A stretch of DNA of 31,378 bases, taken from positions 1-31,378 of IMG/VR virus record IMGVR_UViG_3300019768_000014; one strand, 5' to 3'. The position numbers and the translations under genes were made by a program. The first letter of the stretch is position 1. Each line of letters opens with the position of its first letter. This stretch comes from a virus. This document shows positions 1 to 31,378 of this stretch, in pieces. The notes under the pieces were generated by a model. The model was not told the DNA's origin, searched no databases, and worked only from the letters and a program-made list of their open reading frames with translations.

Positions 1-666
1 CACGATCCTGCCGATGAAGGCGGAGATAGTAAAGGCTATGCTTGCCGTAAAGGCATACTTTACACAGATATTGACGAGATAGTTGCTAAAGACGGCAACG
101 AAGCGTGTGATATAGCAACAGCCAGAGCAATAGCCGCTAACGCTGATTTGTTTGTATGGGACGGTGACGGAATGGGCGCGTTATTAAGGCGACAAATTTC
201 TGACAGTTTCAAAGGCATAAAATGCGAGCTTAGAATGTACAAAGGCTCAAATGAAGTCGAAGATAAAAAACAAAAATATGACGGGCTTCAATCGCTAGGA
301 AGTAAAGATAAGCCTAAGACGAACGCAGATACATTCTTTAACAAACGCGCACAGTATTACATGAAGTTAGCGCAGAGATTTTATAACACTTGGTTGGCTG
401 TTGAAAAAGGTGTTTATACTGACCCTGACAGCATTATAAGTATATCCAGTGACATTAAATTGATAGATAAATTGCGCTCAGAAGTATGTCGCATACCAAG
501 AAAGGCGAACGGCTCCGGCAAAATACAGCTAATGAGCAAGAAAGAAATGAAAGATAAGCATGATATTGATTCTCCAGGCATGGCCGACTGTTTAGCTATG
601 GGTGAAGAGATACCAGAATTAGCCACTGAATCAACAGAAATAGAGTTTGAATCATTATGGAATTAA
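1..666 (+). CDS. terL: Terminase large subunit, C-terminal part (5' end outside window)
   Basis: The reading frame is open from base 1, so only the last 221 codons are here. They correspond to the RNase H-like nuclease domain of the packaging motor, which cuts concatemeric phage DNA; the ATPase domain lies upstream. Visible motifs fit P22/Sf6-type terminases: HDPADEGGD at the very start (first metal-binding Asp), WDGDGMGA near bases 157-180 (second acidic site) and DSPGMADCLAM near 568-600 (third). It overlaps the portal start by 10 bases, as expected for translational coupling in the late operon. Family assignment is by motif and gene order. Confidence 0.9.
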   Translation, partial: HDPADEGGDSKGYACRKGILYTDIDEIVAKDGNEACDIATARAIAANADLFVWDGDGMGALLRRQISDSFKGIKCELRMYKGSNEVEDKKQKYDGLQSLGSKDKPKTNADTFFNKRAQYYMKLAQRFYNTWLAVEKGVYTDPDSIISISSDIKLIDKLRSEVCRIPRKANGSGKIQLMSKKEMKDKHDIDSPGMADCLAMGEEIPELATESTEIEFESLWN

Positions 667-2846
667 AATACACAGACCACAAAACGGCGTTAGAGCTACT
701 CGCTACAGAGCAAAAAAACGAGACAGACATGCGCGAGGCTGTTAGAGAGGCTCATCACTTTATTGACAAGCGTGATGGTCAATGGGAGCCTGAAATAATT
801 CAAAGAATGAAAGGTAGGCCGCGTTACACGTTTGATAAGTGCAATCCAATAGTAGATCAAATAGCTGGTGAGCTAGAAGAGGCTGACTTCTCTATCAAAG
901 TGCGTCCTGCTGGTGGTGAGGCTTCAAAAGATACAGCTAAGACACTAGACGGACTAATAAGAAATATCCGCAATATCTCGAATGGAGATCATGTATTTAA
1001 CTCTGCTGGACGCTCAATGATAACAGGCGGCTTTGATGCTTGGGAGATAGTTCAAGACTGGGTTGATGCTGACGCATTCGACCAAGATTTATTTATTCGT
1101 AAAATCCCCAACGCAGTTGATAGAGTATGGTTTGACTCTGCCAGTGAAATGCAAGACAGAAGCGATGCACGTTATGCATTTGTACTTCAAACGCTAACAA
1201 AGTCTCAGTATGAAATGAAGTTTCCTGATGGCTCAGGCCAGTCAATAGGTGACGACAAGGTTACTGATGTTTACTACAATAAGCCCGATTTTATCACCGT
1301 TGGCCGCATCCTGTATAAAAAGCCTCGCGACATTGAGATAGTAAGAACTACTGACGGCAAGGTTTATAATACTGAGCAATACGAAGATGTGAAGGAAGAG
1401 TTAGCAGCACAAGGAATAACAGAAGAAAAGCGTAGGATAAGAAAATCTTGGCGTGTACATTCTCGTATATTTGACGGCTCTGATTGGTTAACAGATGAAG
1501 AAGAGACCGTTTTTGATTACATTCCTGTTATCCCAACTTACGGCAACTTCAAGATATCAGAGAATAAAGTAATATATCGCGGTATTGTCGAAAAGCTAAT
1601 GGACCCACAACGCGTTATTAACTATGCGGAATCAAGGAAAATAGAGGAAGGAGCTTTAGCGCCTCGCGGTAAGTATTGGCTTAGTAGAGAACAAGCTGCA
1701 AAGGATATCAACAAACTATCGACACTTAACACCAACGCTGACCCAGTACAAACCTATACTCATGTTGAAGGGCAGCCACCACCATTCTTTCAGGGTGGCG
1801 CACAAATAAACCCAGGACTACAAGAGACAGCAATGAGCGCTGATGCAGCATTACAAGCTGCTGCTGGTTTATTTGCTGCTAACATGGGCAATAATCCCGG
1901 CTTGCAATCTGGTGTTGCTATTGAAAAGCAAATAGATAAAGGCAATCAAGGTACAATCAAGTGGTTCACTTCTCAAGAGGTTGCCATTTGTCATACAGCT
2001 AAAGTATTAATCAATGCTATTCCTCGCGTTTATGATTCTACAAGACAGGTTCGCATTCTTGCAGAAGATGGTACAAGCGAGATGGTCACACTAAATACTG
2101 TTGTCTATGATGAACAAACAGGAAAAAACATTGAGTTAAATAACCTAGCGATAGGCGAATACGATGTCACTTGTGAAATAGGGCCAGCGTTTAAGAACCG
2201 TCAACAAGAGACAGCCAGCGCATTCTTAGAGATGGCAGCAATTAACCCTGAACTAGCACAAAGAGGGATGGATGTATGGCTAAGTAATTTATCTGCCCCA
2301 GGCATGGATACAATGGCTGAGCGCTTCCGTCAATCACTACTTGAGCAAGGCGCTATTCCGTTTGAGCAAATGTCGCCAGAAGAGCAGCAAAGAGCGCAAC
2401 AAGCCGCACAGCAACCACCACAACCAGACCCGATGATGGTAGCAGCGGAAGCAGAAATGCAAAAAGCACAAGCTGATATGGTGGCAGCACAAAATAAGCA
2501 AGCAGAGATTCAAGGTAGTCAGCAAATAGAAGCGGCTAAGATTCAATTAGAACAAGCTAAACTACAGCTAGATGCTGCCAAGTTTGAGCGTGACAAGTCA
2601 GACAAATACAATGTCGATGCGGCTACTATTCAGCAGAGCCAACAAAAAATAGACCTTCAAGCGCAAAAGCAGCAACTTGACGCTATGATACAAATGCAGA
2701 AGCAGCAACAACAAGAGATCAACGACTCGTTTAATAATCTGAAAACTATGCTTGAAGCTATGGGGGCTACTGCCGTTGTATCACCACAAGCGGCAGAAGT
2801 ATATAGTGAGCAGGTTGATATTATAGATGACAAACAGGAAGGCTAA
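657..2846 (+). CDS. Portal protein (P22 gp1-like)
   Basis: A 729-residue protein, close to the 725 residues of P22 gp1. The portal is the dodecameric ring at one capsid vertex through which DNA is packaged and released. The N-terminal 550 residues look like the wing/stem core. The last 170 or so are very rich in Gln, Ala and Lys and predicted to be one long helix, matching the alpha-helical barrel of P22 portals. It sits directly after terminase and before scaffold and coat, interrupted only by the leftward island at 2862-4164. The stop codon is in a small hairpin (2841-2855). Confidence 0.92.
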   Translation: MELKYTDHKTALELLATEQKNETDMREAVREAHHFIDKRDGQWEPEIIQRMKGRPRYTFDKCNPIVDQIAGELEEADFSIKVRPAGGEASKDTAKTLDGLIRNIRNISNGDHVFNSAGRSMITGGFDAWEIVQDWVDADAFDQDLFIRKIPNAVDRVWFDSASEMQDRSDARYAFVLQTLTKSQYEMKFPDGSGQSIGDDKVTDVYYNKPDFITVGRILYKKPRDIEIVRTTDGKVYNTEQYEDVKEELAAQGITEEKRRIRKSWRVHSRIFDGSDWLTDEEETVFDYIPVIPTYGNFKISENKVIYRGIVEKLMDPQRVINYAESRKIEEGALAPRGKYWLSREQAAKDINKLSTLNTNADPVQTYTHVEGQPPPFFQGGAQINPGLQETAMSADAALQAAAGLFAANMGNNPGLQSGVAIEKQIDKGNQGTIKWFTSQEVAICHTAKVLINAIPRVYDSTRQVRILAEDGTSEMVTLNTVVYDEQTGKNIELNNLAIGEYDVTCEIGPAFKNRQQETASAFLEMAAINPELAQRGMDVWLSNLSAPGMDTMAERFRQSLLEQGAIPFEQMSPEEQQRAQQAAQQPPQPDPMMVAAEAEMQKAQADMVAAQNKQAEIQGSQQIEAAKIQLEQAKLQLDAAKFERDKSDKYNVDAATIQQSQQKIDLQAQKQQLDAMIQMQKQQQQEINDSFNNLKTMLEAMGATAVVSPQAAEVYSEQVDIIDDKQEG

Positions 2847-2862
2847 TAATTAGCCCTTTAAT
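2841..2862 (+). terminator. Small hairpin at end of portal gene
   Basis: GGCTAA (2841-2846) pairs with TTAGCC (2850-2855) across a 3-base loop and is followed by CTTTAATT. The stem is short and the T-run poor. It lies between the portal gene and the converging leftward island, so it may be a weak bidirectional terminator. Confidence 0.35.
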
Positions 2863-2999
2863 TAGTGCTTATCCTTGTTCTTTTCTAGAAAATATATGAG
2901 CATCTTTAGTTCAAATATTCTCTTGGCGCTATCTGTATTATCTAATAGATAGCGCCAGTAAGTAACACTATACGCTCTTATTTTTGGTTTATTTCGCAC
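2862..2999 (-). CDS. Hypothetical 45-residue protein, GTG start
   Basis: An open frame beginning MRNKPKIRAYSVTYW and ending EKNKDKH, with protein-like composition. The GTG start overlaps the end of the upstream zinc-ribbon gene by 11 bases. An 11-bp perfect hairpin at DNA level (TGGCGCTATCT 2924-2934 with 2947-2957) lies inside it, so the region could instead be a structured untranslated end of the leftward operon. No family recognised. Confidence 0.4.
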   Translation of the reverse strand: MRNKPKIRAYSVTYWRYLLDNTDSAKRIFELKMLIYFLEKNKDKH

Positions 3000-3159
3000 T
3001 AGGACTCTTACCTACTGTATTATCAAAATATCTAGGCGCTGATAACGTTCTCAGCGCCATCTTTCCACACTCACACTTATGGTTAACCTGCTTATCACTA
3101 GCAAATATTTCATATTGCCTATGACAATGGCCGCATTTAAAGTTACGCAGTTTTTTCAT
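2989..3159 (-). CDS. Small zinc-ribbon protein
   Basis: A 56-residue protein (MKKLRNFKCGHCHRQYEI...) with a CxxC pair at residues 9-12 and a CxC pair about 20 residues later, followed by a basic, Ser/Pro-containing tail. This is the layout of FmdB-type small zinc ribbons often found in phages as regulators of unknown target. Its ATG overlaps the TAA of the upstream membrane-protein gene (TAATG). It belongs to the leftward island between portal and scaffold. Confidence 0.65.
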   Translation of the reverse strand: MKKLRNFKCGHCHRQYEIFASDKQVNHKCECGKMALRTLSAPRYFDNTVGKSPSAK

Positions 3160-3383
3160 TAGCTAAATCCTCTATCAAACAAATAAAACATAACCAAAAA
3201 AATAAAAGCTGATGTATAAAAACACTTTGCCCCTCTTATAACTAGGTCTATGTAACTAGCTTTATAATAAGCCTCTACTTCTCCTGCGTAACTAAAGATG
3301 GCGCCAGCAGGGCATATAATAAAAGTAAAAATCAAAAACGCTATAATCAAAAAAAGCCAAGCGTATACATTTAAATCACTCAT
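3159..3383 (-). CDS. Small membrane protein of unknown function
   Basis: A 74-residue protein with two hydrophobic stretches: residues 8-30 (WLFLIIAFLIFTFIICPAG) and 56-70. A polar segment with several charged residues lies between them. No recognised family. It overlaps its neighbours on both sides (8 bases upstream, TAATG downstream), so it is translated as part of a compact leftward operon. A role at the host membrane, such as exclusion, is possible but is inference from topology only. Confidence 0.6.
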   Translation of the reverse strand: MSDLNVYAWLFLIIAFLIFTFIICPAGAIFSYAGEVEAYYKASYIDLVIRGAKCFYTSAFIFLVMFYLFDRGFS

Positions 3384-3543
3384 TACTAATAATCTCCTTT
3401 AACTTTTCCTCGCTAGCACCAGCCTTTACAGCAGCGACAACAAATTCATTTAATATTTGCATGCAGTCTGATTTAAGGACAAATATCTCTTTGTGTAGCT
3501 CAGGGTTACGGTTTATGTCTCTTAGTTTGAATTGTTTAATCAT
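3376..3543 (-). CDS. Hypothetical 55-residue protein
   Basis: It begins MIKQFKLRDINRNPELHKE and is mostly predicted helix with evenly spread charges. Its ATG overlaps the TGA of the GIY-YIG-like gene (ATGA at 3540-3543), and its own stop lies 8 bases inside the next gene. The overlaps and protein-like composition support it being real. No family recognised. Confidence 0.6.
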   Translation of the reverse strand: MIKQFKLRDINRNPELHKEIFVLKSDCMQILNEFVVAAVKAGASEEKLKEIISNE

Positions 3544-3965
3544 TCTTCTATACTCCTAATAAACTCAAAAAACTTATCCTCCAGCCCTTTTTTAGCCCAT
3601 AAATGGTAATATTTATCATTTAATTTGATGCTAAAATCTGGCCTTTGAGTGTCGTAATATTCTTTTGGGTTAATGCCAGCATCAAGCAGGCACTTCTCAA
3701 TCTCATTAACTCTTGATGTCCTTAAAGCAAAATCAAGCGCTGGCATTGATTTATTTAGTTTTGGCTTGTGCTTGGCTATCTGCTTAAATTCCTCCAAATC
3801 AAGATCGCCTTCATGTTCATAAATCTCTACAGAGTCATAACTCTTACATTTTTCAGAACTATGAGTGAAAATTCTTTGTATTATGCTTCTGGATTGGCCA
3901 ACATAAACAATCTTTCCGGATTTAATAAGAAAGTATATGTGTTGCTTGTTTAGGTTAATCCTCAT
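3540..3965 (-). CDS. GIY-YIG-like endonuclease domain protein
   Basis: A 141-residue protein. The N-terminus carries the spaced elements of a GIY-YIG nuclease fold: IYFLI at residues 10-14, VYVGQS at 20-25 and Arg31 in the following helix. The first motif is degenerate (IYF instead of GIY), and the distal catalytic Glu could be E39 or one of the acidic residues near 50. Such genes in phages are often homing endonucleases or excluded-phage nucleases. Here it sits on the strand opposite to the structural operon, between portal and scaffold, as a mobile gene might. The C-terminal half has no recognised domain. Confidence 0.55.
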   Translation of the reverse strand: MRINLNKQHIYFLIKSGKIVYVGQSRSIIQRIFTHSSEKCKSYDSVEIYEHEGDLDLEEFKQIAKHKPKLNKSMPALDFALRTSRVNEIEKCLLDAGINPKEYYDTQRPDFSIKLNDKYYHLWAKKGLEDKFFEFIRSIEE

Positions 3966-4164
3966 TTTTATTTTTATCCTTTAGTCCGTTACACATACAA
4001 ACCAGTTGGGCTTTTTCGCTTGGGTTTTTGGATCGACCACCAAGAACCCTTCTGCATCTTCTTCTGAAGTTACTATACTCAATACCCCAAAACAAACACG
4101 CACCTTTAACTGTCCAACCTCTATCTTTTATCGCTTTAGTTATAACATCACTCATAAACACCAT
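3955..4164 (-). CDS. Small putative DNA-binding protein at head of the leftward island
   Basis: A 69-residue protein, or 66 if it starts at the internal ATG at 4155 (MSDVITKAIKDRGWTVKG). The segment from about residue 15 to 36 reads like a helix-turn-helix followed by a basic patch (NFRRRCRR), so it may be the island's regulator. No good ribosome binding site precedes either start. It is the first gene after the divergent promoter/dyad at 4171-4216 and overlaps the next gene by 11 bases. HTH assignment is by eye. Confidence 0.5.
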   Translation of the reverse strand: MVFMSDVITKAIKDRGWTVKGACLFWGIEYSNFRRRCRRVLGGRSKNPSEKAQLVCMCNGLKDKNKNED

Positions 4165-4170
4165 GCTCTT

Positions 4171-4216
4171 ATTGACTATCTACTTAACCATAACCCTAAA
4201 TAGTATAATAGTCAAT
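4171..4216. promoter_or_regulatory. Dyad with divergent promoter elements between island and scaffold operon
   Basis: A perfect 9-bp inverted repeat, ATTGACTAT (4171-4179) and ATAGTCAAT (4208-4216), brackets this stretch. On the minus strand the repeat gives TTGACT and, 17 bases on, TATGGT, a plausible promoter for the island. On the plus strand TATAAT lies at 4204-4209, a possible -10 for scaffold and coat. Because the repeats cover the minus -35 and plus -10, a dimeric repressor binding both arms would control both directions. Candidate only. Confidence 0.5.
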
Positions 4217-4282
4217 AGGCCTACGAGCAGCCTTAATGCGCGGCACTGTCAATTCTGACTATACCTTTAAGGGCGATTACAC

Positions 4283-5098
4283 ATGAGTGAGCTACAAAAC
4301 GAAGATGCGATTATCGAAGATGGTAACGCTGAAATCGAAAACCAAGAAGATACTGGAGTAGATTTAGCAACTACTAGTGAAGCGGAGCACGAAGAACAGC
4401 CGCAAGTTGATGAAGAAGCTAAAAAAAGGCAAGAGGCCATCAATAAAGTCATTAACGAGAAAACGTTTAAGGCAAAGCAGGCTGAACGCGAGGCGCAAGA
4501 ATACAAAGCCAAGCTAGAAGCCTATGAAGCTGAACAACGCAAACAGTTTGAGCAACAGGTAGCAGATATACCGCCTATGCCAGATGCTTTCGATGATGAT
4601 TTTGATGAAAAAGTTAGAGCAAGAGATGAAGCTTTATTAAAGAAAGCCCAGTTCGACGCTCAAAACTCTTACTACTTGCAGCAACAGCAATTTCAACAAC
4701 AACAAGAGGCGCAAGCTAAACAAGCACAGATTCAAGAGTCTTTAACGAATTACACTAAAAAGGCTACTGAATTAGGTATTAAACAAGAAGAAATGCAGGC
4801 GGCAGGTAATACGGTTGCTAATTATGGCTTATCTGATGATTTAGTTTTACATATCTTATCAGATCCCGATGGCCCATTAATTACAAAGCATCTTGCAGCT
4901 AACCCAGTAGACGGATTCAATTTAGCAAGTATGAGCCCTTACGCTGTTGGATCTTTCTTGAGTGATATCAAGCAAAAAGCTGGCGCATTAAAACCGAAAA
5001 CAAGCAGCGCCCCGAAACCTGCAACTAATTTGCATGGTAATGGCGTAGATCCCGAGCTAGGCAAGTATAAAAACCTAAAAGGGACTAAATATGAATAA
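4283..5098 (+). CDS. Scaffolding protein (P22 gp8-like)
   Basis: A 271-residue, highly charged, Gln/Glu-rich protein placed directly before the coat gene, where P22-type phages encode the scaffold that guides procapsid assembly and then leaves. The N-terminus is very acidic. The middle (about 50-160) is predicted coiled coil with poly-Gln. The C-terminus is more basic (KPKTSSAPKP, GKYKNLKGTKYE), as expected for the coat-binding end of scaffolds. The preceding AAGGG is a usable ribosome binding site. Confidence 0.82.
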   Translation: MSELQNEDAIIEDGNAEIENQEDTGVDLATTSEAEHEEQPQVDEEAKKRQEAINKVINEKTFKAKQAEREAQEYKAKLEAYEAEQRKQFEQQVADIPPMPDAFDDDFDEKVRARDEALLKKAQFDAQNSYYLQQQQFQQQQEAQAKQAQIQESLTNYTKKATELGIKQEEMQAAGNTVANYGLSDDLVLHILSDPDGPLITKHLAANPVDGFNLASMSPYAVGSFLSDIKQKAGALKPKTSSAPKPATNLHGNGVDPELGKYKNLKGTKYE

Positions 5099-5109
5099 AG
5101 GAGCCACTC

Positions 5110-6387
5110 ATGGCTAATAACTTTGATAGTAACTTTTCGCGCAAGATTATGGATGCGTTTTTAGACAAATTCCAATCTAGCCGCGTATTGACAAAGAACG
5201 TAGATACTCAACTTTTTGCTGGCAAGCTTAACCCGTCAACCGGTGAGAATATCGACATTAAACGACCTACTGACTATGTAAGCGTTCGTACACCTAAAGG
5301 CGACGTTTCTGGCGAAACAGAATCGAGCATCATTACAGGTAAGGCCACCGCAAAAGTTCAAGATTACTTTACGGTATTCGTTGATTATGACGAAGCAGAC
5401 GAAGCGTTAAAAATGAACCAGTTAGATCAATTGCTTGCCCCAATGGCAACTCGTATTGCTACGGATTTTGAGACTGATTTCGCTAAGTTTATGATGAAAA
5501 ACACAGCGTTACTTTCTGGTACTGTCGGCACTGCTGTTTCAACATGGGACCATGTAGCAGGCATGGGCGCAATCATGCAAGCAACTGGCGTTCCGATGGA
5601 TGGAAACTGGTGTGCTGCTGTTAACCCGTTCGTACAGCGTAAACTAGCAAGCGATCAACGCTCATTGGGTGGTGAAACTGGAGGTATGACAGCTAACCAG
5701 CGCGCTACAATCACTGAAAACTTTGCAGGCATGAAAGTGATGACCGCAACAACGCTTGGCTCTTACACTACTGGCACTGGTGCAGACCGAGCAGGTACAG
5801 TTGTTGGCACTCCTGTTGCGACTTATTTAGCAGCTAAAGACACCATGACCCAGGTTATCGGTGTTACTGCCTTACAAGCTAACCTAGTTGTAGCAGCAGG
5901 CGAAACAGTAACAATTACGGCAGCATCAGGCGCATTAAATCGCTTGAATTTATCTACACGTCAAACAATGATTGATGAAACTGGCGCTCCTGTGTTGTGG
6001 TCAGGAACGGTTACAGAGTCAGTTACACTTGATGGATCTGGCGCTGGTAACTTAACAGTAACAGGCCCAGCAATTTTTGAAGCAGCAGGGCAATACAATA
6101 CTGTTAGTCAAGCTATCGCAGCAGGTGACGTTATCACTCTAGGTGGCGCTGCCGATACTATCATTCAGCCAAACTTATTCTGGCACAAGCAGGCGTTTAC
6201 AGTTGCCTCTGTACCTATTAAGAAGCTTCAAGCTACTGATACTGTCGCTACAACAGAAGATGGCTTACAGTTCCGCGTAACTAAAGATTCTTCTTTCTTA
6301 GAGAATAAGAACCAAGTACGTATCGACTTCCGCCCAGCTTACGGCGTAATGAACCCGTTCTTTGCTGGTCAAGGTTTCGGCTCTTAA
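5110..6387 (+). CDS. Major capsid (coat) protein, Sf6/P22 gp5-like
   Basis: A 425-residue coat protein of the HK97 fold. The N-terminal 140 residues (FDSNFSRKIMDAFLDKF, LNPSTGENIDIKRP, IITGKATAKVQDY) closely follow the Sf6 coat pattern as I know it. A beta-rich insertion around 215-330 occupies the position of the I-domain typical of P22-like coats. The C-terminus (NPFFAGQGFGS) also matches the Sf6 type. A strong ribosome binding site (AAAGGAG) precedes the start. A hairpin follows at 6389-6431. Confidence 0.93.
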   Translation: MANNFDSNFSRKIMDAFLDKFQSSRVLTKNVDTQLFAGKLNPSTGENIDIKRPTDYVSVRTPKGDVSGETESSIITGKATAKVQDYFTVFVDYDEADEALKMNQLDQLLAPMATRIATDFETDFAKFMMKNTALLSGTVGTAVSTWDHVAGMGAIMQATGVPMDGNWCAAVNPFVQRKLASDQRSLGGETGGMTANQRATITENFAGMKVMTATTLGSYTTGTGADRAGTVVGTPVATYLAAKDTMTQVIGVTALQANLVVAAGETVTITAASGALNRLNLSTRQTMIDETGAPVLWSGTVTESVTLDGSGAGNLTVTGPAIFEAAGQYNTVSQAIAAGDVITLGGAADTIIQPNLFWHKQAFTVASVPIKKLQATDTVATTEDGLQFRVTKDSSFLENKNQVRIDFRPAYGVMNPFFAGQGFGS

Positions 6388-6388
6388 T

Positions 6389-6431
6389 AGTATTATCGAA
6401 GCCATTCTTACGAGTGGCTTCTATTAATACT
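6389..6431 (+). terminator. Hairpin after the coat gene
   Basis: GAAGCCA (6398-6404) pairs with TGGCTTC (6415-6421). An outer AGTATT/AATACT pair (6389-6394 with 6426-6431) extends the stem. No T-run follows, so it more likely attenuates or protects the abundant coat mRNA than ends transcription fully. Confidence 0.45.
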
Positions 6432-6447
6432 GTTACGAGGTTGATGT

Positions 6448-6579
6448 ATGAAATGGCTAAGAAAAAGCGGCTCAACGATTGAGTTAAAAGACACAGTAGA
6501 AATGGAAAAATTTGCTAAATCTCAAGGATGGGAAAAAGAAAAGAAAGCGCCTAAAAAACCAACTAAAAAGGCTGAGTAA
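6448..6579 (+). CDS. Small lysine-rich protein between coat and gp4
   Basis: A 43-residue protein, MKWLRKSGSTIELKDT through a Lys/Pro-rich tail (KAPKKPTKKAE). A GAGG ribosome binding site precedes the ATG, and the stop overlaps the gp4-like start (TAATG at 6577-6581). Small basic proteins at this place are common in P22-like phages, but their role is unknown to me. Confidence 0.65.
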   Translation: MKWLRKSGSTIELKDTVEMEKFAKSQGWEKEKKAPKKPTKKAE

Positions 6580-7046
6580 TGGAAACTGCAGAGCAAGTTA
6601 TCAACGATGCCTTACAAGAAATTCTTGTTCAAGCATCAGAGCAGCCTATTCAAACAGTGGACTTTCAAACTGCTAGACGCTATTTGAATCGTATGATGTC
6701 AACAGTGCCGTTTGTTGGTCTAGGTTATACACAGGTAACGCAGCCTAGCGATTTAGTCACTATTCCAGACGCAGCATTAGAAGGTGTTATTTTTAACTTA
6801 GCTAAGCGTCTGCTCCCTTCTTATGATATGCCGTTAACCGCAGAGTTAGCGATGAATGCTAAAGAAGGGCTAGAAGAGATACGTAGGCTAACGGTAATTG
6901 TAGAGCCTAGCATTTATCCTTGCACTTTACCTATCGGCTCAGGAAACGAACAAGATAGCCGTTATACGTCTAATTTTTACGGATGCCCTGACGACGAGAT
7001 TTTGACAGAGCAAGGCGGTTCAATACTTTTAGAGAGTGATACTTAA
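6579..7046 (+). CDS. Tail accessory factor / head completion adaptor (P22 gp4-like)
   Basis: A 155-residue protein, close to the 166 residues of P22 gp4. The pattern of a helical N-terminus (AEQVINDALQEILV), a Tyr/Leu-rich helix around 30-45 and AALEGVIFNLAKRLLPSY near 63-80 fits the family. gp4 forms the ring below the portal that lets the rest of the tail machine assemble; in P22 it also has muralytic activity. Position between coat and gp10 supports the call. TAATG overlaps on both sides. Confidence 0.8.
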   Translation: METAEQVINDALQEILVQASEQPIQTVDFQTARRYLNRMMSTVPFVGLGYTQVTQPSDLVTIPDAALEGVIFNLAKRLLPSYDMPLTAELAMNAKEGLEEIRRLTVIVEPSIYPCTLPIGSGNEQDSRYTSNFYGCPDDEILTEQGGSILLESDT

Positions 7047-8605
7047 TGACAAGCCAAAAAATAAGCCAATTCAATGTTTCTACCTCTCTAAATAATAGTG
7101 ATTTATTTACGTTTGTAGTTAACGGCACTAACAAGAATATATCTTATTCTAGTTTTAAATCAGACTTGGGCGTTACAGGCACTCTTTCTCAGGTTGGCTC
7201 TCCTTTAGGTGCGCCAATTTTAGATAATAATGGCTCGGATTACTTCATTAGAAATCTAGAATCATCTAAGGGCGTTATAGCTAGTGTATCTGCTCAAAAC
7301 GGGGTTGTTTTAGCATCTAATTTCAAGCAAGGAGTTAATGGTGTACCGCTAATAACAGATTTAAATGCTAATCAATATGAATTTAAAACAATAGCAGCAG
7401 GAGCTAATATCTCTGTCACTGATAATAGCGACCACGTAACTATAGGGTTTAACCCAACATCAGGCGCATCAAAAACAGTTGTTGTATCAACCATTGATGA
7501 CTTCCCTGCTGCTGTATCTGGTGTGATAACACTAGCTCCTGACACTGATTACCTTATAACCGATAACATTACCACATCTAACAGATTTGTGTTAACTGGT
7601 AGCGTAACAATTAGAGCAGCAAGTAGCCAGATAGTCACATTAAAAACCACTAACGCTGGAACCATGTTCACTGGCACACAACACAACGTCCTTATAAGAG
7701 GCATCACCTTATCAGCGCCTAATGGAGCGCTGTTTGACTTTTCTAATATCTCAGTTACTGGTATTTTCCAATTTATTGAATCAAACGTAGAAGAATGCAA
7801 CTCAATAGGCACATTTAATAATCTGTTTATTCTTAGATTTGATGCTATTGGATGGGAAGATATAAAAACAACCGGCATGACTCTTTCAGGGGTGATATTC
7901 AATGCTGATTTAGATAGAGGCGTTGTATTCCTCAATAATGGTACGTTTATCGACTTAGGCACAGCGGTTCTCAATGAATTATCAGTGTCAAAACAGATTA
8001 TACAATTATCATCAAACGCATCCGCTACTTTTTTAAGTGGGCTTGCTTCTTCTGGCAATATACTCCCGGGAGGTCTTGGCGCGTTCACAGACAATAGAGT
8101 TTCAGTACTTACAACTCCATTAACCAATGTGGCGCCATCAGACAATCGCTTTGAGTTCCTATTTAATGCAGGTATACCAGACAGTATTAATGATGGCCTG
8201 ATATCAGTTAGCGGAAGCACGACAGAGACAGTGATAAGCGCTACTGGGGTGAAAGTTAAGATAACCAATACATGGACAAACGAGGATTCATCAAGATTTT
8301 CATTTGATGCTAACGGCAGATTAACCTATACAGGGGAGCGCCCAGCTAGGCTTCCTATTGATTTATCAGCAACCCTTCTTATGGCATCTGGCGGAGACAA
8401 GCAGGCTGAATTAAGCATAGCTATAAACGGAACGCCTGTAGCAGCCACAAGCAAACAAGCAACAATAAGTAGCACAAAAGCGGCATCTTTCACTACCGTA
8501 TGGCAGTACGAATTCAAAAATGGAGACTATGTTGAGGCGTTCGTATCTAATGAGAGTGACACCGTTAATATAATTGCACAACAAGCCATTATAAGGATTA
8601 ACTAA
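7046..8605 (+). CDS. Virion fibre or decoration protein with beta-helix-like core
   Basis: A 519-residue protein between gp4 and gp10, where P22 has none. The N-terminus (KISQFNVSTSLNNSDLFTFVV, then YSSFKSDL) matches the short leader common to phage fibre proteins. Residues about 165-345 have short repeating beta turns rich in Asn, Thr and Ile, suggesting a right-handed beta-helix. The last 130 residues look like a compact jelly-roll (C1q/TNF-like) knob. It is probably a trimeric accessory spike or capsid decoration; the exact role is inference. It overlaps gp10 by TAATG. Confidence 0.6.
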   Translation: MTSQKISQFNVSTSLNNSDLFTFVVNGTNKNISYSSFKSDLGVTGTLSQVGSPLGAPILDNNGSDYFIRNLESSKGVIASVSAQNGVVLASNFKQGVNGVPLITDLNANQYEFKTIAAGANISVTDNSDHVTIGFNPTSGASKTVVVSTIDDFPAAVSGVITLAPDTDYLITDNITTSNRFVLTGSVTIRAASSQIVTLKTTNAGTMFTGTQHNVLIRGITLSAPNGALFDFSNISVTGIFQFIESNVEECNSIGTFNNLFILRFDAIGWEDIKTTGMTLSGVIFNADLDRGVVFLNNGTFIDLGTAVLNELSVSKQIIQLSSNASATFLSGLASSGNILPGGLGAFTDNRVSVLTTPLTNVAPSDNRFEFLFNAGIPDSINDGLISVSGSTTETVISATGVKVKITNTWTNEDSSRFSFDANGRLTYTGERPARLPIDLSATLLMASGGDKQAELSIAINGTPVAATSKQATISSTKAASFTTVWQYEFKNGDYVEAFVSNESDTVNIIAQQAIIRIN

Positions 8606-10071
8606 TGCCTAGAGCTAATCTGCCATTAGATGGATTCTACGAATCAGAAACTCTTGAGATATATGAGCAGGAGTGCGTTAACTGGTATCGTCAATTAGCT
8701 ACAAACCAAGGAGATGTTTCTTTAGTTTCTTTGCGTGGATGTGCTGGCATATCCCAAAGATTAACAACTGGCGATTTAAAAAGCGTCAATCGTGGCGCTC
8801 ATGTAAAAAACGGTAAAGCTTACTTCTTAAATGGTGAGTCGCTTTATAGAATTGATATTACTTTCGATAGCGAAGGGCAAAAAGTTTATACACCTGTGTT
8901 GCTTGGTCAAATAGCAGGAGATGAGCGCGTTTCTATGGCTGACAATGGCACTCAATTAATGGTGCTAGTTCCTGGCGGTAATGGATATATTATTGATGAA
9001 ACATCAGGTACGCCATTTGTACAGATAACAGACCCGAGCTTTACTGCTAACGGCAATCCTCAACATGTTAGATTTAACTCATCTTTCTTTGTTGTTACTA
9101 CTGACACTAAGAAGTTTATTCGGTCAGATGCTAATGACGGCACAAGCTGGAGCGCTTTAAATGTGTTTAGTGCAGAGTCAGACCCAGATATTATTACGGC
9201 GATTCATACTAACAATAACCGCGTTTATATTGGCGGAAGCGAGACTATAGAAGAGTTTACGTTTAACGGGACGGTTTACCAGCGCACAGGCTTTTTTATC
9301 GACAAAGGGGTTTCATCTCCATTTGCTATGGTATCGACAAACAACTCGTTTATGTGGATTGGTGCAGGGACAAACGAAAGCCCTGCTATATGGATATTGA
9401 ACGGCAATCAAGCACAGAAAGCGTCGACTACAGCTATCGACAAGATTTTACAAGGTTTTAGTTCAGAAGCTATAGAGCAGGCATTTAGCTATTCTTTCGC
9501 TTTGGATGGCGCTTTCTTTATTGGCTTTTCATTCCCATCGTTAACGCTAGAGTTCAACACGGTGACAGGCAAGTGGAACGAAAGAAAGTCGCAAATAGTA
9601 AACTCTAAAGGGCTAACTGAAACGGTTAAATGGCGCGTGAATTCGGTAGCTTTTGTTAATGGTGAGCTTCTTTGTGGCGACTCTCAGGACGGCCGTATAG
9701 GTGTGATTAGCCCGTTTATCTATTCAGAGTATGATAGTGAAATAATTAGATCTTGCGTTATCCAACCGTTAACCAATCTAGGTAATTCAATATCCATCAC
9801 AGAGCTTGAGCCAACATTTAAAAGCGGTGTAGGTACGCTAGAAACTCCAGACCCACAGGTGAGAATGTCAACATCTAAAACAGGTAACGGGTTCAATAAC
9901 GAGACATCTCGCTCTATTGGTGGTATTGGTCAATACAACGCAAGAACAATATGGAATAGACAAGGCAGATTCCCTAGAGAAGCGCTAATTAAATTCACCA
10001 TGTCAGATAAGGTTGAAAGCGAATTCATCAAGCTAGAAGCTAGGTTAAAAGGTGGCAATCGTGGCAATTAA
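8605..10071 (+). CDS. Packaged-DNA stabilisation protein (P22 gp10-like)
   Basis: A 488-residue protein (P22 gp10 is 472). It begins MPRANLPLDGFYESETLEIYEQECVNWY-like, with the conserved early CVNWY segment, followed by repeated beta-propeller-type stretches. It ends with a basic RLKGGNRGN. gp10 forms the hexameric nozzle under gp4 that plugs the portal and holds DNA in the head. It follows the fibre gene by TAATG and is followed by the small gene at 10061. Confidence 0.85.
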   Translation: MPRANLPLDGFYESETLEIYEQECVNWYRQLATNQGDVSLVSLRGCAGISQRLTTGDLKSVNRGAHVKNGKAYFLNGESLYRIDITFDSEGQKVYTPVLLGQIAGDERVSMADNGTQLMVLVPGGNGYIIDETSGTPFVQITDPSFTANGNPQHVRFNSSFFVVTTDTKKFIRSDANDGTSWSALNVFSAESDPDIITAIHTNNNRVYIGGSETIEEFTFNGTVYQRTGFFIDKGVSSPFAMVSTNNSFMWIGAGTNESPAIWILNGNQAQKASTTAIDKILQGFSSEAIEQAFSYSFALDGAFFIGFSFPSLTLEFNTVTGKWNERKSQIVNSKGLTETVKWRVNSVAFVNGELLCGDSQDGRIGVISPFIYSEYDSEIIRSCVIQPLTNLGNSISITELEPTFKSGVGTLETPDPQVRMSTSKTGNGFNNETSRSIGGIGQYNARTIWNRQGRFPREALIKFTMSDKVESEFIKLEARLKGGNRGN

Positions 10072-10327
10072 GGTTCAAGAAATAAGCTTTGATCGCCCAG
10101 TTGTTGAAAATGATGGGGCATTAACATTACAAAGCAGAACGGCTTTCCGCCAAGTTTTTGACAGGTTGCTCATTATAGGGAGCGGAAGCCCAGAGGGTGT
10201 AGTAGAGGCTAATCAAGGCGCTAGTTATATGGATGAGGACGCAGCGATAGGTAGTATATTTTACCTAAAACAAAAAGACGCTGACGGATTAGGCAATAGA
10301 GCAAATGAGTGGAAGTTAATCGGATGA
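10061..10327 (+). CDS. Small virion-associated protein with fibre-head-like motif
   Basis: An 88-residue protein starting at GTG 10061, which has AAAAGGTGG upstream (an in-frame GTG at 10052 is the alternative). The C-terminal half, SPEGVVEANQGASYMDEDAA then GSIFYLKQK and EWKLIG, follows a motif common in phage fibre and head-decoration proteins: a P-G-V-A turn, then Y-x-D, and a closing W. It occupies the place of the P22 tail-needle region but is far too short to be gp26. Stop overlaps the next ATG (ATGA). Confidence 0.6.
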   Translation: MAIKVQEISFDRPVVENDGALTLQSRTAFRQVFDRLLIIGSGSPEGVVEANQGASYMDEDAAIGSIFYLKQKDADGLGNRANEWKLIG

Positions 10328-10764
10328 TAGAGAGAATATACGACAAGGATAAAATTAGACCTATCGTGCTATCAATGATTGATGACGTTATTGAGGACGG
10401 CACATCTCACGAATGTTTTGAACTTGATGTAGAACGCGACTGCTGGCTTTCTTGTGATAATTATAAAGCCCTATTTCATGTAAAAGCATTTAACAGAACT
10501 ACGTTAGATTTGCACTGTTATATACCTACAGAAAACAGAAACAAAAGCCTTGAGTATGGATTTATGGCGATCAGGTGGATAAAAGAAAGCGCCCCTGAAA
10601 TGTATAAAAAAATAATTACTCAGGTTCCATCTATCTATAGACACGTAAAAATTTACGTCAAAAAACTAGGTTTCGAACTAGAAGGTAAATATACAGGCGC
10701 TTTCTTAAAGAACGATGAATTATGGGATTTAAACTTATTTGGGTTAAAACGGTGTGACATATGA
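10324..10764 (+). CDS. P22 gp14-like head assembly protein (DUF2824/GNAT-like)
   Basis: A 146-residue protein beginning MIERIYDKDKIRPIVLSM. Composition and the central segment ENRNKSLEYGFMAIRWIKE suggest a GNAT-type alpha/beta fold, as in the DUF2824 family to which P22 gp14 belongs. It lies directly before the ejection-protein genes, where P22 places gene 14, a minor assembly protein. Overlaps on both sides are ATGA. Assignment rests on place, size and fold impression. Confidence 0.55.
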   Translation: MIERIYDKDKIRPIVLSMIDDVIEDGTSHECFELDVERDCWLSCDNYKALFHVKAFNRTTLDLHCYIPTENRNKSLEYGFMAIRWIKESAPEMYKKIITQVPSIYRHVKIYVKKLGFELEGKYTGAFLKNDELWDLNLFGLKRCDI

Positions 10765-11261
10765 GTATTATTAAAGATACGTTCTTTGGTGGAGCAGAAA
10801 AGAAAGCAGCCAAAGCACAACAAGCAGGAATAGAAAAAGGCATACAGGCTACTCAGCAATCGACTGAGCAGGCTAGAAATGACCTTTTTAAGCTATACCC
10901 AGCAGCTCAACAAAACTTACAACAAGGCTTTCAGGGTGCTTTAGATGTATTTGGGCAGTCACTACCAGCACAAACACAGGTATTTCAACAAGGCAATGTA
11001 GGAGCGCAACAGCAATTATTAGCTGGATTACCTCAAATACAAAACGCTTTATTAGGTGGCGCTATTGATTACAGCCAATTCCAGCCTGTCTCACTACAGC
11101 CAGACATTAGTTTTGCGCAGCAGCAACTACCTGAATTTGTGAACCCGTACCAACCACAGCCACAAAATCAAACGGTTACCGCCAACCCGAAATTTGCTGA
11201 CTTATTACGCGGTGGTGGTAACGCTGATTTTTTTAATATGAACAGAATGAGAGGCTTTTAG
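10761..11261 (+). CDS. DNA ejection (pilot) protein, gp7-like
   Basis: A 166-residue protein opening MSIIKDTFFGGAEKKAAKAQ, a helical, Ala/Gln-rich start typical of gp7-type injected proteins, followed by repeats rich in Gln and Leu and a Pro/Gln tail. Ejection proteins leave the head before DNA and help it cross the cell envelope. It is the first of four consecutive genes occupying the places of P22 genes 7, 20 and 16. Confidence 0.6.
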   Translation: MSIIKDTFFGGAEKKAAKAQQAGIEKGIQATQQSTEQARNDLFKLYPAAQQNLQQGFQGALDVFGQSLPAQTQVFQQGNVGAQQQLLAGLPQIQNALLGGAIDYSQFQPVSLQPDISFAQQQLPEFVNPYQPQPQNQTVTANPKFADLLRGGGNADFFNMNRMRGF

Positions 11262-11262
11262 T

Positions 11263-12810
11263 ATGCCGTTACCAATGGGTTACAACAGACAAATAAAAAC
11301 AGGCGTTTATCAGCCGGCAATACCACAGCAACAAGGTGGTGCTGGTAAATTCATTACTGGAATGCCGATTGATGCTAGAGGTCCTATTGCTAATACTCCA
11401 GGCTATAACCCTACTGGGCTACCTGTTGGGCAAACGCGACAAACAGGCGGAGTATTGCCACCAAGCCAAGCAATGTCTCCGACTGTACAACAACCAGTTG
11501 CACAACAAGTACCACAACCGCAATACGGCTTAGGTGGCGCTGAGCAAGCTTTGCAAGCTGGTTTAGGGGGTGGAATATCTGCATTAGAGCAAGCTCAACA
11601 AGGCGCTCTAGGTACACTTGGTGCTGGGCAGAACATGGCGCAGAATCAAATAAATCAAGGGCAAAGCGCTTTAAATAGAGGCGCTCTAGGCGGTTTAAAT
11701 CAGATACAACTGGGTGTTGGTGGCGCTAATCAAATGCTGCAGGGCGGCTTAAATGCTTTAGGTGGTAACTATGGCGCTAGCGCTTCAACAGTAGATCCAA
11801 TGACAGGACAGCAATTATTCCAACAAGCTGCACAAGGTGTTGGCGCATTCTCACCTGCTGGTTTACAAGCTCAAGGGCTTCAATCAGCGTTAAGCGGCGC
11901 ACAAGGGCAAGAAGCATTCAATCAGGCGACTATTAACAATCCGTTCCTTAACTTTTTAAACCAAAGAGGGCAAGAGGCGCTAGTCAACCAAGCGGCAGCT
12001 AGTGGCGGTTTAGGCTCTGGACAATTTCAAACAGAATTACAGCAACTAGGGCAGGCTCAAGCAGGCGCACAGTTACAGCAACAAATAGACAACCTAAGTA
12101 ACTTATCAGGGCAAGGGCTACAAGCAGCAGGACAGCAGGGGCAGTTTTTAAGTCAAGCAGGCCAACAACAAGGCAACTTAGCAGGTATGAATGCCCAGTT
12201 AGGCACACAAGCCAACATCGCCAGCGCTAACAACGCATTGCAGGCGGCAGGGCAAAGAGCTAATTTGTTCGGTCAAGGCGCTAATATGATGCAAAATGCT
12301 GGCTTTCAAGGGGCAAACTTACTCGGGCAAACAGCAGGGCAGCAAGCTAACCTATTCGGGCAAGGCGCAGGAATATCTTCTGCACTGGCTGGGCAAGGCG
12401 CAGGAATTCAACAAGGTCTTGGCGGTTTAGCTTCTAACTTATTTGCAAACACAGGCTCGCAAATGGCTCAAGGCAGATTGCAAACCGGTAGAGATTTAGC
12501 CAATCAAATTAGCAACACTACAAATAATCTTTCTAACCTAACCAATCAGCAAAGCACTGGCCTATCTGATATACTGGGACAAGGCGGGGTAAATATAGCC
12601 AACCTATTAAGCGGCTACGGGCAAATGACAGCAGGACAGCAGCAGCAACTAGCGCAGTTATTAAGCAATCTTGCAGTTGGCGAAGGCTCACAAATAGCGA
12701 ACGCTCAACAAGGTATCGGACAGGCGCAAGCTGGTGGTATAATGGGTAGAGCAAACGCAATAGGCGGAACAGCGGGCGATATAGCAAAATTATTAGCAGG
12801 AATTCCATAA
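11263..12810 (+). CDS. DNA ejection protein, Gln/Gly/Ala-rich (gp20-like or gp7-like)
   Basis: A 515-residue, strikingly low-complexity protein made of Gly, Gln, Ala, Leu and Asn, with recurring units such as GQGA, QANLFGQGA and LQAAGQ between residues 85 and 515. It is almost free of charged residues and predicted helical. This is the usual look of internal virion proteins ejected by P22-like phages. The N-terminus (MPLPMGYNRQIKTGVYQP) differs from the rest and may be a virion-targeting part. Confidence 0.6.
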   Translation: MPLPMGYNRQIKTGVYQPAIPQQQGGAGKFITGMPIDARGPIANTPGYNPTGLPVGQTRQTGGVLPPSQAMSPTVQQPVAQQVPQPQYGLGGAEQALQAGLGGGISALEQAQQGALGTLGAGQNMAQNQINQGQSALNRGALGGLNQIQLGVGGANQMLQGGLNALGGNYGASASTVDPMTGQQLFQQAAQGVGAFSPAGLQAQGLQSALSGAQGQEAFNQATINNPFLNFLNQRGQEALVNQAAASGGLGSGQFQTELQQLGQAQAGAQLQQQIDNLSNLSGQGLQAAGQQGQFLSQAGQQQGNLAGMNAQLGTQANIASANNALQAAGQRANLFGQGANMMQNAGFQGANLLGQTAGQQANLFGQGAGISSALAGQGAGIQQGLGGLASNLFANTGSQMAQGRLQTGRDLANQISNTTNNLSNLTNQQSTGLSDILGQGGVNIANLLSGYGQMTAGQQQQLAQLLSNLAVGEGSQIANAQQGIGQAQAGGIMGRANAIGGTAGDIAKLLAGIP

Positions 12811-12819
12811 GGGGAAACT

Positions 12820-13920
12820 ATGCCAGCTTCAACGATAGGTAAAAACATATTGAGCGGTTTAGCATTCGCAGATGAGCGAGAGAGAAATAAATTAGCTAGA
12901 CAGCAGCAATTCTTACAGCTTGATGACCAAAGAAAGAGCGCTCTTTTTCAGGACGCAAGAACAGTTAACTCTTTTATTAAATCTGGTCAGCCAGAGCAAG
13001 CGCTTAATGTATTGTCTAACAGAATGAATATTTTAGAGCAAATAGGTGGAGACTCTTCTGACACAAGAGAAATTGCTGATTTCATTGCAAGAGGCGACAT
13101 ACAAGGCGCTGCTAATTTATTAGATAGCGTTGAGCTTGCTGGCGTTCAAAGTGGGTTTTTGCAGTCAACAGAGCCTAGTGAGTTATCACAAATAAACCTA
13201 GAGAAGGCAAGAATAGAGCTTGACAGGTTAAGAGATGGAAATTCAACAAAAGGAAGCAAGCAGTTCGAGAAGCAGGCGCAGTTTGAGCAACTTCAAGAAC
13301 TAAAAAGAAGCGGAACACCAGAGCAGATAAAAGAATACAGAGCTTTAATAGGTCTTGATAAGCCAGTTAAGCTATCAGGAACATCAGAAAAAGCATTAAA
13401 CACATCGCAAGAGAAAGCGTTTTCAGCGGAACAAGCTGTAAATAAAATGGAGTTACTTGCTAGAGACATAAGCAAGACAGATATAGGCGGAGGTGTTAAG
13501 GCTGGATGGAGTGAAACACTTAAGAATCTATTAGGATCACAAGACGAGGTTTCAAACTTAAGGCGTGAGTTTAGATCTATTCGCTCTAGTCAGGCTGTAA
13601 GAAACTTACCTCCTGGCGTTGCCTCAGATAAAGATATCGCATTAGCTCTTTCTGGCTTTCCTAGAGAGGACGCACCAGCATCAGAAATAATTAGCTTTTT
13701 AAATGGGCAGGCCAAGTTAGCAAAAATTGAAGCAGCCTTTAATAATTTCAAATCTGATTATATCTCAACAACAAAGGGGATTTCTGGATTTGGAAAGGCA
13801 TGGAGAGACCAATTAAAGAACAAGGACTATTTAAGCGACATGGTGACTATTGAGCAGGCACAAGCAACGCCACAGCAAAGCGGCACAATCGGCAGATTTA
13901 AAATAGAGGTTAAGGAATAA
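12820..13920 (+). CDS. DNA ejection protein (gp20-like)
   Basis: A 366-residue protein with a charged, mostly helical sequence; MPASTIGKNILSGLAFADER at the start is typical of phage injection proteins. Two helical repeats around 25-110 (SGQPEQALNVLSNR, RGDIQGAANLL) resemble TPR-like elements. It overlaps the next gene by TAATG. A good ribosome binding site (GGGGAA) precedes the ATG. Function inferred from place in the ejection block. Confidence 0.6.
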   Translation: MPASTIGKNILSGLAFADERERNKLARQQQFLQLDDQRKSALFQDARTVNSFIKSGQPEQALNVLSNRMNILEQIGGDSSDTREIADFIARGDIQGAANLLDSVELAGVQSGFLQSTEPSELSQINLEKARIELDRLRDGNSTKGSKQFEKQAQFEQLQELKRSGTPEQIKEYRALIGLDKPVKLSGTSEKALNTSQEKAFSAEQAVNKMELLARDISKTDIGGGVKAGWSETLKNLLGSQDEVSNLRREFRSIRSSQAVRNLPPGVASDKDIALALSGFPREDAPASEIISFLNGQAKLAKIEAAFNNFKSDYISTTKGISGFGKAWRDQLKNKDYLSDMVTIEQAQATPQQSGTIGRFKIEVKE

Positions 13921-15575
13921 TGCCTACTTATTTAGTTAAAGACCCTCAGACTGGCAGAAGTGTAAAGCTTACTGGTGATTCACCACCTACGGAAGCTGAG
14001 CTAAACGAAATATTCTCTAACTTACCACAGAAAGAAGAGCAAGCAATACAAGGCCCATCTTTTGGTGATCAAGCTTTAGGTGTGGCTGAAAACATAGGCT
14101 CTTTAGTTTCAGGCGCTATTGCTGAGCCTGTAGCTGGTCTTGCTGGAGTGGCTCAATCGCTAAATCCTTTTGCTGATGAAGGGGCAGGAGCAGAAGCAGT
14201 TAATGCTACTAGAGATGCGCTGACATTTAAACCAAGAACAGAGGTAGGGCAAGCACAACAACAGGCTATAGGCGAGGCTCTCGCTCCAGTTGGAGAGGCT
14301 TTATCTGATGCAGAAAAGTTCTTAGGCGAAAACACGCTAAAGGTAACTGGTAGCCCTGCTTTAGCTTCTATTGCTCACACACTACCGACTGCGGCGCTTG
14401 AGCTATTAGGTATAAAAGGAGCAAGAAAAGCAACAGCGATTAAAGAGCCAAGCAGGAAGCTAATAGAAAAAACTTTGATAGAATCAGCACCAGATGTTAA
14501 TAAAATAAAAAACGCGTCTAGAGCTATATTTAATGAGCTTGATAGTTCAGGCGTATCTATTAAACAGACAGCGCTAAAGCGACTGGAAAGAAATCTTGAT
14601 GAGATAGCAAAAAAAGAAGGGATAAGAGAGCGCGTAACACCAGAAGCATTTGGCGCAATACAGGAGGTTAAAAAAGATATAGCTCAAGGAAGGCCTTTAA
14701 CTACTGTAGAAATGGATGAGTTGAGAAGTATAGCTAAAAACTCGGTTATAGCAACAGATCCAAACAAAACAAGAGTTGGGCTATCCATTGTTGATGAAAT
14801 AGATTCTTTCCTAGATGACATAAAGGCTTTTGATATAGAAAAAGGAGCGCAAATAAGTGCCACGGAAGTTGGCAAAAAATACCAGTCAGCAAGGAAATTA
14901 TGGGGTAGAGCTAAGAGGTCTGAAATGCTTCAAGAGGCTATAGAGATAGGCTCAAGCAGGAAAGCTGGCGTAGAAAAAGGTATCAGAAACGAATTGAACA
15001 ACCTGTTAAACAGGAAGAAGAGTAGAAAATTCCTATCACAAGACGATGTAAAGGCTATAAGAAAAGTTACTGATGGAGATTTTAAGCAAAACTTCGCGTC
15101 TCTCGTTGGTGGTATGGGTCTTAAGCTCGAAAATAGCCCCGGCATATTCGGAGGGTTACTTAGTGGTGGTGGAACTGCCGCTATAGTTAGCACAATTCCC
15201 GGTTTAGGTGGTGCTGTTGCTCCTGTGGCTGTAGGTGTTATAACTGCTGGTACTGTAGCAAAAGAGATAGCCAAAAAAATTACAAAAAATAGAGCGGCAT
15301 TCCTAGATACCATAGCAAGATCAGGCAATGACGCGGAAAGGATAACCAAAGCCTATTTAAAATCAGTACCAAAGAAAGCAAGAAGCATTTCAGACTTATC
15401 TGACTTACTTTTAGACACAAACATAGATTTAACAACGTTAGAGGATATAGCTAACGAAACTGTACAGGATGCAATTAAGTCAGCCAAATTCAAAAGAGAG
15501 TTGCTACAAGCATCATCAGTATTAGCAGCAGGGACTAAGTCACAGAATGATAGTAAAGAAAATGAAAGCAATTAA
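13920..15575 (+). CDS. DNA ejection protein (gp16-like)
   Basis: A 551-residue protein, near the 609 of P22 gp16. The start (MPTYLVKDPQTGRSVKLTGD, then PPTEAELNEIFSNL) is a small leader often seen on large phage ejection proteins. Residues 45-95 and 395-445 are Gly/Ala-rich hydrophobic stretches (LGGAVAPVAVGVITAG) able to enter membranes. The rest is charged helix. gp16 in P22 forms part of the channel for DNA across the inner membrane. It is the last of the ejection block. Confidence 0.65.
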   Translation: MPTYLVKDPQTGRSVKLTGDSPPTEAELNEIFSNLPQKEEQAIQGPSFGDQALGVAENIGSLVSGAIAEPVAGLAGVAQSLNPFADEGAGAEAVNATRDALTFKPRTEVGQAQQQAIGEALAPVGEALSDAEKFLGENTLKVTGSPALASIAHTLPTAALELLGIKGARKATAIKEPSRKLIEKTLIESAPDVNKIKNASRAIFNELDSSGVSIKQTALKRLERNLDEIAKKEGIRERVTPEAFGAIQEVKKDIAQGRPLTTVEMDELRSIAKNSVIATDPNKTRVGLSIVDEIDSFLDDIKAFDIEKGAQISATEVGKKYQSARKLWGRAKRSEMLQEAIEIGSSRKAGVEKGIRNELNNLLNRKKSRKFLSQDDVKAIRKVTDGDFKQNFASLVGGMGLKLENSPGIFGGLLSGGGTAAIVSTIPGLGGAVAPVAVGVITAGTVAKEIAKKITKNRAAFLDTIARSGNDAERITKAYLKSVPKKARSISDLSDLLLDTNIDLTTLEDIANETVQDAIKSAKFKRELLQASSVLAAGTKSQNDSKENESN

Positions 15576-15675
15576 GAAAGCTATTAGCCCAGGGATGTTG
15601 CTTTCTTTGTTATTATTAATCATGGTAAAACCCTCAAATAAAACTAGTATAGCACAAATTAAAAGGTGTAAATAA
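15562..15675 (+). CDS. Small membrane peptide linking ejection and tail genes
   Basis: A 37-residue frame, MKAIKKAISPGMLLSLLLL and a short basic tail, with one hydrophobic segment. It overlaps the end of the ejection gene by 14 bases, and its TAA overlaps the ATG of the tail fibre gene (TAATG). The ribosome binding site is weak. It could be a real micro-protein or simply a spacer frame. Confidence 0.45.
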   Translation: MKAIKKAISPGMLLSLLLLIMVKPSNKTSIAQIKRCK

Positions 15676-16556
15676 TGGCCAGATTTGTAAGCCCAATAAC
15701 AGATATGAAACCTAACGGTTATCTGTTGTTTTTTAAATCAAAAACCAATACGCAACTTATCACATATAAGGATGAGCTGGAATCAATACAAAACACTACA
15801 AATGTGCATGTATTGGCTAATGGTAACGTTGAGAATGTATTTTACAGCGGAAACGCCAAGGTTAAATACTTTGATGAATTTGGGCAGCAGTACGCAGAGC
15901 GCGACCCTGTAGGCGGAGAAAAGCAGTTAGGTGATTTCTCTGATTTTGACTTGGTTGTTTCTTACGACATTAACGATATTGTGGAAGGCTCAGACGGCGA
16001 GTTTTACAAGTCTTTGTCTAACGGGAATATAGGCAACGACCCGACTATAACACCAACACAATGGGAGCAAATAAAATTCTTAGGCGTATGGAATACAAAT
16101 ATTACCTACGCGATAGGCGACGTTGTAAAAACTAGCACAGGGAATTTATGGAAAGCTTTAGCGGCTCAAGCAGGAAACGATCCCGAAGCTGATGGCGGAA
16201 CGAATTGGATACCAGCGATTAGCGGCGTAAAAATTCCCGAGGTTATAGCTTTGGAAGATAGAACAACAACGGTGATCCCACAAACAGGCGGCGGATTATT
16301 AACCGCATTAAGAGTTAATGAATTAAGAGATGGCGACACTGGATTTTTATTGCCTTTGGCAAATTCTGTTAGCGCAAACCAAACAATAACCATCACACAG
16401 CCTGACGAATACGTAGCTAACGAACCTATAGTAACACGCAGTGGGAGTGACACTATAACAGACTCAAGCGGTACAGATACTAGCATCACCTTTGATAACA
16501 CACAAAGCGTAGAATTAACATTAACGTCTGACGGCGTTAGCGATTGGAGTTTATAG
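15675..16556 (+). CDS. Tail fibre protein with two chitin-binding-like modules
   Basis: A 293-residue protein. Residues 1-90 (MARFVSPITDMKPNGYLLFF, YFDEFGQQYAERDP) resemble head-binding domains of P22-type tail proteins. Residues about 97-133 and 139-180 are two tandem modules of the CBM5/12-like type: Y-x-I-x-D-I-V, G-x-F/L-Y/W-K and a closing W (YDINDIVEGSDGEFYKS...QWEQI and YAIGDVVKTSTGNLWKA...NWIP). The C-terminal third is beta-rich. It is probably the receptor-binding adaptor; no enzymatic tailspike domain is seen. Sugar specificity is unknown. Confidence 0.65.
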   Translation: MARFVSPITDMKPNGYLLFFKSKTNTQLITYKDELESIQNTTNVHVLANGNVENVFYSGNAKVKYFDEFGQQYAERDPVGGEKQLGDFSDFDLVVSYDINDIVEGSDGEFYKSLSNGNIGNDPTITPTQWEQIKFLGVWNTNITYAIGDVVKTSTGNLWKALAAQAGNDPEADGGTNWIPAISGVKIPEVIALEDRTTTVIPQTGGGLLTALRVNELRDGDTGFLLPLANSVSANQTITITQPDEYVANEPIVTRSGSDTITDSSGTDTSITFDNTQSVELTLTSDGVSDWSL

Positions 16557-16557
16557 C

Positions 16558-16941
16558 ATGACAATTAAATTAAGCACAAAGGGTGGTGGCGGTGGATTTA
16601 TAACTAAGTTTGCGTCAAAAACTATAGAAGTTAATTCTGGCGCAACAGGGACTTATGTTACCTTGACTCCGCCAACTGGGCAAAAAGTGAAGTTAACCTC
16701 GATATCTAGCTCTGGTGTTGCACAAACGAACCTAACAACAATAAGCGTTGGCGGATCAGCTGTTGTCACTGATGCTATTCTGAATCAAGTAAACATTGGG
16801 TGTGACGTAGACGAGCTATCAATAAACAACGGTGCTGGTAATCAAGATGTTATTACCGGCGACGTAGATGAAGTGTTAGAAATATCAACTAACGTGTCGA
16901 CGTCTCAGGGTACATTTTACTCTTATCAGTTTGGGGAATAA
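16558..16941 (+). CDS. Hypothetical tail-associated beta protein
   Basis: A 127-residue beta-rich, Thr/Ser/Val-rich protein with an N-terminal Gly run (STKGGGGGF). It follows the fibre gene directly and is followed at once by another small gene, so it probably belongs to the host-recognition apparatus or is a fibre chaperone. No family recognised. Confidence 0.6.
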   Translation: MTIKLSTKGGGGGFITKFASKTIEVNSGATGTYVTLTPPTGQKVKLTSISSSGVAQTNLTTISVGGSAVVTDAILNQVNIGCDVDELSINNGAGNQDVITGDVDEVLEISTNVSTSQGTFYSYQFGE

Positions 16942-16943
16942 TA

Positions 16944-17330
16944 ATGCAAAAATTAATTAACGGTGAATGGGTAGACTGTACTGAGCAAGATTTGATTAAT
17001 GGCGATACTTATCGCATACCTGCCGGAAATGGTGGATGGCAACAACAAGCATTCATGACCCCTACTGTAACTCCTATCAGAATAATATCAACTGGAGCTA
17101 TGCAAAGACGCTTCACCATTCCAGAGGAAGTAGCAATTGCCTCAGATGACGCAGCAACAGTTATTAAATCTAGACTAATGAATGCTAGTTATTGCGATTT
17201 AGATTTTCAAGATACTATTGCTGGAGTTAATTATATTGTCGATTACTTAGTTACTGCTGGTCTTGTTGTTGATGCTGTAACAAGAAAGGCAGAGTTATTA
17301 CAAGACGGTACAAAAGAGGAATCTATCTAA
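16944..17330 (+). CDS. Hypothetical tail-region protein
   Basis: A 128-residue protein starting MQKLINGEWVDCTEQDLING, a leader seen in small phage tail-region proteins. The C-terminal half (AATVIKSRLMNASYCDLDFQ) is more helical. It lies at the end of the rightward late operon. It could act as a fibre assembly factor; this is inferred from place only. Confidence 0.55.
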   Translation: MQKLINGEWVDCTEQDLINGDTYRIPAGNGGWQQQAFMTPTVTPIRIISTGAMQRRFTIPEEVAIASDDAATVIKSRLMNASYCDLDFQDTIAGVNYIVDYLVTAGLVVDAVTRKAELLQDGTKEESI

Positions 17331-17434
17331 TGTTTAAATTCAAACGAGGCGATATAGATGAGACTATAGAGATAATAAGGGATAGTGGAAGCACAACACA
17401 AGAAATAAGATACTTATATCAATACGGCAGGTAA
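17330..17434 (+). CDS. Hypothetical 34-residue protein ending the late operon
   Basis: MFKFKRGDIDETIEIIRDSG followed by TTQEIRYLYQYGR. The ATG overlaps the previous stop (TAATG). The sequence reads like a small helix-turn-helix fragment (STTQEIRYLYQ resembles a recognition helix). It is followed after 6 bases by a strong hairpin. Confidence 0.5.
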   Translation: MFKFKRGDIDETIEIIRDSGSTTQEIRYLYQYGR

Positions 17435-17440
17435 ATCGCA

Positions 17441-17466
17441 TCGCCCTAACTAGGATGGTAGGGCGA
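17441..17466 (+). terminator. Hairpin at end of late operon
   Basis: TCGCCCTA (17441-17448) pairs perfectly with TAGGGCGA (17459-17466) over a 10-base loop. No T-run follows on either strand. It lies between the converging late operon and the lipoprotein gene, so it may block read-through both ways or protect the mRNA 3' end. Confidence 0.5.
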
Positions 17467-17490
17467 CACTCGCGGCTCATTGCTGAGTCA

Positions 17491-18780
17491 TTAATCCGCT
17501 AAAAAAATCATAACATGTTCGGAAGATGATTGTACATCACTATTTCCAAAACCTGAAACAGCCATACTATCAACACCGTAAACCTTTCTTATATATGAAT
17601 AGTTTCCTGAGTTGGCCGTATCAACAAGATTATATCCCGATAAGTACACCTTAAACAGCGATATATCACCGCCTGCGTATGGCTGCACACCTTTATTAAG
17701 CACAATATATGTATTGTTTTTGTGTTCAATATATGCCGCTGACGAGTAGTTATGATTTGTTTCAGAGACAGTTTTAATCGGATCTTCTCCGTCATCATAC
17801 CAGAACTCTTTTACATACCTTTCGCCTAGTGTTGGATCTTTAGTTGTCGCCTCTGTAAATAACGCCCTAACACCTAATTTATATGTAATATCTTTTAGAT
17901 AAACTAGGTTACCTACCGATTCTGTCTCATAAAGCCTGACAATATCGTCATCTTGCTCTACAGGCAAAGATAAGGGCTCATTCAACAAATTAGTCCAATT
18001 AACTCCATCTGATGTTTTCATTCCGTATAAATTGTATCTTTCGTCTGCAGCTGCATTTTTTAGATAATTAAAAAACACGTAGATAGTTCCATTGTGATAG
18101 TAAGTCACTTGGTAATGTGCGCCCTTTGCTAACCTGGTTCTACTGCCATTCAAGTTATACCATATCTCCCTAACGTTTCTTGTCGGGTGAATAGCTGGAT
18201 CTTTAACATAATGAGTATAACCAACATAGTAACCGAATGACGTATCAAACACTTGAGGGTAAGCCTCAAAATTAACATCACCGCATCCACTCAAACACTC
18301 GAAATCTAGCTCATACGGCGTAACACTTCTTAAATGTTTGCCGGATTGGAACTTGAAATCAAGGCCCCTGCTTGCTACATGTACGTTAACGCGACCTTGA
18401 TTATCTATCTGTATAGCTGCGTTAGTGTGTGGGTCGTCCCAGTCATTGATCTGATGAACCAGTACACTCTCGACTCCTTTATGTGCATAAACATAAAAAT
18501 CACCATCTAAAAACTCTGTTGTAGTATAAAAAACCTCGCCATTACCATATGCCGCTACAGGTATATGCTTATGGGTGTATGTACACATAGGTCCAGAATA
18601 TTTTGGCACTCCGTTGTAGTCTTGGTTTGGTATTGCCCACCATGCACAACTATTATTTGTTGGCTGCATTTCTATATGTGGTTCTACAACCGCTGGCTCT
18701 AGATCATCAAGATACACAAACGGCTCTTTTTCGTGTTTATTGCACCCAATAAGTAGCAGGGCTATTAATATGTATTTCAT
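17491..18780 (-). CDS. Lipoprotein with BNR-like beta-propeller, probable cargo gene
   Basis: A 429-residue protein. The start MKYILIALLLIGCNK is a short lipoprotein signal with lipobox LIGC (Cys13), so the mature protein should be lipid-anchored. The rest is beta-rich with repeated aromatic/Asp turns (GEVFYTTTEFLDGDFYVYAH, GYYVGYTHYVKDP, GTIYVFFNY), resembling BNR_4-type propellers. It is read leftward between the late operon and the nin-like operon and has its own ribosome binding site (AAGGAAAA). Position and export signal suggest cargo acting at the host surface, such as altering receptor or superinfection exclusion; a virion role is also possible. Confidence 0.65.
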   Translation of the reverse strand: MKYILIALLLIGCNKHEKEPFVYLDDLEPAVVEPHIEMQPTNNSCAWWAIPNQDYNGVPKYSGPMCTYTHKHIPVAAYGNGEVFYTTTEFLDGDFYVYAHKGVESVLVHQINDWDDPHTNAAIQIDNQGRVNVHVASRGLDFKFQSGKHLRSVTPYELDFECLSGCGDVNFEAYPQVFDTSFGYYVGYTHYVKDPAIHPTRNVREIWYNLNGSRTRLAKGAHYQVTYYHNGTIYVFFNYLKNAAADERYNLYGMKTSDGVNWTNLLNEPLSLPVEQDDDIVRLYETESVGNLVYLKDITYKLGVRALFTEATTKDPTLGERYVKEFWYDDGEDPIKTVSETNHNYSSAAYIEHKNNTYIVLNKGVQPYAGGDISLFKVYLSGYNLVDTANSGNYSYIRKVYGVDSMAVSGFGNSDVQSSSEHVMIFLAD

Positions 18781-18810
18781 AATTTTCCTTGTTAAATGTA
18801 TAAAACAAAA

Positions 18811-18827
18811 TAAACTATAGCAGTTTA
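18811..18827. promoter_or_regulatory. Small inverted repeat upstream of the lipoprotein gene
   Basis: TAAACT (18811-18816) and AGTTTA (18822-18827) form a perfect dyad 30 bases before the lipoprotein start. On the minus strand, AT-rich hexamers downstream of it (TTATAC-like) could be a -10. It may be an operator; weak evidence. Confidence 0.3.
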
Positions 18828-18847
18828 CTGATTCATTTGCATTTTTG

Positions 18848-18885
18848 GCGCAATAGCCTCTTTCCTCGCTACTGCGCTATTTTTT
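18848..18885 (+). terminator. Rho-independent terminator (rightward)
   Basis: GCGCAATAGC (18848-18857) pairs with GCTACTGCGC (18868-18877) with one mismatch, followed by TATTTTTTAT. The T-run is on the plus strand, so it should stop late transcripts that pass through the lipoprotein gene antisense before they reach the leftward NinG operon. Confidence 0.65.
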
Positions 18886-19435
18886 ATCTAAATTTCTTCT
18901 CGTACAGTCTAAATCTCTTATTGAATATACTTTTAACTCTTTTTAAATATTCAATTGTAAACTTTCTAGGCTCGTTATCTTGTTCTAATCTTTCAACTCT
19001 ATCTAAGCCTATGCGATTAATTAACTCTATTCTGTATTCAACAACGCAGCCTGAATTTTCACGATTACATTTTACACATTGTTTATGGATGTTAAATAAA
19101 TTAAATCTAAGGTGTCCTGCTGAGCCTCTAGAGCGATAATGTCCAGCATCATATCTATGACCGCTTAATCCGATTTTATGCTCTCTATTATTGCCACAAC
19201 TAACACAAGGTTTATTCTTATCTCTAAGGCGAATATACTTATTGATAGATGCTTGAGCCTCTTTGATGTAATCGCCAGCAGACTTTAACGCTTCTTTTCT
19301 AGCTTTGTCAGATTTCTTTTGTTTCAACTCTCTGTCTTGTTTGGCCCATTCAGCCAAGCAAACGGGATTTAAACAGGTTTTTTGTAGAAAGTATTTAGCG
19401 TTAAATTTGGTTTTACAAATCTTACACCTTGCCAC
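18884..19435 (-). CDS. ninG: NinG / Rap recombination protein
   Basis: A 183-residue protein of the lambda NinG (Rap) family, a structure-specific nuclease that resolves recombination intermediates. The N-terminal zinc site is C4, C7, C21, C26. The central signature is CVSCG at 77-81, HRYDAGHYRSRGSAGHLRF at 93-111 and CVKCNRENSG at 120-129. The C-terminus is a basic helix. It is the last gene of the leftward operon, overlapping the upstream zinc-site gene by 14 bases. Confidence 0.9.
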   Translation of the reverse strand: MARCKICKTKFNAKYFLQKTCLNPVCLAEWAKQDRELKQKKSDKARKEALKSAGDYIKEAQASINKYIRLRDKNKPCVSCGNNREHKIGLSGHRYDAGHYRSRGSAGHLRFNLFNIHKQCVKCNRENSGCVVEYRIELINRIGLDRVERLEQDNEPRKFTIEYLKRVKSIFNKRFRLYEKKFR

Positions 19436-19604
19436 GCAAATACCCCTTTAACCATCTTCTAAACCCAAAATACAAACTATCCACACGACCACAATGAACA
19501 CAATAAACACCAGCGCTAACGTTGTATCTCTCATCATTGGAGCATATTAGCTTATCGCATTTATCGCAAGACGTTGTTTTTCCGTTACCATATATAAGCT
19601 TCAT
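19422..19604 (-). CDS. Small cysteine-rich zinc-site protein
   Basis: A 60-residue protein, MKLIYGNGKTTSCDKCDK..., with CDKC at 13-16 and CVHC about 20 residues later, a zinc-ribbon layout, and a basic aromatic tail. The start at 19604 is chosen over 19649 because the upstream bases belong to the duplicated module (see 19604-19722) and GGGGAAAG precedes this ATG. It is directly followed by ninG. Function unknown. Confidence 0.6.
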   Translation of the reverse strand: MKLIYGNGKTTSCDKCDKLICSNDERYNVSAGVYCVHCGRVDSLYFGFRRWLKGYLRGKV

Positions 19605-19722
19605 TTCTCGCTTTCCCCGATATAAATCATGCCAATCTGCAAAACACATATAAACCAGTGATTTATCTACACTGGTCTAATGTGTGAAATAAGGAAATAT
19701 TCCTCTGATTGCAGTGTTATGT
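19602..19722 (-). repeat. Array-end module, copy 1 (diverged inverted copy at 29696-29817)
   Basis: Read leftward from an R''-like ACATAAC (19716-19722), it contains ACTGCAATCAGAGGAATA, a hairpin ACCAGTG/CACTGGT followed by TTTATAT, then ATTGGCATGATT, a purine-rich ribosome binding site and an ATGAAG start. The copy at 29696-29817 has the same elements in the same order and spacing with other bases in between. The hairpin may be a terminator. It closes the cassette array and precedes an unrelated gene in each copy. Confidence 0.7.
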
Positions 19723-19902
19723 GTTTAGTTTCCATTCGTGATTTGGATCAGGAACAAAGGCCATAGCTACACGCCAATCCCACCCCTCACCACCACTAGA
19801 GAAGCCATTTTCTTCATGGTGTACGCTTTCATAAGTTTTTACTAGCCAACCGCCAAATACTTTTGCTCTCTGATGATTGTCATCAATATCTTCAAATTCC
19901 AT
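19717..19902 (-). CDS. Cassette gene, 61 residues, unknown function
   Basis: MEFEDIDDNHQRAKVFGGW at the start, then a Gly/Glu/Trp-rich middle (SSGGEGWDWRVAMAFVPD). The start at 19902 has GGAGAGA 3 bases upstream; the GTG at 19914 in the same frame does not. The TAA lies inside the R''-like box that opens the array-end module. No family recognised; small, acidic, soluble proteins are usual in integron cassettes. Confidence 0.65.
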   Translation of the reverse strand: MEFEDIDDNHQRAKVFGGWLVKTYESVHHEENGFSSGGEGWDWRVAMAFVPDPNHEWKLNT

Positions 19903-19928
19903 AAGTCTCTCCACATTTCAGTTAAAAC

Positions 19929-19976
19929 ACATAACAACCGCAACCACGGGATAAACCCGTGTTGCCAAGGTTAGCA
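19929..19976 (-). other. attC-like cassette site (type e, 48 bp)
   Basis: Read leftward: R'' TGCTAAC (19970-19976), L'' GCAAC, inner stem ACGGG/CCCGT, L' GGTTGC and R' GTTATGT (19929-19935). GCAACACGGG pairs with CCCGTGGTTGC leaving a single unpaired G, the extrahelical base that sets strand choice in attC. R and L boxes are separated by the unpaired spacer typical of attC. Confidence 0.75.
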
Positions 19977-19980
19977 GGAA

Positions 19981-20280
19981 TTAATACCCACCTATCTCAG
20001 TCCACTTATCATAATGTAAAGCATATACATCAATATCATAATGATGACTAACATCTTCAAATAGCGTTTGTAATTTAACTAACATTTCCTGTGCTTCTCT
20101 AATCGAGCTAAGTGCATCGTTGTAGTTTTCGTGGTTAATGTGATCTACCGCATTATTTAGTACCTGCATGGCTCGGCATTCCATTAATTCACCGCTAACA
20201 ACAGGCTCAATCGGACTTGCTATAGTTGGTTTTTCTGTTAAATCTATGGTGTTTGCAAATTCTTCTATATTCATTTTCAT
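19981..20280 (-). CDS. Cassette gene, 99 residues, start inside an attC loop
   Basis: The first 28 residues (MKMNIEEFANTIDLTEKP, then TIASPIEPVV) are encoded inside the attC at 20193-20326. The frame runs through its R' box into the cassette proper. The body (from about M33, MECRAMQVLNNAVDHINHEN) is helical and ends with KWTEIGGY. A weak GGTGA precedes M33, so the native cassette start may be there, and the strong GGAG before 20280 may be supplied by the attC. Function unknown. Confidence 0.6.
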   Translation of the reverse strand: MKMNIEEFANTIDLTEKPTIASPIEPVVSGELMECRAMQVLNNAVDHINHENYNDALSSIREAQEMLVKLQTLFEDVSHHYDIDVYALHYDKWTEIGGY

Positions 20281-20326
20281 ATCTCCGTGTTATTTATCCG
20301 CAAGCGCGGTTAGCCAAAGGTTATAT
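20193..20326 (-). other. attC-like cassette site with coding loop (type b, copy 1)
   Basis: R'' ATATAAC (20320-20326), CTTT spacer, L'' GGCTAA, arm CCGCGCTTGC, an 80-90-base loop, arm GCAAGTCCGA, L' TTGAGCC with an extra G, R' GTTAGCG (20193-20199). The loop holds GGAG, an ATG and the first codons of the following gene. Arms nearly identical to those at 21148-21278 and 29044-29175; the loop here is different. Confidence 0.75.
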
Positions 20327-20341
20327 GGCTTAACCCTGCGA

Positions 20342-20497
20342 CTATTCCATATCACTCATTACATTTTTGTCATCATCTTCATTGCAGCAGCTTTCGCACC
20401 AATGCCCACTACCCATTTCCCACAAGTACTCCCCGTCTTCTGGTGTTTTTCCGCAAATTTCGCATTCTAAAATTCTTTGTGTCACTCTGTGTCCCAT
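20342..20497 (-). CDS. Cassette gene, 51-residue zinc-site protein
   Basis: MGHRVTQRILECEICGKTPE, then a second Cys cluster (HWCESCC) and an acidic tail. CxxC and CxxCC suggest a small zinc ribbon. GGAGAGA precedes the ATG by 6 bases. It lies between two attC-like sites. Function unknown. Confidence 0.65.
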   Translation of the reverse strand: MGHRVTQRILECEICGKTPEDGEYLWEMGSGHWCESCCNEDDDKNVMSDME

Positions 20498-20528
20498 TTG
20501 TATCTCTCCAGTTAATTTTTAGTGCGCC

Positions 20529-20584
20529 ATATAACAAGGCGCTTAAATTTGATTCGTACCTCACAACTTAGCGCGAGGTTAGAA
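20529..20584 (-). other. attC-like cassette site (type c, copy 1, 56 bp)
   Basis: R'' TTCTAAC (20578-20584), L'' GCGCTAA, a middle with GAGGTACGAATC, L' TTTAAGCGC, R' GTTATAT (20529-20535). GCGCT/AGCGC pair with an extrahelical T. The same middle (GAGGTACGAGTC) is in the rightward site at 29431-29489. Confidence 0.75.
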
Positions 20585-20591
20585 TGGCTAA

Positions 20592-20774
20592 TTATACTTG
20601 TGGCTTTAATATCATAATTTTTACACTTTTTAATTTAAAAAACGGATTTCCGTACCCATTTCTTTGCGAGAAAAGTAATGGCCTGTTATTTATGTTTAAG
20701 CCATAACCAAAAACCCGAAACCAAAACCCACAATAATTCCCATCATTCCACTTCATATAACTAAAAACTTTCAT
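20592..20774 (-). CDS. Cassette gene, 60 residues, FWFRVFGYGL family
   Basis: The core GFWFRVFGYGLNINN then PLLFSQRNGYG is a pattern I recognise from many small phage and cassette proteins of unknown function. The start is at 20774 with AAGGTAG upstream; M7 is an alternative. The C-terminus is basic. Flanked by attC-like sites on both sides. Confidence 0.65.
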   Translation of the reverse strand: MKVFSYMKWNDGNYCGFWFRVFGYGLNINNRPLLFSQRNGYGNPFFKLKSVKIMILKPQV

Positions 20775-20803
20775 TTTAATTCTACCTTTTGTGTTAACGC
20801 CAA

Positions 20804-20890
20804 TTCTAACAACTTACACCAAACGACAAAAACAGCTTGCCGCTCATTCTTCACTAACGCTTTATTTTGCGTCTGTGCTTTTGGTTATGT
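20804..20890 (-). other. attC-like cassette site (type d, 87 bp)
   Basis: R'' ACATAAC (20884-20890) contains the stop codon of the preceding gene. R' is GTTAGAA (20804-20810). Between them GCACAGACGCAAAA partly pairs with TTTTTGTCGTTTGGTGT. The L boxes pair less well than in the other sites, so it may be decayed. Confidence 0.55.
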
Positions 20891-21205
20891 TGCATCCTGT
20901 GCCGCGTCATCAATTAGCTTTGGATCATCAATTAACAGCCAACACATCAGAATTGTATTGAACACGTCAGAATCAAGAATACCAAACGGCTCGTCTGTAT
21001 TATTGCAGACTATAGCTGTCTCAGATTTATTATCTTGATTTCGCATTATTGTAAAAGGCCAGTCAGGATGTGAAACGCCAACAACATTTTTATCTTTGTC
21101 TACTATGTAATCAACGCTAAACTTTCCTTGTTCCATATAGTCCTGCAACATAACAACAGGCTCAATCGGACTTGCTACAGTTGGTTGTTTTTCATCATTT
21201 TGCAT
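20885..21205 (-). CDS. Cassette gene, 106 residues, start inside an attC loop
   Basis: Residues 1-18 (MQNDEKQPTVASPIEPVV) are encoded in the attC at 21148-21278, and the frame crosses the R' box. The body, from MLQDYMEQGKFSVDYIVD on, is acidic with Trp and Phe clusters (HPDWPFTIMR). CAGGA before the ATG of M23 could be the native start. The TAA lies in the R'' box of the next attC. The same 18-residue leader recurs at 29118 before a different gene. No family recognised. Confidence 0.6.
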   Translation of the reverse strand: MQNDEKQPTVASPIEPVVMLQDYMEQGKFSVDYIVDKDKNVVGVSHPDWPFTIMRNQDNKSETAIVCNNTDEPFGILDSDVFNTILMCWLLIDDPKLIDDAAQDAT

Positions 21206-21278
21206 CTTCGTTATCCTTATTTATTCGTTGTAATACTTGCGCTACTATGTAGCAAGCGCGGTTAGCCAAAGGTTATGT
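21148..21278 (-). other. attC-like cassette site with coding loop (type b, copy 2)
   Basis: R'' ACATAAC (21272-21278), CTTT, L'' GGCTAA, CCGCGCTTGC, a loop with AAGGATAACGAAG and ATG, GCAAGTCCGA, TTGAGCC, R' GTTATGT (21148-21154). It is nearly identical, over about 115 bp and inverted, to 29044-29175, loop included. Confidence 0.8.
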
Positions 21279-21445
21279 GTCTTTAGTGTCTTGGTATTTA
21301 TTTAATTCACTAAAAAGGCTTTCAGGTATTTCCTCCCAAAACGTACCATTCCAATTTTCAATTCCCAATAAAATTTATCATTTTCAGCCCTCACAGCTAA
21401 ACCACCATAATAATTACCTATTTCACCCACATCTCTTACTTTCAT
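21273..21445 (-). pseudogene. Frameshifted cassette gene (GNYYGGLAVRAENDKFYWE family)
   Basis: It starts at 21445 with GGAGAAT upstream. In frame it gives MKVRDVGEIGNYYGGLAVRA, then YWELKIGMV and an early stop at 21302. The next frame continues naturally: ENWNGTFWEEIPESLFSELN, then KYQDTKDT, and its TAA falls exactly in the R'' box (21273-21275), as in the other cassettes. One missing base near 21360 (GGGAATTG) explains this. The restored protein would have about 57 residues. It could be a real mutation or a sequencing/assembly error. Confidence 0.65.
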
Positions 21446-21475
21446 TTTTATTCTCCAGTTATCAATTAAGTCGTC

Positions 21476-21533
21476 ACATAACAACGCACTCAATCGGACT
21501 GCGCAAGCTTGCCGCTTAGCGCAAAGGTTATGA
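21476..21533 (-). other. attC-like cassette site (type a, copy 1, 58 bp)
   Basis: R'' TCATAAC (21527-21533), CTTT, L'' GCGCTAA, GCGGCAAGCTTGC, AGTCCGA, L' TTGAGTGC, GTT, R' GTTATGT (21476-21482). GCGCT pairs with AGTGC with one G:T pair, leaving an unpaired G in L'. The same plan is seen at 28783-28842. Confidence 0.8.
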
Positions 21534-21662
21534 TGCTAAGCTAAGTTCATCACTTTCGCTTTTTAATACCATACATTTTCCGAATGGCTCCAACTCAACT
21601 ATTGTTTTATAGCCAAGCAAAACAAAGTAAGCTTTTCTGTATGCTCTAATTCTAGGCTTCAT
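21528..21662 (-). CDS. Cassette gene, 44 residues, unknown function
   Basis: MKPRIRAYRKAYFVLLGYKT through SDELSLAS. Its TAA (21528-21530) lies in the R'' box of the following attC. AAAGGG precedes the ATG. It is the first gene of the leftward array, preceded by an R'-like half-site at 21689-21695. No family recognised. Confidence 0.6.
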   Translation of the reverse strand: MKPRIRAYRKAYFVLLGYKTIVELEPFGKCMVLKSESDELSLAS

Positions 21663-21688
21663 TTCATTAACCCTTTATTGTGTAGGTA

Positions 21689-21695
21689 ACATAAC
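21689..21695 (-). other. R'-like half-site at the 5' edge of the leftward array
   Basis: GTTATGT read leftward, preceded by GGTT as in complete sites. No matching R''/L'' arm is visible in the AT-rich 70 bases before it, so this may mark the original insertion edge. Just upstream, 21755-21772 is a near-perfect AT palindrome overlapping the previous stop codon. Confidence 0.4.
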
Positions 21696-21767
21696 AACCA
21701 AAATAACTAGGTAAATACTACGCTCTAAATTCACAAAATACAATAATAAATTACATTAATTTTTAAA

Positions 21768-22202
21768 TTAATCATTATAACCTAAATTTAAACCAAGATT
21801 AGCGAAATATATTTGTAAATCATCTCTCAATTTATTGTGCATTTTTGTGTTAAATAATCGCGTTACAGGCAGCTCTGTCATGTGCAAGAGTTGATCCTCG
21901 TAACTCAGTTGAAAAAACCCTTTATTATTTAGCCCTTCCCATATTATCGAACCTATGTAATCATCAGAAAAAAGTATAGGCAGGCCAAAATTGAGCTTAA
22001 TAAATCTTGTAGTCTCTGGAATTGTCATTGCCAGAACATCAGACATGGCAGGATACCAAGATTGATAAACTTTATTCGCTGGTATGCTTCTTTTTTTACT
22101 CCATTCTGTTATGGATATTCGCCATTCTTTTTTTAAATCTAATGCGTAAAGCTGCTGTATGACGTATTTAATAGTGTTTAAGTTTAGCTTTAAGTCTTTC
22201 AT
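21768..22202 (-). CDS. NinB-like recombination protein (tentative)
   Basis: A 144-residue protein starting at ATG 22202, which overlaps the stop of the small membrane gene (ATGA). The layout, EWSKKRSIPANKVYQSWYPA near 35-55 and ELPVTRLFNTKMHNKLRDDL near 106-125, follows the pattern of phage NinB-type proteins (recombination mediators that bind ssDNA). The usual S-x-x-Q-N is here S-I-P-A-N. The presence of NinG further down supports a nin-like region. Motif similarity is modest. Confidence 0.45.
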   Translation of the reverse strand: MKDLKLNLNTIKYVIQQLYALDLKKEWRISITEWSKKRSIPANKVYQSWYPAMSDVLAMTIPETTRFIKLNFGLPILFSDDYIGSIIWEGLNNKGFFQLSYEDQLLHMTELPVTRLFNTKMHNKLRDDLQIYFANLGLNLGYND

Positions 22203-22285
22203 AGAGAACTCACTACGTTGATGCACGTAAACAACATAAGCGTTAAATAAACAGCGAAGAATATCGCTGGCCTGTATTTTCTCAT
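22199..22285 (-). CDS. 28-residue membrane peptide
   Basis: MRKYRPAIFFAVYLTLMLFT then CINVVSSL: a basic start and one transmembrane segment. Good ribosome binding site (AAAGGGG). ATGA overlaps on both sides, with the methyltransferase stop and the NinB-like start. The double coupling argues it is translated. Confidence 0.6.
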   Translation of the reverse strand: MRKYRPAIFFAVYLTLMLFTCINVVSSL

Positions 22286-23262
22286 TGTAACCCCTTTAAA
22301 ATGTGCGTTATTACATCAACCGTCCATCCGTTGCCTGTCATTTTATATAATTGCGTATTGCTAATACCTGCGCTTAATAAAGTATCAATATGATGCTCTG
22401 GCATTGTTTGAAGCCTCATACATTCGCGCGGTGTTAGTTTTCGGTATTTAACGCCGTCAGAAAGATGGTTATTATGTTGCCATGAGTTAGAGCTTAAACA
22501 CGGCGCTTTACCGTTTTTTGCTCTTTCGCCACCTGGATTATTTCCTCTTGGTGTTTGCATAATAACAAAATTACCATTCCAACTTGCATACTGCCTAGCT
22601 GTCATTGTTATTGCTTTATCATTGCCGTTACAAACTTTAGAATATGCTTTGCGCTGCTGAAATTCTTTGTTTTTATCCCACCATTCATGCCAACCATCTG
22701 AGTTAACATCATTAGCGCCACTCTCAATAACATCTTTAAGCAAAATACCTTTATCTTCTGGCTGCTCAACATCAAAACTGGTCCAGTAATATCTATTGCG
22801 ATTCTGAGCAGACAACAATGCGCTATTGATTAAAATTTTATGAACATTACCTAAAGCTTGTTCTGTGTGATAGGTGATATATTCTTCAAACTCTTTCTTC
22901 ATCTTCACGTTTTCAATTAAAAAATCAGCTTTCGGATTATGCTTTTTAACGTGCTTCATAATATCTAGCATCGTCCAGAATAACATGCCTCGCTCGTCTT
23001 TATCGCCTAACTGCTTACCAGCCATTGACCAGGCTTGACAAGGAAATCCGCCAGTAACTAAATCAATACTTGACCAATCAATATCCCATTCTCGCCACTT
23101 GGTAACATCACCTAGCTGTATTGTGTCAGGATAAAGCGCCTGTGACGCTTGTATTGCGTACTTATTAATCTCTGCGCTGTAATACTTATCGACGTTAATC
23201 CCTAGTTTTTCTAGCGCCATATATAAGCATGACATGCCGTTAAATAAGCTTAGTGCTTTCAT
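22282..23262 (-). CDS. DNA (cytosine-5) methyltransferase
   Basis: A 326-residue enzyme that methylates C5 of cytosine in DNA using S-adenosylmethionine. Motifs in order: I LSLFNGMS (4-11), IV GGFPCQ with catalytic Cys75, VI ENV (117-119), VIII QNRNRYYW (153-160), then a target-recognition region, IX KLTPRECMRLQTMPE and X GNGWTVDV near the end. All catalytic residues are present. No restriction partner is nearby, so it is probably a solitary phage enzyme protecting phage DNA or altering host marks. Overlaps neighbours by ATGA. Confidence 0.92.
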   Translation of the reverse strand: MKALSLFNGMSCLYMALEKLGINVDKYYSAEINKYAIQASQALYPDTIQLGDVTKWREWDIDWSSIDLVTGGFPCQAWSMAGKQLGDKDERGMLFWTMLDIMKHVKKHNPKADFLIENVKMKKEFEEYITYHTEQALGNVHKILINSALLSAQNRNRYYWTSFDVEQPEDKGILLKDVIESGANDVNSDGWHEWWDKNKEFQQRKAYSKVCNGNDKAITMTARQYASWNGNFVIMQTPRGNNPGGERAKNGKAPCLSSNSWQHNNHLSDGVKYRKLTPRECMRLQTMPEHHIDTLLSAGISNTQLYKMTGNGWTVDVITHILKGLQ

Positions 23263-23459
23263 TGTAAACTCTTCCTTTTTAACTCTTGCTTCAACAATGC
23301 TATCTCAGCGTTTTTAGTCATCACCTGGTCGTTTAACTGCATCATCTGGAAAGCATAATACTCATTGTTATCTGATATAGTTCTCTGCGCCTCTGCTAGT
23401 TCAAATAAAACTTGCGAGTACATTAACTTGTAATTGTTGTGTTTTATTTCTGCGCTCAT
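23259..23459 (-). CDS. Hypothetical 66-residue coiled-coil protein
   Basis: MSAEIKHNNYKLMYSQVLFE with heptad-like spacing and a basic end (LKQELKRKSLQ). ATGA overlaps at both ends place it in the operon between two small genes and the methyltransferase. Function unknown. Confidence 0.65.
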   Translation of the reverse strand: MSAEIKHNNYKLMYSQVLFELAEAQRTISDNNEYYAFQMMQLNDQVMTKNAEIALLKQELKRKSLQ

Positions 23460-23650
23460 AGCTCATCCCACACTTCGCTTATTTGTTGTTTAATGTCATT
23501 AATGAATTCTATCTCGTTTCGTTTAGCTTTAGTTTCTGTGCATTGATAATCATCTGCCACTTGGTTTTTACTAAACATTAAGCTTTCGTCTCTTTTGGGG
23601 TTATTTCTGTTTCTACATTCCATATATTCTTCTTTGCTAGTTAGTACCAT
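23456..23650 (-). CDS. Hypothetical 64-residue protein
   Basis: Starts at ATG 23650 (MVLTSKEEYMECRNRNNPKR), which has AAGGAGA upstream, rather than at 23674. Highly charged. It overlaps the upstream gene by 14 bases and the next by ATGA. No family recognised. Confidence 0.6.
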   Translation of the reverse strand: MVLTSKEEYMECRNRNNPKRDESLMFSKNQVADDYQCTETKAKRNEIEFINDIKQQISEVWDEL

Positions 23651-23969
23651 TGTTATTCTCCTTTTTAAATTCACATGCGTAATTGCGTACTACATCGTAA
23701 GTAGTGAAACACTTGTCTGCTATTAGTTTGTAATCTCGCTCACCATTACTGAGCATATCAAAAACACGCTGCTTTCTTGTTGGCGGTTTAATTAACTCGC
23801 TTTTTCTTTTATACTCGCTTTTCATTTTTAAAGCTAAAGATAGCTTATTCTCAAGCTCTTTAATTTTATCTTCATAAAAGCTTTTGTAAAAAAATGAGAT
23901 CATATTTATTTGTTTATTTAATCTATCTACCTCGTCTTTTTGATAGTTGTATAGTTGCAAATCGTTCAT
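23637..23969 (-). CDS. Hypothetical protein with coiled coil and possible winged-helix end
   Basis: A 110-residue protein starting at ATG 23969 (TAATG overlap with the 35-residue gene). Residues 1-55 are predicted coiled coil. The C-terminal part, PPTRKQRVFDMLSNGERDYK then LIADKCFTTYDVVRNYACEF, reads like a small winged-helix/HTH. It might be an accessory replication or regulatory protein. Inference. Confidence 0.55.
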   Translation of the reverse strand: MNDLQLYNYQKDEVDRLNKQINMISFFYKSFYEDKIKELENKLSLALKMKSEYKRKSELIKPPTRKQRVFDMLSNGERDYKLIADKCFTTYDVVRNYACEFKKENNNGTN

Positions 23970-24076
23970 TACATACCCCAAAATATAACAAAGAATAACG
24001 CCACCAACACATATACACAGCGTTCACCAAGCTTTAACCAATCTATCTTTATTAAATCATCGTGCCTTCTGTCCAT
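23969..24076 (-). CDS. 35-residue membrane peptide
   Basis: MDRRHDDLIKIDWLKLGERC followed by a hydrophobic end (VYVLVALFFVIFWGM). Strong ribosome binding site (AAGGAG). TAATG overlap with the next gene. A single-pass tail-anchored peptide; function unknown. Confidence 0.65.
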   Translation of the reverse strand: MDRRHDDLIKIDWLKLGERCVYVLVALFFVIFWGM

Positions 24077-24094
24077 GTTTATTGCTCCTTATTG

Positions 24095-24511
24095 TTAAAT
24101 ACTGTTAGTGTAAATTTCCTCTGCTCTTGACTTTATGCCTTTATCTATAAAAATCTTGAGCCTGTTTAGATACATAGTCGGTCTATCCATTTCTTCTTTT
24201 GTGGCTGGCAATACTGGCCATCCCATTATTTGAGGCTCCCTTTCTCTCCACACTCTTACATTCCATCTAAGCATCTCTCCATATTTGCGTATGTATGGCA
24301 AAAACTCCTTAATAGCCTCAGTTGTGCATTCAGCCTCGTAGCCAAATTGCCTGTAATGGTGCGTACAGGTGCAGTTATCGGCCTTTATCGTTGTAGGCAA
24401 AGGGCAACCAGCAATAAAACATTTAGGCCATTCTGAGGCGCGTTGATATTCTTTCTTTCTACTATCCTCTTTGTTTCCTAATTTTCTAACTAAATCTTTT
24501 GCGTTTGCCAT
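24095..24511 (-). CDS. Hypothetical protein with cysteine cluster
   Basis: A 138-residue protein starting at ATG 24511, overlapping the replication-protein stop (TAATG). Residues about 30-53 carry WPKCFIAGCPLPTTIKADN and CTCTHHYR, a likely zinc site (four Cys, two His). The rest is helical and basic. Its place after the replication protein suggests a replication accessory role, not established. Confidence 0.6.
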   Translation of the reverse strand: MANAKDLVRKLGNKEDSRKKEYQRASEWPKCFIAGCPLPTTIKADNCTCTHHYRQFGYEAECTTEAIKEFLPYIRKYGEMLRWNVRVWREREPQIMGWPVLPATKEEMDRPTMYLNRLKIFIDKGIKSRAEEIYTNSI

Positions 24512-24924
24512 TATTTTTCCCATCTTTCTTGGTTAAGATATGTCGTTAAATGCAGCTCAGTAAATCCTATTTCATTCATTGAGCCTTTGATGTCAGCAAC
24601 AAGTAAATGCGTTAACTGTTCGCATGTATCGTTATCTGAGTTTATGAGCATTGTTTTATATTTCTCCCTTGCTTTAATTTTTGCTCCTTTTTTTCCTTTT
24701 GCATCCCATAGGATTTCAAATTGTTCATCGAAGTTCGCAGGGTATGTTTTTGGTTTGCTGCGCGATACTTGTTCTTTTTTTGGCTCCTCTGTTGTTCCGC
24801 AATAAGCACGTATCATCTTCTCAAGCAGCCAGCCTTTTGATCTCTCTTTATTATCAGCCATCTGTCTAAGCATGCTGTGAGCCTCTAAAGTAATATCAGC
24901 AGTAAGACGCGAGGTTCGTTTCAT
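24511..24924 (-). CDS. Replication protein with ribbon-helix-helix-like start (tentative)
   Basis: A 137-residue protein. Residues 1-45 (KRTSRLTADITLEAHSMLRQ, KGWLLEKMIRAYC) look like a ribbon-helix-helix DNA-binding domain. Residues 62-137 (FDEQFEILWDAKGKKGAKIK, then a conserved-looking LTTYLNQERWE) match the C-terminal domain of many phage replisome organisers and helicase loaders, which end in a W-P-x-T-x-L-N-x-x-R-W type motif. It is the first gene of the leftward operon, directly after its promoter. Confidence 0.55.
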   Translation of the reverse strand: MKRTSRLTADITLEAHSMLRQMADNKERSKGWLLEKMIRAYCGTTEEPKKEQVSRSKPKTYPANFDEQFEILWDAKGKKGAKIKAREKYKTMLINSDNDTCEQLTHLLVADIKGSMNEIGFTELHLTTYLNQERWEK

Positions 24925-24961
24925 ATGGTTGTTTTCCTTGTTATTAATAATTCTTGTACAA

Positions 24962-25017
24962 ATAATATCATTTATTGTTGCTATGTCAAATTCTTTTTGC
25001 TATTGTTTAATCATCAA
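24962..25017. promoter_or_regulatory. Back-to-back early promoters
   Basis: Rightward: TTGCTA (24978-24983), 17 bases, TATTGT (25001-25006) with an extended TGC. Leftward: TTGACA (complement of 24984-24989), 16 bases, TATTAT (complement of 24962-24967). The two -35 boxes touch. TGCTATTG then TTTAATCATCAA (24998-25017) recurs with two changes at 26841-26860, again covering a -10. Confidence 0.65.
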
Positions 25018-25036
25018 CAACAAAGGAGATAGAAAA

Positions 25037-25261
25037 ATGAAATTAAGAATTACCAATGTTAACGCCAACAATGAAAATCACCTACAATCAATTCTTGGTG
25101 GATCTGGATTTAAAGATTACGGGTATTATGAGAACTTATGCGAATTTATTACTATGGATATTTATCACACAGAGATTGACCAGGACCAAAAAGAAACATT
25201 CCCTCTTATGCTTCAAGCGTTGGTGTCTAATGGGTTTGGTGTGGAAGTAATAAAGAACTAG
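25037..25261 (+). CDS. Hypothetical 74-residue early protein
   Basis: MKLRITNVNANNENHLQSIL and on, acidic in the second half (FITMDIYHTEIDQDQKE). AAAGGAG lies 7-8 bases before the ATG at 25037, so upstream in-frame starts are unlikely. First gene after the rightward early promoter. No family recognised. Confidence 0.65.
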   Translation: MKLRITNVNANNENHLQSILGGSGFKDYGYYENLCEFITMDIYHTEIDQDQKETFPLMLQALVSNGFGVEVIKN

Positions 25262-25276
25262 ATAAGGAGTAAAACT

Positions 25277-25426
25277 ATGACATTAAAAGAATTGGACGAA
25301 CTACACGAAACATTAACTTGCCCTTGCTGCTCGGGTGAGTTGGAAGATCTATGGAGTGCCACGCAAGAGGTATCTTGGTTAGAATGTAAAGAATGTGATT
25401 TTTATTATGCCTACGAGAAAGGTTAA
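25277..25426 (+). CDS. 49-residue zinc-ribbon protein
   Basis: MTLKELDELHETLTCPCCSG then WLECKECDFYYAYEKG. CPCC and CKEC, about 20 residues apart, form a zinc ribbon. AAGGAG precedes the start. It resembles the zinc ribbon encoded at 26879-27052. Role unknown; small early zinc ribbons often modify host transcription. Confidence 0.7.
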   Translation: MTLKELDELHETLTCPCCSGELEDLWSATQEVSWLECKECDFYYAYEKG

Positions 25427-25438
25427 GGAGTGAATAGG

Positions 25439-25687
25439 ATGAATGAGAACAAGTTAAAAAAACTATTACATAAAGAAATCGATGTGTTATTGAGTAGGTA
25501 TAACTGCTGTATTGATCTGTTAAACGGCATGAGCGAACAAAAAGCAAAGAAAAAGCATGGAGTTGGAACGCCTAAAAAAATGCTGCTAAGATGGTGCGAG
25601 GCAGCAAGCGGTAATTATGAAGTTAGATATTGGACCATGCCTGAACTTAGAGAAAACAAACATTTATTTATAGGTGATGCAGAATGA
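25439..25687 (+). CDS. Hypothetical 82-residue protein
   Basis: Starts at ATG 25439, 8 bases after AAGGAG (a GTG at 25430 is too close to the site). Basic N-terminal half (KLKKLLHKEIDVLLSRYN, EQKAKKKHGVGTPKKMLLRW) and an acidic end. ATGA overlap with the next gene. No family recognised. Confidence 0.65.
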   Translation: MNENKLKKLLHKEIDVLLSRYNCCIDLLNGMSEQKAKKKHGVGTPKKMLLRWCEAASGNYEVRYWTMPELRENKHLFIGDAE

Positions 25688-25758
25688 ACAACAAAAAAAC
25701 AAAGAAATACAAAGGCAGTGGAAGCAGGAAAAAATTTAAGCTTGAAAAAGGAGAATAA
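25684..25758 (+). CDS. 24-residue very basic peptide
   Basis: MNNKKTKKYKGSGSRKKFKL then EKGE. ATGA overlap with the upstream stop suggests coupled translation. About half the residues are Lys or Arg, so it may bind RNA or DNA. The RNA promoter at 25742-25770 overlaps its end. Confidence 0.5.
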   Translation: MNNKKTKKYKGSGSRKKFKLEKGE

Positions 25759-25770
25759 ATAAACGATAAT
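25742..25770 (+). promoter_or_regulatory. Likely promoter of the structured RNA
   Basis: TTGAAA (25742-25747), a 17-base spacer and GATAAT (25765-25770), placing a start near 25777, just before the first long helix of the RNA candidate. Confidence 0.5.
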
Positions 25771-25776
25771 AACTGT

Positions 25777-26345
25777 GCAGTGTAGAAAGCTGTTTGAAAG
25801 AAATCTAGAAATAGGGTATTTAGACATGTGGCTTCTGGTGGGTTTTCCTTCTAGATTTCACCCCTCTTTCTAACAGAGGTTACATGATCTAAGTACCCTT
25901 TTTTGTGTCTGAGCTTTAACGAGTATGATTGACATCATTTAAATAGCGTAGAGTTTATCTACCAGACACAATCCCTTTCAAGCATCTTCTAATCTGTATA
26001 GAGAAGTGAGTTAGTAGCTTGTAAAAGTGCCTAGCAACTAGTCAATGTTAGGAGATGTAAGGTTAGAATCCTTACCTAGCTCATTTCACTATACAGATTA
26101 ACACTGCCGATATATTCGGTAACATCGTAAAAGAACCGCATAACTAGCTAAGTTTAAAAAGAAGCAAATAAGAATAACTTTATACAAGTTGACGTTTAGA
26201 TACGCGGATAAACAACGAATAAGTCATGGTTATATGGTCTGGTCAGCCAACAAGGATGTGAAATGATATGTTGATACCGATTTGTATAATTTAATTAATA
26301 AAGATACTTTAACTGGATACCCCATCCATGACAAACGTATCTAAT
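25777..26345 (+). ncRNA. Candidate large structured RNA (about 570 nt)
   Basis: This stretch has no gene, and nearly all of it pairs. Helices: 25790-25800 with 25866-25876; 25801-25810 with 25849-25858 (perfect); 25903-25911 with 25963-25971 (perfect), enclosing hairpins 25925-25938 and 25948-25962; a 24-bp helix 25991-26014 with 26076-26099 (one mismatch, two G:U) enclosing three hairpins as a cloverleaf; 26105-26121; 26135-26144 with 26229-26238, enclosing hairpins 26176-26190 and 26194-26213; 26248-26252 with 26269-26273; 26302-26307 with 26337-26342, enclosing 26314-26328. Size and multi-domain build recall the ornate phage RNAs GOLLD and ROOL, but I cannot match conserved positions. It lies among early genes. 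Confidence 0.65.
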
Positions 26346-26374
26346 GACCCTAATTAAAAAAATAAAGGAACGAT

Positions 26375-26548
26375 ATGAATACAATACAACTAAACAATAA
26401 AAGACACGAAGAAGCATTAGAAAAAGTAGCTGAGTATGTAATGAGTGGTGGAGAGATAATATACGCCGAGAGTGATTATAAAGGCCAAGAGTGGAAAGCA
26501 CCAAGGCCGAGAAAACATGTAATACCAGATAATAAAAAAGGCTCTTAA
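26375..26548 (+). CDS. Hypothetical 57-residue protein
   Basis: MNTIQLNNKRHEEALEKVAE, then a basic end (EWKAPRPRKHVIPDNKKGS). AAAGGAA precedes the ATG. It directly follows the RNA candidate. Its last codons form part of the bidirectional terminator. No family recognised. Confidence 0.6.
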   Translation: MNTIQLNNKRHEEALEKVAEYVMSGGEIIYAESDYKGQEWKAPRPRKHVIPDNKKGS

Positions 26549-26562
26549 TGAGCCTTCCTTTA
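26538..26562. terminator. Bidirectional rho-independent terminator
   Basis: AAGGCTC (26538-26544) pairs with GAGCCTT (26550-26556) over TTAAT. Leftward the stem is followed by TTTTTTATT, a strong terminator for the repressor-like gene. Rightward it is followed by CCTTTACTT, weaker. It overlaps the stop codon of the rightward gene. Confidence 0.75.
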
Positions 26563-26754
26563 CTTGATTACTACCTTTATTTTTAAGTCCAGGTAATCTA
26601 GCAGCTCAACAACCTTAACTAGCCGAACCGAGCCATTGCCTTTGAGTATTTTAGTCACATCAGAGTAACTAACGCCAGAGCGATCAACTAGCTCCATTAC
26701 GCCATTAATATCTTTGTCTACCATCGCTTTTTTAACTATTTTATTTAATTCCAT
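26560..26754 (-). CDS. Small HTH regulator (Cro/repressor-like)
   Basis: A 64-residue protein. MELVDRSGVSYSDVTKILKG then NGSVRLVKVVELLDYLDLKI reads as a compact XRE-type helix-turn-helix: the alpha2-turn-alpha3 at about 24-40, then two helices. It is read leftward between two early operons, has its own strong promoter (26785-26813) and faces the promoter at 26822-26849, a standard phage switch arrangement. It may bind the repeated block TTTAATCATCAA or GCAACAATAAAT found at both early promoters. Target is inference. Confidence 0.65.
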   Translation of the reverse strand: MELNKIVKKAMVDKDINGVMELVDRSGVSYSDVTKILKGNGSVRLVKVVELLDYLDLKIKVVIK

Positions 26755-26784
26755 CGTTTACACCTTTTTAATTGATTTAACTGC

Positions 26785-26860
26785 ATATTAAAATTTATTT
26801 ATTAAAATGTCAAATAAATACTTGCAACAATAAATCAGTATGCTAATATTTAATCATCAA
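26785..26860. promoter_or_regulatory. Divergent promoters and likely operator of the early switch
   Basis: Leftward: TTGACA (complement of 26808-26813), 17 bases, TAATAT (complement of 26785-26790), near consensus. Rightward: TTGCAA (26822-26827), 16 bases, TAATAT (26844-26849) with an extended TGC. TGCTAATA then TTTAATCATCAA (26841-26860) matches 24998-25017 at 18 of 20 bases. GCAACAATAAAT (26824-26835) also occurs inverted at 24970-24981. Confidence 0.7.
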
Positions 26861-26878
26861 ATGAAAGGGGTTAATTAA

Positions 26879-27052
26879 ATGTCTAACTGTTACATATCTA
26901 ATCAAATAGCTGAGTATTGCGACCAAGACGAGGGTTACTGCCCTGAGTGTGAATGCACACTTACTGAAAAATATGTTATAGGCGCTCACTGGTTGGAGTG
27001 TGACAATGAGCAGTGTGGGCATGCGATTGATTTAGATGATTTTGATATTTAA
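26879..27052 (+). CDS. 57-residue zinc-ribbon protein
   Basis: MSNCYISNQIAEYCDQDEGY then CPECECTL and LECDNEQCGHAIDLDD. CPEC and C-x4-C form a zinc site with an acidic end. AAAGGGG precedes the ATG. First gene of the second rightward early operon. Unknown role. Confidence 0.65.
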   Translation: MSNCYISNQIAEYCDQDEGYCPECECTLTEKYVIGAHWLECDNEQCGHAIDLDDFDI

Positions 27053-27065
27053 AGGAGAGAGAAAA

Positions 27066-27290
27066 ATGATTTACATTAAAAAACAAGATTACGATAAGGC
27101 AATGCTTATGTCTAGGGTTTCTGAGTGTTGGGATATAAAAAATAAACTATTAATTGATTTTGGGCTTGATATTCCTGTTGGTTTGCTTGGTACGATTGAT
27201 AACAGAATAGAAGAATTAGAACTTGATATTGCAGGTATTGAATACGAGGAAGCTGCAAGGTTAGATCATATGACAGGTGGTGAAGAATGA
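27066..27290 (+). CDS. Hypothetical 74-residue protein
   Basis: MIYIKKQDYDKAMLMSRVSE and on; helical, acidic. Start chosen at 27066, after AAAGGAGAG; the ORF is open further up but overlaps the zinc-ribbon gene. ATGA overlap with the Rad52-like gene suggests it belongs to the recombination unit. Confidence 0.6.
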   Translation: MIYIKKQDYDKAMLMSRVSECWDIKNKLLIDFGLDIPVGLLGTIDNRIEELELDIAGIEYEEAARLDHMTGGEE

Positions 27291-28057
27291 ATGGTTTAAT
27301 AAAAGAGCTTTCAAAGCCATTATCAGCCGAGGATATAGATTTTCGCATACAATCTATCAATAAGGGTGGTTATGCTACTATCCTTGCTTACAAGGACGCT
27401 AGAGTCGATATCAACCGCTTGAATAAGGTTTGTGGCTTAAACTGGAAACGAGAGCATAAACTTAACAATCATAACTGCGTTGTAAGCATATATGATAAAG
27501 AAACTAACCAGTGGATATCAAGAGAAGATACCGGAACAGAGTCAAATACAGAGGCTGCTAAGGGTTTGGCTAGTGACTCATTTAAAAGGGCTTGCTTTAA
27601 TTTTGGTATAGGTATCGAGTTGTATGACTACCCTGTTATATCAGTTAAGCTGAATCAAAATGAAGTTGATATGAGCGGGCAAAAACCAAAGCAAACTTGG
27701 AATTTAAAATTAAAAGAATGGGTGTGGCGTATAGACCATGTTGACAATAAAGTTAGTTATATAGCTGCAAAAGATCAAAATGGAGAAGTTCGATTCTCTT
27801 GGGGCTCTGCTGCAAAGAAATCTGTTATCGAGAATATAGATTCTGTAAAGGCGATAAAGAACCACTTAGCAACTGACGGCATGGAAGAAGCAGCGGAGGC
27901 ATGGTTTGAAATTGAGCCGTACTCAAGAAGAAATATGTATGTATCTGAAAAGCATGGCGGCCCTTTTACACCAGACGAAAGAAAGGTTATGCAAGATAAT
28001 TTTAGAGACTATTATCCTGGTGATGATTGGACTGGTTTATTTAGTGAAGTTAATTAA
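27287..28057 (+). CDS. Single-strand annealing protein, Rad52 superfamily (Sak-like)
   Basis: A 256-residue phage recombinase that anneals complementary single strands. The core shows the Rad52 signature: G-x-L-N-W-K at 50-54, a beta segment, GTESNTEAAKGLASDSFKRA at 83-102 and GIGIELYDYP at 107-116. The C-terminal third is variable, as usual. It is followed directly by SSB, its normal partner. Together with NinB-like and NinG proteins this gives the phage its own recombination set. Confidence 0.85.
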   Translation: MNGLIKELSKPLSAEDIDFRIQSINKGGYATILAYKDARVDINRLNKVCGLNWKREHKLNNHNCVVSIYDKETNQWISREDTGTESNTEAAKGLASDSFKRACFNFGIGIELYDYPVISVKLNQNEVDMSGQKPKQTWNLKLKEWVWRIDHVDNKVSYIAAKDQNGEVRFSWGSAAKKSVIENIDSVKAIKNHLATDGMEEAAEAWFEIEPYSRRNMYVSEKHGGPFTPDERKVMQDNFRDYYPGDDWTGLFSEVN

Positions 28058-28074
28058 TAAAATAGGAATGTAAA

Positions 28075-28542
28075 ATGAAAATAGGTGTGAGTTTAAAAAT
28101 AGACGTGAAGAAAATAGATAAAGCAAGATTGTTTGCCGCCCAATCTGGCGCTCTTTATGTTGATTTAACTATGTTTTTAGATACTGATAATGTTGGCCAA
28201 TATGGCGATCATGGTTTTATCACTCAATCAACTACAAAAGAAGAAAGAGAGCAAAACGTTCAGATGCCAATTTTAGGCAATGGCAAGATATTCTATGGTA
28301 TTGATAATTCAACACCACAGCAAGCTCCGCAGCAAGGATATCAAAACCAACAAAACCCAACATATCAACAAGCAGTGCAAGCGCAAGCGCCAAGAGACGC
28401 GCAAGGGTTTACGGCTAAGCAGGGCGGATTCCAACAACAAGTGCCTAAGGTAAATCCTCAAGAGCCAGTAATAGACTTTAATGATGATATCCCCTTTGCT
28501 CCTATAGGCTTGCAGTACAGAAGTATATTGAATTGCATGTAG
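28075..28542 (+). CDS. ssb: Single-stranded DNA-binding protein (phage SSB)
   Basis: A 155-residue protein: an N-terminal OB-fold part (MKIGVSLKIDVKKIDKARLF...DLTMFLD, with KEEREQNVQMPILGNGKIF), a Gln/Pro-rich flexible linker (about 80-135) and the acidic tip DFNDDIPF that recruits partner proteins. The tip is followed by about 15 further residues (APIGLQYRSILNCM), a form I know from SSBs of marine gammaproteobacterial phages. Translated just after the annealing protein. Confidence 0.8.
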   Translation: MKIGVSLKIDVKKIDKARLFAAQSGALYVDLTMFLDTDNVGQYGDHGFITQSTTKEEREQNVQMPILGNGKIFYGIDNSTPQQAPQQGYQNQQNPTYQQAVQAQAPRDAQGFTAKQGGFQQQVPKVNPQEPVIDFNDDIPFAPIGLQYRSILNCM

Positions 28543-28605
28543 ATTTCTCCATGCACAAGGAAGTGCGTCCTATATTGATTTGTTACGAGGCGTATTGGAG
28601 GAATA

Positions 28606-28788
28606 ATGAGTAAAAATAAAAAGTGGATAGGTTTAAGTGTTAACGAATCTTACGTGAAAGAGATTGAAAATGAAAACGAATCATTAAAAGAGAAATTAAG
28701 ACTTGCTGACTTGCTTATAAATAAAATTGATAGTAAAGAGTTCAAGCAAATGATTGGTACGTATAGGTTATTAACTAAAGACGCATAA
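28606..28788 (+). CDS. Cassette gene, 60 residues, coiled coil
   Basis: MSKNKKWIGLSVNESYVKEI then a charged coiled coil (ENENESLKEKLRLADLLINK). TGGAGGA precedes the ATG. The TAA lies in the R'' box of the attC-like site at 28783. First gene of the rightward array. No family recognised. Confidence 0.65.
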   Translation: MSKNKKWIGLSVNESYVKEIENENESLKEKLRLADLLINKIDSKEFKQMIGTYRLLTKDA

Positions 28789-28842
28789 CCTTTGCGCTAT
28801 GCGGCTAAGCGTAGCGTGTCCGACATAAGTGCGTTGTTATGT
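28783..28842 (+). other. attC-like cassette site (type a, copy 2, 60 bp)
   Basis: R'' GCATAAC (28783-28789), CTTT, L'' GCGCTAT, GCGGCTAAGCGTAGCG, TGTCCGAC, L' ATAAGTGC, GTT, R' GTTATGT (28836-28842). GCGCTAT pairs with ATAAGTGC, leaving one unpaired A and one G:T. It is read rightward, the direction of the genes. Confidence 0.8.
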
Positions 28843-28866
28843 TGCGCACTAGAAAGGAGAAAGAGA

Positions 28867-29049
28867 TTGAAATATATAAAAGCAATAGACGAAAAGCCAC
28901 GCACAGGTGTGGACGTTTACGTTGTGACGGATACAGGTAAAAAAGGCATAGCTAAATTTTGGGATTTAACGCAGCAATGGCTTACTGCTGATAGTGACCT
29001 AAAGCCTGATGATATTATTGTAAAATGGAAGTACGCAGAAGCAACATAA
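28867..29049 (+). CDS. Cassette gene, 60 residues, DUF551-like
   Basis: TTG start at 28867, 7 bases after AAGGAG. KYIKAIDEKPRTGVDVYVVT then GIAKFWDLTQQWL and a closing W-K pattern resemble the small DUF551 domain (W-x-P-x-x-G-x-x-V-L-V-Y then A-x-F-x-x-W), a family common in phages and cassettes, function unknown. The TAA lies in the next R'' box. Confidence 0.6.
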   Translation: MKYIKAIDEKPRTGVDVYVVTDTGKKGIAKFWDLTQQWLTADSDLKPDDIIVKWKYAEAT

Positions 29050-29175
29050 CCTTTAGGCTAACCGCGCTTGCGCATTATGAGCGCAAATATTACAACGAAT
29101 AAATAAGGATAACGAAGATGCAAAATGATGAAAAACAACCAACTGTAGCAAGTCCGATTGAGCCAGTTGTTAGTT
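29044..29175 (+). other. attC-like cassette site with coding loop (type b, copy 3)
   Basis: R'' ACATAAC (29044-29050), CTTT, L'' AGGCTAA, CCGCGCTTGC, loop with AAGGATAACGAAG and ATG (29118), GCAAGTCCGA, TTGAGCC, R' GTTAGTT (29169-29175). Nearly identical to 21148-21278 on the other strand. Confidence 0.8.
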
Positions 29176-29201
29176 GGATTTTACGGAGGAATTATGATTA
29201 A
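29118..29201 (+). CDS. Leader peptide started inside the attC loop
   Basis: MQNDEKQPTVASPIEPVV followed by 9 more residues and a stop. Its first 18 residues are the same as those of the cassette gene at 20885-21205. Here the frame is not continued by the cassette; instead its stop overlaps the start of the next gene (29194), so it may act by translational coupling. Confidence 0.45.
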   Translation: MQNDEKQPTVASPIEPVVSWILRRNYD

Positions 29202-29436
29202 TAAAATTTTAGAGTTTTTTTGGTTTAACAAAAAGCCGCCCGAAAAGGTGAGGCTTTTAATTAGAAATAACGAGATTATTTTGGCTTATATACCAAAAGA
29301 GATCGCAACAGATCATTTTAAGATGTACTGCATGCAACAGCAAATAGCCTGTTATAAAATAACAATAAATAAAGCTACAAATAATAACGGACTTGGTGCT
29401 TTGGGTGGACTACAGCCTTGGTTGTTATCCAACTAA
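29194..29436 (+). CDS. Cassette gene, 80 residues, unknown function
   Basis: Starts at ATG 29194 after CGGAGGA. MINKILEFFWFNKKPPEKVR then RNNEIILAYIPKEIATDHF and MYCMQQQIACYKITINKA. Alpha/beta pattern, slightly basic, a Gly/Leu-rich end. The TAA lies in the R'' box at 29431. No family recognised. Confidence 0.65.
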   Translation: MINKILEFFWFNKKPPEKVRLLIRNNEIILAYIPKEIATDHFKMYCMQQQIACYKITINKATNNNGLGALGGLQPWLLSN

Positions 29437-29489
29437 CCACGCAAATAACCTGCGAGGTACGAGTCAGGGCTTAATTTGTATTGTTATAT
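29431..29489 (+). other. attC-like cassette site (type c, copy 2, 59 bp)
   Basis: R'' AACTAAC (29431-29437), L'' CAAATAA, a middle with GAGGTACGAGTC, L' TTAATTTG, R' GTTATAT (29483-29489). CAAAT pairs with ATTTG with an extrahelical T. The middle matches 20529-20584. Confidence 0.75.
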
Positions 29490-29503
29490 TTTAGGGTGTA
29501 ATT

Positions 29504-29701
29504 ATGAACAGAAAAATACCAAAAATGTACATGGCCAGAGGTGATAAAAACGAGGTGATGGCGGTTATCAATGGGATTAAATTAAACGGCGAGCCTATGG
29601 TCGTTGGTAGAAAATACCCGCTTATAAACGGAAATGTATACTCAGGCTTTGTTAATTTTGATGAAGATATTAGAGTTTTTGAAGACGGTGAAGAAATATA
29701 A
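29504..29701 (+). CDS. Cassette gene, 65 residues, unknown function
   Basis: MNRKIPKMYMARGDKNEVMA through VFEDGEEI; predicted beta-rich, resembling a small SH3-like barrel (VGRKYPLINGNVYSGFVNFD). AGGGTG precedes the ATG. The TAA lies in the R''-like ATATAAC that opens the array-end module. No family recognised. Confidence 0.65.
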   Translation: MNRKIPKMYMARGDKNEVMAVINGIKLNGEPMVVGRKYPLINGNVYSGFVNFDEDIRVFEDGEEI

Positions 29702-29817
29702 CACTGTAATCAGAGGAATATTTCTCACTTTCTACAAAACCAATAAAGCAATAAGACATTGGTTTTTATAATAAACTACAAATTGGCATGATTCTCCAGT
29801 GGAAAGAGGGAAATATG
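29696..29817 (+). repeat. Array-end module, copy 2
   Basis: R''-like ATATAAC (29696-29702), ACTGTAATCAGAGGAATA, a hairpin ACCAAT/ATTGGT followed by TTTTTAT (terminator-like), then ATTGGCATGATT and a purine-rich ribosome binding site before ATGAAG. Same plan as 19602-19722 on the other strand, with diverged bases between the conserved parts. Confidence 0.7.
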
Positions 29818-29859
29818 AAGATAATATTAACTAACATAAATAAGTTGAGGATTAGTAAG

Positions 29860-30237
29860 ATGGATAAAATGATTATACATTGCTCTGCAACTCCGAACGG
29901 CAGGAATCATGAAGCAGAAGATATTCACAGATGGCACTTAGAGCGAGGATGGGATGGTATCGGTTATCACTGGGTTATAACTGTTGATGGTAAACTACAG
30001 GCTGGCAGGCCTGAGTATTGGGTTGGTTCTCATGCTTCTGGGTATAATTCAAAATCAATAGGTGTCTGCATGATTGGGACGGATGAATTTAGTGATGAGC
30101 AATGGGCTGTATTGAAGAGCTTGATACATAAAAAAATGATACAATATAAAGGAATTAAGATAATCGGACATAATGAGGTGTCTAAAAAAGAATGTCCAGG
30201 CTTTGATGTTCAGATGCATTTACGTAAAATTTTATAG
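29860..30237 (+). CDS. Endolysin: T7 lysozyme-type N-acetylmuramoyl-L-alanine amidase
   Basis: It cuts the bond between muramic acid and the peptide in the cell wall at lysis. At 125 residues it matches a single Amidase_2/PGRP domain. Zinc ligands are visible: His7 in IIHCSATP, His104 in GHNEVS and Cys112 in KKECPGF, the T7 lysozyme pattern. The start at 29860 has GAGGA 8 bases upstream and begins the domain directly; an in-frame ATG at 29815, with AGAGGG before it, would add 15 residues. Holin follows. Confidence 0.88.
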   Translation: MDKMIIHCSATPNGRNHEAEDIHRWHLERGWDGIGYHWVITVDGKLQAGRPEYWVGSHASGYNSKSIGVCMIGTDEFSDEQWAVLKSLIHKKMIQYKGIKIIGHNEVSKKECPGFDVQMHLRKIL

Positions 30238-30244
30238 GTGATTT

Positions 30245-30610
30245 ATGGGATTATTGACCGCAGTAAAAGCTATTTTTGGGTTTGATGGTGTCGCGAATTC
30301 AGCACTAAAGATAGTTGATAAAATAGCTGGTACAGACTGGACAGCAAAAGAGAAAGCGCAGTTTGTTTTAGATCACGCAGAGAAAACTAGGTATCAGTCA
30401 CCAACTCGGCGAGCGCTAGCTATCATGATTGGTATAGAATGGCTTATATTGGTTAATGCTTGGCTTGGTTTCACTATTTATGCGAGGCTAGCTCAATCCA
30501 GTGCAGCATTATTACTATCTATAGATATAGCTAAGTTTTTAAGCAGCGACATAAACATGCTAATAAATGGGATCATGGCATTTTATTTTTTAATCGGAAT
30601 GAAGAAATGA
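30245..30610 (+). CDS. Holin (3-TM, GTA-holin type)
   Basis: A 121-residue protein: GLLTAVKAIFGFDGVANSAL, a charged segment with YQSPTRRALAIMIG and transmembrane segments around 57-75, 80-97 and 105-119. This fits the three-TM holins common in marine phages and gene transfer agents. It follows the amidase by 7 bases, forming a lysis unit. Holins open the inner membrane and time lysis. Confidence 0.7.
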   Translation: MGLLTAVKAIFGFDGVANSALKIVDKIAGTDWTAKEKAQFVLDHAEKTRYQSPTRRALAIMIGIEWLILVNAWLGFTIYARLAQSSAALLLSIDIAKFLSSDINMLINGIMAFYFLIGMKK

Positions 30611-30629
30611 TATAATAAGGTTTTAACTA

Positions 30630-31145
30630 ATGGAGATATTAGAATGGTTTCAGCTACTAAACGGCCTCGCAATAAATCAAACGGAACTAAGCCTAAGAAT
30701 AAATAACGTCTTATTTGTTTTGTATGTGCTGCTTGTGATAGCAACTAAAAGAGTCGCCCCGTTCGCGGCTTTTTTTATGTCTGTTTTGCTTGTTGATAAC
30801 GTGGTTTTATCGCGAATAAGTGAGCCGGCTATGTATATGATTGTCTTTGCTATTTATACATATGTCTTTCATACCTGCACAACATTAATAAGTAGGTTTT
30901 GCTGTGTTATAATGATGCTCACATCGTTTGTGTTTGCTGTAGACGCTAAATATTATGGAGTAGGTGGGCTTTATGGAGAATCTGAAACGTTTATTTACAG
31001 CAATATCGAACATATTGCTCTATTCGTTAATATTCTCTTTATCTGCTCATTTATTCCTTACAAAAGAATACGAGACTGTTTACAGCGTCTTTTTGATTCT
31101 GTTGTGTCTTTTTCGCGCAATAGTGCTTGTTTTTTTATTTGCTGA
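30630..31145 (+). CDS. Multi-pass membrane protein of the lysis region
   Basis: A 171-residue protein with about five hydrophobic segments (25-42, 44-58, 65-82, 85-103 and 128-142) and little soluble part. AAGG precedes the ATG. It may be a holin partner, antiholin or exclusion protein. From 30973 on, a second frame is open, so its C-terminus (RNSACFFIC) may not be the natural one. Confidence 0.55.
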   Translation: MEILEWFQLLNGLAINQTELSLRINNVLFVLYVLLVIATKRVAPFAAFFMSVLLVDNVVLSRISEPAMYMIVFAIYTYVFHTCTTLISRFCCVIMMLTSFVFAVDAKYYGVGGLYGESETFIYSNIEHIALFVNILFICSFIPYKRIRDCLQRLFDSVVSFSRNSACFFIC

Positions 31146-31203
31146 TATAATGAAACCATGCAAAAATGAGGCGACTAGAAATGTCAGAAGAAAGAATCGA
31201 TAA
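30973..31203 (+). CDS. Overlapping small membrane protein (alternative frame)
   Basis: A 76-residue frame, MENLKRLFTAISNILLYSLI, with hydrophobic segments at about 12-30 and 38-60 and a basic tail (NEATRNVRRKNR). GGTGGG precedes the ATG. It overlaps the 171-residue gene by 173 bases in another frame and the next gene by 23. The pattern (basic start, two TM segments, basic end) looks real. Both frames may be used, or a frameshift may have extended the first. Confidence 0.45.
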   Translation: MENLKRLFTAISNILLYSLIFSLSAHLFLTKEYETVYSVFLILLCLFRAIVLVFLFADIMKPCKNEATRNVRRKNR

Positions 31204-31378
31204 GTTAGAGACAGCTATAACAAAGCTCACGGATAAATTTAGTGAATTTATAGCTATAGAGAGCGGAAGGCAGGAAAGAGATAGGCATCAACTAGAGCTT
31301 AATAAGCGGCTTTTAGATCATATGGAAAAAATGGATGCTGAATACATACCTATCGTTAAGCGAAGTAAAAAGTGGCAA
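31181..31378 (+). CDS. Coiled-coil protein, 3' end outside window
   Basis: The first 66 codons only: MSEERIDKLETAITKLTDKF, then SGRQERDRHQLELNKRLLDH and a basic IVKRSKKWQ at the window edge. GAGG lies 9 bases before this ATG; an in-frame ATG at 31166 is less likely. A charged coiled coil before a probable membrane segment is common in the genes following phage holins, including spanin-like proteins. Cannot be decided here. Confidence 0.6.
   Translation, partial: MSEERIDKLETAITKLTDKFSEFIAIESGRQERDRHQLELNKRLLDHMEKMDAEYIPIVKRSKKWQ

Follow-up and report, generated by a model that had tools for sequence, protein, structure and literature searches.

The window analysed here comes from a marine phage and is the whole virus record IMGVR_UViG_3300019768_000014, 31,378 nt in length. 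Its head genes are P22-like and, judged by the portal protein, Pseudoalteromonas virus vB_PspP-H6/1 is the closest isolate (48%). Two divergent gene blocks adjoin near 24.92 kb. Array 1 (21662-19717) continues the leftward block, which encodes an MTase and NinB; array 2 (28606-29701) continues the rightward block, where genes for an Erf-like annealing protein and then an SSB-like protein come first. Erf-like, NinB and NinG homologues are all encoded in the window. Elsewhere, small leftward genes are clustered at 2989-4164 within the rightward head gene operon, one of them GIY-YIG nuclease-like by eye, and in phage H6/1 a leftward cluster occupies the same place.

An earlier note on this DNA described seven leftward genes with six attC-like imperfect palindromes at 19717-21695. 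Array 1 indeed consists of these seven genes (19717-21662) and six sites, and a scorer trained on bacterial attC ranks the sites high. A second array at 28606-29701, overlooked in the note, has four genes and three sites and is inverted relative to array 1. A stretch of 120 bases is common to the two arrays at 93% identity (S5 versus S9, inverted), and the promoter-proximal ends of both hold half attC sites only. The note also reported no integron integrase, and a PF00589 search of the window, in a record that may be incomplete, likewise found none. The arrays (6 + 3 sites) therefore lack the intI in cis of a complete integron and belong to the CALINs, that is, at least two close attC with no integron integrase. 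The features of array 1 are as follows (positions in the window; strand).

19625-19722, + (attC polarity): attI-like module, with R box GTTATGT at 19716-19722, conserved core at 19694-19722 and hairpin at 19654-19676; inverted repeat (I3) with 29698-29724
19717-19914, -: last cassette gene of array 1; its stop TAA is the antisense of TTA in the attI-like box
19929-19976, + polarity, gene strand -: attC-like site S1, the most stable fold
19981-20280, -: cassette gene starting within S2, leader MKMNIEEFANTIDLTEKPTIASPIEPVV
20193-20326, +: attC-like site S2, leader type (bacterial-attC scorer)
20342-20497, -: cassette gene, zinc-ribbon-like on reading of the sequence, 51 aa
20529-20584, +: attC-like site S3 (bacterial-attC scorer)
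20592-20774, -: cassette gene, 60 aa
20804-20890, +: attC-like site S4, weakest polarity call (bacterial-attC scorer)
20885-21205, -: cassette gene starting within S5, leader MQNDEKQPTVASPIEPVV
21148-21278, +: attC-like site S5, leader type; holds a CRISPR protospacer at 21151-21182 with 5'-CC
21302-21445, -: cassette gene, probably frame-shifted relative to its homologue in Vibrio phage jenny 12G5
21476-21533, +: attC-like site S6, with arms near-identical in phage contig G202
21528-21662, -: first cassette gene of array 1, 44 aa, stop codon within the R box
21689-21715, +: half attC, R''-side arm only (D10 repeat), at the promoter-proximal end of array 1

Array 2 is arranged in the opposite direction.

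28563-28587, -: possible half attC, R''-side arm, at the promoter-proximal end of array 2 (sequence reading)
28606-28788, +: cassette gene 1, stop within the R box
28783-28842, -: attC-like site S8 (bacterial-attC scorer)
28867-29049, +: cassette gene 2, TTG start
29044-29175, -: attC-like site S9, leader type, 93% identical to S5, inverted
29118-29201, +: leader ORF MQNDEKQPTVASPIEPVVSWILRRNYD, overlapping the next start codon (sequence reading) and possibly coupled in translation to the next gene
29194-29436, +: cassette gene 3, stop within the R box
29431-29489, -: attC-like site S10 (bacterial-attC scorer)
29504-29701, +: cassette gene 4, stop within the attI-like box
29696-29790, - (attC polarity): attI-like module, with R box GTTATAT and hairpin at 29738-29764

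Against Pfam and PHROG the window cassette genes gave no confident family, and the zinc-ribbon-like gene no match at all. Gene 29504-29701 weakly resembles Imm70, at an E value of 0.0014 that falls short of the curated cut-off. With blastn against a phage collection, the only cassette-gene homologue of array 1 was the one in jenny 12G5, the other matches being marginal. The jenny 12G5 protein aligns over two frames of 21302-21445, the second of which would end in the R-box TAA, and the frame shift may reflect either a true lesion or faulty assembly.

Sites of the attC kind serve bacteria in exchanging antibiotic-resistance genes. The window sites were compared with 33 bacterial attC, 13 of them from plasmid mobile integrons and 20 from the neighbourhood of chromosomal IntI genes in bacteria of the same order as the CRISPR host described below. 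The scorer aligns the arms of all TAAC...GTTA pairs with these references, and it gave the correct strand for 33/33 known attC when their own locus was left out. In the 31 kb window, scored on both strands with bacteria-only references, the array 1 sites are six of the top eight scores on the + strand and the array 2 sites are the top three on the - strand. The nine sites score 50.5-60.3; the best scores of 20 random windows were about 48-55.5, with 55.5 the single highest, and the sites at 19929, 20193 and 20804 are unexceptional singly. Since the random-window bests match some single sites, the weight rests on the clustering in two short arrays. The R''/R' boxes TAAC...GTTA and the paired L arms are like those of known attC, and this comparison with independent bacterial sites bears out the integron-cassette anatomy that had been proposed. 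As for single-strand folding against shuffles, S1 (19929-19976) has z = -4 and the other sites -2.0 to +0.9, and S5 adopts the expected attC shape with ordinary energy. Rfam gave no match at gathering thresholds over the whole window. Early heuristics for attC that demanded rigid L-box pairing or relied on fold energy failed to recover known sites and were abandoned. The phage attC may be active in recombination.

Viral contigs scanned for pieces of the site yielded eight further phage contigs with arrays. The earlier note had pointed to related phages as the place to look for the same sites; the repeats are present there, and still resemble bacterial attC. Read as attC, the array 1 sites lie on the + strand and those of array 2 on the - strand, in both cases opposite to the genes. 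With bacteria-only references, all of the 50 sites in ten arrays on nine phage contigs are antisense to the genes, some by small margins. The references with which the arrays and the site list were first found included window sites in this polarity; the bacteria-only polarity call alone is therefore unbiased. In a canonical cassette, the gene lies in the same direction as the attC polarity, from Pc at attI; none of the 50 is so arranged. Between the attC of bacterial chromosomal integrons, 55 cassettes are sense and 6 antisense by the longest-ORF rule. By the same scorer, the attC sites of the published control phage TJE1 are sense, as expected, and the three sites found in phage H101 (NC_029094, 76529-77987) are antisense to the annotated genes. 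H101 is PH101 of Qi et al., with the same accession; there the PH101 and TJE1 arrays are called typical (Qi et al., 2023, PMC9892861), and two tested attC of PH101, not necessarily the three scored here, recombined with attI1 under IntI1 (PMC9892861).

After the last cassette of each array lies (C/T)ATAACACTGYAATCAGAGGAATATTTC and then a hairpin. The same end module occurs in seven array ends of six phages, namely the two window arrays and five other phages. In attC polarity it reads GTG^TTATRT and stands where attI should lie, and the G^TTAT box is precisely where its conservation sets in. Averaged over pairs, identity is 0.94 in the searched 9-mer, 0.54 in the 20 bases that follow and 0.31 towards the cassette, with a null maximum of 0.357. 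In a complete integron attI adjoins the first cassette; the conserved module stands at the right place for this, yet shows no detectable similarity to host attI regions (no better than shuffles). The statement of the earlier note that no attI is visible is therefore probably wrong for both arrays, and the module would play the attI role as an insertion site. Its hairpin varies in sequence among copies with pairing kept in most, which fits a terminator; a search of the modules for terminator and promoter consensus found neither. In a viral scan the exact module 17-mer had eight matches, all unrelated, and a degenerate scan gave ten new contigs, which were rejected as chance matches in one coding family or in unrelated genes with no attC nearby.

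The sites are also coding. The TAA of the box TAAC closes a frame of at least 40 codons in 31/50 sites, against 0/100 for the other two frames, and box TAA closes the last gene in 7/7 modules. In 14 of the 50 sites, a Shine-Dalgarno-like motif and a start codon lie in the attC loop, with the frame running through the R'' arm into the gene; when the frame is moved by one base or by two, 1 and 2 such sites remain. Two kinds of leader recur before different proteins: TVASPIEPVV with its relative VSNPVEAVV, and MKNNKLLIVLLSVLLVSLSGC, by sequence a lipoprotein signal peptide. Near-identical leader attC are likewise found before different genes. Across phages, homologous genes agree in their 5' attC but not in the one at the 3' side (0.75 vs 0.43; 0.69 vs 0.35), a comparison of few pairs, with leader-type sites where attC forms part of the gene; this is expected if the unit is a gene plus its 5' attC. 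One case is gene 20885-21205, whose homologue in phage contig G209 comes with the leader (83% identity). Recombination sites that act as coding segments, contributing a stop, a start region or a signal peptide, would offer ready-made N-termini joinable to new genes, which may be what the attC-encoded leaders do.

Other phages have the same cassettes and the same end module. Among the cargo of these relatives are an N6/N4 methyltransferase, a DUF3850/ASCH protein and, with a leader attC, a Lar-like anti-restriction protein. On contig 3300019768_000037, a promoter-like segment with the palindrome TTAGCGCTAA occurs twice (10280-10380 and 13155-13255), as does a short ORF (11061-11200 and 13462-13600), each time flanked by different attC, which suggests that cassettes have been duplicated and rearranged. 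The arm AGTCCGATTGAG...GTTGTTA was absent from 84,980 bacterial and archaeal genomes except for a CRISPR spacer and one chance match. Two loci, L026 and L028, were set aside as chance pattern matches. The idea that the array was captured from a host chromosomal integron is unsupported as stated, with the genes antisense and the arm absent from the bacterial and archaeal genomes scanned; cassettes and module shared among phages point to a phage cassette pool rather than recent capture.

The spacer is in a type I-F CRISPR of a Colwellia genome (MAAE01000029) and is identical to window 21151-21182 in S5, where the target is flanked by 5'-CC, the protospacer motif of type I-F systems. The same spacer meets two further window sites at one mismatch; it matches three places because its target is a repeated attC. 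None of the other 75 spacers of this genome matches the window at six or fewer mismatches. The genome has at least 76 type I-F spacers, one of which matches this phage group well. It also carries an uninterrupted intI and a host-type attC. The match suggests that the phage host is Colwellia or a relative, and a CRISPR spacer against attC means that hosts encounter these elements.

The reading preferred here, at a probability of roughly 60%, is that the window holds two integrase-less integron-type arrays in which the host IntI shuffles reversed cassettes at the attI-like modules. Each array would form the 3' end of one of the two divergent operons. A cassette would be one compact gene in reverse: in attC polarity it would begin with TT(A), the stop of the gene, continue with the gene backwards and end with attC over the gene's 5' end, and in about 1/4 of cassettes the attC loop would hold the ribosome site, the start codon and the first 16-30 codons. 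The conserved array-end module might serve as an attI-like insertion site, where a host integron integrase, provided in trans and acting on folded single-stranded attC during infection, would insert and shuffle cassettes. Transcription would enter from the phage operon, at the array end opposite the module, so only reversed genes would be expressed. In this way phages might maintain their own pool of reversed cassettes. This reading is favoured by the bacteria-only scoring, the 50/50 antisense sites, the module, the box stops, the leaders and the 5' attC linkage, by H101, which is antisense and among phages with IntI1-active attC (PMC9892861), and by a Colwellia with intact intI that carries a spacer against S5. 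On the other hand, it is weakened by folds that are mostly no better than shuffles, by array starts with half attC only, by a module unlike host attI and lacking terminator consensus, and by the absence of this attC type from the bacterial genomes scanned.

A rather unlikely alternative is that the repeats are derived from attC or attC-like but no longer moved by an integrase, and that the arrays change by homologous or RecET/Erf-type recombination. The window without integrase and the weak single-strand folds agree with this, the phage encodes Erf-like, NinB and NinG homologues, and homology would allow exchange between near-identical leader attC that stand before different genes. Homology would not explain why junctions fall at the G^TT box with the cassette side unrelated in sequence, nor does it suit arrays in which most sites have little sequence in common, and H101, with the same reversed polarity, is among the phages with IntI1-active attC (PMC9892861). 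It is less probable still that the sites are convergent intergenic hairpins of phages, with a stop-codon box (TAAC) and a translation start region, and attC in looks only. Translational selection alone could shape part of an element whose box is a stop codon and whose loop is a start region, and the elements are found in phages only; the arms at 50/50 sites nevertheless agree with bacterial attC in both sequence and polarity, and translation needs neither complementary R/L arms nor a module beginning at G^TTAT. The polarity might also be misassigned, with sense cassettes, crossover at the gene-upstream box and leaders given in trans by the preceding cassette, as the same leader attC precedes different genes. 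This is very improbable, because bacterial references give the other polarity at 50/50 sites, homologous genes retain their leader attC across phages and the conserved module is at the opposite end; leaders donated in trans were rejected on polarity and gene linkage.

If host IntI does shuffle these cassettes, reversed phage arrays with their own end site would show phages using host integrases to stock anti-host genes, and the Lar-type anti-restriction and DNA methyltransferase cassettes in relatives fit such stocking. On the accepted view, the polarity of integrons ensures that captured genes are expressed from the attI side (PMC2727003), and such a reversed pool would not be expressible by bacteria. 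Some attC encode N-termini, among them a lipoprotein signal peptide, and this would allow a direct test of whether genes are built by site-specific recombination. The wider proposal, that marine phages run a mirror-image integron with their own attI sites ending early operons, a private reversed pool, borrowed host integrases and coding recombination sites, is tentative and has somewhat less than an even chance. An incomplete literature search found no earlier report of the consistent reversal, the conserved end module, coding leaders in attC or CRISPR spacers against attC.

Phage CALINs and phage attC usable as IntI1 substrates are already published, so the array itself is of a known kind (Qi et al., 2023, PMC9892861). 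Like CALINs, including those phage examples (PMC9892861), the present arrays have at least two attC-like sites within 3 kb, single-gene cassettes and no integrase, and they lie in phage genomes. Unlike them, every array here is antisense, with an end module at the attI position, coding leaders in attC and a box stop codon, and two inverted arrays lie within one genome. The sedentary chromosomal integrons of Alteromonadales relatives share the arms TAACAA..GC..CAA..GGAC and TTAG..GTTA and the order of attI then cassettes; in these host integrons, however, the cassettes are mostly sense (55:6) and the attC are longer and fold better than phage attC. Among 395 genomes of that order the phage attC type was found only as a CRISPR spacer. 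In the ORF-11 leader of attI1 and in fused class 1 cassettes (on which see PMC4670013), the recombination region supplies translation initiation or N-terminal codons. The phage sites are similar in that they supply initiation or N-terminal codons to the cassette gene. While the leader of attI1 ORF-11 or fused cassettes lies in attI or comes from loss of attC, an intact attC repeatedly carries the leader in the phages, within the cassette.
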